A DNA stretch of 64,000 nucleotides from Pontiella agarivorans (lineage in GTDB: Bacteria; Verrucomicrobiota; Kiritimatiellia; Kiritimatiellales; Pontiellaceae). Numbering within the stretch: position 1 is the stretch's first letter; each line of letters starts with the position of its first letter. The position numbers and the translations under genes are program-made. A model generated the notes under the pieces. The model was not told the DNA's origin. It did no database searches and saw only the letters and a program-made list of their open reading frames with translations. The DNA lies in contig NZ_JARVCO010000002.1 of assembly GCF_034531395.1 (NCBI RefSeq), positions 62,001 to 126,000 of the forward strand. Direction: 5' to 3'. Below are positions 1 to 64,000 of this stretch, piece by piece.

Positions 1-22
1 GAATTAAACAGAGAGCAAATTG

Positions 23-1159
23 ATGAACGTTAAAAATTATGTCGTATATGCGGCCGCATGGATGGTCATTGCTGCTTCGGCCGATGAAAAGAAATCATTG
101 GTTGACTATTTTCTGCCGATGGAACCGCGGGGCGCGCTGGTGTCGGAAGGGATTTGGGGGGATCCCAATGTGTTGCCGCGTGATATTAATAACGGGCTCG
201 AAGATGCAAAACTGGAAAACTGGTGCTACTGGGATGGCCGGATTGTGCAAAGCGATGATGGAAAATTCCACCTCTATGCCAGCCGCTGGCCCCAATCCAT
301 GGCGCATGGAGTCGGATGGAAGGCCGGTTCAAAAGGCATGCATGCTGTCAGCAATCATATTATGGGTCCCTATAAAGATCAGGGCCTGATCTATCCGCAG
401 TGGCAAGGCGGCAGAGGACATAATCTCATCGGACTTCGTATGCATGACGGGCGCTATGCAGTGGTGACGAGTGAGATTACAGAAGGAGAAATCTTTGTTT
501 CCGATACACCGGAGGGGCCCTTTGAATTGCTTGGAAAAATCGAGGTGGATGAAAACGGATTTAATAAAGGCCTGGCTCGGTATACCAACAGGGAAAGCCC
601 TTCATACGGGCATATGTCGAATGTGAAAGTGCTGCTGCGGCATGATGGACGATATATGATTATTCCCCGTTCCACAGCTCCGATGGTCAGTGATGAGGGC
701 ATTCTCGGCCCCTATAAAATCATGAATGGTCGGATATACGAAAACTACCCTGACCTCCCTCAGACCCAGAACGAAGACCCAACGGTGTGGTATAGCGGAG
801 GCATGTATCACGTCGTTTATAACCATTGGCCTTCGAAAACTTCGCACCATTTTTCATCTATTGATGGAATAACAGACTGGAAATACCGGGGCATTGCTTT
901 CAAGAAGGACGAAACCAAGATTTTCCGTTATACCGATGGCACCGTTAATGACTGGCAATACATTGAACGTCCGACCGCCTATCTGGATGAACAAACCGGA
1001 CATGTGACTCATTTTATTTTTTCAGTAATTGATGTCAAAAAAGGTCAGGATCGCGCCAATGATAATCATGCCAGTAAGATTGTTGTTGTTCCTTTCGATG
1101 GAGAAGCTTTTGATCGCGATATGCAGGCCCTTGTTAAAGCCGAGAAGGAAGCAGAATAA
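23..1159 (+). CDS. GH43-like five-bladed beta-propeller glycosidase, secreted
   Basis: A 378-residue protein starting at the ATG at 23, which has a GAGAG ribosome site 7 nt upstream; an in-frame TTG three bases earlier is less likely. The first ~21 residues form a hydrophobic signal peptide ending before DEKK. The rest has the repeated W/Y-x-G-x-hydrophobic and 'DDGKFHLYASRW', 'EDPTVWYSGGMYH' style blades of clan GH-F/GH43-type propellers. A C-terminal DNHASK motif is shared with the larger paralogue at 6303 (DNHNSK), so the two form one subfamily. Such folds cover exo-glycosidases of families GH43 and GH117; which linkage it cuts cannot be read from sequence alone. Its stop codon directly abuts the ATG of the next sulfatase, implying translational coupling. 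The operon probably begins upstream of the window. Confidence 0.7.
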   Translation: MNVKNYVVYAAAWMVIAASADEKKSLVDYFLPMEPRGALVSEGIWGDPNVLPRDINNGLEDAKLENWCYWDGRIVQSDDGKFHLYASRWPQSMAHGVGWKAGSKGMHAVSNHIMGPYKDQGLIYPQWQGGRGHNLIGLRMHDGRYAVVTSEITEGEIFVSDTPEGPFELLGKIEVDENGFNKGLARYTNRESPSYGHMSNVKVLLRHDGRYMIIPRSTAPMVSDEGILGPYKIMNGRIYENYPDLPQTQNEDPTVWYSGGMYHVVYNHWPSKTSHHFSSIDGITDWKYRGIAFKKDETKIFRYTDGTVNDWQYIERPTAYLDEQTGHVTHFIFSVIDVKKGQDRANDNHASKIVVVPFDGEAFDRDMQALVKAEKEAE

Positions 1160-2641
1160 ATGAAAAACATTTTGCTGTTAACCGCGCTGATCGGAGGGCT
1201 TACGGCCCATGCTGAAAAACCCAATATTCTTTTAATCATGGTGGATGATCTGAACCGGTTTGTAGGGTGCTATGACGGACCGGCCATATCGCCTAATATT
1301 GATAAACTGGCGGAAACCGGAGTCAAGTTTGGCAATGCATATTCAGCCTGTCCGTCGTGCAACCCCTCACGCGTTGCGTTGATGACCGGTCTTCGTCCGG
1401 AAAACAGCGGCGTATTCAACAATACCCAGCACTACCGCAAAACCGAGTCCGCAAAGAATTTAACCTCACTACCGGAATTTCTTCAGCAGAATGGATACCA
1501 CACCATTGCCGCCGGTAAAATTTTCCATCACAGAGGAAGAAATCATAATAATCCCGATCCTCTGTCCGATCCGCAATCCTGGAATTTTCAGCCGGGAATC
1601 AGCGCTGAAAAAAGTTTCGGCCACAACTACAGAGCGCGATACTTTGAAGAAAACGGTGACCCCAAATGGCTTGCACGCACCTCCAAAACAGTCGCCCCAA
1701 AAGACCGGAAATCGTTAACAGGAACGTGGGTCTGGGGACCGCTGGAAGAAGATATTAAGCCAACCAACACATTGGATTGGAATGTTGCGGAATGGGGCGC
1801 TGCCTGGCTGAACCGGGACTTTTCGGAACCGCGGGTGGAGGACGCTCCTGCTCCCGATGAGAAACCCTGGCTTCTGGCCTGCGGAATCTTCCGGCCGCAC
1901 ATCCCCTATATCTGCCCTCAGCAATATTTTGATCTCTACACGACCGAAGAAAACAAACACCGATTGGCCCTTCCGGATTTGCCGGAGAATGATTTTGATG
2001 ATCTGCCGCCCATTGCAAAGCCGGATTGGTTCGGCAGATATGTGAAGCCCTATCCGGAAGAGTGGTCATTTGTTCGGCATTCATATTATGCCTGTATTAC
2101 GTATGCTGATGAGGCCGTTGGCATCATTCTCGATGGTCTGGCGAAAAGTGAATATGCTGACAATACCATCGTTATTCTGATGGGCGATCATGGTCAGCAG
2201 ATCGGTGAAAAAGATAACGAAGGGAAAGCATGGGTATGGCGTTCGGCATCAGGGACACCCATGATCATTAAGATGCCCAATGGGGCAACTGGAACGGTGG
2301 AGTCTGCAGTATCTATGCTGGATATTTATCCAACGCTGGCCGAGCTGATTGGTGCAGAACCTCCTCATGAACTGGATGGAGTCAGTCTGTTGCCTCAACT
2401 GAAAGATCCGACGGCTAGACGTTCGGAACCTGCAGTAATTACCAACACCCGAGGCAACCAGATCGGGGTGGTATTGGATCAATGGCACTACATCAGTTAT
2501 AATGATGGTACGCATGAATTATACGACCAGCATGCTGATCCCGGGGAATTTACCAACTTACTCCACCCCGCCAACTTTAAAGAAAAATACATGGTTGTTG
2601 TAAAACGACTTGAGCAATTTATTCCCGAAAACAGAAAATAG
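1160..2641 (+). CDS. S1 sulfatase, iduronate-2-sulfatase-like
   Basis: A 493-residue secreted sulfatase hydrolysing sulfate esters on glycans. A signal peptide covers the first ~18 residues (ends AHA). The metal-binding stretch MVDDLNRF follows. The formylglycine signature C-N-P-S-R has its catalytic Cys at residue 67. Later come RPHIPY, the metal-site motif GDHGQQIGEK and the C-terminal ELYDQHADPGEFTNL found in iduronate-2-sulfatase-type (S1_7-like) enzymes. The Cys must be converted to formylglycine by a maturase that is not encoded in this window. The ATG follows the upstream TAA with no gap. The downstream fucosidase begins 16 nt later, so sulfatase and fucosidase are likely co-expressed. 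Family assignment is firm; the substrate position is not known. Confidence 0.93.
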   Translation: MKNILLLTALIGGLTAHAEKPNILLIMVDDLNRFVGCYDGPAISPNIDKLAETGVKFGNAYSACPSCNPSRVALMTGLRPENSGVFNNTQHYRKTESAKNLTSLPEFLQQNGYHTIAAGKIFHHRGRNHNNPDPLSDPQSWNFQPGISAEKSFGHNYRARYFEENGDPKWLARTSKTVAPKDRKSLTGTWVWGPLEEDIKPTNTLDWNVAEWGAAWLNRDFSEPRVEDAPAPDEKPWLLACGIFRPHIPYICPQQYFDLYTTEENKHRLALPDLPENDFDDLPPIAKPDWFGRYVKPYPEEWSFVRHSYYACITYADEAVGIILDGLAKSEYADNTIVILMGDHGQQIGEKDNEGKAWVWRSASGTPMIIKMPNGATGTVESAVSMLDIYPTLAELIGAEPPHELDGVSLLPQLKDPTARRSEPAVITNTRGNQIGVVLDQWHYISYNDGTHELYDQHADPGEFTNLLHPANFKEKYMVVVKRLEQFIPENRK

Positions 2642-2657
2642 GAATAGGAGACGATAT

Positions 2658-4238
2658 ATGAGACCGGAATCGTTAACATTGATGACTCGTTTTGGAGTGG
2701 CCGTTTTTATACTGGCAGCAGTAACAGCAGGTGCCCGGAACCAATACGAATCGAGCTGGAAGTCCATTAAAACCCATGAAATTCCGGATTGGGGGCTCGA
2801 TGCAAAATTCGGAATTTATGCCCATTGGGGACCGTATTCGATAACGGGGGAGTGGGAAGAATGTCCGCCTCCCAATGGCGGCAATTATTATACGACGGGT
2901 TATCGTGGAATTTATACCATAGATGAATGGAATCCCCAGCGTCAGGCATTTGAGAAGCGGTATGGTTCCATCAAAGATGGTAACGGATATTATCAGGTGG
3001 CTGAAAACTTTACTGCGAAGGGGTTTGATCCGGTTAAGTGGGCGGATTTGGTGAAGGAATCCGGTGCCAAGTATGCCGGCACCTGTGCGGTTCATCATGA
3101 TGGGTATTTGATGTGGGACAGTGAGATTACAGATTTTTGCGCCGGAAAAATCGGAGCAAAAAGGGATCTGGTCGGCGAACTGTTTGCCGAGTTGGAAAAA
3201 CGGAATATTAAAACCATAGCTTCGTTCCATCATGCCCGGACTAAAAAGTTCTTTGATGGTTGGTATAATTTGATGACCCGCCATGCTGACTATGCAGGTG
3301 TTGACCTACTGCAGCCGGAGGCACAAGACAGGTATTGGTTCATGGGAACAAAGGAAGATTTCGCAGCAAAGCGGTTAGCGATTACGAAAGAAATGATCAA
3401 CAAATATAAGCCCGATGTCATTTGGTTTGACGGCGGGGCAACCGATGGGGCCACGGAAATTGTTTCCGAGTTCCTCAATATGGGTATCCGTGAGCATAAG
3501 GAGGTCTGTCTGCATAATAAAGATCGGCAATTTGGGCATGCCTATGGCGTCTATTCATATGAACGCGGATATCTCCGGCCGCTCAACCTGCTGAATCATC
3601 CCTGGGAGGATGATGAGACCTCATCAATCAGCGGGAGCTGGTGCTGGTGGCATGGCATTAACTACAAGCCGTCGGGCGATCTGATTAAACGGCTCTGTCA
3701 TTTGGTAGCGAATAATGGCGGCCTGCTGCTTTCTCTTAATCCGCGTCCGGATGGGTCGTTTGATCCGGCTATGGAAGAACAGCTCAGAGGGATCGGTCGT
3801 TGGCTGAAGCAGAACGATGAAGCCATTCACGGAACACGCCCATGGAAAATTCAAGGGGAAGGGCATATGGATGAATTTGAGCTGCGTTATATCTGGAGCA
3901 AATCCATGCCCTATAGATACGCAACGCCTAACGTGAGACTGTTCAACCATACGGATATCCGCTTCACGACCAAGGGAAATACACTTTATGCCATACAGTT
4001 GGGAATTCCCCGATCGGGGAAAACCCTGATCAAATCGCTTTCCAATAGAACCAAAGTCGGTTCCGGTAATGAAATTAAAAGTATTGAATTACTGGGGCAT
4101 GGCAAGGTGACATTTGTAAGAGGAGATGAAGAGCTGATGATCAAGCTTCCTAAACAGCTTCCTAATCATGTGGCTTTGGTTTTTAAAATTGAAATCGAGG
4201 GAGAACTCGAGCGAATTCTTTATCAGGGAAAACGCTAA
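2658..4238 (+). CDS. Alpha-L-fucosidase, GH29, secreted
   Basis: A 526-residue family GH29 enzyme that releases alpha-linked L-fucose. I chose the ATG at 2658 because TAGGAG lies 7 nt ahead; an in-frame codon at 2610 would overlap the sulfatase. A signal peptide covers residues 1-26. The GH29 hallmarks KFGIYAHWGPYS, a Trp/His-rich substrate pocket (AVHHDGYLMWDS, SFHHA) and VIWFDGG are all present. The nucleophile should be Asp258 in that last motif. The C-terminal ~120 residues look like the usual beta-sandwich. Last gene of this block; a 429-bp gap follows. It shows that the glycan attacked carries fucose, or a look-alike accepted by GH29. Confidence 0.93.
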   Translation: MRPESLTLMTRFGVAVFILAAVTAGARNQYESSWKSIKTHEIPDWGLDAKFGIYAHWGPYSITGEWEECPPPNGGNYYTTGYRGIYTIDEWNPQRQAFEKRYGSIKDGNGYYQVAENFTAKGFDPVKWADLVKESGAKYAGTCAVHHDGYLMWDSEITDFCAGKIGAKRDLVGELFAELEKRNIKTIASFHHARTKKFFDGWYNLMTRHADYAGVDLLQPEAQDRYWFMGTKEDFAAKRLAITKEMINKYKPDVIWFDGGATDGATEIVSEFLNMGIREHKEVCLHNKDRQFGHAYGVYSYERGYLRPLNLLNHPWEDDETSSISGSWCWWHGINYKPSGDLIKRLCHLVANNGGLLLSLNPRPDGSFDPAMEEQLRGIGRWLKQNDEAIHGTRPWKIQGEGHMDEFELRYIWSKSMPYRYATPNVRLFNHTDIRFTTKGNTLYAIQLGIPRSGKTLIKSLSNRTKVGSGNEIKSIELLGHGKVTFVRGDEELMIKLPKQLPNHVALVFKIEIEGELERILYQGKR

Positions 4239-4285
4239 GAAGAATTGATTTAAATTGCTGAACAGTGAACGGGCTAAGCGGACAC

Positions 4286-4443
4286 ACGATGTTTAAGACG
4301 CCGCATCTGGACCGGATGTCGGAACCCTGATTTTCCGAAGGCCGGGTGAAAACTATGAAATGGTGCTGGACGATCCAATCCATGGCTCGGATCCCGCGGT
4401 GGCCGGACACGCTGCCAGTCCGGCCGGTTCTCACGTTCAGTGA
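4286..4443 (+). pseudogene. Possible decayed coding remnants in the 4239-4667 gap
   Basis: Two short coding-looking pieces lie in different frames. At 4289-4330 a frame reads MFKTPHLDRM then a stop, resembling the sulfatase N-terminal motif (compare KTPHIDRLA in the sulfatase at 8054). From 4297 to 4443 another frame stays open for 48 codons, including FRRPGENYEMV and LDDPIHGSDPAVAG, and ends in TGA. Neither has a start codon with a ribosome site. They look like ends of genes lost by deletion, but chance open frames cannot be excluded at this length. Confidence 0.3.
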
Positions 4444-4518
4444 AAGAAAAATCACAATAATAAGCTGTTTTGGACAAAACAGTGGAAGCTGTGAGTTAGT
4501 AATACTGCCTAAGGATAA

Positions 4519-4598
4519 ACTACGATATATTGTAGTTGCCGCGAGGGCAGGACTACAACTCCAAAGTTTTGCCCCCAAGCGGGACTCATGTTCCAATG
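4519..4598 (+). promoter_or_regulatory. Conserved non-coding element, copy 1
   Basis: First of three matching elements. ACTAC (4519-4523), 8 nt, GTAGT (4532-4536), 15 nt, ACTACAA (4552-4558), 8 nt, TTTTGC (4567-4572), 13 nt, TCATGTTCCAATG (4586-4598). The core is an inverted repeat TTGTAGT-N15-ACTACAA. The outer ACTAC half-sites are 33 nt apart, about three DNA turns. It ends 69 nt before the sulfatase ATG at 4668. Copies 2 and 3 lie near 24637 and 44518. Probably the operator/promoter of the following gene block. Confidence 0.65.
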
Positions 4599-4667
4599 TT
4601 CCATGTGTATTTAGAGTAAGTCGGAACGAATACAGGTCGATTCCGGGTGAATGGCAGAGGAACGTGG

Positions 4668-6296
4668 ATGAACAAAACGTTTGGGTTTTTAATCGGTAGT
4701 TTTTGTGTGGCGTTGTTGGCGGCGGAAAAATCACGGGGGAACGCGTGTTCTTCTGCCGGGAATTCGTTGGTCAGCAGACCGAATGTGGTTCTGATCATGT
4801 GCGATGACATGGGCTTTTCGGATTTGGGGTGCTACGGGAGCGAAATTGAAACCCCGAATATCGATGCGCTGGCTAATGAGGGCATCCGGTTCAGTAATTT
4901 TAAAAATGCGGGGCGCTGCTGCCCGAGCCGCGCATCGTTGCTGACCGGCAGGTATCAGCATTCGGTAGGAATGGGCTGGATGACCGTGGTGGATGAGCAT
5001 CGGCCGGGGTATCGCGGACAGATTACAGGCGAGGTTCCAACCATTGCAGAAGTTTTTAAAGCCAACGGTTATTCAACGTATATGTCCGGAAAGTGGCATG
5101 TTACGGTTGATGGGAGCTGGCGACCGGAAGAGGACGCCGCTCCCAATGGAAGCTGGCCGACGCAACGCGGTTTCGATGAATTCTACGGCAGTCTGTCCGG
5201 CGGCGGAAATTATTACAAAGTCAAGGGACTGAAGCGTAATACGACTGCGATTACCGATTTTCCAAAGGGCTATTACTACACGCATGCCATCACGAAACAT
5301 GCCGTTGAGTTTATTGAACATCATAATACAGAAAAGCCGATGTTTATGTATCTGGCGCACTATGCGCCGCATGTGCCGTTGCAGGCTCCGGCAGAGCGGG
5401 TGGAAAAATGCAAAGCTCGCTATGCGGTTGGCTACGATGTGCTCCGGCAACAGCGGTTCCAACGATTGGAAAAACTCGGGCTGATTCCTTCCGGCAAAAA
5501 ACTGCCGGCGAATAATGGCGAGTTTGATGAGGCCGTTCGGGTGGATTGGTCTGATCTTTCTGAAGAGAAGAAGGAGGTGTGGGTTGAAGAAATGGCCACC
5601 TATGCCGCGATGATTGAAGTGGTCGACGATGGTATTGGCGAAGTGGTGAATACGTTGAAGAAGAAAGGAATGTACGAAAATACCTATTTCCTGTTTTTGA
5701 GCGATAATGGGGGGAGCGCCCGGCAAAGCAAACTGGCGCGACTTCGGGCTGACCTGACGAATACCCCGTATCGGTTATACAAATGCTTTACCTATTCGGG
5801 CGGCATCAGTTCGCCTTTAATTATCAAAGCTCCGGAATCCATTCTTTTTGAGGGATCGTTGCGACACGACCTTGCGCATATTACGGATGTTTTTCCGACT
5901 TGTCTGGATTTGGCGGGCGTTGAGTATCCGGAAACATTTCACGGCGAACCGATTTCCGGGCCCGATGGAATCAGTCTGCTGCCTGCACTGAGAGGAGATT
6001 CCTTGCCGGAGCGGGATCTCTTTTTTGAACATCAGACCAGTTGCGCGGTAATTTCCGGCGATTACAAACTGGTTCGAGTGGATAGCCGAACGCCTTGGGA
6101 GTTGATTGATTTGAAGGCGGATCCATTTGAGACGACCGACCTCTCTTCCAGGTATCCCGAAAAGGCCATCGAACTGGAAAAGAAGTGGACGGCCTGGGCG
6201 ACACGAAACCATGTTTTTCCGCTGGAGGAGCGCGAATGGAAAGAACGGGTTATTTACTATAAAGAAAAATATCCCGATCAGCGCGGGGACAGGTGA
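4668..6296 (+). CDS. S1 sulfatase, arylsulfatase type
   Basis: A 542-residue secreted sulfatase. The ATG at 4668 is preferred over an in-frame GTG at 4647 because AGAGGA precedes it by 7 nt and the signal peptide MNKTFGFLIGSF then starts cleanly. Key motifs are VVLIMCDDMGFSDLGCYG, then C-C-P-S-R with the catalytic Cys at residue 84, LLTGRYQHSVG, GKWHV, and FLSDNGGS for the metal site. An insert at about residues 250-300 is typical of longer arylsulfatases. It is the first gene after regulatory element copy 1 and heads a long + strand run. The next gene begins 6 nt after its stop. Confidence 0.93.
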   Translation: MNKTFGFLIGSFCVALLAAEKSRGNACSSAGNSLVSRPNVVLIMCDDMGFSDLGCYGSEIETPNIDALANEGIRFSNFKNAGRCCPSRASLLTGRYQHSVGMGWMTVVDEHRPGYRGQITGEVPTIAEVFKANGYSTYMSGKWHVTVDGSWRPEEDAAPNGSWPTQRGFDEFYGSLSGGGNYYKVKGLKRNTTAITDFPKGYYYTHAITKHAVEFIEHHNTEKPMFMYLAHYAPHVPLQAPAERVEKCKARYAVGYDVLRQQRFQRLEKLGLIPSGKKLPANNGEFDEAVRVDWSDLSEEKKEVWVEEMATYAAMIEVVDDGIGEVVNTLKKKGMYENTYFLFLSDNGGSARQSKLARLRADLTNTPYRLYKCFTYSGGISSPLIIKAPESILFEGSLRHDLAHITDVFPTCLDLAGVEYPETFHGEPISGPDGISLLPALRGDSLPERDLFFEHQTSCAVISGDYKLVRVDSRTPWELIDLKADPFETTDLSSRYPEKAIELEKKWTAWATRNHVFPLEEREWKERVIYYKEKYPDQRGDR

Positions 6297-6302
6297 ATCG
6301 AT

Positions 6303-8021
6303 ATGAAAAAAAGTACATTTGCGGTTTTGATGGTTTTTGCGGCGCTGGTTGTGAGTGACGCGGAGGCCAAGAAGACAAAACACGGTTCGAAGGAGTACAC
6401 CGACCTGCCGCCGTATGAACGGGTTTCGGGGTTGGTGTGGGGCGGCCAGTTTATGGATCGTTTTGAACCGGTACCCGTTATGAGCCCTATGACCAGAGAT
6501 ACCTGGGGTGTTGATGCGGTCGTTCCGCGCGATATAACCAATGGAATCGAGGATCCCGACTGGTCGTATTGGGGCGGTAAGATCGTCAAAGGAGACGATG
6601 GGAAATATCATATGTTCCCGTGTCGCTGGTCGGAGGATAATCCGCGCGGACACCGTGCCTGGATGCATTCGCAAATTGTGCACGCGGTTTCTGAAAATCC
6701 GCTGGGTCCTTATAAGGTCATTGAACATATTGGCCCGGGGCATAATCCAAGCGTGTATCGGAAAGCTGATGGTTCTTATGTTGTGTATGCTTTCTGTCGA
6801 ACCGAAGGTCGTTCGCTGAATTATTACTATCAGGCAAAGACGCTGGAAGGCCCGTGGTCGATCAATGCCTATGAAGAAGATTTGCGCGCGCGTCCGGGGA
6901 CGTATCCCCATGCCTCGAACTGCGGCTTTGCTATGCGGGAAGACGGTTCATTTTTGAAGGTCGATAAAAAGGGAACCATGCATTTCAGTAAAACCGGAAC
7001 CTCCAAATGGTATGCGGTCGGAACGGGGCGGGTTTTTCCGCCCAAACTGAATCCGAATGACCGCTATGAAGATCCGGCCCTTTGGTACGACGGTATTCAG
7101 TATCATATGATTACACATAATTACTTGGCCTGGCAGGCCTACTATTTACGCTCAAAAGACGGGGTGCACTGGGTAAAGGATCCGGGACTGGCCTATGGCG
7201 ATGCAAACGTGGTGTATGAAGACGGTACGACGAATAACTGGTATCGCTTTGAGCGGGTTATGGTGCTGCAGGATGATCTCGGCCGAGCCGTGCAGATTAA
7301 CTTTGCAACACTGGATGTGAATAAGGATTCGGAACGGGGCAACGACAACCACAACTCCAAAAACGTGTGTATTCCGCTGACGGTCGGCCGACAGCTGGAG
7401 GTGTTGAATCGTGAGCCTATTGATGCAAAAACCACTCAGATTCGCGTGAAAGTGAAGGCGGAAAAGGGGTTTGATCCACATGTGGATATGGAGCTTGAAT
7501 CGCTCCGCTTCGGCGCGACGCAGGAAGTGGATTTCGGGCGCGGTTGCAAGGTCGTGAAAACAGAACCGTCGGGTCAGGATCTGATTCTGATTTTTGATGC
7601 CAAAGGAAATGGATTCAGGGCGGAAAATTTTGTCGGGAAACTGCTGGGGTTAACGACGGAAGGAAAATTGCTGTTCGGCTGGTCGCGTCTGCCGGGTGTA
7701 ACCTATATAGAACCGATCCTGTCGGCGGATGTTCCCGTCATTAAGAGCGGAAAATCCGGAACCACGATTCTGGTGGACGTAACCAATTTCGGTCAGGTTT
7801 CTTCCGATGATTCGGCGCGGTTGGTTGTGATGGTTGAGGGTAAAAATGTGGCCTCCCGCCCGCTTCCTTTGCTCAAGCCCTTTGAGGAGCAGAGCGTGAG
7901 TCTAAACACTTCCGAAACCTATGAATGGTCGGAAACGGTTCCGGTTACCACTCAGTTGATCCTGAACGGTCGTGTGCAGGAGTCATTTGAGTCAAAGGTT
8001 ACGGTCGGTTGCCAGCATTAA
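6303..8021 (+). CDS. GH43-like propeller glycosidase with C-terminal Ig-like domain
   Basis: A 572-residue secreted protein, paralogue of the one at 23. Signal peptide residues 1-22. Residues ~45-365 form the propeller: VVPRDITNGIEDPDWSYW, DDGKYHMFPCRWSE and the shared DNHNSK motif align with the first copy. Residues ~375-572 are an extra region with short beta-strands resembling a CARDB/NEW3-type Ig-like module (VTNFGQVSSDDSARLVV). That module is absent from the first copy. It likely acts as an exo-glycosidase in the periplasm or at the surface. The gap of 6 nt from the upstream sulfatase indicates an operon. Exact family (GH43, GH117 or uncatalogued) is open. Confidence 0.68.
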   Translation: MKKSTFAVLMVFAALVVSDAEAKKTKHGSKEYTDLPPYERVSGLVWGGQFMDRFEPVPVMSPMTRDTWGVDAVVPRDITNGIEDPDWSYWGGKIVKGDDGKYHMFPCRWSEDNPRGHRAWMHSQIVHAVSENPLGPYKVIEHIGPGHNPSVYRKADGSYVVYAFCRTEGRSLNYYYQAKTLEGPWSINAYEEDLRARPGTYPHASNCGFAMREDGSFLKVDKKGTMHFSKTGTSKWYAVGTGRVFPPKLNPNDRYEDPALWYDGIQYHMITHNYLAWQAYYLRSKDGVHWVKDPGLAYGDANVVYEDGTTNNWYRFERVMVLQDDLGRAVQINFATLDVNKDSERGNDNHNSKNVCIPLTVGRQLEVLNREPIDAKTTQIRVKVKAEKGFDPHVDMELESLRFGATQEVDFGRGCKVVKTEPSGQDLILIFDAKGNGFRAENFVGKLLGLTTEGKLLFGWSRLPGVTYIEPILSADVPVIKSGKSGTTILVDVTNFGQVSSDDSARLVVMVEGKNVASRPLPLLKPFEEQSVSLNTSETYEWSETVPVTTQLILNGRVQESFESKVTVGCQH

Positions 8022-8053
8022 TATAATAGGAATAACGGCACATTAAAACCAAG

Positions 8054-9604
8054 GTGAACAGAACGAAAGTCAGCACGTTTATCGCTCTAATATCGATTAG
8101 CTTTGGCTGCTTTGCGGTTTCTTCGAAGCCCAATATTATCCTCATTTTTGCGGATGATCTGGGGCCGGGCATGTTGAGCTGCAATGGTCAAAAGATCGTG
8201 AAGACGCCGCACATTGATCGCCTGGCGCATGAAGGAATCTCGTTTGAGAACTATTATGGAGGGGTCTATTGTGCGCCCGCGCGCTGGTCGCTGCTGACGG
8301 GGTTGCATTCGGGGCGTGTTGGCGGGTTTAAGCAAACCGACGGATCCTTGCCGCTTCTGCGTGACCGTGGTCGTATCACGCAGGCCGAATATGAGGAGCA
8401 ATATGCTGAGCTGAAAGCGAATGCGAATCCGATTGGAGAGAATGAGGTTTTTCTGGCGGAAGTGGCGCGGCAAGCCGGCTATAAAACGGCACAGTTCGGG
8501 AAGTTGGATCGCGGGTTTCTAACGTGGCATGAGCGGGTGAAGCGGTTCGGCTGGGATGAATATGAGGGTTTTTATTCTCATGCCCGCTGTCATGGATTTT
8601 ATCCCCCCTATATTTGGCGCAATGGAGAACGGATTGAACTGGAAGGCAACCCGAATGCCAATTGCGGGCGGGCGAGTCAGGACGGATTGGATGAACCGGT
8701 TGGGCAGTTTGGCAAGACCTATGTGCCCGACCTGTTTGCTGAAAGCGTGGTGGCCTATATTCGCGAACACGGCGAAGCGGTTCGCGCCGGAAAAAAGACG
8801 AAACCGTTTTTTCTGTATCATCCTACCCAGCTGCCGCACGGACCGTGCGCCGTACCGGCCATTCATCCCGATTATATCGATGACGAGCGGTTGGGGCTGG
8901 CGGAGAAAAAATATGCCACGATGGTCAAGATTCTCGATAACCATGTGGGCGCAATCCTCGCCGAGCTAAAGACGCAGGGGCTCGATGAAAACACGGTGGT
9001 GTTTTTTGCGTCGGATAACGGGCACGAGCTCTATTTCGGGCCGCGCATGGATTTTAAAAAACAGCAAACGCCGGACGGTGAGAAATATAATTTGACCGAC
9101 AACAAATTCCGTACCTCAGAGGTCGCCGATATCTTTGACGGCGCGGGCGGTCGGGCCGGCTTGAAACGCTCGGGCTACCAGGGCGGGATTCAGTGCGTGA
9201 TGATGGCGCGCTGGCCGGGAAAGATTGCCGCAGGGAAAAAATCGGGATTGCTGACATCTCACTATGATTTTCTCTCCACGGTCGCTGAAATTGGAGGGAT
9301 TGCACCTCCTGCGGGTAAAGACGGCATCTCGTATTTGTCAACGTTGCTGGGGAAGCCGCAAACGACAAGCCATGACTATGTCGTGGTGGACAACAATTAT
9401 CAGATCATGGGAGGTGCGGCGCTCGTTATGGCCGATGGCTTTAAGCTGATTCGTGACAATAATACGAAGGGATTCCAGCTCTACAACATTCTGGAAGATA
9501 ACGAAGAGCGGTTTGAGCTATCAGCGCAGTACCCCGAACGGGTGGAGCAAATGAAAGCCATTTTGATGCGAGAAATAAAGTCCGAACGACGGGATTTGAA
9601 ATAG
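8054..9604 (+). CDS. S1 sulfatase (C-A-P-A-R type)
   Basis: About 516 residues from the GTG at 8054. The ribosome-site position fits poorly: AGGAA at 8028-8032 is 21 nt away. An in-frame ATT at 8042 would be well spaced and give a more typical MKTK-like leader, so the real start may be 8042. A signal peptide is followed by PNIILIFADDLGPGML, signature C-A-P-A-R with Cys73 (numbered from the GTG), LLTGLHSGR, GKLDRG and FFASDNGHE. The residue after the signature Pro is Ala rather than the common Ser/Thr, still within C-x-P-x-R. The GKLDRG segment replaces the usual GKWH. Part of the block starting at 4668. Confidence 0.9.
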   Translation: MNRTKVSTFIALISISFGCFAVSSKPNIILIFADDLGPGMLSCNGQKIVKTPHIDRLAHEGISFENYYGGVYCAPARWSLLTGLHSGRVGGFKQTDGSLPLLRDRGRITQAEYEEQYAELKANANPIGENEVFLAEVARQAGYKTAQFGKLDRGFLTWHERVKRFGWDEYEGFYSHARCHGFYPPYIWRNGERIELEGNPNANCGRASQDGLDEPVGQFGKTYVPDLFAESVVAYIREHGEAVRAGKKTKPFFLYHPTQLPHGPCAVPAIHPDYIDDERLGLAEKKYATMVKILDNHVGAILAELKTQGLDENTVVFFASDNGHELYFGPRMDFKKQQTPDGEKYNLTDNKFRTSEVADIFDGAGGRAGLKRSGYQGGIQCVMMARWPGKIAAGKKSGLLTSHYDFLSTVAEIGGIAPPAGKDGISYLSTLLGKPQTTSHDYVVVDNNYQIMGGAALVMADGFKLIRDNNTKGFQLYNILEDNEERFELSAQYPERVEQMKAILMREIKSERRDLK

Positions 9605-9621
9605 CCATGAAGGAGAAGGGC

Positions 9622-11214
9622 ATGCAACAGATGAAAAAGATTTTATTGAGGTCTGTCGCGACGGCGGTTTTGGCCGCGGCCTCCGGATCGTTTGCATCAA
9701 CCCGCCCAAATATTATTATGTTTCTGGTGGATGATTTGGGTTGGAATCATATCAGCTCGCCGGCAGCTACACTGGGAAATGTGCACGAGGTGGTCCATAC
9801 TCCGCATATCGCCCAGCTCGCTGAAAACGGGTTGAGCTTCACCCATGCGTATGCCAGTCCGAACTGCGCCCCGACGCGTGCGGCCATGCTGACGGGGCAA
9901 TATTCCGCCCGCAAAAACAATCAGGTATACGCCGTTTTGAGCCTGAACCGGTACGACCGAAAAGGCGGTGTCACCGAAGAGCAGGCGAAGTTTAGAGGGC
10001 CGGAGCAGACCATGGATGTCGCAGTAGAAGCGGTGACGGTTGCCGAAGCGCTCAAGAAGAACGGCTATACCACGGCGCATCTGGGAAAGTATCACTGCGG
10101 CGGACACGATAGCCAGGACACTATGCCCGAAAACGCCGGATTTGATATTAACGTCGGGGGCTGGAAAAAAGGGCATCACAATGCCTGCTTTGCCAAAAAG
10201 AAAGGGGACAAATGGGCCTTTGGTAATCTGGGGCTAGGTGCCTTTACGCCCTATGCCGCTCCGTACGATCAGGCTTATGTCAGAGAACATGGCTTTCCCG
10301 ATTCTCTGATTGGTACACCGAAGCATGTCAGTGATGCCGTGGGCGATGCAATGGAGGATACCATCGAAAAACTGGCGGCCGGGGCGAATCCGTTTTATTT
10401 TCAGTTTCATACGTTTGCGGTCCACGGTCCGCTCGGCGCTCGTCCAGACCTCAAGGCGGCCGCACGCGCGCGATTGGGCGCGGATGCAGATGACGAGGCG
10501 GTCGAATATTCAGGATTTCTTTCCAGTGTGGATTTGAACCTCAAGCGCCTGTTGGCGGCCGTGAATGATCCCAACGGCGATGGCGATACATCCGATAGCA
10601 TCAAAGACAATACGCTGATCCTGTTCAGTTCCGACAACGGGGCCGCATTCCAGGGAGCTGCACCGTTGCGCGGACATAAAGGCATGTTTACTGAAGGCGG
10701 CCTTCGGGTTCCATTGATTGCGTATTGGCCCGGAAAAATTGCGGCGGGCACGGTTACGGACCGTATGGTCTACAGTACGGATTTTTATCCGACCTATTTG
10801 GATCTCGCCGGAGCAACCTGGCGTCCCGATCCTGCAACGCATCCGTTGGATGGTGAATCGTTTGCTGAAGTACTGATGAATCCAACGCTGAAGAAAAACC
10901 GTGAGCCGATCTACTATCTGTTTCCCGGCTATCTGGATAAAAAACGTGCAACGCCTTGTGTGGTCACGCTGGATCAGGTGGGCGGAAAGCGCTACAAGCT
11001 TTTCTATTTCTATGAGACGAACTCGCGCGAACTTTATTGTCTGAGCGACGATATCGGAGAAGAAAAGGACATTTTCGCTGAAAATCCGGAAATCGTGTCG
11101 GTTCTGGCGCGTAAAACGGATGCGTGGCTGCGTCAGCAAGATTCAACATGGAAACCGGTCTTTCCGATCCATAAAAAAACGGGAAAGTCAGCAGGTCCGC
11201 CGCCCGTGTTGTGA
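9622..11214 (+). CDS. S1 sulfatase (C-A-P-T-R type)
   Basis: A 530-residue secreted sulfatase. The ATG at 9622 has AGGAG 6 nt upstream; the ATG at 9607 would lie ahead of that site and is rejected. Signal peptide to about residue 26 (GSFAST). Motifs: MFLVDDLGWNHIS, C-A-P-T-R with Cys82, AMLTGQYSARKNN, GKYHCGG in place of GKWH, and LFSSDNGAAFQ. The segment DPNGDGDTSDSIKDNT before the metal site is an acidic insertion that looks calcium-binding. The C-terminus ends in Lys/Pro-rich residues. Spaced 17 nt from the previous gene and 16 nt from the next. Confidence 0.92.
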   Translation: MQQMKKILLRSVATAVLAAASGSFASTRPNIIMFLVDDLGWNHISSPAATLGNVHEVVHTPHIAQLAENGLSFTHAYASPNCAPTRAAMLTGQYSARKNNQVYAVLSLNRYDRKGGVTEEQAKFRGPEQTMDVAVEAVTVAEALKKNGYTTAHLGKYHCGGHDSQDTMPENAGFDINVGGWKKGHHNACFAKKKGDKWAFGNLGLGAFTPYAAPYDQAYVREHGFPDSLIGTPKHVSDAVGDAMEDTIEKLAAGANPFYFQFHTFAVHGPLGARPDLKAAARARLGADADDEAVEYSGFLSSVDLNLKRLLAAVNDPNGDGDTSDSIKDNTLILFSSDNGAAFQGAAPLRGHKGMFTEGGLRVPLIAYWPGKIAAGTVTDRMVYSTDFYPTYLDLAGATWRPDPATHPLDGESFAEVLMNPTLKKNREPIYYLFPGYLDKKRATPCVVTLDQVGGKRYKLFYFYETNSRELYCLSDDIGEEKDIFAENPEIVSVLARKTDAWLRQQDSTWKPVFPIHKKTGKSAGPPPVL

Positions 11215-11230
11215 TTTTAAGGAGAGAGAT

Positions 11231-12775
11231 ATGATGACTTATAAAAAAATAATGCTGCTGGGGTTAGCTTGTGTAACACATACGCTGATGGCGGCCGAGC
11301 GTCCCAATGTGGTGATCATTTATGGGGATGATGTCGGCTACGGCGATGTTGGGGTGTATGGCTCGAAACTGATCCCGACACCGAATATCGACCGGTTGGC
11401 TGCGGAGGGGTTGCGTTTTACGGACGGGCATAGTTCTGCGGCGACCTGTTCACCGTCGCGCTATTCTATGCTGACCGGCGAACATGCCTTTCGCAAAGGG
11501 GTTTCTATATTGGGTCCGACCGCCGGTATGATTGTGCCGACGGATGTGCTGACGTTGCCGAAGATGTTCCGTCAGGCGGGTTATGCAACCGGCGTGATTG
11601 GTAAATGGCATCTGGGGCTCGGCGATGGGGTGACGCCGATCGATTGGAACGGGGCGGTGAAACCGGGGCCGCTGGAAATCGGGTTTGATTCATCCTTTCT
11701 GGTGCCGATCACGAATGACCGTGTTCCGTCGGTTTATCTGAAAAATCATCGCGTGCAGAATCTGGATCCCGCTGATCCGCTTTATGTCTCCGGTAAAATT
11801 AAAGATATTCGCGCTTATACCGGCAGCACGCAGTATCCGGATGCCAAAACCAATCCGGAAGCGATAACAAACATGAAGGCAAGCAACCATCAGCATACGC
11901 ACACCATCATTAACGGCATTCCGCGCCTGCGCTATATGTGCGGAGGGAAATCGGCTTTGTTTCGGGATGAAGACATGGCGGATGATTTTCTGGAGCAGAC
12001 CGTCGAGTTTATTGAAACGCATAAGGACCGTCCGTTCTTCCTCTTTTTTGCGGCAGTCGATGTTCATGTGCCGCGTGCTCCGCATGAGCGCTTTGTCGGA
12101 AAAACCGCGCTGGGTCCGCGCGGCGATGCCATGGTGCAGTTCGACTGGACGACCGGCGCCATTATAGAGCTGCTGGAAAAGCATGGGTTGACGGAGAATA
12201 CCATCGTGATTTTTTCCAGCGACAACGGGCCGGTTTATGATGACGGTTATTTGGATGGAACCGTGGTGAAGCAATCTGACGAAGAGGTGGATCAGGGGCA
12301 TGATGCATCGGGGGTTTGGCGCGCGGGAAAATACCAGATTTATGAAGGAGGAACCCGGGTTCCGCTTATTATTAAGTGGCCGGGCCGCATTGAGCCGGGG
12401 GTGTCCGATGCCTTGGTGAACCAGGTCGATTTTATGGCGTCGTTTGCCGATTTGCTGGATATTGAACTGCCGGACGGCGAAGCGCGTGATAGCCGTAATA
12501 TACTGAAGACATTTCTTGGGAAAGATTCGGCGGGATTGCCCTATATGATCGAAGAGGCGCAGCATACGACGCTGGCTTTGCGATCGGGCGATTGGAAATT
12601 TGTTCGCCCGTCTGAGCATCCGAGAGGCCGGATTAAAGAACGCGAGCTGTATAACGTGCGCCTTGATCCGTCAGAGCAGAACAACCTCGTGGCCGCATAT
12701 CCGGAAAAAGCCGATGCCATGGCGGAACAATTAGAGATGTTAATTGAGAGCAACGGACTTCGAACGAAAAAATAA
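11231..12775 (+). CDS. S1 sulfatase, arylsulfatase A-like
   Basis: A 514-residue secreted sulfatase beginning at the ATG at 11231 just after GGAGAGAG. The open frame extends upstream into the previous gene but has no ribosome site there. Signal peptide to MAAE. Motifs VVIIYGDDVGYGDVGVYG, C-S-P-S-R with Cys73, SMLTGEHAFRKG, GKWHLG and IFSSDNGPVYDDGY are all canonical. This is close to the classic arylsulfatase A layout, so sulfated galactose or a similar hexose is a reasonable but unproven target. It ends in RTKK. A short degenerate gene follows at 12821. Confidence 0.93.
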   Translation: MMTYKKIMLLGLACVTHTLMAAERPNVVIIYGDDVGYGDVGVYGSKLIPTPNIDRLAAEGLRFTDGHSSAATCSPSRYSMLTGEHAFRKGVSILGPTAGMIVPTDVLTLPKMFRQAGYATGVIGKWHLGLGDGVTPIDWNGAVKPGPLEIGFDSSFLVPITNDRVPSVYLKNHRVQNLDPADPLYVSGKIKDIRAYTGSTQYPDAKTNPEAITNMKASNHQHTHTIINGIPRLRYMCGGKSALFRDEDMADDFLEQTVEFIETHKDRPFFLFFAAVDVHVPRAPHERFVGKTALGPRGDAMVQFDWTTGAIIELLEKHGLTENTIVIFSSDNGPVYDDGYLDGTVVKQSDEEVDQGHDASGVWRAGKYQIYEGGTRVPLIIKWPGRIEPGVSDALVNQVDFMASFADLLDIELPDGEARDSRNILKTFLGKDSAGLPYMIEEAQHTTLALRSGDWKFVRPSEHPRGRIKERELYNVRLDPSEQNNLVAAYPEKADAMAEQLEMLIESNGLRTKK

Positions 12776-12820
12776 TTTTTGAATTATGCGGCCGGTATGA
12801 TCGCGGAAACAGGGCATAGA

Positions 12821-13342
12821 ATGAAAATACAAACTGCAGTAATCCTGCTTTTGGGGGCGGTACTTGCGGGCGGTTCGAAAGCCGCCAGCTTCGTTACGGA
12901 TGGAAATGCACTGCGTAAAGCAGTTCCAGGAATGATTAAATCAACGCCGGTTCTGTTTTGCGGCGAACTGGATGGTGCGGTGTCGTGTTATACGCTGGAG
13001 GGGAAAAAGCTTTGGCGTAATCCTTCGCAATCGCCTGCAGTGCAGTTTTCATCCACGATGCTGAAGACGGTGCAGGCGGGTGCAAATCAGATGCCGGTGG
13101 TGGTGAAGGGGGCGGCCTGGAGTGCGATTCGGTTGGATAAAAAACATGTGCGATTAATCCTAATTGATCCCGGCTATCTTGATCCGCAGGAACGTCAGGT
13201 TGAAATTCGTTTTCAGCACAGGCAGCCGGTTAATGTGACCGATATTCTGACGAAGGAAACCTTTTCGGCTGAAGGGGGACGGCTGGGTTTAAGCGTGCCT
13301 GCGGGATCCATGCGGTTTATTGATTTGACGTATTCATATTGA
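12821..13342 (+). pseudogene. Internally deleted copy of the 13407 propeller protein
   Basis: The frame encodes 173 residues from the ATG at 12821, with a signal peptide. Residues 1-~73 match the start of the 13407 product and the remainder matches its last ~105 residues; the ~715 residues between are missing. At the DNA level 12954-13041 is identical to 13540-13627 (88 bp), and 13091-13132 is identical to 15831-15872. The join lies near 13037-13041, where both parents have a CAG-rich stretch, so a deletion after tandem duplication is the simplest explanation. The reading frame survived, so a small secreted beta-sandwich protein could still be made, but all of the predicted central domain is gone. 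No separate function can be assigned. Confidence 0.85.
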
Positions 13343-13406
13343 AAATACGGATCATTGAAAATGTTGTGTAACGGGGCCGAGGCCGCGTAATGAGATGGAG
13401 AATGAG

Positions 13407-16076
13407 ATGAAATTACGACTTACAGTCATATTGTTTACCCTTGCTGTTTTAGCAGGAGATGGGGATGCAGCCTCTTTTATAACCGGAGGCAATGCGTTGC
13501 GCAGTGCTGTTCCGGGCATTATTAAATCAACACCGGTTTTGTTTTGCGGCGAACTGGATGGTGCGGTGTCGTGTTATACGCTGGAGGGGAAAAAGCTTTG
13601 GCGTAATCCTTCGCAATCGCCTGCAGTTCTGTTTGAACTGGCTGCAGTGGATGTGGATAACGACGGGCGCGATGATCTGCTTTCGGCCAGCGGTGACGGA
13701 TCAATCACGTGCTGGAATGCGAACGGGACGTTGCGCTGGCGGTTTCGTGGGGATCGTAAGATTCGTTTTAACGAAGTGGCGGTGTTGAAGCGCGGAACGG
13801 ATCTGACAATTTTTGCCGGCGGCAATGACCGGATGGTTTATGCGCTGGACCGTAACGGCAAGCTGATCGATTCCCACGAGTTTCCCGGCGCGATCCGCAA
13901 GCTGGAAGTGGGCGACTTCAAAAAGGATGGCGAGCCGCTGTTGTTTGTGATGAGCATGAAGCACGATAAGTCCGGCTGGATCTCGTTCGGCTTTCATGAC
14001 CCGGACCATTTAGCAAAGGAGGTTGCGAGCCTTTCGCCCAGAAAACGGACGAAGCGCCTGAGCGGGATTATTACGGATCTGCGGGTGACGGATCTGGATC
14101 GCGATGGCCGCGACGACCTGATGGTCTTCATCAATGAAAGCCCGACGATGTGCGTCGTGAACGGAGATTTCGAAGAGATTGCCGGGTATGACACGAGCAA
14201 GGCAAAGGACAAGGAATTGCGGCGTTCCAAACAGCGGTATGCGCACACCAGCGGTATTTCCGTGGCGCCGGCACGTGATGAAATTCTGATGCAGTTCGGC
14301 CGTACTTTTTATTTGCTGGATGATGAAGGAAATCTGAAGGACTGGAGCGGCGATATATCGGCCCGTTTCCCGATGTCGGATTTTGTTTATCATCCTGCAG
14401 TGAATCGTCTGTTTGGTATTGGATCCGTTGCCGGGGATAATGGGGTCTATGAGTTTGACCTGCAAAAAGACGACTGGTGGAAAGACCATGTGCAGCCGCA
14501 GGGCCGTATTGCGGAGGTGAACCGGAATCTTGAAACATTATACAAACAGGTGGTTTCTTTTGTTCCGCCGGCCTACCAGAAACCGGCCGATAAACCGTGG
14601 GTCATGGGATACAACGGTGAAATACCGGATGATATCGCCAAGTTGAAGTTTAATGAAGTCGTGATGGTGAAACAGCAATCCTGGGGGGAAGATTATAACC
14701 GTGTGCCGATTGTTGAAGCCGTCGGAGCGGAGTTTGGCAATAAGCGTGATAAACGTAAGAAATATTCAGACACGCAGGAGGATCTGGTTCGGCAGGCCCG
14801 GGAATTTGAAAGCGAGGGCATGCCGTTTACGGTTTGGGCCGGGCATGGAAGTGATCCGTTTTATGTCAGTATTGATACGCTTGAAGCGGTTCTGGAAGCG
14901 GCTCCGTCCACCTGTTATGGCTTCATCTATGCTGAAATGGCGAATACGAAAGATCCGCGCATCCATTATTTTATTGATCAATATATGCCGCGACTGGCTG
15001 CCGCCTGCCGAAAACAAGGACGTGCTAAACTTTTTTTCCGCTATAAGCAGACCTTTTGGGCCACTACGGTGCACATGCATCCATGGTGCGATCTGTTCCT
15101 GTCCGGAAAATATGCGGATGTTCTTGCTCCGGCAACGGAGGACACTAATTCGACAACACAGGAACTCAATCTTTCCGGGCGTGTGGGCATGTTTGCCGGT
15201 GGTTATGTCAATGACTTTGCGATGCGCTTGATTGATGATAATCCGACCGGTTGGCGTCCGCTGGCTCCGGGGCGGCAGAAGACCATTTCACCCTTTCTAC
15301 GCAGCGGAGTGATGAGGGCGGCGTATGGCGCCCGTTATGGTGTGCTGTGGAATTTTAAAGGACATGACGGTCCGGGGCTGGAGCTGTTAATGGGCTTAAT
15401 GGGATCCGGTGTTCTGCCGCTGGCGGAGGCGGATGACCTGCTGTCGATCGGTTCCTGGCATCTGATGGATGAGATCCCGTACGAAATTGAAGAGCGGGCG
15501 CATGGGCTCGGTCATGACATCAGCCAATACCTGGAATCGGACTATGAACGCGTTATTTCCTGCTCTGAAGTGCACTGGGGCGGTGCGAGTGTGCCGGAAT
15601 ACGATTTTTCGAAGGTGCTGGGGGTGGACTACCGCTGGTTGAACTTTATGCCGGAGTTGCCGTACGGCATGATTCCCATTGCGCCGGTTGAATATGGAAA
15701 GCAGCTGAAACAAACGGGTACGCCTTATGTGGTCAGTGACTCCCAGAGCGGCTTTGTGGATGGACAGAAAATACCGGCAGCCCAGTTTGGACCCGCGATG
15801 CTTAGATCGGCACAGGCCGGTGCGGGCCGGATGCCGGTGGTGGTGAAGGGGGCGGCCTGGAGTGCGATTCGGCTGGATCAAACGCATGTGCGATTAATCC
15901 TGATTGATCCCGGCTATCTGGATCCGCAGGAACGTCAGGTTGAAATTCGTTTTCAGCACAGGCAGCCGGTTAATGTGACTGATATTCTGACGGCTGAAAC
16001 CTTTTCCGCTGAAGGTGATCGGGTGAGCCTGAGCGTGCCGGCGGGATCCATGCGGTTTATTGATCTGACGTACTAG
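13407..16076 (+). CDS. Secreted VCBS/FG-GAP propeller protein, possible lambda-carrageenase-like (GH150) enzyme
   Basis: An 889-residue protein. The ATG at 13407 is chosen because GGAG lies 6 nt upstream. A signal peptide (to GDGDA) is followed by residues ~35-340 with repeated calcium-type motifs (DVDNDGRDDLL, DLDRDGRDDLMV) and GSITCWNANG strands, which indicate an FG-GAP/VCBS or PQQ-like beta-propeller. Residues ~385-760 form a second, probably catalytic, domain with many Trp, Asp and Glu residues (VWAGHGSDPF, GFIYAEMANTKDP, HMHPWCDLFL). The last ~110 residues are a beta-sandwich. An N-terminal propeller joined to a larger catalytic part at ~900 residues is the described architecture of lambda-carrageenase; I cannot confirm homology without a search. 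A truncated duplicate lies immediately upstream. Confidence 0.5.
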   Translation: MKLRLTVILFTLAVLAGDGDAASFITGGNALRSAVPGIIKSTPVLFCGELDGAVSCYTLEGKKLWRNPSQSPAVLFELAAVDVDNDGRDDLLSASGDGSITCWNANGTLRWRFRGDRKIRFNEVAVLKRGTDLTIFAGGNDRMVYALDRNGKLIDSHEFPGAIRKLEVGDFKKDGEPLLFVMSMKHDKSGWISFGFHDPDHLAKEVASLSPRKRTKRLSGIITDLRVTDLDRDGRDDLMVFINESPTMCVVNGDFEEIAGYDTSKAKDKELRRSKQRYAHTSGISVAPARDEILMQFGRTFYLLDDEGNLKDWSGDISARFPMSDFVYHPAVNRLFGIGSVAGDNGVYEFDLQKDDWWKDHVQPQGRIAEVNRNLETLYKQVVSFVPPAYQKPADKPWVMGYNGEIPDDIAKLKFNEVVMVKQQSWGEDYNRVPIVEAVGAEFGNKRDKRKKYSDTQEDLVRQAREFESEGMPFTVWAGHGSDPFYVSIDTLEAVLEAAPSTCYGFIYAEMANTKDPRIHYFIDQYMPRLAAACRKQGRAKLFFRYKQTFWATTVHMHPWCDLFLSGKYADVLAPATEDTNSTTQELNLSGRVGMFAGGYVNDFAMRLIDDNPTGWRPLAPGRQKTISPFLRSGVMRAAYGARYGVLWNFKGHDGPGLELLMGLMGSGVLPLAEADDLLSIGSWHLMDEIPYEIEERAHGLGHDISQYLESDYERVISCSEVHWGGASVPEYDFSKVLGVDYRWLNFMPELPYGMIPIAPVEYGKQLKQTGTPYVVSDSQSGFVDGQKIPAAQFGPAMLRSAQAGAGRMPVVVKGAAWSAIRLDQTHVRLILIDPGYLDPQERQVEIRFQHRQPVNVTDILTAETFSAEGDRVSLSVPAGSMRFIDLTY

Positions 16077-16110
16077 AATTCTGACTGAAAATTTTGGAAG
16101 AAACGGAGTA

Positions 16111-17697
16111 ATGATGAAATATGGAATGATGAAGTTGATTGCCGGTGTGGCGGTGGCCTCGAGTTGTATGACGACCATGGGCGCCAAAAATAATCGGGTG
16201 CAAAACGATGGGCGGCCGAATATTCTGTGGATCACGATTGAGGACTGGTCGCCTGACCTGTCGTGCTACGGCACAAAGGGAATTCACACGCCGTATGTCG
16301 ACAGTCTGGCATCCAAAGGGATTCGCTATACCCGGGCGTTCACGACATCACCGGTTTGTTCCACTTCGCGTTCGGCGATGATGACCGGTTTTTACCAGAA
16401 CTATATCGGGGCCAATCAGCATCGTGAGCACAATAAGCAACCGCTTCCGTATGGCATTAAGCCGATTCCGAAGTTGTTTGAAGAGGCGGGATATTATACG
16501 GCGCTGTTGAGCTGGAAAACGGATTGTAACTTTACTCCGAACAAGCGAAATGAGCTGTTTATGGGCGAGGACTGGTCGGAACGCAAACCGGGGCAGCCGT
16601 TCTTTGCGCGGATCACCTTCGGGGGGACGCATCGATCCTGGAAGCGCGATCCGGTTCGTCCGATCAGTATCGATGAGGTTGAAATTCCACCATATTATGC
16701 GGACACGCCGTTCATCCGTCGCGACTGGGCCAACGGGCTGGAGCAGATGCAGCTGGTGGATCGTGAAGTCGGGCAGATTCTGGGACGATTGGATAAAGAA
16801 GGGCTTTCGGACAATACGATCGTATTCTTTATCGGCGATCACGGCCGGTGCCATATTCGCGGTAAACAGTTTCTTTATGACGGCGGTATACGGATTCCAA
16901 TGATTATGAGCTGGCCGGGGCATGTAGAGCCGGGTCAGGTGAATGATGATATGGTGATGTCGATCGACATCTGTGCAACACTTCTTGAAGCTGCGGGAAT
17001 TACGCCGCCGGTTCCACTGCACGGGAAAAGCCTGTTCAGCCAGGATGTTCGGGAACGGAAATATGTCTTTGCCGCCCGCGATAAAATGGACGAAACCCAT
17101 GATGCAATGCGTGCGATTCGGTCCCGGAAATATAAGCTGATTCACAATCTGATGCCGGAGCGCCCCTATCTGCAGTTCAACCGGTACAAAGAAGAGGCTT
17201 ATCCGCCGCTGGCCGAGATGAGTGTGCTGCACCTGAAGGGCAAACTGACACCCGAACAGGAACAGTTTTTTGCCGCCACCAAGCCGGAGTTTGAGTTGTT
17301 TGATCTGGAGAAAGATCCCTATGAATTGCACAACCGGGCCGATGATCCGGCCTATGCTTCGGTGAAAAAAGAACTGCTTGCTGAACTGAAGGCCTGGCGC
17401 GAGAGGGTCAATGATCAGGGCGTGACCGAGGAGTTTCGAGCAGAAGGGGTATTCCCGGAAAGCTGCCCGTTGCCGACCGTGGATGAATGGGTGGCAGCAA
17501 ATGAAGTGAAGTATGATTTCAATGTTTCCGGCTGGCCGGCCTGGTACCCGACCCGCACGTTGGAGGAGTGGGAAGCGGCGCGGGAAATCTGGATGCCCTG
17601 GGTATTCCGTGCTCCGACGGAGATCATGAAACGTCCTAACGTAATAAAAAAGGTCAAGCGCCGCGGCCGTAAGTCGAATCAATATCTGTCGATGTAA
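16111..17697 (+). CDS. S1 sulfatase with C-S-T-S-R signature
   Basis: About 528 residues. Either the ATG at 16111 or the one at 16114 could start it; AACGGAG precedes both. Signal peptide to about residue 24. Motifs ILWITIEDWSPDLSCYG and SAMMTGFYQNYIGANQHR place it in S1. In the signature, Thr replaces the usual Pro/Ala: C-S-T-S-R, catalytic Cys83. The same variant, with a following GAxxHR, recurs in a known bacterial S1 group (S1_8-like), so the enzyme is probably active. The metal-site motif is FFIGDHGR. The C-terminus is extended by about 50 residues beyond the usual DLEKDPYEL end and finishes RRGRKSNQY. Confidence 0.9.
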   Translation: MMKYGMMKLIAGVAVASSCMTTMGAKNNRVQNDGRPNILWITIEDWSPDLSCYGTKGIHTPYVDSLASKGIRYTRAFTTSPVCSTSRSAMMTGFYQNYIGANQHREHNKQPLPYGIKPIPKLFEEAGYYTALLSWKTDCNFTPNKRNELFMGEDWSERKPGQPFFARITFGGTHRSWKRDPVRPISIDEVEIPPYYADTPFIRRDWANGLEQMQLVDREVGQILGRLDKEGLSDNTIVFFIGDHGRCHIRGKQFLYDGGIRIPMIMSWPGHVEPGQVNDDMVMSIDICATLLEAAGITPPVPLHGKSLFSQDVRERKYVFAARDKMDETHDAMRAIRSRKYKLIHNLMPERPYLQFNRYKEEAYPPLAEMSVLHLKGKLTPEQEQFFAATKPEFELFDLEKDPYELHNRADDPAYASVKKELLAELKAWRERVNDQGVTEEFRAEGVFPESCPLPTVDEWVAANEVKYDFNVSGWPAWYPTRTLEEWEAAREIWMPWVFRAPTEIMKRPNVIKKVKRRGRKSNQYLSM

Positions 17698-17714
17698 TCG
17701 GGGAATATACATTT

Positions 17715-19304
17715 ATGAAAAGAATGCTGATAAAATCGGGGGCGCTGGCGGGGCTTGCGGTATGTTGTGCCGCAAGCAGTTTCGCGGAGAAGAAGCCCGC
17801 CGTTGTGAACAAGAAGGCGGAAAAACCGAATGTGGTTGTTTTTCTCGTCGATGATATGGGAATGATGGATACGTCGGTTCCTTTTCTGATGGATGAAAAG
17901 GGTACACCGGTGGTGGCCCCATTGAATGAATGGTATCGCACGCCCGCGATGGAGCGTCTGGCGGCTCAGGGAACGCGCTTTTCAATTTTTTATGCGCAAA
18001 GTGTCTGCTCGCCGACCCGTGCAAGTATCATGACCGGTCAGAACGCGACGCGGCATGCAACGACCACCTGGATCAATCCGGGATCAAATAATCGAGGCGC
18101 ATTCGGGCCGATCGCCTGGAACTGGCGCGGACTGGAAGCCGGCGATGTAACGCTGCCCGGGGTGCTCAAAGAGGCCGGGTATCGGACGATTCATATCGGG
18201 AAAGCCCATTTTGGGCCGAAAGACTCCGAGGGCGCAGAACCGAAGAATCTCGGTTTTGATGTGAATATCGGCGGTGCGGCGTGGGGCCGTCCTGAAAGCT
18301 ACCTGTCTGAAAATCACTACGGAAATCATCCGAAATATAAAAATATGACCAAAAAGGGTAAGAAGGTGCGCACGATTCGGGCGGTACCGCATTTGGAAGC
18401 ATATTATGACAGCGGCATTTTTCTGACTGAGGCGCTAACCCTGGAGGCGAAGAAACAGATCAAGCAATCCGTTGAGGCGGAGAAACCGTTTTTCCTCTAT
18501 ATGGCCCATTATGCTCTTCACTCTCCCTTCGATGCGGACCCGCGCTTTATTGATAACTATGCGGATTCCGATAAGCCGGAGCGGGCCAGGAAATTTGCGG
18601 CACTGGTGGAGGGGATGGATAAGTCTCTGAATGATATTCTGGACGAACTGGTTACGCTTGGAGTGGCTGAAGATACGCTGGTTATTTTTCTGGGGGACAA
18701 TGGAACGGATGCGCCGCTGGGCGAGGACCATGCGATTGCCTGTTCGGCGCCCCTTAGAGGAAAAAAAGCTACGCGTTATGAAGGAGGAATCCGGGTTCCG
18801 TTTATTGCGGCATGGGCCAAGCCGAATGCCGGGAATGGGAATCAGCAAAAACTTCCCATTGTTCAAGGTTTCGTTCAGACGCAGTTCGGTACGGTAATGG
18901 ATTTGTATCCGACGATTCTGGATGTGGCCGGAGCTGAAAATCCAGAAGGTCATGAGATCGACGGCTATGGTCTGAAACGTCTGCTGAGCGGTTCGTCCGA
19001 TCCGAAGCATCCGGATACGTTTCTGATGCATTTCCCGCATGACCACCGGAGTAAATATTTCACCAGCTACCGCAATGGCGATTGGAAACTGGTTTATCAC
19101 TATTTCCCGGAAATGAATAAGCAATCGGGTCATTATGAATTGTTTAATCTGAAGCAGGATTTGAGTGAATCCAGGAATCTGGCGAATCAGAATCCGGAAA
19201 AGCTGCAGATGATGTTTAAAGCCATGGTGGCCCAGCTGGATGCCGAGGGGGCTTTGTATCCGGTGGATGCCGATGGCCATGAGCTGCGCCCGATTGCTCC
19301 GTAA
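17715..19304 (+). CDS. S1 sulfatase (C-S-P-T-R type)
   Basis: A 529-residue secreted sulfatase with a signal peptide to SSFAEKK, then a short Lys-rich linker. Motifs: VVFLVDDMGMMDTSVPF, an insertion with NEWYRTPAMERLA, C-S-P-T-R with Cys98, and SIMTGQNATRHATTTW. GKAHFG replaces the usual GKWHxG, and the metal-site motif is FLGDNGTDAPLG. The longer distance from start to signature and the NEWYRTP insert define a distinct S1 subgroup. Spaced 17 nt from the preceding sulfatase and 32 nt from the GH2 enzyme downstream, so all three are probably on one mRNA. Confidence 0.92.
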   Translation: MKRMLIKSGALAGLAVCCAASSFAEKKPAVVNKKAEKPNVVVFLVDDMGMMDTSVPFLMDEKGTPVVAPLNEWYRTPAMERLAAQGTRFSIFYAQSVCSPTRASIMTGQNATRHATTTWINPGSNNRGAFGPIAWNWRGLEAGDVTLPGVLKEAGYRTIHIGKAHFGPKDSEGAEPKNLGFDVNIGGAAWGRPESYLSENHYGNHPKYKNMTKKGKKVRTIRAVPHLEAYYDSGIFLTEALTLEAKKQIKQSVEAEKPFFLYMAHYALHSPFDADPRFIDNYADSDKPERARKFAALVEGMDKSLNDILDELVTLGVAEDTLVIFLGDNGTDAPLGEDHAIACSAPLRGKKATRYEGGIRVPFIAAWAKPNAGNGNQQKLPIVQGFVQTQFGTVMDLYPTILDVAGAENPEGHEIDGYGLKRLLSGSSDPKHPDTFLMHFPHDHRSKYFTSYRNGDWKLVYHYFPEMNKQSGHYELFNLKQDLSESRNLANQNPEKLQMMFKAMVAQLDAEGALYPVDADGHELRPIAP

Positions 19305-19336
19305 GGTATGAATTTTAGAAATCGAGAGAACGTTAA

Positions 19337-22255
19337 ATGAAAAATATGAATATGAAATGGCTGCGTGTGGCGGGCTTGCTGCTGATCGTTATGAGCGGCA
19401 GTGCAGCAGCACAACCGGATGTGTTGAGCCGTTACAGCGGGGAGACGGTTTCGTTGAACGGCAAGTGGGAGCTGACGCTTGCCCCGGATGAGGCGCTGGG
19501 GAATCAGCCGGCTTATACGGTGCTGGATTTTAATGATTCCGTAAAATTGCCGGGAACCCTGACTGAGAATAAAAAGGGGATCCGAAATACGAACCGCGAT
19601 GAACAGAACCATTTGTCGCGGGAATTTATGTTTGAGGGAACGGCGTGGTATAAGCGACTGATTCACATTCCCAGGGATTGGAAAAATCGGCGGATCGTTC
19701 TGCGTCTGGAGCGCACGCGTAAAACGGCGGTTTGGCTGGATGGAACGTTGTTGGGCATTGATCCTTCACTGAGCACTGCACATGTGATTGACCTCGGGGA
19801 TGTTTCTCCGGGGAAGCATGAGCTGGTTGTTGCTGTTGATAATGTCATGGATGGTTCTCCGAACGGCCGCTCTCATATGAATGTTGAAGACACTCAGACC
19901 AACTGGAACGGGATGCTCGGTAAACTGCAATTGGAAGCAACGCCGAAGGTTTGGATTGAGCGGGTGCGCGTGTTTCCAGACATTGGAACCCGGCAGGCTA
20001 CGATGGAGCTGCTGCTGAAAAATAAACGCAATGGAAAACAGCGTGGGGAAATTCATATTGCCACCGAAAGTTTTAACAGTGCGCAAAAGGATGTTCCGCC
20101 AAGTGTTACGGTTCCGTTTGAATTCAATACGGAAACAACCACCGTGAAGGCTGTGGTTAAAATGGGCGAGGGTATGCTGCTCTGGGATGAATTTGATCCG
20201 GCGCTCTACCGCGCGATCATTACTCTAAAGCTGGTTGATGGGCAACAGCAGAAACTGGGCCGTACGTTCGGTATGCGCGATTTTACGCAAAACGGCTCCC
20301 AGTTTGTCATTAACGGAAAAACCACCTTCCTGCGCGGCAAGCACGATGCCTGCGTATTTCCGCTGACCGGTTATGCTCCGATGGAGGTGGAAGAATGGGT
20401 GCGGGTGCTGAAGATTGCAAAATCCTATGGCATCAACCACTACCGCTTTCACACGTGGTGCCCGCCCGAGGCGGCGTTGGCGGCGGCGGATCTTGTTGGC
20501 ATTTATATGCAACCGGAACTGCCTTGTTGGGGGGTTCTGTGGGAACAGGAACGGAATCTTAAAATCACCGATGTAAATGCTGTGGCTTTCGGTTCTGAAA
20601 AAACCGGAAAAGGGCGCAGGTTTTCGCCGGATATGGTCACCGAGGCCGAAGCTTTTTTTCATGAGGAAGGCCGGCGTATTCTGGATCAGTATGGTGATCA
20701 TGCATCGTTTGTGATGCTGGGGATCGGGAACGAATTAAAAGGCAATGTCACGGTCATGCAGCGGCTGGTGGACGGTTATCGCAAGGCTGATGATGATCGG
20801 CGTCTTTATACGCAGGGTTCCAACAATAATTTCCGCGATCCGAAAAAAGGTGCAACGGATGATTATTGGACCACCGTTCGCACTTCGACCAAAACGTGGA
20901 AGGAATATGACAACATTACCCGCACGTCCTATTCGGCTGCGGATCAGTTCGATTTCGGCCCGATCAACCATTTTCGTCCGTCCACCCGCGTTAATTTTTC
21001 CAAAGCGCTGGAAAATACCGACGTTCCGGTGATCGGGCACGAAACCGGACAGTACAGCTACTATCCGGATTACAACGAGCTTGAAAAGTATACGGGCGTA
21101 ACCAAGCCGTGGAACCTCGAACTGGGGCAGAAGCTGCTGAAAGAAAAGGGCATGTATGACCAATGGCCGGAGTTCTTCAAGGCGGCCGGAATCTGGGCAT
21201 CGATATTGTATTGCGAGGATATGGAATCCGGCATCCGTACGCCGGGCTTTGGCGGATTCCAGTTGCTGGATCTTCAGGACTTTCCGGGGCAGGGGACTGC
21301 GCTGGTTGGGCCGCTGAATGCATTCATGGAATCGAAGGGAACAATTACGCCTGAAAAATGGCGCGAATTTTCCGCACCCGTCACCCTGCTGGCCGGATTT
21401 GATATGTTCACTCTGACCGCGGGCGAAACCTTTACGGCCGATTTGAAGGTGGCCAACTATGGGCCGGCGGATGTGAATGGTATTCTTAAATGGAGGGTTC
21501 CAAACTTTGGAAAAGGATCGTTTGAGGTTCAGGCCGCACAGGGGGGAATTACCTCTGCCGGTCAAATTGATCTTAAGCTGCCGTTTGTTGAAAAAGCGGT
21601 GCGTACGAGCGTCGAGTTGGAGCTGAACGGCATGGTGAAATCATATCCGCTCTGGATCTATCCCCGGCCTGGAAAGCTGAATATTCCGGCGGATGTAACC
21701 GTGTCCCGCAAGCTGGATGAAGCAACGTTCCGGACCTTGGAAAACGGTGGGCGGGTGTTGTTGATTCCTGAACATGAAGCCATCAAGGAAAACAGTGTCG
21801 GCGGGCTTTTTATGACCGAATTCTGGTCGTTTACCATGTTTCGTAAAATTGCTCTGAACCGGGGCGTGGAACCTTCGGCCGGCACGCTGGGTCTGTTGAT
21901 TGATGAAGATCATCCGGCCCTGACCGGATTCCCGACGGAGTTCCATAGCAACTGGCAGTGGTGGGCTCCGGTCAAAAATTCGCGCCCGATCATTCTGGAC
22001 GATGCGCCGAAGGGCTATCGTCCGCTGGTCCAGAGCATCGACAATATGTGGCGCTCGCACAAATTGGGCACTTTATTTGAGTTCAAGGTGGGCCAGGGCC
22101 GCGTGCTGGTTAGCGCCATCGACCTGCCGGCGATTCAGGATACGGCGGAAGGGCATGCTCTTTATCAATCGTTACTGGACTATACGGGGTCGGATGCATT
22201 TAAGCCGGAAACTGCAATTACTGCTGATGCATTAGGGAAGCTGTTGGGCAAATAA
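19337..22255 (+). CDS. GH2 beta-galactosidase-like enzyme
   Basis: A 972-residue secreted GH2 protein. Signal peptide to AAAQP. Residues ~35-190 form the sugar-binding jelly roll (LNGKWELTL, AWYKRLIHIP, KTAVWLDG), ~200-320 the Ig-like domain, and ~330-650 the TIM barrel. Catalytic residues read as Glu466 (acid/base, in GIGNELKG) and Glu569 (nucleophile, in VIGHETGQYS). The ~300 C-terminal residues are longer than in small GH2 enzymes and contain a GATase/ThuA-like beta/alpha stretch (GGRVLLIPEHEA to GRVLVSAIDLP). It should remove terminal beta-galactose or a modified galactose from oligosaccharides. A hairpin after the stop may end this transcript. Confidence 0.85.
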   Translation: MKNMNMKWLRVAGLLLIVMSGSAAAQPDVLSRYSGETVSLNGKWELTLAPDEALGNQPAYTVLDFNDSVKLPGTLTENKKGIRNTNRDEQNHLSREFMFEGTAWYKRLIHIPRDWKNRRIVLRLERTRKTAVWLDGTLLGIDPSLSTAHVIDLGDVSPGKHELVVAVDNVMDGSPNGRSHMNVEDTQTNWNGMLGKLQLEATPKVWIERVRVFPDIGTRQATMELLLKNKRNGKQRGEIHIATESFNSAQKDVPPSVTVPFEFNTETTTVKAVVKMGEGMLLWDEFDPALYRAIITLKLVDGQQQKLGRTFGMRDFTQNGSQFVINGKTTFLRGKHDACVFPLTGYAPMEVEEWVRVLKIAKSYGINHYRFHTWCPPEAALAAADLVGIYMQPELPCWGVLWEQERNLKITDVNAVAFGSEKTGKGRRFSPDMVTEAEAFFHEEGRRILDQYGDHASFVMLGIGNELKGNVTVMQRLVDGYRKADDDRRLYTQGSNNNFRDPKKGATDDYWTTVRTSTKTWKEYDNITRTSYSAADQFDFGPINHFRPSTRVNFSKALENTDVPVIGHETGQYSYYPDYNELEKYTGVTKPWNLELGQKLLKEKGMYDQWPEFFKAAGIWASILYCEDMESGIRTPGFGGFQLLDLQDFPGQGTALVGPLNAFMESKGTITPEKWREFSAPVTLLAGFDMFTLTAGETFTADLKVANYGPADVNGILKWRVPNFGKGSFEVQAAQGGITSAGQIDLKLPFVEKAVRTSVELELNGMVKSYPLWIYPRPGKLNIPADVTVSRKLDEATFRTLENGGRVLLIPEHEAIKENSVGGLFMTEFWSFTMFRKIALNRGVEPSAGTLGLLIDEDHPALTGFPTEFHSNWQWWAPVKNSRPIILDDAPKGYRPLVQSIDNMWRSHKLGTLFEFKVGQGRVLVSAIDLPAIQDTAEGHALYQSLLDYTGSDAFKPETAITADALGKLLGK

Positions 22256-22269
22256 ACTGAAGTGCAGGG

Positions 22270-22322
22270 AAAATCAGAACCGTGTGGTATGGATTCTCTG
22301 TGCCACACGTATTTCAGATTTT
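22270..22322 (+). terminator. Stem-loop after the GH2 gene
   Basis: Nested inverted repeats: AAAATC (22270-22275) pairs with GATTTT (22317-22322), and CGTGTGG (22281-22287) pairs with CCACACG (22303-22309). There is an internal bulge and only a short T-run. A weak terminator or mRNA-stabilising hairpin between the GH2 and lyase genes. Confidence 0.45.
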
Positions 22323-22374
22323 ATGCTGAACGTTTTGTGCTGAATGGAAGGGCCGGAGCAAGGGACCAGAGGGT

Positions 22375-24282
22375 ATGAGAGGGCAGAGTGTCATATGTGG
22401 GCTGATGCTGGGGGCAAGTGTCATGGCGCCGGCCGCAGACGAGGTGTCTGAAAAGTTACAGTGGCTGTTGCCGAGGTTGAATATACCGGAAGTCGAGTCG
22501 GTTGAAGATCCGACTGAGCAGGCGGTCCGCCTCTTGAATTATTATAAAAACCGGACTTCGGTTACTCCGCCCGTTTCGACGGAATGGAGTACGGATATGC
22601 TTTCGGATAAAGATCTGAATTATGCGAATGACGCACTGAAGCATATTTTCGTGGGGCAACCCGCTTATGATTCCTATTTCTGCGGGGATGACATTAACTG
22701 GGCTTCCAGACCGGTTCCTGACAATGAGTGGGTCTGGCAATTGAACCGGATGTATTTCTGGAACGCGATGGGCAGGGTATATGCGGCGACCCGGGATGAG
22801 AAATATGCTGATGAGTGGACCCGGCAGCTGGTGCACTGGGTCAATAATAATCCGCGTGACGAGGAGCATGCCTATGCCTGGAGATCGATCGAAGCGGGCA
22901 AACGCGGACAGAGCTGGAGTTCGCTTTATTTTCAGTTTATTCAATCACCGCATTTTGATGAAGAAACCCTGGTCTGCTTTTTAAGCAGCTTGCATGACCA
23001 TGCCGATTTTCTGATGAAGAAATACCGGGCGGGCAGCAACTGGGCGCTGATGGAGGCGGAAGGATTGGCTTTTATCGCAATCCTTTTTCCGGAATTCAAG
23101 CGGGCAGAGCAGTGGCGTGCGGAAGCCATTCGCCGTTTTAATCAGGAAATTGAAGGGCAGGTTTATCCGGACGGACATCAGCGGGAGTTGGCAATGGGCT
23201 ATCACGTCGGGAGCATCAACTGGTTTTTCCGCACGTGGCGTCTGGCGAAACGGAACGGTTTGGAAGACGAGTTTTCGACATCCTATATGAACCGGATTGA
23301 GCGGATGTGCGAAGTGCCGATGAAGCTCTGTCTGCCGGATGGAACGAATGCGCAGTTTGGTGATGCATGGGCCGGAACGCCGGGGCAGTATGCCGGACGG
23401 TTTAAGGAGTGGTCCCAAATGTTCGGGCGGGCTGATTTCCTGTATATGGCCACAGCCGGTAAAGAGGGGCGTGCGCCGGACAAAACGGCTTTTGCTCTGC
23501 CGGACAGCGGGCTCTATTCCATGCGCAGCGGCTGGGATTCTGATGCGTTGGGCCTGGTTTTAAAGTGCGGTCCCGATGGCGGGAGTCATTGTCAGCGTGA
23601 TAACGGCACGTTTACACTGGCGGCCGGAGGGCGCACTCTGATGCCGGACTCCGGCAGTTACATGTATAATTCAGATAAAGAGGGACGCGCCTGGTTCCGC
23701 CAGACAAAGGTGCATCAGACACTGACGCTGAATGGGCAGAATATTGACTATGCGCCGAAACTGCTGAAATGGGAGCCGGGTGAGGGGCAGGACATTCTGG
23801 TGGTGGAAAACAAAAGCTATCCGAACCTGACGCATCGGCGGGCGGTCATCTTTGTCGATAAACGCTATTTTGTGATTGTCGATGAGGCGATCGGCCCGGC
23901 AACCGGAAACGTTGAAATTCATTTTCAGCTGGCTCCGGGCGGTGCGGTGTTCGATACGGCCGGTTTGTCGGTGAACTCCGATTTCAAGGATGGCTGGAAC
24001 GTTCTGGTGAAAGCGCATCCGCAGAAAGGTTTGGTGCTTGCAGAAGAGGAGGGGCAGGTTTCCTTTGTTTATGCTCGAAAAGAGAAACGGCCGGCTTTTT
24101 GTTATCGTTTGAAGAAGGAAGACGATCGGTCGGTTCGTTTGGTTACCCTTGTTGTTCCATACGAAAATGAGGAACCGGAAGTGTCGGTTCGGCGGTTGGA
24201 TGTTTCCGCTGCCGGAAACGGGGAACTGATGCTGGAGTTGAACGAAGGCGGGAAAACCAAAAACGTCGGGTTGCGGCTGTAG
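22375..24282 (+). CDS. Heparinase II/III-like polysaccharide lyase, secreted
   Basis: A 635-residue protein with a signal peptide to APAADE. Residues ~25-330 form an alpha/alpha-toroid, recognisable from GSNWALMEAEGL (Asn and Glu of the active cleft) and YPDGHQRELAMGYH (Gln, Glu, His). Residues ~370-635 are the beta-sandwich, with HCQRDNGTFTLAAGG followed by PDSGSYMY, a heparinase II/III family signature. Members cleave uronate-containing chains by beta-elimination (heparin, alginate, other acidic glycans). It is the only lyase candidate in the window and hints at uronate in the substrate. The start ATG at 22375 follows AGGGA by 9 nt. Last gene before a 576-bp gap. Confidence 0.78.
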   Translation: MRGQSVICGLMLGASVMAPAADEVSEKLQWLLPRLNIPEVESVEDPTEQAVRLLNYYKNRTSVTPPVSTEWSTDMLSDKDLNYANDALKHIFVGQPAYDSYFCGDDINWASRPVPDNEWVWQLNRMYFWNAMGRVYAATRDEKYADEWTRQLVHWVNNNPRDEEHAYAWRSIEAGKRGQSWSSLYFQFIQSPHFDEETLVCFLSSLHDHADFLMKKYRAGSNWALMEAEGLAFIAILFPEFKRAEQWRAEAIRRFNQEIEGQVYPDGHQRELAMGYHVGSINWFFRTWRLAKRNGLEDEFSTSYMNRIERMCEVPMKLCLPDGTNAQFGDAWAGTPGQYAGRFKEWSQMFGRADFLYMATAGKEGRAPDKTAFALPDSGLYSMRSGWDSDALGLVLKCGPDGGSHCQRDNGTFTLAAGGRTLMPDSGSYMYNSDKEGRAWFRQTKVHQTLTLNGQNIDYAPKLLKWEPGEGQDILVVENKSYPNLTHRRAVIFVDKRYFVIVDEAIGPATGNVEIHFQLAPGGAVFDTAGLSVNSDFKDGWNVLVKAHPQKGLVLAEEEGQVSFVYARKEKRPAFCYRLKKEDDRSVRLVTLVVPYENEEPEVSVRRLDVSAAGNGELMLELNEGGKTKNVGLRL

Positions 24283-24338
24283 TTTTTCTGAGATCGGGTG
24301 GGTGAAACGCGGGAATTGGATCGTGAAAAACTGTTTTC

Positions 24339-24472
24339 ATGAATCCTGATCCGACAAGCCGTCTTCAGGAAAAATACCCCTCTATGGACAGGATTACAGG
24401 CTGCAGCCGGTTTTTAACGACCGGCCGGATTATGCAGAGGTCAATTGGCTTCAAATGACCGGGAGGCCATGA
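24339..24472 (+). pseudogene. Frameshifted C-terminal remnant of an unidentified gene
   Basis: From 24339 one frame reads MNPDPTSRLQEKYP. At about 24378-24381 the sense continues one base out of phase as LYGQDYRLQPVFNDRPD then YAEVNWLQMTGRP and a TGA at 24470-24472. Both halves have coding-like composition and join into a plausible protein end, so this looks like the 3' remnant of a gene with a frameshift and no 5' part. I do not recognise the family. The rest of the 24283-24636 gap shows nothing else convincing. Confidence 0.45.
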
Positions 24473-24636
24473 AAAGGTGCGACTGAAATGTTCTGTGGTT
24501 GCCGCAGTGCGGGGACAACATTTTTCATACTTTGCGAATACCGCGAAGTCTCTGTTTCAATCTGTTTTTTTTTACTGAGGCTGCAAGGGGAGGCGGAGTG
24601 TCAGCAGCCGCTGAACCGCGGATTCGCCGGGGGTGC

Positions 24637-24717
24637 ACTATAATATATTGTAGTTTCTGCGCCGCCGGGACTACAGGTTGTATGTTTTGCTAATATCGCG
24701 CGGACCCTGTTTAAATG
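24637..24717 (+). promoter_or_regulatory. Conserved non-coding element, copy 2
   Basis: ACTAT (24637-24641), 8 nt, GTAGT (24650-24654), 15 nt, ACTACA (24670-24675), then TTTTGC (24685-24690), with the same spacing as copies 1 and 3. The distal block is weaker here: 24705-24717 matches TCATGTTCCAATG at 9 of 13 positions and is displaced by one base. It ends 141 nt before the GTG start of the modular beta-helix gene at 24859. Confidence 0.6.
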
Positions 24718-24858
24718 TAGCTGTTAAAAGAAGGCTTACGGGATGGATAACCACACGTGCGATCCCGTTTCGAGGATGCAGACTATGGACACCAAGTGAC
24801 CTTGAGTCATTCGTGGCAAACCTTCTTTTTAAGTTATAAAATAAAAGAGGTTGAGGCT

Positions 24859-27800
24859 GTGAATATTAAAATTATCGGTATTGGGATCAGTGTTTTATGC
24901 GCAAACTGGTCTTTTGCAACGTTGCTCGTAAACGGGAATATGTCATCGAACGATTATGCAACCGGGGGAAATAATATATCCTTTCAGGATGTTGACCAGG
25001 GCTGGGCGGTTAAATCAAAAAGCAATCTGGATTTTGATGCAAATCCCGGGAAAATGACCTGGGTCGGTCCCACAGCGACGTTGCTTGAGGATGCATTGAG
25101 TCAGGTCTGTTCCGTAGGTAATGCTTCGGGAGATACATTGACACTTTCATTCGACTGGACGGCGGGATCGGGGGCGACCTCCACCAATGTCTCTCTGGAA
25201 TACCAGGTCGTTGCCTGGACTACAAACTCCGTTCCCGGAGCAACGGATGTCATGATGAATAATATTAATGGCAACACCAAAAAGGTAACCGCTGTGGGGG
25301 GAGGGAACGTTTATGATCTGTTGAATGACGGGGTGTCGAGTTCGGGGACTTCAACATTCAGCTTTGATACCTTCGATGGAATTGCAGGTTCGAATGTGTC
25401 TGCGTCGATCGTTATCGATCTCAGTGATGATAGCGTCACCAATATAAACGATTATGATTTTATCGGTGTCCGTTTTCATATCGCAGGCGATAATTCTGAC
25501 CTGAGTGCTACAAACAGTACACTTGATAATGTAGAACTTACCGTTTCAGGCCCAACCAATACGTTGTTTCCACCCCGAACCGGGTTCTATACCGATTATA
25601 TCGATCTCGTGAGCGACACGGTGGATCTGGTGGCGGACTACGGGGCCGACGGTTCCGATGGCAACGATGATTCTGCCGCGCTGCAAGCGGCCATTGATGA
25701 CATGACCCTGTTGCCGAGGGGCGGGAAAATTATCATCCCGAGCGGAACCTTCTACTTTATGGGGGTATTTCTTAAAAACAATGTCCATCTGGAAGTGGAC
25801 CCGGAGGCCACGTTGATCTATCAGGATCCATCATCCGGCGGAACCATGTTCAGTATGGGGCTGTCCGGAAAAAATGAAGAAGCTCTGGTGGTCATATCAA
25901 ACGTCAGTATGCGGGCTTCTTCCGGTCGGTATACTGTGGATATGACTGAAGTGGCACCTAATCCAACGACCAAGGCGGCATTTGTTAACTGTAAGAATGT
26001 CAGCAATTTCATGGTGGCCGACGCTAATATTAAAGAAAACTATACGAGACTGTCCTCGATCACCCTGAATCTGGCCTCGCACAACGGGGAATACTTTCGG
26101 CCCCGCAACGGTCTGGTCAAAAATATCGATAATCAGCAAGGTCACTTTGGATACGGGCTTGTTCAATGTCAGGTGGGATACAACATTATGTTCACGAATC
26201 TGACAGGAACGGGCGGGGTGATACTTCGACTTGAATCAGGAGCTGATGAGGTTGCCGCCGCGCCGCAGTCCGTTAATATCGATCAGATTTTTGCCCGGGA
26301 TATTTCCGTCACCAACGGACACTATGCCCTTATGATGGGGCCGCATACGCGGGAGAATGGTCATGTGGATGCAGATGGAATCTATGCGGTTGGTTCGTTA
26401 AGAGCGGTTACCTGCGGCGGAGGATATGCCACGGATGAAGAAACTGCACTGGGTCAGACCCCCGGACATTTTGCGGATTCTTCGATTGTCAGAAATGTGC
26501 ATGCGGTATATGGAGCGACAACCGCGCAGCATAAAACAAAGAATTTTCATGCTGTTCCCTGTCAGCTCAGGGACAACATTTCGACCAATCCGTTCCCGTA
26601 TGACACTATCGCGCAGGAAATCTATCCGGGACCGTCCATTGCGGCCGCCCGAAACTCGGACCCGGATATTACCTTCACGAATGTGACCCAATCCGGTTTC
26701 GAGTATCAGCCCACGGCACTGATGTCCGGCGAACCGTGGGAAGAGCTGCTCGCTAAAAAAGCGGATCTCTACAGTGGCTGCAATGCGATTCCGGTGGATG
26801 GGGTGACCCTTTCTCAGACCGGTTTGAGTGTGTATGTGGCAACACGTGCGACGCTCAGTGCCACCGTTTCTCCGGCCAATGCAACGGACCAAACGGTGAA
26901 TTGGATCTCAGACGATCCGGAGGTGGCGATCGTCAGTGAAGACGGGGTGGTCACCGGTGTCGGTCCGGGGACTTGCACGATCACGGCGCGTTCCGTTGAC
27001 TGGGGCTGGTTTGATACCTGTTCCGTTACGGTTTCCGGAGGCGGGGGCGGCAGCTGGGCCCAGGTTTCGAGCAATGACTTTGAATCCGGGTGGGGCGACT
27101 GGGTTTCCGGAGGCGCTGATGCCATGATGTACACCAACATTCCGCTCTCTGCTGAAACGTATTATGCATGGGCTGACCAGTGCGTAAACCTGCGGGACGA
27201 TACAGCCTCATCGCATGTTCTGCTGAACAACCGTCTGGATGTAACCGGGTACAGTGATTTGCGCGTCGATCTGTCGCTTGTATCGCTTGGATTCACCTCA
27301 GGAGAAGCGCTTTACCTTGATTTCAGTCATGACGGAGGAACCAATTGGACCGAAGCCGGAGCCTTTGTTCATGGAGCCGACTTCAACAACAATATACGTG
27401 AAGAACTGAGATTTTCTGTTAACAGCGGAACCTTCGGTTTTACGGATGATGTAAAGCTGCGTCTCCGCAGCGGCGGGGCTGATTCGACTCATCAGCTCTA
27501 TATTGATAATGTGACGGTTTCCGGCAAAGACGGCTCCTGGATCGAACTGCTCGATGATGACTTTAAATCGGGTTTCGGAAACTGGGTTTCCGGAGGGGAA
27601 GATGCAACCCTCTATGAAAATATTGTGGCAACGTATCATGCGGTCGATTCGAAGTGCATCAATCTCCAGGATAATACTTCGACGTCGCATATGCGCCTTT
27701 CAAATCCGCTGAACCTGACGCATGCCGCAGCTCTGAAACTGGATTTTTTAATGCAGTCTTCCGGGTTTGGAAAATCTCATGAGCTGCTGGTGGAATTCAG

Positions 27801-28392
27801 CGATGACGACGGAATAACGTGGACCGCGGCGAAAAACTATCTGTATGATTTTGAATTCGAAAACGGGGAGCGAGAAGCATTTTCCCTTATTCTTGATGAT
27901 GAGAACTTCAACTTTACATCCAATGCCAACATTCGGATTCGCTGTAACGCGGCGAATGATAATGATGACGTGTACGTAGACCATGTGGTTATCTCAACAT
28001 TTACCCCGTCCGGCTGGGGACAATATCTCCACGACCATGGTCTGAGTGGTTTATCCACCAATGACACCGATAATGACGGTGCATCCGATATCTACGAATA
28101 TGCCCTCGGCGGAAATCCGACGAACGATACGGATACGGGTACGGCTCCATCTGTCATCTATCATCCGGACAACACCGTCAGCTATTCTCATCTTGAAGTC
28201 ACCGGCAGTAATCCCGGCATCACTTACATCAGCGAATGGACGGACGATCTGGTAACAGGGGGGTGGAGCAACTCGTGGGATGCCGTAAACAGTACGGATT
28301 CAGCCGATCCCGATTACCGTCGAATCGAACGGGAAATCGATGGCGATTCCCATGAACACCTGTTTTTTCGGCTGCAGATTGCTCAACCGTAG
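24859..28392 (+). CDS. Large modular secreted beta-helix protein, GH82 (iota-carrageenase)-like
   Basis: A 1177-residue protein. The GTG at 24859 has AGAGG 8 nt upstream and yields a clean signal peptide; the open frame further upstream runs through the leader and is not used. Order: an N-terminal beta-sandwich (~20-230) shared with the 41440 protein; a right-handed parallel beta-helix (~250-650) starting DLVADYGADGSDGNDD with the GG-x-x-LRLESG motif (Glu459) and MMGPH; a bacterial Ig-like domain (~655-725); two ~150-residue jelly-roll repeats (FESGWGDWVSGG, FKSGFGNWVSGG); and a C-terminal EY-x4-NPT module ending FFRLQIAQP, shared with two other proteins. The helix resembles iota-carrageenases, but the residue two after the Glu is Gly where that family has a catalytic Asp. 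It is probably an endo-acting depolymerase or glycan binder. Confidence 0.6.
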   Translation: MNIKIIGIGISVLCANWSFATLLVNGNMSSNDYATGGNNISFQDVDQGWAVKSKSNLDFDANPGKMTWVGPTATLLEDALSQVCSVGNASGDTLTLSFDWTAGSGATSTNVSLEYQVVAWTTNSVPGATDVMMNNINGNTKKVTAVGGGNVYDLLNDGVSSSGTSTFSFDTFDGIAGSNVSASIVIDLSDDSVTNINDYDFIGVRFHIAGDNSDLSATNSTLDNVELTVSGPTNTLFPPRTGFYTDYIDLVSDTVDLVADYGADGSDGNDDSAALQAAIDDMTLLPRGGKIIIPSGTFYFMGVFLKNNVHLEVDPEATLIYQDPSSGGTMFSMGLSGKNEEALVVISNVSMRASSGRYTVDMTEVAPNPTTKAAFVNCKNVSNFMVADANIKENYTRLSSITLNLASHNGEYFRPRNGLVKNIDNQQGHFGYGLVQCQVGYNIMFTNLTGTGGVILRLESGADEVAAAPQSVNIDQIFARDISVTNGHYALMMGPHTRENGHVDADGIYAVGSLRAVTCGGGYATDEETALGQTPGHFADSSIVRNVHAVYGATTAQHKTKNFHAVPCQLRDNISTNPFPYDTIAQEIYPGPSIAAARNSDPDITFTNVTQSGFEYQPTALMSGEPWEELLAKKADLYSGCNAIPVDGVTLSQTGLSVYVATRATLSATVSPANATDQTVNWISDDPEVAIVSEDGVVTGVGPGTCTITARSVDWGWFDTCSVTVSGGGGGSWAQVSSNDFESGWGDWVSGGADAMMYTNIPLSAETYYAWADQCVNLRDDTASSHVLLNNRLDVTGYSDLRVDLSLVSLGFTSGEALYLDFSHDGGTNWTEAGAFVHGADFNNNIREELRFSVNSGTFGFTDDVKLRLRSGGADSTHQLYIDNVTVSGKDGSWIELLDDDFKSGFGNWVSGGEDATLYENIVATYHAVDSKCINLQDNTSTSHMRLSNPLNLTHAAALKLDFLMQSSGFGKSHELLVEFSDDDGITWTAAKNYLYDFEFENGEREAFSLILDDENFNFTSNANIRIRCNAANDNDDVYVDHVVISTFTPSGWGQYLHDHGLSGLSTNDTDNDGASDIYEYALGGNPTNDTDTGTAPSVIYHPDNTVSYSHLEVTGSNPGITYISEWTDDLVTGGWSNSWDAVNSTDSADPDYRRIEREIDGDSHEHLFFRLQIAQP

Positions 28393-28447
28393 GCCGAAAA
28401 CCGGAAAAATCTGTATTCTCCGTCCGTGCGAAAAAGGCGGGGAGCCC

Positions 28448-28462
28448 TTCCAGGGACTGGAA
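28448..28462. repeat. TTCCA-N5-TGGAA dyad (intergenic copy)
   Basis: TTCCAGGGACTGGAA in the 28393-28639 gap, one of several TTCCA/TGGAA dyads in the window (others at 5457, 36677, 47541, 50534). The rest of this gap shows no gene and no clear promoter. Confidence 0.4.
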
Positions 28463-28639
28463 AAGCAGTCAGGAGGTTTGGGGAATACGGTGCCCAGTAT
28501 TCCGGGAGTACGATATCCGCATACTATTTTGGAGGAATAGCAGTACAGATTGTGTCGCTGTCGGCGTCCCTTAGAGAACTTATAGAGTGCAGTTTCACTG
28601 AGATATTGGTTGATGTGCCGCAAGGTCAGAGAGAAAAAC

Positions 28640-30943
28640 ATGTGTTACAAAAAAAGGCTCAGCGCAAAATTCCTGTATGCGATTTGTATAATGAGTATGG
28701 CGGGAGCGGTGCTGGGTGCGGAATCGCCGGAAGATACCGCTCGGTTAAAGATTAAAAATCTGCAGACGCTCATTAACGCGGCAGAGAAAAAGGGTATTGA
28801 TGTACAGCAGGAAGAAATGACTGTGCGGACGGCAGAGGTGTTTTTAAAATACGCCGACTGGGACGAAGCTCATATTGAAGAAAACGCCGGCTACTTTAAA
28901 GACTTCCGGATCTATAAAGACAATGCGCAGCAGCTTGCGGAAGAACTGCCCGATTTTGAGCGGAACGATGTTATCAAAATGCTCGATGAATCCGGTGTTT
29001 ACCTGCAACAGCTGATTCGAGGCCGGGCTGTTCGCAAACCGTCTCCCCGAATTGACTGGGCCGGTGTGACTCACGATGGCGACCAGCTGATGTTTAAACA
29101 ACGTCCGGTTTTTCTGGCTGATTATACGTGGAAGCCTGATCTGCCGGAGCTGAATGAATTTTTCGGTCAGCAGGACGGATTTTACATCAGCCCAACGCAG
29201 ATTACTGACGAGAGCGGAGCAATCAACCCATCCATTCTGAAAGAGCTGAAGAGTAAGTCGGACGGGAAGCCGGGCTTTATCTTTATCAATCATGGGGCTC
29301 TCCCGAAATGGGTGACAAAAAAATACGGGGAAGCCTTCACTCAGTTCGAGGGCGCTCCTTTTCACGCGTATGATATCGATCATCCCGGTGCGCGGGACAT
29401 GATATCAATGCTGTTGAAAGGCACTGTTCCGAGCATGGCCGGAAAAAAATATACCGAGCTGGGCTATATGCTGTGTAATGAGCCGCGCTGGATCACTTAT
29501 AAAAACGGCGGAAAGAAAGTTTTTTATACGGGCGGCGTTTCCGACTACACAAAGAAAAAGTTTAAGGTCTGGCTGAAGAAAAAGCATGGTTCAATTGCCG
29601 GGCTGAACCGGCATTGGAAAACGTCTTTTTCCGGATTTGATCAGGTGCAGCTTGATATTCCAATCGATATTTCAATGGTGGGCACCGCGCAATGGTACGA
29701 CTGGAATGCATTTAATGATGACCGCGTACTGGAGTGGTTCCAGTTCATGAAAGCAGAGCTGCGCAAAAATGATCCGGCGGCCAAAGTACACCTTAAAATC
29801 ATGCCGTCCTTTTTTACCGACAACGATCCCTGCACCGGCATTGATTTAGAGGCGCTCACGGAGATGAGCGAAATCATCGGGAACGACTGTGCCGCTCAAT
29901 ACAACAATCTTCGGGAAACCGCTGAATGGGAAGAACACTATGCCTTCGGGTGGCGCGAACTTTACATGGCGTATGATTTTCTGAAGTCGGTGAATCCCGG
30001 ACAGATTGTGTACAACACGGAGAGTCACCTGCTCTCCACCGGATACTCCAGAGATCTCTACATGGATCCCGCTTATGCCCGGGCAGTGACCTGGGCGGCA
30101 CATACGCTGGGCCTGAGTGCTTCCCAGATCTGGTTCTGGCCCCGCCGGGAAGACGGATCTATTCGGAAGCGGGTAGGGAAAGGCTATCCGGGGTCAAATA
30201 ATCAGCAGCCGCGCGTAACGCAGGCCATCCACAGCACTATGATGGACCTGAATGCCTACAGCGAAGAGATTATCGCTATGCAGCGGCAGCGGAAACCGCT
30301 TCGTATTTTTTATTCTAAAACTGCTGCCATCCAGCAGCGGGATTATATGGATAGAATTTTTGACCTGTATGAATCCCTGAACTTCAGCGGAGTCTCACTG
30401 GGGTTTGCCACGAAAAATATTATTACACGGCATGACAACCGCAGCTGGGAGGCCATTCTGGTGCACCAATCAGAACGGGTAACGTTGGCAGAGCACGCAG
30501 CATTGCAGCGTTATCTCGATCATGGCGGAACCGTGATTCTGGGTCCGAACAGCCTTAAAAGTAATGAATATGGAGAGGTTCTTCCGTCCCTGATTCCCGG
30601 CAATGGAGTCTTGCTGCAGGTCGGTTCGCGGGCCGAGATTAAAGAGACCGCGTTGGGTTTACTGGCCGATCGCAATCAGCTGCCAGAAGTTGAGGTGATG
30701 GAAACCAATGAAAACGGGACCAAGGGGTGCACTTGGAAATGCATTAAAAACAGTTCCGGAAATATTGTGATTTCGTTGGTTAACCTGGGAAATACGGATG
30801 CCACGATTAACCTGCAGTTCAGGAAGGCCGACACGCAGTTTCGTTGTCGTGATCTGATCCATGGCACCTCCATCTCATCAGCGCCGGTTCTTAAACCCTA
30901 TGAAGTGCTCTTCATGGAAATTCAGGTGGCTGCCGATCAGTAA
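28640..30943 (+). CDS. GH42-like clan-A glycosidase, possibly beta-galactosidase or GH167-like
   Basis: A 767-residue secreted enzyme. The ATG at 28640 follows AGAGAG; earlier in-frame codons at 28610 and 28613 give a worse leader. Signal peptide to VLGAE, then an alpha-helical N-terminal stretch (~30-135). From ~150 a TIM barrel carries Glu281 in CNEPRW (acid/base) and Glu461 in YNTESHL (nucleophile), with a GH42-type trimerisation-like domain (QRYLDHGGTVILGPNS) after it. The closest relative in this window is the 51920 product. GH42 and GH167 enzymes act on beta-galactosides, including carrageenan oligosaccharides; this sequence does not decide between them. Confidence 0.68.
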   Translation: MCYKKRLSAKFLYAICIMSMAGAVLGAESPEDTARLKIKNLQTLINAAEKKGIDVQQEEMTVRTAEVFLKYADWDEAHIEENAGYFKDFRIYKDNAQQLAEELPDFERNDVIKMLDESGVYLQQLIRGRAVRKPSPRIDWAGVTHDGDQLMFKQRPVFLADYTWKPDLPELNEFFGQQDGFYISPTQITDESGAINPSILKELKSKSDGKPGFIFINHGALPKWVTKKYGEAFTQFEGAPFHAYDIDHPGARDMISMLLKGTVPSMAGKKYTELGYMLCNEPRWITYKNGGKKVFYTGGVSDYTKKKFKVWLKKKHGSIAGLNRHWKTSFSGFDQVQLDIPIDISMVGTAQWYDWNAFNDDRVLEWFQFMKAELRKNDPAAKVHLKIMPSFFTDNDPCTGIDLEALTEMSEIIGNDCAAQYNNLRETAEWEEHYAFGWRELYMAYDFLKSVNPGQIVYNTESHLLSTGYSRDLYMDPAYARAVTWAAHTLGLSASQIWFWPRREDGSIRKRVGKGYPGSNNQQPRVTQAIHSTMMDLNAYSEEIIAMQRQRKPLRIFYSKTAAIQQRDYMDRIFDLYESLNFSGVSLGFATKNIITRHDNRSWEAILVHQSERVTLAEHAALQRYLDHGGTVILGPNSLKSNEYGEVLPSLIPGNGVLLQVGSRAEIKETALGLLADRNQLPEVEVMETNENGTKGCTWKCIKNSSGNIVISLVNLGNTDATINLQFRKADTQFRCRDLIHGTSISSAPVLKPYEVLFMEIQVAADQ

Positions 30944-31091
30944 TACTCATTAAGAAATGAAAACGTTAAAGGGATAACACGGTTAAAATGGAACGGCTGA
31001 TCGACTGGAAATATAATTTTCGTCGTTTCCCGGCAGGGCTGAACGGGACAGAACCGATTGGATATATCTTATGAAACACAGGAGATGTTTA

Positions 31092-33116
31092 ATGAAAAAC
31101 GAGATTCTTACACTATGTGTACTTGTCGCAGCCGGAACGGCTGTTGCACAGCAACAGGGCATTATCAACAATGCGGAAAGTAAAAATGTTAAATTAAAAA
31201 GTGTCAATTTAGGCGACTGCCAATGGACCGAAGGGTTCTGGGCCGATAAGTTTAAGCTCTGCGAAGAAGTTATGGTTCCGCATATGGGCAGTCTGCTGAA
31301 AGGGGATGTCGGATTTGCCTATGACAATTTCAAGGCGGCCGCCGGTCTTAAAGAGGGTAAACATCGCGGCATGAAGTGGCATGATGGCGATTTCTATAAA
31401 TGGATGGAAGCATCCATGTATGTCTATGCCATCAATAAAGATCCAGAGATTCTCGCTGAGCTCGATGAAATCATCGATGTGATCGGAAAAGCGCAGGCGG
31501 ACGACGGATATCTTTCGACACAGACGCAGCTCACCATGGAGACAAAAGGGAAACAGGAGCGGTGGAGCAACCGGCAGCTGCATGAATTGTACAACTCGGG
31601 CCATCTGCTGACCAGTGCCTGTATTCATCACCGCGTTACCGGAAAAACCAATTTTCTGGACATCGCGATCAAGCATGCCGACTATCTCTGCAAAACCTTC
31701 ATGCCTTGTCCGAAAGAGCTGGAACGCTTCGGTTTCAATCAGACTCAGATTATGGGATTGGCGGAGCTGTATCGTGAGACCGGAAATAAACAATATCTGA
31801 CCCTCGCCGAGCAGTTCATCAACCGCCGCGGGACGTCGGGTATGGAACCTGCGCCGTTCGCGAATTACAAAAATATTGGCGATATGGTTCAGGAGCGCAC
31901 GGCATTACGCAAAGCCAAGGAGGCCGCCGGTCATGCTGTGCTGGCGCTGTATTATTATGCCGGTGCTGCGGATGTTTATGCGGAAACCGGGGAACAGGCA
32001 TTGATCGATGCGCTCGACCGTATGTGGGACAGTGTCGTGAATCATAAAATGTATGTCACCGGCGCCTGCGGTCAGGCCCATCATGGTGTTTCTTCGAAAG
32101 GCGACATGGTTCACGAGGCCTTTATTCAGGATTATATGATGCCAAATACGACGGCTTATAATGAAACCTGTGCGAATATCTGCAATGCCATGTTCAGCTA
32201 TCGCATGCTCGGCATTCATGGGGAATCCAAATATGCCGACATCATGGAACTGGTGCTTTTCAACTCGGCGCTGTCCGGAATAAGTCTGGAGGGTACGCAC
32301 TATTTCTATACTAATCCGCTGCGCCGGACATCAGATGATAAAATGGGGATAACGGATTATGAAGAGCGTGTGCCGTATATTCCGTGTTTCTGCTGTCCGC
32401 CGAACCTTGTTCGTACCATCGCTAAAGTGTCCGGTTGGGCCTACAGTCTCGCGCCGAACGGGATTGCAGTGAACCTGTATGGCGGAAATAAGCTGGACAC
32501 GAAACTGATCGACGGATCAACCCTGAAGCTTACACAGGATTCTCGCTATCCGTGGGACGGAGACGTCGTCATCACCGTCGAAGCCTGTAAAACAGCCCCG
32601 TTCGATATCATGATTCGTATTCCGGACTGGGCGGAGGGATCGACTCTTCTGGTGAACGGGAAAAAGACCGATGCTGAAGTGAAGACGGGAACGTATGCGG
32701 TGATTAACCGGGCCTGGTCGGCTGGTGATGTCATTACACTGAGTATGCCGTTGGAAGCCAAATTGCTGGTGGGGAATCCGAAGATTGAGGAAACCCGCAA
32801 CCAGGCCGCAGTTAAACGCGGTCCGGTCGTTTACTGTATGGAAACTCCGGATCTGCCGGAAGGCGCCTCCATTCTGGATGTATACCTGCCTTCCAATATT
32901 AAGTTGAAGCCGTCGCACGATGAGAGACTGAGTGACAATGCGACAACACTCCGCGGCACCGTTATGCTGTATGATGATCAGCAGGAGGAGATGTACCGTA
33001 CGCTTGAGCGCAAGCCGAAGATGAAAAAAATCAAGACACAGTTTGTCCCGTATTATGCCTGGAGCAACCGAGGAAAAGCGGAAATGAGTGTCTGGCTGCC
33101 GCTCATCTGGGAGTAA
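31092..33116 (+). CDS. GH127 glycosidase (beta-L-arabinofuranosidase / 3,6-anhydro-galactosidase family)
   Basis: A 674-residue secreted protein. ATG at 31092 with AGGAG 7 nt ahead; signal peptide to VAQQQ. The (alpha/alpha)6 barrel runs from VNLGDCQWTEGFW to about residue 445, then beta-sandwiches. The zinc site known from GH127 is complete: Glu358 and Cys360 in NETCANICN, and Cys434-Cys435 in CFCCPP, matching the Glu-x-Cys and Cys-Cys of the characterised bifidobacterial enzyme with similar spacing. Marine GH127 members remove 3,6-anhydro-D-galactose from carrageenan oligosaccharides, which would suit this cluster; arabinofuranosidase activity is the alternative. A strong hairpin terminator follows the stop. 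Confidence 0.85.
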   Translation: MKNEILTLCVLVAAGTAVAQQQGIINNAESKNVKLKSVNLGDCQWTEGFWADKFKLCEEVMVPHMGSLLKGDVGFAYDNFKAAAGLKEGKHRGMKWHDGDFYKWMEASMYVYAINKDPEILAELDEIIDVIGKAQADDGYLSTQTQLTMETKGKQERWSNRQLHELYNSGHLLTSACIHHRVTGKTNFLDIAIKHADYLCKTFMPCPKELERFGFNQTQIMGLAELYRETGNKQYLTLAEQFINRRGTSGMEPAPFANYKNIGDMVQERTALRKAKEAAGHAVLALYYYAGAADVYAETGEQALIDALDRMWDSVVNHKMYVTGACGQAHHGVSSKGDMVHEAFIQDYMMPNTTAYNETCANICNAMFSYRMLGIHGESKYADIMELVLFNSALSGISLEGTHYFYTNPLRRTSDDKMGITDYEERVPYIPCFCCPPNLVRTIAKVSGWAYSLAPNGIAVNLYGGNKLDTKLIDGSTLKLTQDSRYPWDGDVVITVEACKTAPFDIMIRIPDWAEGSTLLVNGKKTDAEVKTGTYAVINRAWSAGDVITLSMPLEAKLLVGNPKIEETRNQAAVKRGPVVYCMETPDLPEGASILDVYLPSNIKLKPSHDERLSDNATTLRGTVMLYDDQQEEMYRTLERKPKMKKIKTQFVPYYAWSNRGKAEMSVWLPLIWE

Positions 33117-33122
33117 TTTTCC

Positions 33123-33157
33123 GAAGCACCCGGAAGGGTGCTTCTCTCTTTCTTTTT
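33123..33157 (+). terminator. Rho-independent terminator
   Basis: A perfect 9-bp stem, GAAGCACCC (33123-33131) with GGGTGCTTC (33136-33144), a GGAA tetraloop, then a T-rich tail (33145-33157). It lies just 11 nt before the next ATG, so the LacZ-like gene is either transcribed by read-through or regulated by attenuation here. Confidence 0.85.
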
Positions 33158-33159
33158 AA

Positions 33160-36414
<3,255 letters not shown>

Positions 36415-36460
36415 CTGATCAGGATGAAGCGTATAATTGCGGCAGAAAGCCGGACCATGC

Positions 36461-36485
36461 CCGCCCTTGATTTTATGAAGGGCGG
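36461..36485 (+). terminator. GC-rich hairpin after the LacZ-like gene
   Basis: CCGCCCTT (36461-36468) pairs with AAGGGCGG (36478-36485) around a 9-nt loop. No T-tract follows, so termination is uncertain; it may slow decay or termination may need Rho. The rest of the 36415-36627 gap shows nothing convincing. Confidence 0.5.
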
Positions 36486-36627
36486 AATGGTTGCAATGTT
36501 CCGTAACGGGATAAGCAGGATGCTTGCGGTTTACGGATTTAACAGATAAAAATGACATCGAAACCAAGAGGGGTTTTCAGTGCGGATGCACATCTGAAAA
36601 TCTCTCTTTGAGAGGGACGTGATAGAT

Positions 36628-38547
36628 ATGAATAGACGAGATATGTTTAAATCGAGCGCAGTCGCGGCCAGTATGGTTCCCATCATTGGAAAAGCCTCGG
36701 AGGACTCGGGCAACCCGGAAGAGCGGACAACTGACAATTGGTTCCAGGTTGGAACAGGACAGCGTGGTCTGCCGGATCGCAAAGAAACGCTGACGTTTGA
36801 TGTCGCTGTGCTTGGCGGCGGGATTGCGGGGATCTGTGCTGCGGTTTCCGCTGCGCGTAACGGCGCTAAAACTGTACTGGTGCAGGACCGCCCGGTGCTT
36901 GGCGGGAATGCTTCAAGCGAAATGCGGGTGCATCTCAACGGGGTCACACACCTGAAGCCCGATAATAGGGCGGAGCGTGAAACGGGCGTTATTGAAGAAC
37001 TGCTGCTTCATAACCGTTTTAACAATAAACAGGAATCCTGGCCGGTTTGGGATCATCTGCTGTATGACTTTGTCATCAGTGAACCGAATCTTGAGCTGAT
37101 CCTGAATACGCAGGCGACCGAAGCGGTTATGAACGGGAGCACTATTGTTGCGGCAAAATGCTGGCAGCTGACCACTGAAACCCAAATCACGATCCGCGCA
37201 GCACAGTTTATCGATTGTTCCGGGGATGGTTTGCTGGCCGCCACCGCAGGCGCGCTCTATCGATCCGGCCGCGAAGGAAAGAAGGAGTTCGGTGAAAGGT
37301 ATGCGCCCGATGAGCCGGATGGATGGCAGATGGGGGCCACTCTGTTGATGCATTCTGAGGATATGGGGAAGCCGATGCCTTTTCAGGCACCCTCCTGGGC
37401 CATCCCTTACGAAGCGGAAAAATCGCATCCGAAACGTAAATTTAAAGGTTTTCAGAACGGCATCTGGTGGATGGAAGTCGGCAGCGACGGGGACATTATC
37501 GGTGAACAGGAAGAGATCCGGCATAAGCTGATGTGCTACGCCTACGGCGTCTGGGACTACATTAAAAACTCCGGTAAGGTGCCGGAAGCCGAAAACCATG
37601 CGCTGACCTGGGTTCAGTCGCTTCCGGGTAAACGGGAATCACGCCGTTTTATCGGTGACTATATTCTGCATGAAGGTGATCTGCTCAATCATACTCATTT
37701 TGAAGATGCAGTAGGATACGGCGGGTGGTCGCTGGATGAACATAATCCGGGCGGAATTGAAAACTTAAAAGAGCCCCCGAGTTATTTTCACGAGCATTTT
37801 CACAAGGTGTATGAGATTCCTTACCGCAGTCTCTATTCCAAAAATATCACCAATCTTTCGTTTGCGGGACGGAATATCAGCCAAACACATATTGCGCTTT
37901 CATCCACCCGCCTGATGGCCACCTGTGCAACCATGGGCATGGCGGTTGGAACTGCTGCAGCGCTGTGTATTCAGAAAAAATGCAATCCACGTGATATTGC
38001 AACCCGCCATATCAACGAGCTGCAGGAACAGCTGTTGCGCGATGATGCCTTTATTCCACACCGTCCGGCTAACGATTCCCGCGATCTGGCCCGTAAAGCA
38101 GATCTGATTGCGGCATCCTCCTCGGTGTCCGGCGATGCAAAACTGTTGACTGACGGATGGTCTCGCGACTTTGAAGGGGTTGAGCACGGCTGGGAATCGC
38201 ACGGACTGCCTGCCGAAGTGCTCTTGGAGTGGGAAGAACCGGTTACGCTGTCGAGGGTGGAGATCAAATGCGACACGAATGTAAAACGCAATATCATGAT
38301 GCGTAAGGATTCCATGGTGAGTAAGAACTTCTGGAACGATGTGCCGGTTGAATTACTGAAATCGCTGGATGTGGAAGCGCGTGTGAACGGGCAGTGGGTG
38401 AGCGTCGGAAGCAATGATGATAACCGGAAACGTTTAATCAAATTTAATTTCGACCCGATTCGTACATCCGGCATCCGAATCAACCTTAAAGAAACCTACG
38501 GTGCTGTTAATGCCAAACTGTTCGAAGTCCGGTGTTATGAGACGTAA
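36628..38547 (+). CDS. Tat-exported FAD-dependent oxidoreductase with discoidin-like tail
   Basis: A 639-residue protein. ATG at 36628 after GAGAGGG. The leader MNRRDMFKSSAV carries a twin-arginine motif, consistent with export of a folded FAD protein. The dinucleotide-binding fold is plain: VAVLGGGIAGICAAVSAARNG then GGNASSEMRVHLNG, typical of the FAD_oxidored family found in polysaccharide loci. The C-terminal ~130 residues (LLTDGWSRDFEGVEHGWESH onward) look like a discoidin/F5-8C-type sugar-binding fold. The electron acceptor and sugar substrate are unknown. Its TAA directly abuts the ATG of the sensor kinase, so oxidoreductase and two-component system are co-translated, an unusual pairing. 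Confidence 0.82.
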   Translation: MNRRDMFKSSAVAASMVPIIGKASEDSGNPEERTTDNWFQVGTGQRGLPDRKETLTFDVAVLGGGIAGICAAVSAARNGAKTVLVQDRPVLGGNASSEMRVHLNGVTHLKPDNRAERETGVIEELLLHNRFNNKQESWPVWDHLLYDFVISEPNLELILNTQATEAVMNGSTIVAAKCWQLTTETQITIRAAQFIDCSGDGLLAATAGALYRSGREGKKEFGERYAPDEPDGWQMGATLLMHSEDMGKPMPFQAPSWAIPYEAEKSHPKRKFKGFQNGIWWMEVGSDGDIIGEQEEIRHKLMCYAYGVWDYIKNSGKVPEAENHALTWVQSLPGKRESRRFIGDYILHEGDLLNHTHFEDAVGYGGWSLDEHNPGGIENLKEPPSYFHEHFHKVYEIPYRSLYSKNITNLSFAGRNISQTHIALSSTRLMATCATMGMAVGTAAALCIQKKCNPRDIATRHINELQEQLLRDDAFIPHRPANDSRDLARKADLIAASSSVSGDAKLLTDGWSRDFEGVEHGWESHGLPAEVLLEWEEPVTLSRVEIKCDTNVKRNIMMRKDSMVSKNFWNDVPVELLKSLDVEARVNGQWVSVGSNDDNRKRLIKFNFDPIRTSGIRINLKETYGAVNAKLFEVRCYET

Positions 38548-40602
38548 ATGAAAAGAGTAGGGACTTCATTAGCTGCTGTTATCCTGGTTGTTTATTCCGC
38601 TTTATCCAGCCAGGAAGCGGCTGATGCAGTCTTTTGGCAGAAACCGGTATCGGAGATTGGTCTTCTTGAGATACCTGCAGTTTTAAAGCAATTCAATGAA
38701 TCAGAAGTGCGGCTTAAAACTAAAATGGATCAACTGCCTCAGTTGACCGAGCAGCTCCAGTTAGAGGCGTATGGCTATCATGGCGGATATTTGCCGGCGC
38801 TGGATGAATGCCCTGAAAAGCCCCGGTGGACGATCGAGTTCAGCTTCTGGAAGCGTGTTTCTCTTACACAGGTTATCCTGGTTCCTGCGGTGGATCACCG
38901 TTTCGGTCAACTGGACAGCTATGGTTTTCCCCGCCGTTTTCGCGTGTTATCAGTTGCGCAGGATGGTCGCACTGAGGTGATTCAGGAATGGATGCATGAA
39001 GACTTCCCGGATCCCGGACGCTTTCCGCTGGTCATTGATATTCCGGCTGAAAGAGTGAATAAAATCCGTATTGAAGTTTTCCGGGGAGCTGCCGACGGAG
39101 GCCGGGAGGTTTTCGCTCTGGATGAATTTTTCGGTGTCAGAGGTGTGGGAACCCACAACTGTACTGTGAGGGCAAGTTCCAGTCTGGAGTCTCCGCCGTA
39201 TTGGGGGCAAAAGTATCTGATTGATCAGCGAACCAGTCTGGGGCTTCCGCTCGATTTCAGGGGGAGGATGGACGCACGGTCTGAGCACAGCGATTTTTCG
39301 GCGGTTTTTGATGACGTGCCGGAAAGTGGCGGCGTGGTGGAACTCGATCTCGGTGAAAATCGAAAACTGGGGTGGGTGACTTTATATCCCGCCCAGCCGC
39401 CTGAAGGAATAATGATTCCCGGATATGGATTTCCCGGGAGCATTCGTCTGGAAGTGGTTCCCGAAACTGCAGCGGGCGAGCGAGCGGATCCCGTTGAGCC
39501 GAAAAGCAGTTGGGAGCCTGTTTTGCCGGGGAATAACATTGTGCATGTGCACGGGGCGGGCTGTACCGGAAGATGGATTCGCGTCTATGTTGATGACTTT
39601 CCGTTTCATGATAATAAACGGACGTTTGCTATGGGGGAGATCGTTGTTCATCGCGGGAAATATACCTATTCGGTTCAAGATATTAACCTTGAGGGATTTC
39701 CGGCCGGTGTTGAGAGCACCGGGCATCTGCTGGCCGATGGTTTTTCCGGCGGATATCCGTGCATGCAATTGCTGGATTGGATAGAAAAAGTTGAACTGCG
39801 CAACCGGCTTTCGCTGAACCTGAGAGAGCTTCATGCTTTCCGGAACGCCCTCGAGATGCGTTATCAAAATTTCTGGAAAAGAAGCATTTTCGGCCTGCTT
39901 TTACTGGTTACCGTTATTGGTGTGCTGAGTGCAATGACAGAGTTTTTACGGAGAAGGCGAAGTGCCAAACGGTTGCGGTTGCACATCAGCTCTGATCTGC
40001 ATGACGACGTGGGGAGTACGCTCGGAAGTATTTCCATGACGGCGGAGCAACTGGAAAAAATGGAGTTGGGGGAGCCGGCCGGCGAAATCCTGCATGATCT
40101 TTCGCTGATGGCGAGGGAGGCGTGTGCCTCCTTGCGGGAGGTGATCTGGGTGTCGGATAAAACGCACACGCATCTGCCGGAGCTGATCCAGAAGCTGGTG
40201 GAGCGCGCAGAGCGTGTGCTCGACGGAATGAAACTGGATATCGATGTGCCGCCGGAAATTCCGAACCTTACGGTCTCATTAAATACGAAACGTCATTTCA
40301 TTATGTTTTACAAAGAGGCGCTGCATAACTGTATGCGGCATGCGCAGGCCTCGGAGGTGAATATTCAAATCACAATTGATGAAGAAATGCTGCAGATTGG
40401 GATTTGTGATAATGGCTGCGGTTTTGATACTTCTGGTTCATTCAGCGGCTGGGGGTTGAACACCATGAAGAAACGGGCGAAAGAGCTGCACGGCAAAGTG
40501 GATATTGAGTCCCGGATCGGCGGAGGGACAAAGGTCATGATGAACATGCCGCTGAAGGCCTTGTCGAAGGAGCCGATACGGGCCTATAAAACGTCGAACT
40601 GA
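38548..40602 (+). CDS. Sensor histidine kinase with discoidin-like periplasmic sensor
   Basis: A 684-residue membrane kinase. An N-terminal signal/anchor is followed by ~420 periplasmic residues. Two segments (about 60-185 and 250-372) have the beta-rich, Trp/Asp-rich look of discoidin/F5-8C domains (WTIEFSFWKRVSLTQVILV; VVELDLGENRKLGWVTLY). One transmembrane helix spans ~445-467. The H-box is SDLHDDVGSTLGS with phospho-acceptor His485, a HisKA_3/NarX-type dimerisation motif. The ATPase follows, with KEALHNCMRHAQA (N-box), CDNGCGFD and GGGTKV. The partner regulator starts 1 nt after its stop. It likely senses a glycan or oligosaccharide, inferred from its sensor fold and location; no ligand is shown. 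Confidence 0.85.
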   Translation: MKRVGTSLAAVILVVYSALSSQEAADAVFWQKPVSEIGLLEIPAVLKQFNESEVRLKTKMDQLPQLTEQLQLEAYGYHGGYLPALDECPEKPRWTIEFSFWKRVSLTQVILVPAVDHRFGQLDSYGFPRRFRVLSVAQDGRTEVIQEWMHEDFPDPGRFPLVIDIPAERVNKIRIEVFRGAADGGREVFALDEFFGVRGVGTHNCTVRASSSLESPPYWGQKYLIDQRTSLGLPLDFRGRMDARSEHSDFSAVFDDVPESGGVVELDLGENRKLGWVTLYPAQPPEGIMIPGYGFPGSIRLEVVPETAAGERADPVEPKSSWEPVLPGNNIVHVHGAGCTGRWIRVYVDDFPFHDNKRTFAMGEIVVHRGKYTYSVQDINLEGFPAGVESTGHLLADGFSGGYPCMQLLDWIEKVELRNRLSLNLRELHAFRNALEMRYQNFWKRSIFGLLLLVTVIGVLSAMTEFLRRRRSAKRLRLHISSDLHDDVGSTLGSISMTAEQLEKMELGEPAGEILHDLSLMAREACASLREVIWVSDKTHTHLPELIQKLVERAERVLDGMKLDIDVPPEIPNLTVSLNTKRHFIMFYKEALHNCMRHAQASEVNIQITIDEEMLQIGICDNGCGFDTSGSFSGWGLNTMKKRAKELHGKVDIESRIGGGTKVMMNMPLKALSKEPIRAYKTSN

Positions 40603-40603
40603 T

Positions 40604-41239
40604 ATGATTCCGATTAATCTATGGCTGGTTGAAGATGATGCGATATACCGGCGTACCCTTGTGCGTATGCTGGACAGTGAAGACGGGCTCCATTGTGAGC
40701 GGATTTTCCCATCATGCATCGAGTTGTTTGAAACCATCGCGCTTGAAAAGCATCCGGATCTGGTGCTGATGGATCTCGGTCTGCCGGAAATGAGCGGTGT
40801 AGACGGTATTCGTAAACTGGCCGAAACTGCTCCGGATGTGGCTGTTGTTGTGCTGACGGTTTTCAAAGAAAAAGAGAAAGTGATCGAAGCACTGGATGCG
40901 GGGGCCGCGGGGTATCTGCTGAAGACCTCAAAAAGTTCTGATATTGTCAACGGGCTGCGCGCTGTTTTCATGGGGGGATCTGTATTAAGCCCCCCGGTGG
41001 CCAAGCTGGTGTTGGAGGAACTGAGAAAGCCGGTGCCTTCTGAAACGTTTGGATTAACGGGGCGGGAAATTGAAGTGCTTGGTGAACTCGCCGAGGGACT
41101 GTCCGGCAAGGAAATCGCAGCAAAGCTGGATATCGGTATACGAACAGTGGAATTTCATCTGGGTAACATTTACCGCAAACTTCAGGTTCAATCACAAACC
41201 GGTGCCGTGGCGAAAGCGCTGCGTTCGGGGATCATTTAG
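40604..41239 (+). CDS. NarL/FixJ-family response regulator
   Basis: A 211-residue two-domain regulator. The receiver domain (1-~120) has the acidic pair ED at residues 10-11, phospho-acceptor Asp57 in VLMDLGLP, Thr in VVLTVF and Lys in YLLKTS. Residues ~145-211 are a LuxR-type helix-turn-helix: LTGREIEVLGELAEG followed by GKEIAAKLDIGIRTVEFH and IYRKL. It is paired with the upstream kinase, overlapping in expression by a 1-nt gap. NarL-type regulators bind inverted repeats, so the TTGTAGT/ACTACAA dyads elsewhere in the window are plausible, untested, targets. Confidence 0.93.
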   Translation: MIPINLWLVEDDAIYRRTLVRMLDSEDGLHCERIFPSCIELFETIALEKHPDLVLMDLGLPEMSGVDGIRKLAETAPDVAVVVLTVFKEKEKVIEALDAGAAGYLLKTSKSSDIVNGLRAVFMGGSVLSPPVAKLVLEELRKPVPSETFGLTGREIEVLGELAEGLSGKEIAAKLDIGIRTVEFHLGNIYRKLQVQSQTGAVAKALRSGII

Positions 41240-41244
41240 TGTCG

Positions 41245-41268
41245 CCGCTTTCTAGCGGAAATCTTTTA
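41245..41268 (+). terminator. Weak terminator after the two-component genes
   Basis: CCGCT (41245-41249) pairs with AGCGG (41254-41258) over a TTCT loop, followed by an A/T-rich tail with a T4 run. The short stem makes this weak. The remaining 41269-41439 has no recognised element and no copy of the TTGTAGT dyad. Confidence 0.45.
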
Positions 41269-41439
41269 TTTCCCCGTAATATCCCCAGTAGAACGAGTTT
41301 GAACGATTTGATAGCCTTTACCAGTAGCTGGAATGGAACTGCAGTTTAATCTGTTTCAGCCTTATGAGCGATGAACTGATGCTGATCAGTCTTTGTTTGA
41401 TAGATGAAGTCGGAAGCCTATTAAAGAAGGAGAGTGGAG

Positions 41440-44313
41440 ATGAAGAAGTGGACCGCACTATGTTTAACATGGGTCGCCGCCGTAGGGGTTCAGGCCAATT
41501 TGTTCAAAACTGGATGGACAAATCATGGTTCAAATGAAATGAACTACGACCATCTTGATGTCGGATGGAATACGAAAACCACTTGGGATACCAATGCAAC
41601 CGGTTTTGTGAATCTGGGGCCAACGGACAGTGCGACGGCTCAGTTTGGGCAGGTTTTCAGTGTGAATTCTTCTTCTGACACAGGCGATGTGGCGACGCTG
41701 AGCTTTGACTGGACGCCATCCGGTTCCCCCAATACAAACACGACACTGAAATATCAGTTGATCGGCTGGAATGAGGATAGTCCATTGCCGGCGGCAAGCA
41801 GCAACTTCTTCTATTCCATAAATTGGGGCGGAAGCAAAGTGGGAACATTGGGGGGGACCCATGAGCGGGTGGATCTGATCAATGGCGGTGCCGGAAGTAC
41901 TGCTGACAATCAGAACATGACGATGAATACCGTTACTGCAGATGCAGGCATTACGCAGAATTATTCCATTACATTTAATGTTAAGAATGCGGTTGCCGGA
42001 ATCTCCGACTTCAGTGACTACGAGTTTGTCGGTATCCGTTTCGGCATCGATGGCGCTGACAGTAATGCCGTGAACTCGGTTGTGGAAAACATCAGCCTCA
42101 CGCTGTCGAATTCTCCGCCGATTTCAACCGTTGGCGGGCAGTTTATTAATACTTCATTCACCGGAGTAGACTATGTTGACGGGGATCTTGCGGGGCAGGA
42201 TAACTGGGTGAACAATGCCAATGATGCTTCGGCTGCTTTTACCGTGAATACCGGGGGTAGTGGCTTTGCAGAAGGTTTGGCTGCGTCCGCAAAAACCAAT
42301 GGCGCTTCGGTCTACTGGAGTGAAGCAAATGAAAATACCGCGGGCGCGACATGGAGCGGTTCGGTTAACTTTATTGTGGCGGCAACCAATGCTCCAACTG
42401 TGGCCCGGTCCGGGGATGGCGCGCTGATTGCCGATTTTAATGCATCAGATGATTACCCGCTCTTCAGCTGGGGGGTAAGTTCCGATGTGGCCGGTTCGGA
42501 TCTGCTTGAAGCCCATCCGGTCAGTGGTTTCGCATATACAGATGATGCGCTGTTGAGAGCGTGGCTGGACGTGAGCAGCGGGGGGATCAGGTTTAACATT
42601 AACGGTCGGTTCTACAGCAGTGGCAATATACTCACCCTGTCTGGAAAAGATCTGAAATGGGCTCCGATGACGACCAATACCAACGAGACTCCGGACTTTG
42701 TGACTGAATTAATAGAATGTGACTGGATGATTCGTAAATCGACGGCCGCAAGCAGCTACAATGCTTCTCTTACAGTGACTGTGGGCACCAATGTCTATGA
42801 AGGGGTTGTTGAATATACCTACGATGATCCGGAAACGCTTTACAATGCTGAAGCCGCTAACTTTGTTATGCAGCATCTGGTTGATGCGGTTGATCTGCTG
42901 GATGTCTCTGTGGATGCGGTTTCGGTATCGCATACCAATGCAAGTCCGGTTCCGGTTTCGGCGCCGTATGATCTGGCGGCTACCACGGGGAACCTTGAGA
43001 TCAATTTGAGCTGGTTGACCCGGGGTGGAGAAGAGAGTGGCGGATTCAATGTTTATCGTTCATCGACCGGCATAGAACCCGGAGATTTTACGCTGCTCAC
43101 CAATCTCTCCGGGACAGCCTTTACCGATACTGACGGCCTGACAACGAAAACGACGTATATCTATAGGATAGCGGGTGTATTTCCTACCGGGGAAAGTGAA
43201 TATTCAGAGCTTGCTGTCTTTGCCTTGGCTCAATCGACTGTTCCGGGCCTGTTCTGGGGAGATGATGATGATTTACTCTCTGGAAATGTAGATCTGTCTC
43301 TGGGTGCGGCTTCAACATTGAACGGAATTGACCTGTATACCGGTGGCGGAGTTGATGGCTCCTTTGCTCCCGCGGTTTCGACCACCCCGACATCGGGCTC
43401 CTACAATACATCGGCCTGCCCGCTTCTTTATGGTTGGGTGCAGCTCGAGGAGGGCGAAGGAATTAACCAGATCAGGTTACAGGAGCATTCCTCAGGCGAT
43501 ATTCTGAGGTGGCGCGATAACGACGGTGATTCCACAACCAACGCCTCTTTGTTCTATGTCGAAGTGGAGACCGAGGTGGATGTTTCCGACGGCGTACTCA
43601 AAGTTCAATCCGGCGAATGGGGTAACAATACCCGCGTTGCTATCCGCAATAACGGGATTTGGTATGCCAGTGCCACCATTACAGATAACTCGATCCAGCT
43701 GATTGATCTGGCAACGGAAACCTGGGCGGTTTTCTCCGAACCGGCAGCCGGAGATGATTTCGTCGATGTAACCGGTGCGTCATTTGCTGTCCAGACGTTT
43801 GACCAGGTGGATGCGGTGGGGATTCTGCGTGGCAAAAATGCAGATACTGTGAACTCCGCTATCAGGTTATGGGACCTTGTCGTCGGCGATAAACCTTCGG
43901 CATTCCAAACCGTGATGTATGATTACGGCGTCTACAATGCCGATGCAGCCTTTACCAATGACTACGATGGTGACGGTATAAGCAATGGTGAGGAGTGGGG
44001 CCTGAACGGCAATCCTACGGATTCCGGCAGCGTCGGCATCACCGCACGGCGCAGGGGCGTAGATGGAAACGGAAACTTTCTGTTCATTCATCCGCGTTTG
44101 AAAGCTGAACCACGTCCGATTTATAATATTGTGGCGGATGATAATTTGGTCATTGCTCCGGACTTCTCATTGCAAACCGAGGGCGTGGACTATACCCGTA
44201 CCTCAGGCGGACAGTGGGTAACCAACAATTGGGCGGCGGACTTTGAAGCGGTTACGAATGCTTTCCCCTTACAGTCCGTGGAGTTCTTCAAACTTGAGGT
44301 TACCGAGCCTTAA
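41440..44313 (+). CDS. Large modular secreted protein with FN3 domain and shared terminal modules
   Basis: A 957-residue protein; ATG at 41440 with AAGGAG 7 nt upstream, signal peptide to VQANL. Residues ~20-215 are a beta-sandwich homologous to the N-terminus of the 24859 protein. Residues ~230-500 are a long beta-rich region (FINTSFTGVDYVDG to ANFVMQHL). A fibronectin type III domain spans ~510-595 (APYDLAATTGNLEINLSW). A further beta domain spans ~605-820 (LFWGDDDDLLSGNVDLSL). The C-terminus has a calcium-type DYDGDGISNGEEWG stretch, an NPT motif and ends FFKLEVTEP. No catalytic motif is recognised. It may be a surface glycan-binding or scaffold protein; its function is unknown. Confidence 0.7.
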   Translation: MKKWTALCLTWVAAVGVQANLFKTGWTNHGSNEMNYDHLDVGWNTKTTWDTNATGFVNLGPTDSATAQFGQVFSVNSSSDTGDVATLSFDWTPSGSPNTNTTLKYQLIGWNEDSPLPAASSNFFYSINWGGSKVGTLGGTHERVDLINGGAGSTADNQNMTMNTVTADAGITQNYSITFNVKNAVAGISDFSDYEFVGIRFGIDGADSNAVNSVVENISLTLSNSPPISTVGGQFINTSFTGVDYVDGDLAGQDNWVNNANDASAAFTVNTGGSGFAEGLAASAKTNGASVYWSEANENTAGATWSGSVNFIVAATNAPTVARSGDGALIADFNASDDYPLFSWGVSSDVAGSDLLEAHPVSGFAYTDDALLRAWLDVSSGGIRFNINGRFYSSGNILTLSGKDLKWAPMTTNTNETPDFVTELIECDWMIRKSTAASSYNASLTVTVGTNVYEGVVEYTYDDPETLYNAEAANFVMQHLVDAVDLLDVSVDAVSVSHTNASPVPVSAPYDLAATTGNLEINLSWLTRGGEESGGFNVYRSSTGIEPGDFTLLTNLSGTAFTDTDGLTTKTTYIYRIAGVFPTGESEYSELAVFALAQSTVPGLFWGDDDDLLSGNVDLSLGAASTLNGIDLYTGGGVDGSFAPAVSTTPTSGSYNTSACPLLYGWVQLEEGEGINQIRLQEHSSGDILRWRDNDGDSTTNASLFYVEVETEVDVSDGVLKVQSGEWGNNTRVAIRNNGIWYASATITDNSIQLIDLATETWAVFSEPAAGDDFVDVTGASFAVQTFDQVDAVGILRGKNADTVNSAIRLWDLVVGDKPSAFQTVMYDYGVYNADAAFTNDYDGDGISNGEEWGLNGNPTDSGSVGITARRRGVDGNGNFLFIHPRLKAEPRPIYNIVADDNLVIAPDFSLQTEGVDYTRTSGGQWVTNNWAADFEAVTNAFPLQSVEFFKLEVTEP

Positions 44314-44360
44314 GTGTTGTTGCTCATTAGCAAGAACTCTTTAATGGGTTGATTATCAGA

Positions 44361-44396
44361 AGCCCCGGCGCATGACCTTGCGGCGGGGCTTTTTTC
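44361..44396 (+). terminator. Strong Rho-independent terminator
   Basis: GCCCCG (44362-44367) pairs with CGGGGC (44384-44389), extended by inner GCGCA/TGCG pairing, then a run of six T (44390-44395). It closes the unit ending with the 41440 gene. A second nested palindrome (CCGGCTG-T-CAGCCGG, 44407-44421) lies just beyond. Confidence 0.92.
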
Positions 44397-44440
44397 ATTC
44401 GTTAGGCCGGCTGTCAGCCGGACAGCCCGACAGAGGTGTG

Positions 44441-44480
44441 AATTGAGGATATTCAACACCGGTTTCGAATATCAGCGGAA
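44441..44480 (+). pseudogene. Possible remnant of a GH82-like gene 3' end
   Basis: ATTGAGGATATTCAACACC is followed by GGTTTCGAATATCAG (44461-44475), which is identical to 59167-59181 in the beta-helix gene at 58027, where ATTGAGCAGATC precedes it and the translation is IGFEYQ. The equivalent motif in the 24859 gene reads SGFEYQP. Here the frame is broken. A 15-base identity can be chance in 64 kb, so this is tentative. Confidence 0.3.
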
Positions 44481-44517
44481 GAGGCTTCTGTGGCTGAAGA
44501 GGGATATCCATCCTGAA

Positions 44518-44597
44518 GCTATAGGATTTTGTAGTTAAAACGGTGGCAGGACTACAAATCACAGGTTTTGCTTTGCAATCGATCTCATGTTCCAATG
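44518..44597 (+). promoter_or_regulatory. Conserved non-coding element, copy 3
   Basis: GCTAT (44518-44522), 8 nt, GTAGT (44531-44535), 15 nt, ACTACAA (44551-44557), 8 nt, TTTTGC (44566-44571), 13 nt, TCATGTTCCAATG (44585-44597). All spacings equal copy 1. It ends 69 nt before the ATG at 44667, exactly as copy 1 relates to 4668. An extra GTAGTT sits at about 44649-44654, just ahead of the ribosome site. Follows the strong terminator, so it should be the start of a new transcript. Confidence 0.65.
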
Positions 44598-44666
44598 ATT
44601 GGCGTAACTCTGTAATGCGCTGAAAATATTTCGGCAGGGTGTGGGAACTGTAGTTAAAGGAAGTGT

Positions 44667-46118
44667 ATGAAGAATATAGTATTAGGGACCTTATTGATCG
44701 CATCTCTATCTGCCGGGGCGGGGTCGCTGAAGGGTTCCCGTCCGAATATCATTTTTGTAATGACAGATGATCAGGGAAATAATCTTTCCGGTATGGGGCA
44801 AACCAAAGTGGAAACGCCGAATATCGATAAGTTTGCAGAACAATCGCTGCGTTTCACGAACTATTATGTGAGCCCGAACTGCGCGCCAACCCGTGCGGCA
44901 CTCATGAGTGGAGTTCATGAATTCCGGGCGGGCGTGACGGCCACGCATAAAGAACAGGAATATATGGCGTTGGATCTGACAACCTTTCCTCAACTCTTGC
45001 AGGATGCGGGATATGAAACCGGTATTTTCGGAAAATGGCATTTAGGAAACACGGATGCATATCTTCCCGGGAATCGGGGTTTTTCGGAAGTGCTGATACA
45101 TGGCGCCGGCGGGATCGGTCAGCGCGAACGCGGCGTAAAAATTACCAGCTATGCGGACTTTCCTCCGAATCAGGGGGAGGGGAAGAAGGCCGCATATTTT
45201 GATCCGGTATTGCTGTATAACGATACCATTGTGCAGACCAGAGGCTACTGCACGGATATCTTTTTTCATGCTGCGCTGGCCTGGATGCGGGACTTGAATG
45301 CAAAGAAAAAACCGTTTTTTGCCTATCTCTCAACCAACGCTCCGCATTCACCCTTGATTGCTCCGGAGGAAAATCTGCAACGGATGAAAGACCGCGGAAT
45401 GAAAAAAGCGGATGTGCGCATGGCGATGATTGAGAATATTGATGATAATTTCGGAATGCTTATGGAAAAGCTCAATGCCTGGAACATGCTCGACAATACG
45501 ATTGTCATCTGGACCACAGACAATGGGGCTCCGGGCGGAGGGGTCGGCTATAAAACCGGAAAAGGAACGCCGTATGAAGGCGGCGTGCATGTGCCGATGT
45601 TCTGGTATTGGAAAGGGCACTTGCAGGAAGATGCCGATATTAATGCTTTGACCGCACATTTTGACCTCTACCCAACCTTCTGTGAATTTGCGGGAGCAGA
45701 TCTGTCGAAAACATCACAGCAGCTGGAAGGCCGTTCGTTGCTGCCGTTGCTCGAAAATCCTGCTGCGAAATGGGCACCGCGTATTCTGCAGACGCAACGG
45801 GGCAATATTGCTTCCGAGCCGGAAAAATCGGCGAATAAAATGTGGTCGGTGCGGACAGGGCGGTGGCGCCTGGTCGGGAAAGAGCTGTATGATGTCGAAA
45901 ATGATCCCTATGAGGCGCAGGATGTGGCTGCTCAGTATCCGGAGGTGGTTGAAAAACTCAGCAAAACCCACTTCGAATGGTATACGACGGTGATGCCCTA
46001 CATGATTAATCTGAACAACAAGTGGGAAGATGAGCTGGCTCCGCTGGAACGCCGTTATTACGAACAGGAAAAAACGATGGGTATTCCGGAGTGGAAGCCG
46101 TCGGATATTGATTCCTGA
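44667..46118 (+). CDS. S1 sulfatase (C-A-P-T-R type)
   Basis: A 483-residue secreted sulfatase with a signal peptide to about residue 20. Motifs: IIFVMTDDQGNNLSGMG, C-A-P-T-R with Cys72, ALMSGVHEFRAGV, GKWHLG and WTTDNGAPGG. The GVGYKTGKGTPYEGG stretch supplies the Lys and Gly-rich loop after the metal site. AAAGGAAG precedes the ATG. First gene after the strong terminator and element copy 3, heading the block that runs to at least 62375. The beta-helix gene follows after 23 nt. Substrate position unknown. Confidence 0.93.
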   Translation: MKNIVLGTLLIASLSAGAGSLKGSRPNIIFVMTDDQGNNLSGMGQTKVETPNIDKFAEQSLRFTNYYVSPNCAPTRAALMSGVHEFRAGVTATHKEQEYMALDLTTFPQLLQDAGYETGIFGKWHLGNTDAYLPGNRGFSEVLIHGAGGIGQRERGVKITSYADFPPNQGEGKKAAYFDPVLLYNDTIVQTRGYCTDIFFHAALAWMRDLNAKKKPFFAYLSTNAPHSPLIAPEENLQRMKDRGMKKADVRMAMIENIDDNFGMLMEKLNAWNMLDNTIVIWTTDNGAPGGGVGYKTGKGTPYEGGVHVPMFWYWKGHLQEDADINALTAHFDLYPTFCEFAGADLSKTSQQLEGRSLLPLLENPAAKWAPRILQTQRGNIASEPEKSANKMWSVRTGRWRLVGKELYDVENDPYEAQDVAAQYPEVVEKLSKTHFEWYTTVMPYMINLNNKWEDELAPLERRYYEQEKTMGIPEWKPSDIDS

Positions 46119-46141
46119 TACACTTAAACCCGGGAAAAGAA

Positions 46142-47443
46142 ATGAAACAAATCATAGCAATTGCTGTCGCGGGTTTGATGACCTGCCTTCCGGCCGTTCA
46201 GGCTGAATATACCGAGACCATGGATCCGAATGGATTGACAATGAATGCCGGGAGTGATTTCGGACTGAAGAACGATGGGGCAAAGGTTGATCAGAGTGCG
46301 ACTTTGCAGCAGGCGATTGATGCGCTGGCGGAAAAGGGCGGCGGACGTCTGATCGTTCCGAAAGGGACGTATGGTTTCAAAAGTATTAAACTGCGGTCAA
46401 ACATTCATCTGCTGATCGAGAAGGATACCGTGATCAAACCCGATTGGCCTGAAGGTGAGAAAATTGTGGTTTTCTCCATTGATGCAGAGCGTCCTTCCGG
46501 CAGAAATATTTCAGAGAAAGATGAATCGGCCTACATCGAAAACGTCAGTATTCGGGGACTTGGCGGACCGTTTATCGTCGACTATTCGGGAAATGAACGT
46601 TCTAAAGGTGAAGGTTCCCGGGCGGTGCTGGCGAAAATGGTGAAGAATTTTCTGATTGAAAATATGGATATTCAGGATAATTACACCACGTATTGCGGCA
46701 TTACCCTTGCACCGTTGCAGACCGATACTGATATCTCGAAGTGGACTGTTTCCCGGGCAACCGACGGTACCATCCGCAATTGTCGCATTTTCAATGCGAG
46801 CCCCGGTTATGGTTTGACGCAGCTGCATGGCGCGCAATCGGTCCATTTTGAAAATCTGTATGCGGATGGCGGTGTAACCTTGCGTATGGAAACCGGAGCC
46901 ATTGGTCCCAATACCGCAATTTATGATATTACGGGAAAAAATATTGTGAGTGAAAACGGGCGTTGTGCGGTGATGATGGGACCGCACAGTGCGCAGAACG
47001 GGTTGGTTCAGATTGAACAGGTGAAAAGTATCGGCAGCTCCTTCGCGGTGATGCTTGGATCGGGGCATGTTAAAAAAGGTCAGCTGAAAAAGTATCCGGA
47101 TTCCAAACCTGGTTGTTTTGCCGAGGGCAGTTATGTGAAAGATATTCACGTGGTCTTCGGCAGGAAGGCTCAGGTGAAAGGCCAGATTATCATGGAGATT
47201 CCGCAAGCGTATTATCCGGATATGAACCTGCGCTGGGAGAATAAGTTTTTTGAGGCCCCTTCAATCGGTGCTGTCAGGGATGGTTCCGAGGGTGCATTTG
47301 ATGTTCGCTTTGAAAACATCACGATGGAAGGTTTCAGGTACAATGCCGACAAGCCCATCCTTACAAAAGATGATGCTCGTCCGGGAAGCCCCTGGCCTGA
47401 ACTGGATAAGTGGAAGAAAAAATACGGCCATGCTTCCAACTAG
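46142..47443 (+). CDS. Compact parallel beta-helix protein, GH82-like
   Basis: A 433-residue secreted protein with a signal peptide to VQAEY. It opens with the pectin-lyase-fold entry SDFGLKNDGAKVDQSATLQQAID and GGGRLIVPKGTYGFKSI, then regular beta-helix coils. The motif GGVTLRMETG (Glu250) followed 32 residues later by MMGPH is shared with the 24859 and 58027 proteins and resembles the Glu and His of iota-carrageenases. The position two after the Glu is Gly rather than the family's Asp. Unlike the 24859 protein it lacks Ig, jelly-roll and C-terminal modules. Spaced 23 nt after a sulfatase and 42 nt before the GH109-like gene. Confidence 0.6.
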   Translation: MKQIIAIAVAGLMTCLPAVQAEYTETMDPNGLTMNAGSDFGLKNDGAKVDQSATLQQAIDALAEKGGGRLIVPKGTYGFKSIKLRSNIHLLIEKDTVIKPDWPEGEKIVVFSIDAERPSGRNISEKDESAYIENVSIRGLGGPFIVDYSGNERSKGEGSRAVLAKMVKNFLIENMDIQDNYTTYCGITLAPLQTDTDISKWTVSRATDGTIRNCRIFNASPGYGLTQLHGAQSVHFENLYADGGVTLRMETGAIGPNTAIYDITGKNIVSENGRCAVMMGPHSAQNGLVQIEQVKSIGSSFAVMLGSGHVKKGQLKKYPDSKPGCFAEGSYVKDIHVVFGRKAQVKGQIIMEIPQAYYPDMNLRWENKFFEAPSIGAVRDGSEGAFDVRFENITMEGFRYNADKPILTKDDARPGSPWPELDKWKKKYGHASN

Positions 47444-47485
47444 AGAGATTTTACACTTGGTGGTCGATGTGCGAGGGAAGAACTA

Positions 47486-48838
47486 ATGGGGAGTAGCCGC
47501 AAGAGTTTTTTGGTGGCAACCGGAGTGTCTGCCGCAGCTTTTCCAATGCTTGGAAGTGCGGCATGGTTTAGGCGGAAACAAAAATATATGTGTGGCTTTT
47601 CCGCAATGCCGTTGGAAAAAATCCGGGTTGGGATCATCGGACTGGGCATGCGCGGCAAGGGTGCGGTCAAGCGTCTTTCCCACATCAAAGATGTGGACAT
47701 TGTTGCGCTTTGCGACCTTCGCCCGGAAATGGTTGACCGGGCACAGAATATCTTGAAGGGAGCCGGGCGCCCTGTTGCGAAAACCTATTCCGGTAACGAA
47801 GCAGTTTGGAAGGATCTTGTGGCACTTGATCTCGATCTCGTCTACATTGCCACACCGTGGCGCTGGCATACCCCGATGTGTGTTCATGCCATGGAAAACG
47901 GAAAGCATGCTGCAACTGAAGTTCCGGCAGCCACTTCCATCGAGGAGTGCTGGCAACTCGTTGAAACATCCGAGAAAACCGGTAAGCACTGCATGATGCT
48001 CGAAAACTGTTGCTACGACTTTTTCGAACTGCAGACGCTGAATATGGTGCGTCAGGGCGTTTTCGGCGAATTAACGCATGCAGAGGGCGCGTACATTCAC
48101 ACTCTGTGCGGTTTGATCTCTCGCGAGAATGGGTATCAGGGCATGTGGCGTTTTCACCAGAATAACGCCAAGAATGGCAATCTTTATCCCACGCACGGTT
48201 TAGGGCCCATTGCGCAGTGCCTGAATATTAATCGCGGAAACCAGTTTAAACACTTGGTCTCCATGTCGAGCAAGCAGGCGGCGTTTACGGCCTGGGCGAC
48301 AGATAACGAGAAGCCGGAAATGGCCTCGTTGGATGATTATCGCGGGGATATGAACACGACGCTGATCAAGTGTGCCAAGGGGCAGACTGTGATGGTGCAG
48401 CACGATGTCAGCACACCGCGGCCTTATAGCCGCATCCATTTGCTGCAGGGGACTGGAGGCATGGCCCGGAAATATCCGGAAGCGCGTATTGCGCTGGGCC
48501 ATAAATGGCAGACGGCCGAGCAAATGAAAGAGCTGGAGAAAAAATACCGGCACCCGCTTAGCCGGACCATGGGCAAAATTGCACGCAAGGTGGGGGGGCA
48601 CGGCGGCATGGATTTTATCATGGACTATCGTCTGATCTATTGTCTCAAGAACGGCCTGCCGCTTGATCAGGATGTCTACGATGCAGCTGCCTGGAGCAGT
48701 ATTATGCCTCTGAGCATCAAGTCTGTTTCCCGGGAGAGTGAGCAGGTCAAGGTGCCTGACTTTACGCGCGGTGCATGGAATTACAACAAACCGTTGGGCA
48801 TCGTAGATGTTGATCCGGAAAAACTCCCGGTTGTGTAA
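47486..48838 (+). CDS. GH109-like Gfo/Idh/MocA family protein
   Basis: A 450-residue protein. The N-terminus (SSRKSFLVATGV) is a weak Tat-like leader, with Arg-Lys instead of Arg-Arg. The Rossmann fold follows: IRVGIIGLGMRGKGAV and VALCDLRPE for NAD binding. EVPAATSIEECWQLVE, NLYPTHGLGPIAQCLNINRG and HGGMDFIMDYRLIYCLKNG are characteristic of GH109, which cleaves alpha-N-acetylgalactosamine by an NAD-dependent redox mechanism. Substrate specificity here may differ (alpha-galactose or a related sugar). The first ~30 residues are poorly conserved. It is the only NAD-dependent glycosidase-type gene in the cluster. Confidence 0.85.
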   Translation: MGSSRKSFLVATGVSAAAFPMLGSAAWFRRKQKYMCGFSAMPLEKIRVGIIGLGMRGKGAVKRLSHIKDVDIVALCDLRPEMVDRAQNILKGAGRPVAKTYSGNEAVWKDLVALDLDLVYIATPWRWHTPMCVHAMENGKHAATEVPAATSIEECWQLVETSEKTGKHCMMLENCCYDFFELQTLNMVRQGVFGELTHAEGAYIHTLCGLISRENGYQGMWRFHQNNAKNGNLYPTHGLGPIAQCLNINRGNQFKHLVSMSSKQAAFTAWATDNEKPEMASLDDYRGDMNTTLIKCAKGQTVMVQHDVSTPRPYSRIHLLQGTGGMARKYPEARIALGHKWQTAEQMKELEKKYRHPLSRTMGKIARKVGGHGGMDFIMDYRLIYCLKNGLPLDQDVYDAAAWSSIMPLSIKSVSRESEQVKVPDFTRGAWNYNKPLGIVDVDPEKLPVV

Positions 48839-48930
48839 ATCTAAGCGAGCAAAAATGCTCTTTAAATCCGTAGAAAAGCTGGGAAAAGAAGGTGAGGCGA
48901 TCGTCTTCACAGAAGGAATATAGAGAAGCT

Positions 48931-50397
48931 ATGAACAGAAGAGACTACGCAAAAATGATGGCACTCGGTGTGGCTTCCGTTGCAGGAAGCTCATTGGCAG
49001 GAAAAGCCACGCGACCCAACCTGCTGATTATTCATACGGATGAGCACAACTTCCGTACATTGGGGTGCTATCGCAATTTGCTGCGTGAAGATCAGGCTTT
49101 TGTTTGGGGTAAGGGGGTGAAAGTTGATACGCCGCATATTGACCGCATTGCGAATGAAGGAGCAATCTGCATGAACTATTATGCTGCGTCGCCGGTTTGC
49201 TCTCCATCGCGTGCATCGCTTATGTCGGGCCAGTATCCAATCACGACCGGGACGTGGAAAAACGGTATTCCAATGAAAGATGAAGTGGTGACGTTTGCCG
49301 AAGTGCTGCGCCGTGAAGGCTATGCCACGTCCTACTTGGGTAAGTGGCACCTCGACGGCAAAGGCCATCCGCAGTTTGCGCCGCAGCGCCAGTTCGGCTG
49401 GGCGGATAACCGTTTTATGTGGAACGGAGGGCATTGGAAAAAAATGGCGCAGAATGCGGATGGTTCACCGCGGATCGGAGCCGTCAATCACAAAGGAAAG
49501 CCGACCGGCAAGGTAGACGGCGCGGATGAAGAATCATTTACGACCGACTGGCTCACAAACCGCTCACTTGAAATTCTGGAGCGGGATTATCAGCAACCCT
49601 TCTGTCTCATGGTTTCCATTCCGGATCCGCACAGCCCGAATACGGTCCGTAAACCCTACGACACGCTGTTTGATAATCTGGCCTTTGAGCCGCCGCGTAC
49701 ACGGAAGAGGATGCCGGCGGGGACGCTTCCCAGGTGGCGTTCTTCTGAAAATAAGAACGGGGGAAAAGTTTTTGATCCTAAGCAGATGAGCGGTTATTTC
49801 GGGATGGTGAAATGCATTGATGACAATGTCGGACGGCTGCTGAATTTTCTCGAAGAGAAAGGAATTGCCGACAACACCGTGGTGGTCTTTACCTCCGACC
49901 ATGGTGATATGCTTTATGAACATGATCAGATTAATAAAGGACAGCCTTTTGATGGTTCCTCCCGTATTCCTTTTGTGATCCGCTATCCGAAAAAAATAGC
50001 GGCGGGCAAGGTTATTCATAAGGCCTATAATAACACTGATTTTGCACCGACCATACTGGGCCTGATGGGGGCATCATCTCTGCCGAATGCACAGGGGTCC
50101 GATTGTTCGGCGGATTTGTTAAGCACGGATCAGGAAATTGCTGACGACCGCATTTCCTATATGGCGGAAGCCAATGGGTTGTGGGTGGCAACCGTCAGCC
50201 GGAAACATAAACTGATCTATTCCTCGAAAGGTGAACCGTTCCTGTTCGACCTCGAAAAGGATCCGGACGAGTTAGTTAACTTTTATGCCGATCCTGCATA
50301 CAAGACCGTCCTGAAAACGATGCATGATGCTCTGGTGAAACAGATGACTATTGTACAGGGGCCGGAAAGTAAAAAGACAACCGTCCCGGCGATTTAA
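48931..50397 (+). CDS. S1 sulfatase with Tat leader
   Basis: A 488-residue sulfatase. ATG at 48931 is preferred over an upstream in-frame start at 48892 because it begins MNRRDYAKMMALGVAS, a twin-arginine leader like that of the 36628 protein. Motifs: LLIIHTDEHNFRTLGCY, C-S-P-S-R with Cys90, SLMSGQYPITTG, GKWHLDG and FTSDHGDML. A 25-residue insertion sits between the first metal motif and the signature. Most other sulfatases here have Sec-type leaders, so this one is probably exported already folded. A ribosome site overlaps AGAGAAG. Confidence 0.92.
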   Translation: MNRRDYAKMMALGVASVAGSSLAGKATRPNLLIIHTDEHNFRTLGCYRNLLREDQAFVWGKGVKVDTPHIDRIANEGAICMNYYAASPVCSPSRASLMSGQYPITTGTWKNGIPMKDEVVTFAEVLRREGYATSYLGKWHLDGKGHPQFAPQRQFGWADNRFMWNGGHWKKMAQNADGSPRIGAVNHKGKPTGKVDGADEESFTTDWLTNRSLEILERDYQQPFCLMVSIPDPHSPNTVRKPYDTLFDNLAFEPPRTRKRMPAGTLPRWRSSENKNGGKVFDPKQMSGYFGMVKCIDDNVGRLLNFLEEKGIADNTVVVFTSDHGDMLYEHDQINKGQPFDGSSRIPFVIRYPKKIAAGKVIHKAYNNTDFAPTILGLMGASSLPNAQGSDCSADLLSTDQEIADDRISYMAEANGLWVATVSRKHKLIYSSKGEPFLFDLEKDPDELVNFYADPAYKTVLKTMHDALVKQMTIVQGPESKKTTVPAI

Positions 50398-50406
50398 GGG
50401 CTTCCT

Positions 50407-51807
50407 GTGAGAAAGAGATTATTTATATCAGGTGTTTTGCTGGTTCTCTGCCATTCAGGGATGGCGGCGAAGCCGGGTTACGACGCCTATCGGCCTAATC
50501 TGCTTTTTATTGCGGTAGATGATTTAAACAATTTTCCAATCATTGGAAACGGTTATCCGGATGCAATCACACCCAACCTGAATAAGCTCGAAGAGCAGGG
50601 CATGGTTTTTACTAAAGCCTATTGCCAATGGCCAACCTGCGGACCGTCGCGCAACAGCATTATGAGCGGATTGCTGCCGACGACCATTGGTGGCACAGAA
50701 AAAATTCCGGACGAGGCATTGCAGGAACGGGCGCATGAGCTGGGTACGAAACTGGTACATGAATACTTTGCGGAAAATGGCTATGCGACCTATGCCGTTG
50801 GTAAGCTCTGTCACGATCATGTGCCGGAAGGCAGTGTGGATATCAGCGGCGGTCGAGGTGCTTTTACGGCGGGTCTTGGCCGCATGGGGAAAAATTATTC
50901 CAATAAGCGGACGAGTACGGATTGGTTTGCAGTGGACAAACCGGACAAGGAATTTCCTGACTATGCCGCGGCGGATTTTGCGATTCAGCAGCTTGAGCAA
51001 AAGCAGGAAAAACCGTTTCTGCTTATGGTCGGATTCCTGTCTCCGCATGTCCCGTGGTATGTGAATCAAAAATGGTTTGATCTGTATGATCCGGAAAAAC
51101 TGACGTTACCTCCGTATAAAAAGAATGATTTGGATGATCTTCCGGAGGCATCTGTCAAAGTGAATATTGCGAAGGGCATGCCCCGAACAGATTGGGCCAT
51201 TGAACACAAACAATGGCGCAATATTCTGCAGGCCTATCTTGCGTCGATCACCTTTATGGATCATCAGCTGGGCCGGATTATGGATGCGCTTGAAGAGAGC
51301 CCGTATGCGGAGAATACGATTATTGTACTTTGGTCCGACCATGGTTATCACATGGGGGAGAAGAACACTTTCCAGAAACATTCGCTCTGGGACCGGTCGG
51401 GCCGCGTTCCGCTTCTGTTTGCCGGGCCGGGCATTGAGCCCGGCCGCAGCGAACGGGTGGTCAGTCTGCTGGATATTTATCCGACGCTGATCGAGCTTTG
51501 CGGTCTTCCTGAAAACCTTAAAAATGAAGGGCGCAGTCTGGTGCCGCTGTTGAATAATCCCGGGAAAGAGTGGCCGTACCCGGCGGTTACAGCCTGGCGT
51601 GACGGGAGTTTTGCCCTGCAGACCGAGCGTTATCGGTATATGCGTTATCAGGATGGTTCCGAGGAACTCTATGACCACCAGAGCGATCCGAATGAATGGA
51701 CGAACCTTGCAGATAATCCGGAGTTAAGCAGGGTAAAGGACGGACTGTCGGAACAACTGGCGGCATTGGGTTTGAAAAATACGATCACGATGAGAAAGAA
51801 AAAATGA
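50407..51807 (+). CDS. S1 sulfatase, iduronate-2-sulfatase-like
   Basis: A 466-residue secreted sulfatase starting at a GTG (50407), 9 nt after the upstream stop, with AAGGG ahead. Signal peptide to GMAAK. Motifs: LLFIAVDDLNNFPIIGNG, C-G-P-S-R with Cys78, SIMSGLLPTTIGG, SPHVPWYV and LWSDHGYHMGEK. It belongs with the 1160, 54768 and 60939 products in the iduronate-2-sulfatase-type group. The TTCCAATCATTGGAA palindrome (50534-50548) lies inside its coding sequence. It ends MRKKK. Confidence 0.92.
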   Translation: MRKRLFISGVLLVLCHSGMAAKPGYDAYRPNLLFIAVDDLNNFPIIGNGYPDAITPNLNKLEEQGMVFTKAYCQWPTCGPSRNSIMSGLLPTTIGGTEKIPDEALQERAHELGTKLVHEYFAENGYATYAVGKLCHDHVPEGSVDISGGRGAFTAGLGRMGKNYSNKRTSTDWFAVDKPDKEFPDYAAADFAIQQLEQKQEKPFLLMVGFLSPHVPWYVNQKWFDLYDPEKLTLPPYKKNDLDDLPEASVKVNIAKGMPRTDWAIEHKQWRNILQAYLASITFMDHQLGRIMDALEESPYAENTIIVLWSDHGYHMGEKNTFQKHSLWDRSGRVPLLFAGPGIEPGRSERVVSLLDIYPTLIELCGLPENLKNEGRSLVPLLNNPGKEWPYPAVTAWRDGSFALQTERYRYMRYQDGSEELYDHQSDPNEWTNLADNPELSRVKDGLSEQLAALGLKNTITMRKKK

Positions 51808-51919
51808 AACGGTTCTGCGGTATCATGTCGGTGTTTAATAGGGGCTGAACCGCACAAGATGGAGTATATGTTCCCGTTGTGTTTTCTGAACGATGAAAAA
51901 TCTAACTCACAGAGACGGA

Positions 51920-54610
51920 ATGAAAAAATTTAAAAGTAAATGGCTGATTGGTTCCGCGGCGGTTCTGTGCGGGAGTTCGGTATCGGCGTGGGACGGTTCG
52001 ACAGATGCCGCAGCATGGACTTCGCTGACCAACAGTGTTGAAAGCAACCGTGTGGAACTTGTGCGTCTGATGGCCGAGGCTGAAGCGGCCGGGCTCAGCA
52101 CGGACTACGCCTATGTATCGAAGGTGGTGATCGAGCGTTTTCAGACTTTCGCACAGTACGATTATGAAAATCCGTCCGTGATGTCGAATGCGGTTGCGGA
52201 CTGGTGGCTGGGGAAGAAAATTCCGAATGCCGCTACGTATCATATTGAACTTCCGTTCGATGAAATGGCCGAGTGTCTGACGGTGTCGAGTAATGCGATT
52301 GTCGAGCTGCAGCAGCAGTTGGCCACCAATATTGTGCTGGCACCGCCGCTTGATCTGTCCTCCAGTACGATGGTGCTGACGAATGATTACTGGACGTTGG
52401 ATGGAATTCCGGCTTTTCCCAGCACCTTCACATGGATGCCCGGCGACGAAGATCTGATGCAGGCGTTCGGGCGTATGGCCGGTTCGTATTACACGCTGAA
52501 AAACCTCGAACCGGATGGAACCGTCTCGCTTTCGTTTCTTACGAATGAGCGGGAAGATGCCTATTACCAAACCACAAACAATATGGAGCCGCAGCAGATT
52601 TTTCTCGGTGGTGCAGTCGATGGCTGGATGATTTCTACCAATTCGGCAGTGACCAACGGGGCGCGCAACTTTGTTACTTATGATACGGACAGCCCGCAGA
52701 TCCGTGGCTGGCTGATGCAGCTTTTTGATCGTATCATTCCGGAGGTATGCGGACCGGCCGGTTCCGGTGACGGTGCCCGCATGCATCTGCTGGCCAACGA
52801 ACCCAACTTTGCCACGCGCGAGGGGGGATGGAAGGCCGAAAACGGGGTGTCAGCTCATACTATGGCCAAATACAAAACTTTTCTTGAGGGGCGCTACACA
52901 AATGATATCGCCTATCTGAACAGTACGTACGGAACTTCGTATACGGATTTCGATGCCGCAAGAGATGGAATGATCCTGCCGATCCCTCTCGCCCTGCAGG
53001 GAAGTCCGGTATGGTATGACTGGTGCCGCTTCAATATGGATCGCATCAACGACTATTTTGAGTTCTTGAAAGCAGGTACGAAAACCCATGATCCAGGAAA
53101 TGCGCCGGCCACCATCAAGGTGCTTGGACGTCAGTTTCTTTCCGAACGTGACGAGGGCATAGATGTGGAATATCTGGCAAAACTCATGGATGTTCAGGGA
53201 GCCGATAATAAAGTGGTTCCGTTGGGTATGAGCAACCTCAACTTCAAGGAATCGATGAGCTGGACCAACCGCTACGGGATGAAGTGGACCACTCAATCCA
53301 CGACGTTGGATTTCATGCGTTCGGTTTCGCCGGGAAAGGCTTTCTATGATTCCGAGTGGCATGGGTTGTCCACTGGTCGGTGGCGTGATTTTTCGATGGA
53401 TCCGGGATATGTCCGGGCGGCCATCTGGATGGCGGCAACCCACGGTATGCGGGCCATGCAGGCGTGGTACTGGCCGAGGGATGATGACGGAAGCCTTAGA
53501 AAAGGTGACGCAAATGCCATGCTCGGCAGTATCGTTACGCTGCCGGCGGCTCTGGATGCCTATGGCCGAACCTTCAAGGAACTGAATGCCCATGCTGAGG
53601 CGGTGGTATCGCTGATTCCCGAAACACGCAACTACATGATCTATCATTGTGACGAAGCCGCTATTCAGGACGAAGATTATCTGCAGGAACTGGAATATGT
53701 TTACGAAGCACTTAAACTGCTCAATGTTCCGGTTGGCTTTGTGACGCCATCCACGTTCAGCAATGTAACTGCATCGACTCATACCATCATTATGCCGCCG
53801 GCACAATTTGTGGCGGATGACAGTTTGGCCCACCTGCAGGCTTTTGAAGCGGCTGGCGGCAACATTATTCAGGTCGACGGACCGTCGCCCAGCTTTGCCA
53901 AGGATGAGCACGGCAAGGCCCGAGGTTCATCCGGACTTTCACTCTATGCGAACGTGGCCTATTCATCCGATACCTACACCATGGCCGCAGCCCTGGAAGA
54001 TGCTTTAAGTGACTTGAAACCGGAACTGCCGATCGATATTTCCGTTACTGACAGCGGGGGAGCAACTGCTTACGGGGTTCTGGCCATGCAATCTATGGAT
54101 CCGGCGACCGGCAACTCAACCGTGACACTGATCAACCTCAGTAAAGAATCGAGAACGGTTACTCTGAGTTCGTTCGACTACATCAACCTGTTAACGGGGC
54201 AGTCAACTTCTCACGTGCATGTGCTGGATCCTTACGATGTGCTGTTGCTGAAGACCGATAAATCCGGCTGGCAGCAGTATATTTCCGACTATGAGCTCGA
54301 GGGCGATCCGGACGCAAACGCAGATCAGGATGCTTTGAGTGATTTCGGTGAGTATGTTTTCAACGGCAATCCGACCAACCGCGATGATATGGGGATCCGT
54401 CCTGTCTTTGATGCCTCTGCGGGGGGGCTTGTTTATACGCTCGTCGGGGACGATACGCTGACGGCCTACGTGCTCACCAACGGTAATCTGATCAGTGGAA
54501 GCTGGGGAACCAATACAATCGTTCCGGTGGATTCGAGCAGTAAAATTTACACAAACCCGGTTGAGACCGCAGCCAGCAATCTGTTTATCAAGCTGGAGGT
54601 AGTAGACTGA
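51920..54610 (+). CDS. GH42-like clan-A glycosidase with C-terminal sorting-type module
   Basis: An 896-residue secreted enzyme. The ATG at 51920 gives the signal peptide MKKFKSKWLIGSAAVLCGSS; an earlier in-frame ATG at 51893 is possible. The TIM barrel contains Glu294 in LLANEPNF (acid/base) and Glu479 in YDSEWHG (nucleophile). It aligns with the 28640 product through QAWYWPRDDDGSLRKG versus QIWFWPRREDGSIRKR. Unlike that paralogue it carries a C-terminal ~110-residue module (YISDYELEGDPDANADQDA, NPTN, ending LFIKLEVVD) shared with the 24859 and 41440 proteins, suggesting a shared destination. Spaced about 110 nt from the previous sulfatase. Confidence 0.68.
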   Translation: MKKFKSKWLIGSAAVLCGSSVSAWDGSTDAAAWTSLTNSVESNRVELVRLMAEAEAAGLSTDYAYVSKVVIERFQTFAQYDYENPSVMSNAVADWWLGKKIPNAATYHIELPFDEMAECLTVSSNAIVELQQQLATNIVLAPPLDLSSSTMVLTNDYWTLDGIPAFPSTFTWMPGDEDLMQAFGRMAGSYYTLKNLEPDGTVSLSFLTNEREDAYYQTTNNMEPQQIFLGGAVDGWMISTNSAVTNGARNFVTYDTDSPQIRGWLMQLFDRIIPEVCGPAGSGDGARMHLLANEPNFATREGGWKAENGVSAHTMAKYKTFLEGRYTNDIAYLNSTYGTSYTDFDAARDGMILPIPLALQGSPVWYDWCRFNMDRINDYFEFLKAGTKTHDPGNAPATIKVLGRQFLSERDEGIDVEYLAKLMDVQGADNKVVPLGMSNLNFKESMSWTNRYGMKWTTQSTTLDFMRSVSPGKAFYDSEWHGLSTGRWRDFSMDPGYVRAAIWMAATHGMRAMQAWYWPRDDDGSLRKGDANAMLGSIVTLPAALDAYGRTFKELNAHAEAVVSLIPETRNYMIYHCDEAAIQDEDYLQELEYVYEALKLLNVPVGFVTPSTFSNVTASTHTIIMPPAQFVADDSLAHLQAFEAAGGNIIQVDGPSPSFAKDEHGKARGSSGLSLYANVAYSSDTYTMAAALEDALSDLKPELPIDISVTDSGGATAYGVLAMQSMDPATGNSTVTLINLSKESRTVTLSSFDYINLLTGQSTSHVHVLDPYDVLLLKTDKSGWQQYISDYELEGDPDANADQDALSDFGEYVFNGNPTNRDDMGIRPVFDASAGGLVYTLVGDDTLTAYVLTNGNLISGSWGTNTIVPVDSSSKIYTNPVETAASNLFIKLEVVD

Positions 54611-54767
54611 TGGCGTTCGGGTCTGTTGTTGAGCGCTTCGGAGAAAACGGGATTTCTTTCGGCCGTCTCCATCCGATTAATGATCTCCGTCGGGTTCGAG
54701 GTTCTGCCGAAGAACATTCAAACCCCGGCCGATGCGTTTAGAAAGTGAATGCACACGAAGGAAATAC

Positions 54768-56393
54768 ATGATGAAAAAAACGCTGCACCTTTTTGGTCTG
54801 CTGGTCTTCGCCGGAAGCGCGATGGCCGTGCAGCAACCTAATGTACTGTTTATTGCGGTGGACGATCTTCGTCCGGAACTGGGATGCTACGGCTCCGACA
54901 TTGCGATTTCACCAAATCTCGATGAACTGGCGGATGACGGCATGCTCTTTACACACGCTTACTGCCAACAGGCAATCTGCGGGCCTTCCCGCGCCAGTCT
55001 GATGACCGGCGCACGTCCGGATACGATTGGCGTTGTTGAGAACTATGCACATTACCGGGATAAAATTCCGGACATTATCACGCTGCCGCAGCAGTTTCTT
55101 CTGAACGGCTATGAAACTGCCTATTGCGGAAAGATTTTCCATGGTAAAGATACGGACGATGCCCATTCCTGGAGCCGCAAACCGGCAACGAAAAAAGTGA
55201 AGGTCAAAAAGCTGAAGGGCGGTTTTGCCTTGCAGAAAAATAAAGACCGCGCGACTGAAAACCGGGAGACGATGATTGCCCGATACGGCGAGGATGCGCG
55301 TAAAAACGGGCTCGGCCGCGGCCCGGCTTATGAATGTGCCGATGTGCCGGATTATGCCTATGAGGATGGTTGGAATACACTGGCGGCCATCGAAACCATG
55401 AAAGAAATGGTGCAAGGGGATAAACCGTTTTTTCTCGGTCTCGGTTTCAAACGGCCGCACCTCGACTGGGTCGCGCCCAAACGTTACTGGGATATGTATG
55501 ACCGTGCGACTATTCCGCTGTCGTCCCAGCTGACGGCTCCTGAAAAAGGTGCGGCTATGGGGTTGCACGCCTCCTTTGAACTGCGGGTTCGTGACGGTAT
55601 TCCAAAAGATGGAAAACCGTTTGATGAAGATCTGGAGCGCACCCTGAAACACGCCTATCTTGCTTGCGTCAGTTACGTTGATGCACAGATCGGGAAAATG
55701 CTCGCCGCGCTGGATGAGGCCGGTGTTCGTGACAATACCATCATCATAGTCTGGGGCGACCATGGGTGGCACCTTGGCGATATGGGGGTTTGGGGAAAAG
55801 CAACGAACTATGAAGTTGGAACCCGGGTTCCGCTGCTGATCTGGACGCCCGACATGCCGAAAGGCAGCCGCGGCAAAAAGTGCGATGGACTGGTTGAGCT
55901 GGTTGATATGTATCCGACGCTCTGCGATCTGGCGAATGTGCCGCTTCCGGCTCATTTGGAAGGCACCAGTTTCAAGCCGTTGCTCAGCAATCCTGAACGG
56001 TCATGGAAAACGGCCGCGTTCAGTCAGTTTCCAACTCCGGCGTTGCGCGAGTGGGCCGCAAATCCGCTCTCTCAAGGTCTGCGCGAAACGTTTTTCGGTC
56101 CGTTGATCAGCGAAGTTGAAGGACGTATCAAGGCCCAGCAGAAAGGCGAGTGGAACCGTGAATTGTTTGAAAAGCATTTGATGGGTTACGCGATGCGTAC
56201 GGACCGGTATCGCCTGGTTCTTTGGAAGGATTACCGTCATCCGGAAAAAGATCCGATTTTTGTGGAGCTTTATGATCACGTTGCCGATCCGTTGGAAACC
56301 CGGAATATTGCTGACCGTTGCCCGGAAAAAGTGGCCGTGCTGATTGAACAGTTCAACAAAGGCTGGAACGGGAACCGTCCGGTGGTCAAGTAA
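54768..56393 (+). CDS. S1 sulfatase, iduronate-2-sulfatase-like
   Basis: A 541-residue secreted sulfatase. ATG at 54768 with AAGGAAA upstream; the frame's earlier start at 54732 has no site. Signal peptide to AMAVQQ. Motifs: VLFIAVDDLRPELGCYG, C-G-P-S-R with Cys71, SLMTGARPDTIGV, CGKIFHGKD, FKRPHLDWVAP and WGDHGWHLGD. A Lys/Arg-rich insert (KKVKVKKLKGG, residues ~142-152) follows GKIFHGKD and is not seen in the other copies. Preceded by 157 bp without a recognisable promoter. Confidence 0.93.
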   Translation: MMKKTLHLFGLLVFAGSAMAVQQPNVLFIAVDDLRPELGCYGSDIAISPNLDELADDGMLFTHAYCQQAICGPSRASLMTGARPDTIGVVENYAHYRDKIPDIITLPQQFLLNGYETAYCGKIFHGKDTDDAHSWSRKPATKKVKVKKLKGGFALQKNKDRATENRETMIARYGEDARKNGLGRGPAYECADVPDYAYEDGWNTLAAIETMKEMVQGDKPFFLGLGFKRPHLDWVAPKRYWDMYDRATIPLSSQLTAPEKGAAMGLHASFELRVRDGIPKDGKPFDEDLERTLKHAYLACVSYVDAQIGKMLAALDEAGVRDNTIIIVWGDHGWHLGDMGVWGKATNYEVGTRVPLLIWTPDMPKGSRGKKCDGLVELVDMYPTLCDLANVPLPAHLEGTSFKPLLSNPERSWKTAAFSQFPTPALREWAANPLSQGLRETFFGPLISEVEGRIKAQQKGEWNRELFEKHLMGYAMRTDRYRLVLWKDYRHPEKDPIFVELYDHVADPLETRNIADRCPEKVAVLIEQFNKGWNGNRPVVK

Positions 56394-56575
56394 ATGCGGG
56401 AAGGATCGAGGAACGATGTATTGCTTACCCGGTTTGCATCCAGCCCGGCGCTGCAATTGAGTGAAAATGTCCGCAAAGGAATCCCGCTTTTCACCATGCG
56501 CTATCCGGGTGTCGGATTTGATCAGCAATACTGAGGTCATTGAACCGTCGCCGAAAAGTGAAAAGGAGTACCATT

Positions 56576-57997
56576 ATGCTGAAGAATAGAATTAGCCGCT
56601 TTATACTGAGTATGTTCACGGTCTGTACCGCAATGGCGGGTGCGGCCGAAAAACCGAATATTCTGATTATTCTGGGGGACGATCTGGGGTATGCGGATGT
56701 CGGTTTCAACGGATCGGTTGACATTCCTACACCGAATCTGGATGCGCTGGCAAAAGAGGGACTGATCTGCACTTCAGCTTATTCGGCGCATCCGGTGTGC
56801 GGACCAAGCCGTGCGGCACTGCTGACCGGACGTTCGCCCTATACACTGGGTGGTCAGTTCAATATCCCATATTTCAACCATCAGTGGGGCGTTTCCACGA
56901 ATGAAGTTTTTCTCTCCGATATTTTGCAGGACGCCGGCTATTTTACCGGGATTTTCGGAAAATGGCATCTGGGAGAAGGGCACGAATTTCAGCCGAATCA
57001 ACGTGGGTTTGATGAGTTTTACGGGCATCTCGGAGGTGGACATAAATATTTCCCCGAAAAATACTGGAAGGAGTATGAACGTCGGTTGAAAGCGGGCGAT
57101 ACCAAAATTCCGCCGAATACCACTCCGCAGCTGCGCAATGGGAAGCCGGCCCATGAAACTGAATATCTGACCGATGCGTTTTCGCGGGAAGCGGTTGATT
57201 TTATTCACAAAGCCAAAGAGCGGGAACAGCCGTTTTTTCTGTATCTGGCCTATAATGCTCCCCATTCGCCACTGGAGGCCAAAGCGGAAGACCTCGAAAA
57301 AATGGCGCATATTCCTCAGAAACGCCGACGGATTTATGCCGCGATGGTTCATTGCCTGGACTACAACGTCAAACGGGTGATTACCGCACTGAAGGAAACC
57401 GGAGCCTACGACAATACGCTGATTATTTTTCTGAGCGATAATGGCGGTCTGACCGGTCACGCAAGCAATGCGCCGCTCAAGGGAGAAAAGCGTGATGTGA
57501 ATGAGGGGGGATACCGTGTTCCGATGTTCTGGCACTGGCCCGGTGTTGTGCCGGCCGGCCGTACGTTTGAATATCCGGTGTTAACAATGGATTTCTATCC
57601 CACATTGGCTCGACTGGCGGGCGCGTCAATTCCTGCAGGAAAGACGCTGGACGGGAAAGATATCTGGAACGATCTGCTGAATGATCATAACCCGCATTCC
57701 GATGAGCTAATCGCGGTGATATCTCATCGTCCGGATTACACGGATATCGCAGGCCGGCGGAACGAATGGAAAGCGGTTCGTTCGGGGGAATCGTGGGCGC
57801 TCTACAATCTGGAACAGGATATCGGGGAGCAGCACGATTTGAGCAAGCAGTATCCGGAGCGCCTCAAGGATATGGTGAAATCGCTGAACCAATGGGCGGC
57901 TACGCATCAGATGCCGAAATGGATCTATTCCGATGAGGAACGCGAGCGCTGGAAAGAAAATACAACCCCATGGTTTGATGGCACATTCGACCTTTAA
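56576..57997 (+). CDS. S1 sulfatase (C-G-P-S-R type)
   Basis: A 473-residue secreted sulfatase. ATG at 56576 with AAGGAG 7 nt upstream; the longer frame from 56540 is rejected. Signal peptide to AGAAEK. Motifs: ILIILGDDLGYADVGFNG, C-G-P-S-R with Cys75, ALLTGRSPYTLGG, GKWHLGEG, RGFDEFYGHLGGGHKYFPE and FLSDNGGLTGHASN. The GFDEFYGxLGG element marks an arylsulfatase-type subgroup distinct from the iduronate-type copies around it. Operon-like spacing of 29 nt to the next gene. Confidence 0.92.
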   Translation: MLKNRISRFILSMFTVCTAMAGAAEKPNILIILGDDLGYADVGFNGSVDIPTPNLDALAKEGLICTSAYSAHPVCGPSRAALLTGRSPYTLGGQFNIPYFNHQWGVSTNEVFLSDILQDAGYFTGIFGKWHLGEGHEFQPNQRGFDEFYGHLGGGHKYFPEKYWKEYERRLKAGDTKIPPNTTPQLRNGKPAHETEYLTDAFSREAVDFIHKAKEREQPFFLYLAYNAPHSPLEAKAEDLEKMAHIPQKRRRIYAAMVHCLDYNVKRVITALKETGAYDNTLIIFLSDNGGLTGHASNAPLKGEKRDVNEGGYRVPMFWHWPGVVPAGRTFEYPVLTMDFYPTLARLAGASIPAGKTLDGKDIWNDLLNDHNPHSDELIAVISHRPDYTDIAGRRNEWKAVRSGESWALYNLEQDIGEQHDLSKQYPERLKDMVKSLNQWAATHQMPKWIYSDEERERWKENTTPWFDGTFDL

Positions 57998-58026
57998 TAA
58001 AGGTCTGAAACAGGAGCGTATACAGA

Positions 58027-59229
58027 ATGGTTAAAGCAAAATTTATTATCACGGCAACAGTCTGCACCATGTTGTCGCCAGCAATGGCCCAATCGGTTGC
58101 CGATTTTTACACGGAGACCTGGGAAAACGGTGTGACCCGAAATGTGGTCGAAGATTATAACGCCGACGGGACTGATGCGCTCGATGACAGCGCTGCATTT
58201 CAGCGCGCCATTGATGAGCTGACTCAAAAGAAAAACGGTGGAAAACTGATGGTTCCGACGGGTACCTATTATCTGTATAAAGTCGCGCTGAAATCCAATG
58301 TTCACCTCGCCTTTGAGAAAGATGTGGTCTTGCGCCCGCTTCCGCGTGGAGGATTTCTGTTCACCGCAGGTATGGGAAATGACACCGTTGAAAATGTAAG
58401 TTTTCGGGGCATCGATGGGAAAGTAACCGCAGATTTCAGAGAGATGTCTCCCGATACGAAAGTTACGGTCATCAATCTGCAAAACGTCGATAACTTTCTG
58501 ATCCGGAATATGCGCACGCTGGATAACTTTACCGTTCATTCATCGATTCGAATGAATGTGGCCGACACAGACCAGGGGGCGCGCTTTGCGCGTAACGGGT
58601 TTGTGTCGGATATTGATAATACCAACGCACACGTCGGTTATGGCACCATTCAAGTCAACGCCGGTAAAAATATCCTGTTCCAGAACATCAGCGGCAGTGG
58701 CGGTGTTCAGCTGCGGCTGGAATCCGGCGCAAACTTTAAGGGGGAAATTGAAGGATCCATCTTTGATATTGTCGGCCGTAATATCAGCGGTTCCAATGGA
58801 AATGCTGTGGTCATGATTTCGCCCCATTGCCGAAAAAATGGATTGGTTGATATTGATGGGGTCACTTCACACAGCAGTGTACACGCGGTGCGCGTGGATA
58901 TCGGTGACACAAAAAACGGTCCGACGCCCGGCTATTTCGACAGCAACTCCCGTGTCAGTAATGTGAAAGCATTTTACGGCACCACCGCTCAGCTCAAACA
59001 CGGCCACTTCCGCTGGATTCCACCAGAGCTGAAATCGCAGATTTCCCGCCAGAAAAATCCAGACGGTAGCAGCTATTCCGGGCCAGCTGCGGCGGCGATT
59101 AAATATACGTGCGGTGGCACCGGTCCCGGCACCTTCAAGGTGAAACTCGAAAACATTGAGCAGATCGGTTTCGAATATCAGCCCAAAAAGATTTTAACGC
59201 CGGCCGATGAATTCAGGAAAGGGCGTTGA
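58027..59229 (+). CDS. Compact parallel beta-helix protein, GH82-like
   Basis: A 400-residue secreted protein, signal peptide to AMAQS, AGGAG 9 nt before the ATG. It begins NVVEDYNADGTDALDDSAAFQ and GGKLMVPTGTYYLYKV, standard for the pectin-lyase-fold entry. GGVQLRLESG (Glu232) is followed 35 residues later by MISPH, a spacing close to the Glu-to-His distance of 36 in the characterised iota-carrageenase; it is the closest of the three copies to that pattern. Gly, not Asp, stands two after the Glu. The C-terminal IGFEYQPKK motif recurs in the 24859 protein and as an apparent remnant near 44461. Confidence 0.6.
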   Translation: MVKAKFIITATVCTMLSPAMAQSVADFYTETWENGVTRNVVEDYNADGTDALDDSAAFQRAIDELTQKKNGGKLMVPTGTYYLYKVALKSNVHLAFEKDVVLRPLPRGGFLFTAGMGNDTVENVSFRGIDGKVTADFREMSPDTKVTVINLQNVDNFLIRNMRTLDNFTVHSSIRMNVADTDQGARFARNGFVSDIDNTNAHVGYGTIQVNAGKNILFQNISGSGGVQLRLESGANFKGEIEGSIFDIVGRNISGSNGNAVVMISPHCRKNGLVDIDGVTSHSSVHAVRVDIGDTKNGPTPGYFDSNSRVSNVKAFYGTTAQLKHGHFRWIPPELKSQISRQKNPDGSSYSGPAAAAIKYTCGGTGPGTFKVKLENIEQIGFEYQPKKILTPADEFRKGR

Positions 59230-59304
59230 GGGAAAAATGACAGTCCTGTTTGTTGTTTTGTCCCGGGAGCGATCACAAGACGCAGTGAGAATAGTGGAGG
59301 ATTT

Positions 59305-60885
59305 ATGATCAGGCAATGGATGATGTTGATGTGGTGTAGTGCATGTATACATGCACTCGGTGCGGATAAGCACAATGCAAACGTTTTTAGAGCCGACGAG
59401 CGGCCGAATATTCTGTTCTTTTTTACGGATGATCAGGCGTTTAATACGTTGGGGATCTACGGGAACGAACAGGTTAAAACGCCGAACCTGGATCGGCTCG
59501 GTGAACGCGGGGTGGTGTTCGACCGGCATTACAATACGACAGCGATCTGTATGGCGAGCCGTGCGTGCGTGATGAGCGGATTATATGAGTATAAAACAGG
59601 TTGTAATTTTACACATGGTCCAATGGGGCTGGAGCAGTGGGCCACCGCGTATCCCGTGTTGCTCAAGCAGGCCGGGTATAAGACGGGTTTTGCCGGTAAA
59701 ATCGGATTTTCGGTTTCGGAACTCAAGAACGTTGACCTTCGCGGTGAAGACGGAGAAATCATCTGCGACAGTTTTGATTTCTATAAAGGGGGGAAAGTTC
59801 AAACCAGCTACTTTACTGCCCGGAATGCGCGGATGGTGGAGTATGCTGAAGCGTATCCGCACAGTTCCCGTTCCTATGGTGCGGCAACGATTGATTTCAT
59901 GCGCGAATCGGTAAAGAGCGGGCAGCCGTTTTGTATGACGGTATTTTTCAAGGCTCCGCATATGCCGTTTATACCCGATCCTTTTTTTGATGATGTGTAT
60001 AAAGATACCGTCTGGAAACGACCGGATAATTTCGGTCCTGAATATGGGGAACATCTTCCGGAACAGGCGCGTTCCGGTCGACAGGCGCGGTACTATGAAG
60101 GGTATTATAAAACCGATTCGATCTATCAGGATACCCAGCGTAAGTATCATCAGCTTATTCATGGCGTGGACTATTCTATCGGTATGATTTTACAGGAATT
60201 GGAAAAGCTGGGCATTGCGGACAATACGCTGATTATTTTCACGTCCGACAATGGGTACAGTCAGGGAGCCCGGGGATTTGGCGGAAAGGTGTTGCCGTAT
60301 GAGGAGCCGTCGCGTGCACCGTTGATCATTTATGACCCGCGACTTCCAGGGACCGGAACTCCGCGCCGGACCGATGCTGTTACCGGCGGGATTGATGTCA
60401 CGGCCACGATTCTTGATGCCGCCAGAGTTGAGATTCCCGCGGTCTATGACGGGAAAAGTCTGCTTCCTGTGGTACGCGATCAAACGGTTGAGGTTCGTGA
60501 ATCACTGCCTTTGTTTCAGGTATGGGGAGCGGAATCCACACGGTGTCTTTCGGTGGTCACCAAGGAGTATAAATATATTCATTGGTATTATGCTGACAAG
60601 GGGATGACGCCGGGCGATGAGCTTTATCATATTGCAGGAGATCCAATGGAAATGACCAATCTTGCCGGAAATCCGGAATACGCTCCGGTACTGAAAAAAA
60701 TGCAGAAGCTCTACGAAGAACAGGTTGAGCATTGGAAGGCCGAAAGTGTTGATTACAACGGCTATGGCGAATACGGCATCCTCTTCGATCAAAACATTCC
60801 ATGGAAAACCAAAGCTGAACTGATCAAAGAAAAAGAAGCTAACGCCCCGATTAGAACCAATGTCGGTAAGAAGAAAAAGTCCTGA
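59305..60885 (+). CDS. S1 sulfatase with C-M-A-S-R signature
   Basis: A 526-residue secreted sulfatase; GGAGG lies 4 nt before the ATG. Short signal peptide to HALGAD. Motifs: ILFFFTDDQAFNTLGIYG, then C-M-A-S-R with Cys82, where Ala replaces the usual Pro at the third position. This Cys-x-Ala-x-Arg form is a recognised alternative. It is followed by ACVMSGLYEYKTGCNF, GKIGFSV and FTSDNGYSQG. The C-terminus ends VGKKKKS. The variant resembles that of S1 members reported in algal galactan loci; the subgroup number is not claimed. Confidence 0.92.
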   Translation: MIRQWMMLMWCSACIHALGADKHNANVFRADERPNILFFFTDDQAFNTLGIYGNEQVKTPNLDRLGERGVVFDRHYNTTAICMASRACVMSGLYEYKTGCNFTHGPMGLEQWATAYPVLLKQAGYKTGFAGKIGFSVSELKNVDLRGEDGEIICDSFDFYKGGKVQTSYFTARNARMVEYAEAYPHSSRSYGAATIDFMRESVKSGQPFCMTVFFKAPHMPFIPDPFFDDVYKDTVWKRPDNFGPEYGEHLPEQARSGRQARYYEGYYKTDSIYQDTQRKYHQLIHGVDYSIGMILQELEKLGIADNTLIIFTSDNGYSQGARGFGGKVLPYEEPSRAPLIIYDPRLPGTGTPRRTDAVTGGIDVTATILDAARVEIPAVYDGKSLLPVVRDQTVEVRESLPLFQVWGAESTRCLSVVTKEYKYIHWYYADKGMTPGDELYHIAGDPMEMTNLAGNPEYAPVLKKMQKLYEEQVEHWKAESVDYNGYGEYGILFDQNIPWKTKAELIKEKEANAPIRTNVGKKKKS

Positions 60886-60938
60886 AACCGGGCACCGCGT
60901 TCTGGTGGAATAAAATCTTATAAATCAGAGTATATATT

Positions 60939-62375
60939 ATGGTTAAAAATAGAACAGCAGCTGTCGCCTTAAGCTGCACCGTCCTCGCCTTTCTATTCAG
61001 CGGCCAGGCCTTTTCGGGTTCCCGGCCGAACGTGCTATTCATTGCGATTGACGATCTCAATGCCTGTCCGGACCGGATGGGCGGAGAAACGGTGGTGCAG
61101 ACGCCGAATATCAATCGTCTGGCGGATCGGGGGGTCTTTTTTATGAATGCCCACTGCGCGGCTCCCTCCTGCGGGCCGTCGCGGGCTGCTGTGCTTTCGG
61201 GCATGGCTCCGGCCGCTACGGGGGTGTACAGCAATAATCAGGACTGGCGGAAAAATTCCGTGCTGAAAGACCGCCCGACGATTCCTCAGTACTTTAAGGA
61301 CCAGGGCTATGAGGTGGTCGGCGGCGGAAAAATCTACCATGCTTCATCGTTCAGTGAGATCCAGCGGGCGGGGCTGTTTGATCCGAAACCGTGGGACGAC
61401 TATTTTCCGTCCAGAAAGCAGCAGCTGCTGGAAGATGTTATTGAGGGGCACAGCGGCCGGTTCGACTGGGCGGCTACGGAGATGTCGCCTGAGGAAACAG
61501 GGGATGGAAAGGTGGTGGCCTGGGCATCGGAAATGCTCGCCCGGGAGTATGACCGTCCGCTCTTTCTGGCGGTCGGGATTTATCATCCGCACTATCCCTG
61601 GTATACGCCCCGAAAATATTATGATCGGCATCCGATGGATCAGCTCTCTCTTCCGGAGATTCCAGCGGATGATATGGATGATCTTCCGCCCGCCGGACAG
61701 AAAATGGGGAATGACCACTATCATAAAAAAATGGTGGAGGACGGGGAATGGGAGGAATACGTTCGCGGTTACAACGCTGCGGTAAGTTTTGCCGATGATA
61801 TGGTTGGACGTTTGTTGACCGCGCTTGAAAAAAGTCCGCATGCAGAAAATACGGTGGTCGTTCTCTGGTCGGACCACGGGTACCATAACGGGCAGAAGCA
61901 GCGGTGGGAAAAATATGCACTTTGGGAGCAGACGACCCGGGTGCCGCTCATTTTTTCCGCTCCTGGATTTAAGGGCGGGCTGGAATGTGCTGAACCGGTC
62001 AGTCTGCTGGATATTTTTCCAACCCTGAACGATATCTGTGGTTTTCCGGCTGTGGAGCGGCTGGATGGAGAGAGTCTGGTTCCGCTGATGCAGAATCCCG
62101 GAAAGAAGACCGGGCGTGCGGTGGTCATCACCACCAAGTATAAGACGCATGCGGTTCGCACTGACCGGTGGCGCTATATTCGCTATGCGAACGGAGACGA
62201 GGAACTTTACGACCAGAAGAAAGATCCGAAGAATTTTACGAACCTGGCCGAAAACCCGGAATATGCCGGGGTTAAGGCCGAGTTAAGCCGGCTTCTTCCG
62301 GCGTATAACGCCCCAATCAATCCTACGGGCAACTGGAAGAAAAAAAGCCCGGAACTCCAAGCTGATCATAAATGA
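60939..62375 (+). CDS. S1 sulfatase, iduronate-2-sulfatase-like
   Basis: A 478-residue secreted sulfatase with signal peptide to AFSGS; the ribosome site is weak. Motifs: VLFIAIDDLNACPDRMGG, C-G-P-S-R with Cys78, AVLSGMAPAATGV, GGGKIYHAS, YHPHYPWYTP and LWSDHGYHNGQK. The C-terminus WRYIRYANGDEELYDQKKDPKN is nearly superimposable on that of the 50407 product, so these two copies are close paralogues. Last sulfatase in the window; 75 nt separate it from a small unknown gene. Confidence 0.92.
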   Translation: MVKNRTAAVALSCTVLAFLFSGQAFSGSRPNVLFIAIDDLNACPDRMGGETVVQTPNINRLADRGVFFMNAHCAAPSCGPSRAAVLSGMAPAATGVYSNNQDWRKNSVLKDRPTIPQYFKDQGYEVVGGGKIYHASSFSEIQRAGLFDPKPWDDYFPSRKQQLLEDVIEGHSGRFDWAATEMSPEETGDGKVVAWASEMLAREYDRPLFLAVGIYHPHYPWYTPRKYYDRHPMDQLSLPEIPADDMDDLPPAGQKMGNDHYHKKMVEDGEWEEYVRGYNAAVSFADDMVGRLLTALEKSPHAENTVVVLWSDHGYHNGQKQRWEKYALWEQTTRVPLIFSAPGFKGGLECAEPVSLLDIFPTLNDICGFPAVERLDGESLVPLMQNPGKKTGRAVVITTKYKTHAVRTDRWRYIRYANGDEELYDQKKDPKNFTNLAENPEYAGVKAELSRLLPAYNAPINPTGNWKKKSPELQADHK

Positions 62376-62450
62376 AGCAGGTCCGGCCCGCTCCGCCGTT
62401 TGGTGGGTGGACGGCAAGGGAAGTTGATCAATAAATAAAAGGGAAAAATA

Positions 62451-63077
62451 ATGAAAAGAAAGTGGATTATTCTCGGTGCAGCAGGTGTCTTGTTTGCGGC
62501 GGCAACAGCAACCGCCGGGACGGCAAAACATGCTGCACGAGTCATGGTTAAAGGGGAGCTGGAGAAGGAACGTGAATCATCCAAGGATGAACGGGAGAAC
62601 AGCAGCACCCGGATTAAGTCGGAAAGTCAGCATTATGAACTGCAGGTGACGGTTTCAAATGTCATCAAAAAGGACGGTACATTTGATTTGGAGTGGTATT
62701 TCTTTAAGCGGAATCTGGATTCAGAAGGCGAAAAGAGTGAGCCGGTTTTGTGTGAAAAAGACAAGGTGACACTCTCTATTGCCGGAATGAAGCGGGTTCA
62801 GCATTCCGTACATTCCGCTGAACTGATCTGGAAAGAAACAAAAACAAGTAAATCGAGCAGCAATAATAACAGCTCGGGTTCTTCCGGCGGCAAAACCTTC
62901 AGCGGATCCATGTATGACGGTTATGTGATTCTGGTCAGAAATGAAGGGCAGATTGTTGCGAAATATTCAGATGAACGAAAGTATCTGACTCCAACCTGGA
63001 TGGGTCGTTTGGATATGCCGGTTGAAGCGGGAAGTGCACGGTCTTCTGCTCCGAAAAAGAAGAAAAAGAAGAAATAG
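62451..63077 (+). CDS. Small secreted protein of unknown function with poly-Lys tail
   Basis: A 208-residue protein not recognised as any family. Signal peptide of about 22 residues (to TATAG). The middle (~55-115) is beta-strand-rich (HYELQVTVSNVIKKDGTFD, LEWYFFKRNL). A Ser/Asn/Gly-rich loop (SSSNNNSSGSSGG, ~134-146) separates it from a second beta segment. The end is APKKKKKKK, seven consecutive Lys. Highly charged overall. AAGGGA precedes the ATG. Codon use resembles its neighbours, and the + orientation at the end of the sulfatase block suggests it belongs to the island. A basic tail could bind polyanionic glycan, but that is a guess. Confidence 0.6.
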   Translation: MKRKWIILGAAGVLFAAATATAGTAKHAARVMVKGELEKERESSKDERENSSTRIKSESQHYELQVTVSNVIKKDGTFDLEWYFFKRNLDSEGEKSEPVLCEKDKVTLSIAGMKRVQHSVHSAELIWKETKTSKSSSNNNSSGSSGGKTFSGSMYDGYVILVRNEGQIVAKYSDERKYLTPTWMGRLDMPVEAGSARSSAPKKKKKKK

Positions 63078-63311
63078 AACGCCGGTTCCGGCATCGGGTT
63101 TTCTACGATGCTGTATACAAAGGACCATGTTTGTTTCATGATATTCAGGGATCATACGTCGGGGAACGTATTTTCCCTGAAAATCTGAGGCGGAAAAACG
63201 AATAGAAAATATGGGCACTCCGTCGATTCAGCCATAAAACGTCTTTACCTGACGATGCCGAACAAAGAGATGAACGATATCGCCAGAGCTTTTAATGTTG
63301 AACAGGAATAA

Positions 63312-64000
63312 ATGATGAAAATAAACCGACCAATCTTTTCCTTATCGCGCAGCATCTTGCTGGGCTGCTTGATAAGTTCCACCGCCTGGACGGAAAAAAT
63401 AAATTTTAATGCCGACTGGCGGTTTCTCCGACAGGACGTTTCCGGAGCGGATTCCGTGGAATTCGATGATCGCGGATGGACGCAGGTTTCGGCTCCGCAT
63501 ACGTATAATGACACCGATACGTTCGATGATTTTTCTCCGTCCGGACACCGCGGTGAAATGAATCAGTGGGGTGGAAAAACCTGGTACAGGAAAACGTTCA
63601 CGGTTCCCGCAGACTGGAACCGAAAAACGGTGATTATCGAATTTGAAGCGGTTCGGCAACTGGCGGATATTTATTGCAATGGTGTGAAAGTCGGACATTG
63701 TGAAAACGGATTCGTTCCGTTTGGGGCAGACCTCAGTGCTCATCTGAAGCCGGGGCAGGAAAACGTCATTGCTGTGGCCTGTGACAACAGTTTTGTGAAA
63801 GACACCGATTTCGGTGGGGACCGAAAACAGGTTTGGCATCATTTTGCAGGCGGTGCAAAGCTGCCCTGGAATAATCCGCATTGGCACCCGGCGCACGGCG
63901 GAATTTATCGCAATGTATTTCTGCATGTCAGTGAACCGCTTCACCTGACCCAGCCGCTTTACAACAACATGGAAACGGTCGGTACGTATGTATATGCACT
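63312..64000 (+). CDS. GH2-family glycosidase, 5' part only (cut by window edge)
   Basis: An open frame of 229 codons from the ATG at 63312 (AGGAATAA upstream) runs off the end of the window with no stop. A signal peptide covers ~1-28. Then INFNADWRFLRQDVSG and VSAPHTYNDTDTFD, KTWYRKTFTVP, DIYCNGVKVG and HGGIYRNVFLHV are the classic order of the GH2 N-terminal sugar-binding domain. The catalytic barrel lies beyond the window, so the activity (galactosidase, glucuronidase or other) cannot be named. The 63078-63311 gap before it holds only a short open stretch (KRLYLTMPNKEMNDIARAF) of doubtful meaning. Confidence 0.88.
   Translation, partial: MMKINRPIFSLSRSILLGCLISSTAWTEKINFNADWRFLRQDVSGADSVEFDDRGWTQVSAPHTYNDTDTFDDFSPSGHRGEMNQWGGKTWYRKTFTVPADWNRKTVIIEFEAVRQLADIYCNGVKVGHCENGFVPFGADLSAHLKPGQENVIAVACDNSFVKDTDFGGDRKQVWHHFAGGAKLPWNNPHWHPAHGGIYRNVFLHVSEPLHLTQPLYNNMETVGTYVYA

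Follow-up and report, generated by a model that had tools for sequence, protein, structure and literature searches.

A putative secreted GH150 lambda-carrageenase of Pontiella agarivorans and the predicted likeness of its catalytic core to GH98

Described GH150 enzymes and their hosts

GH150B of P. distincta U2A (EU511_08535) depolymerises lambda-carrageenan, not kappa- or iota-carrageenan, releases incompletely sulfated products and has been described as 26% identical to CglA (PMC12549532). In that 2025 study of the lambda pathway the GH150 enzyme was not crystallised; a conserved surface patch was proposed and no catalytic residues were named (PMC12549532). In P. carrageenovora, PC2016_RS20335 is the second GH150 of the published PUL 8 (PMC6262041), with which the neighbourhood observed here agrees, the gene being adjoined by two GH110-type genes, one GH2 and two sulfatases. 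PC2016_RS20335 is 24% identical to CglA of the same species (PCAR9_p0052). The gene order GH150B-GH110-GH110 is common to its locus and that of U2A (EU511_08535/08540/08545, there GH150B-GH110B-GH110A); that the U2A enzyme is its counterpart rests on this synteny and on the published description.

Pontiella agarivorans NLcol2 is described as an anaerobe growing on agar, agarose and a carrageenan (PMC10880615). According to the main text of that paper, the growth tests comprised agar, agarose, one carrageenan (iota, by the genome discussion) and fucoidan; growth on lambda-carrageenan is not reported and neither GH150 nor lambda-carrageenan is mentioned in that text (PMC10880615). No GH150 enzyme of the Kiritimatiellota with measured activity was found in the literature.

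Gene model and domain architecture

The window analysed is a stretch of 64,000 nucleotides of the P. agarivorans genome (contig NZ_JARVCO010000002.1, positions 62,001 to 126,000); the GH150 gene, its tandem copy and the two sulfatase genes described below lie on its forward strand. An unbroken open reading frame extends from 13395 to 16076, in which the ATG at 13395 is the mechanical opening of the frame. A start at 13407 is better, because it is closely preceded by a GGAG motif and followed by a clean signal peptide, MKLRLTVILFTLAVLAGDGDA, which has no lipobox Cys. From this start (13407-16076) the protein counts 889 amino acids. Residue numbers in this text are counted from 13395 and are lowered by four for the start at 13407.

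The protein opens with a Sec-type signal peptide (13407-13469), modelled as a low-confidence helix over residues 2-21. It is followed by a seven-bladed beta-propeller (residues 25-360, 13467-14474), a predicted catalytic beta/alpha barrel (residues 391-775, 14565-15719) and a C-terminal beta-sandwich (residues 776-893, 15720-16073). The full-length AlphaFold model, with a mean pLDDT of 86.8, displays the propeller, an eight-stranded beta/alpha barrel and the beta-sandwich. In the propeller, Pfam recognised FG-GAP_3 repeats, and two DxDxDG-type motifs are present at D86 and D233. By VIA, its fold (residues 25 to about 360) resembles that of WD40 proteins, for example WDR5 and RACK1, with Z scores of 26-27.

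Family membership

Three Pfam models of lambda-carrageenase domains matched the protein, each far above the curated cut-off of about 27 bits: CGLA_M in the barrel (residues 445-772, E = 5.2e-55, 187.6 bits), Beta-prop_CGLA in the propeller (residues 53-333, E = 2.2e-20, 73.8 bits) and CGLA_C in the sandwich (residues 820-891, E = 7.3e-20, 71.3 bits). NCBIfam held no model for the protein, and a phmmer search against the PDB returned propeller matches only, without a solved relative of the catalytic domain by sequence. Compared with 55 relatives, the protein has kept every residue that is invariant in GH150, among them H484, E514, K551, W555, E582, R596, D615, N616 and R621. H484 (14844-14846) is part of a loop that follows barrel strand 3 and has the invariant sequence W-x-G-H-G-x-D-P. 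By sequence, the window protein is thus a bona fide member of GH150.

These results bear out the original prediction in its main points, a lambda-carrageenase of GH150 type built from a signal, an FG-GAP-type propeller, a central domain and a C-terminal beta-sandwich; the HMM search that it had proposed gave all three models over cut-off. Its central domain, which had not been identified there with confidence, does have a name, since Pfam assigns it to CGLA_M. The word divergent holds relative to CglA, to which the protein is about 25% identical, and fails within the clade of GH150B enzymes, where identity to PC2016_RS20335 is 43-45% over the full length.

Position among the GH150 clades

A tree of 79 proteins was built by a quick method with SH-aLRT supports and no bootstrap. 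In it the window protein was placed in a clade of ten members (SH-aLRT 99) together with PC2016_RS20335 of P. carrageenovora and proteins of P. sulfatireligans, Maribacter, Colwellia and Carboxylicivirga. This GH150B clade was separate from a large CglA clade, and long branches divided the GH150 clades. A third clade of five members came from planctomycete, verrucomicrobial and Kiritimatiellae MAGs, and the placement of one very divergent MAG protein was unsure. With CglA (GH150A) the window protein has the Pfam family, the domains and the invariant residues in common. It differs in clade, and the genome carries six CglA-type paralogs at other loci; going by sequence and tree, it is not a CglA ortholog.

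The likeness to GH150B of U2A and PC2016_RS20335 is closer and includes homology over the full length, the three-domain architecture, the clade and an S1_8 sulfatase as neighbour. Unlike those genes, the window gene belongs to a Kiritimatiellota host, has no GH110 and GH2 directly adjacent, lies in a mixed cluster of sulfatase and GH genes and is accompanied by a deleted tandem copy.

Searching the P. agarivorans genome with the CGLA_M profile gave eight GH150 loci, six of them of CglA type with scores of about 560-625 bits and two with about 190 bits. The latter two are the window gene and a paralog with 65% identity on another contig (C12). GH150 genes are also numerous in P. sulfatireligans, with 11 matches, so that anaerobic sediment bacteria may be under-counted as lambda-carrageenan degraders.

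Predicted fold of the catalytic half and its likeness to GH98

Since the VIA list of the whole-protein model was filled by propeller matches, the catalytic half was folded separately (pLDDT 88.6). GH98 enzymes had already appeared amid the propeller matches in the Foldseek search of the whole protein. With the catalytic half, the Foldseek search that the original prediction had proposed for this region recovered a glycanase fold with GH98 on top: the first 24 rows were all GH98 (E from 3e-12 to 1e-7). By VIA, the first 21 rows were all GH98 as well, with Z scores of 20.3-16.1 over 379-400 residues, the next fold following at 14.4. The predicted barrel and C-terminal sandwich, both of the GH98 type, overlay those of Sp4GH98, Sp3GH98, RgGH98 and BoGH98 with Z scores of 16-20. 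GH98 differs in that identity is about 10% and in that the N-terminal propeller is a feature of GH150.

Profile comparison of GH150 with GH98 and GH98-like proteins by hhalign gave a probability of 87-92% over about 400 columns, against 0.9% for GH2, 0% for GH110 and 6.7% for GH42 as controls. A first, small GH98 profile had given only 19%. The higher values were reached once GH98 sequences had been added, the range lengthened and the alignment method changed, so the support from sequence depends on the alignment. With E values allowed up to 10, the 56 GH150 catalytic halves gave no match to the Pfam model of GH98 (Glyco_hydro_98M), and membership of GH98 is therefore not claimed.

The structure model suggests that the GH150 catalytic core is common with that of the GH98 blood-group-antigen endo-beta-1,4-galactosidases. 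The GH98 galactosidases likewise cut a beta-1,4-galactosidic bond, and the GH98 group also includes an endo-xylanase. Among the CC-licensed papers searched, none naming GH98 together with GH150 was found. By itself the gene is an ordinary find; the GH98 kinship of GH150 seems to be the new part.

Predicted catalytic residues

The GH98 acid corresponds to E411 in the R. gnavus enzyme and to the Glu of Y-C-E-Q-F in that of B. ovatus, a position occupied by Ala in the E361A structure. E514 of the window protein (14934-14936), located just after barrel strand 4 in the same place as the GH98 acid, was aligned by hhalign with E361 of BoGH98. The catalytic Asp of GH98, D467 in BoGH98, is found in a G-I-R-F-D stretch 106 residues past the acid. 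D615 (15237-15239), in an R-x-x-x-D-N motif, follows E514 by 101 residues, and hhalign placed the GH98 Asp one or two residues off D615, in the corresponding stretch. With the most divergent member (P0010) included, E514, E582 and D615 were the only invariant acids of the barrel. E582 (15138-15140), at the end of barrel strand 6, is an alternative candidate for the base or a possible residue of the -1 subsite.

GH98 enzymes invert, and because of the likeness to GH98 we infer the same for GH150. The reaction would be a single displacement as in GH98. E514 would probably serve as general acid, and the base that activates the water molecule would be D615 or, with lower probability, E582. That GH150 and GH98 form one superfamily with a common barrel, sandwich and general acid, so that GH150 would invert by means of E514 and either D615 or E582, appears reasonably likely on the combined fold and profile comparisons. 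No text consulted assigned these residues a catalytic role in the family. If true, the kinship gives a concrete mechanistic hypothesis for GH150.

Gene neighbourhood

The next gene downstream, at 16111-17697, encodes an S1_8-type sulfatase. The five structures that it matched best were S1_8A (9bb9, E = 5e-103), S1_8B and S1_8C from the lambda-carrageenan locus of U2A, with E values up to 2e-55. An S1_30-like sulfatase is encoded at 48892-50397; relatives with 86% and 59% identity adjoin the second GH150B gene, on contig C12, and relatives with about 50% identity adjoin GH150B-clade genes in Maribacter and in Pontiellaceae B12227. Altogether 13 reading frames of the window match Pfam Sulfatase, and GH29, GH2, GH42-like, GH127 and heparinase II/III-type proteins are encoded as well, in agreement with the predicted setting among sulfatases, GH2 and GH127. 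No GH110 was found in the window; of the four in the genome, two are on this contig outside the window and two on a different contig. GH2- and GH110-type genes are both carried by the second GH150B locus on C12. For that reason this locus, rather than the window, looks the closer match to the published lambda locus.

Two further proteins of the window, encoded at 6303-8021 (572 aa) and 41434-44313 (959 aa), had no Pfam match at 1e-5. The former had no PDB relative, and in P. sulfatireligans a homolog of it with 47% identity lies close to the GH150B gene.

Deleted tandem copy upstream

A reading frame of 173 aa (12821-13342), some 65 bases ahead of the intact gene, was recognised by comparison with that gene as an internally deleted tandem GH150 copy lacking the catalytic domain. 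Over 78 residues, its signal peptide and first blade are 78% identical to the intact protein; they are fused in frame to the last approximately 100 residues, the CGLA_C part (85% identical). At the nucleotide level identity to the intact gene is patchy and includes one stretch of almost 100 bases without a mismatch. The joint falls at a short homology. This copy was found in no other of the 28 genomes of the genus that were searched. From these sequence features, 12821-13342 looks like an internal deletion within a tandem duplicate. An error of the short-read MEGAHIT assembly is a possible origin too, and a less likely one because the joint sequence is unique.

Proposed function and alternative readings

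The gene at 13407-16076 is best explained as encoding a secreted GH150 lambda-carrageenase, to which we assign a probability of roughly 85%. Substrate and endo mode are inferred from the relatives. As a secreted endo-hydrolase of the GH150B clade, the protein would most likely cut lambda-carrageenan at its beta-1,4 bonds. Like the U2A enzyme, it may do so where the chain is incompletely sulfated. Even-numbered neo-oligosaccharides would be the products, and these would then be trimmed by neighbouring S1_8-type sulfatases and by GH2/GH110 enzymes from other loci of the genome.

A GH150-fold enzyme for another sulfated galactan, for instance a carrageenan that is hybrid, undersulfated or contains 3,6-anhydro units instead of lambda proper, was considered in view of the GH127 in the cluster, a family that serves for 3,6-anhydro-galactose in published kappa-type pathways. 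The incompletely sulfated products of U2A GH150B (PMC12549532) fit such a substrate too, as do the eight GH150 genes of the genome, seemingly beyond the needs of a single substrate. This is nevertheless unlikely, given that the closest enzyme with data, U2A GH150B, is inactive on kappa- and iota-carrageenan (PMC12549532) and that the lambda locus contains sulfatases of the S1_8 type, to which the product of the adjacent gene belongs.

Decay of the window gene into an inactive or binding-only paralog, along the lines of the truncated copy some 65 bases upstream, is very improbable: the reading frame is unbroken, no residue that is invariant across the 55 relatives has been lost and the structure model is confident, even if a second GH150B paralog (65% identity) is present beside GH2 and GH110 genes. 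The original prediction had also allowed for a new enzyme class, an idea to which the identity of only 25% to CglA and the long branches of the GH150 clades lend some substance. It is contradicted by the three GH150 Pfam models matched over cut-off and by the grouping with a clade that contains a characterised member, and we regard it as the least probable of all.

Other GH150 proteins

Several observations were made on GH150 proteins outside the window. The members of the five-member uncharacterised clade, L050, L052 and L053 among them, are about 30% identical to the window protein. In Maribacter (L048 and L049), a GH150B-clade gene is directly followed by a CglA-type gene; that of M. vaceletii is similar in size to the characterised OUC-CglA. 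In P. agarivorans, CglA-type GH150 genes are closely paired at G000:C12:1169000-1177000 and G000:C6:2000-15200, and two CglA-type reading frames of C12 (1281 and 1330 aa) have long C-terminal extensions.

The proteins L034 (G005:C3) and L026 (G028:C208) are long and combine a GH150-like propeller and barrel with an extra C-terminal part; several reading frames of this type, of about 1300-1570 aa, were seen. In both, Arg replaces the predicted acid E514 (M-A-R-T-K), and K551, E582 and D615 are retained. They possibly represent a separate, catalytically altered subfamily.
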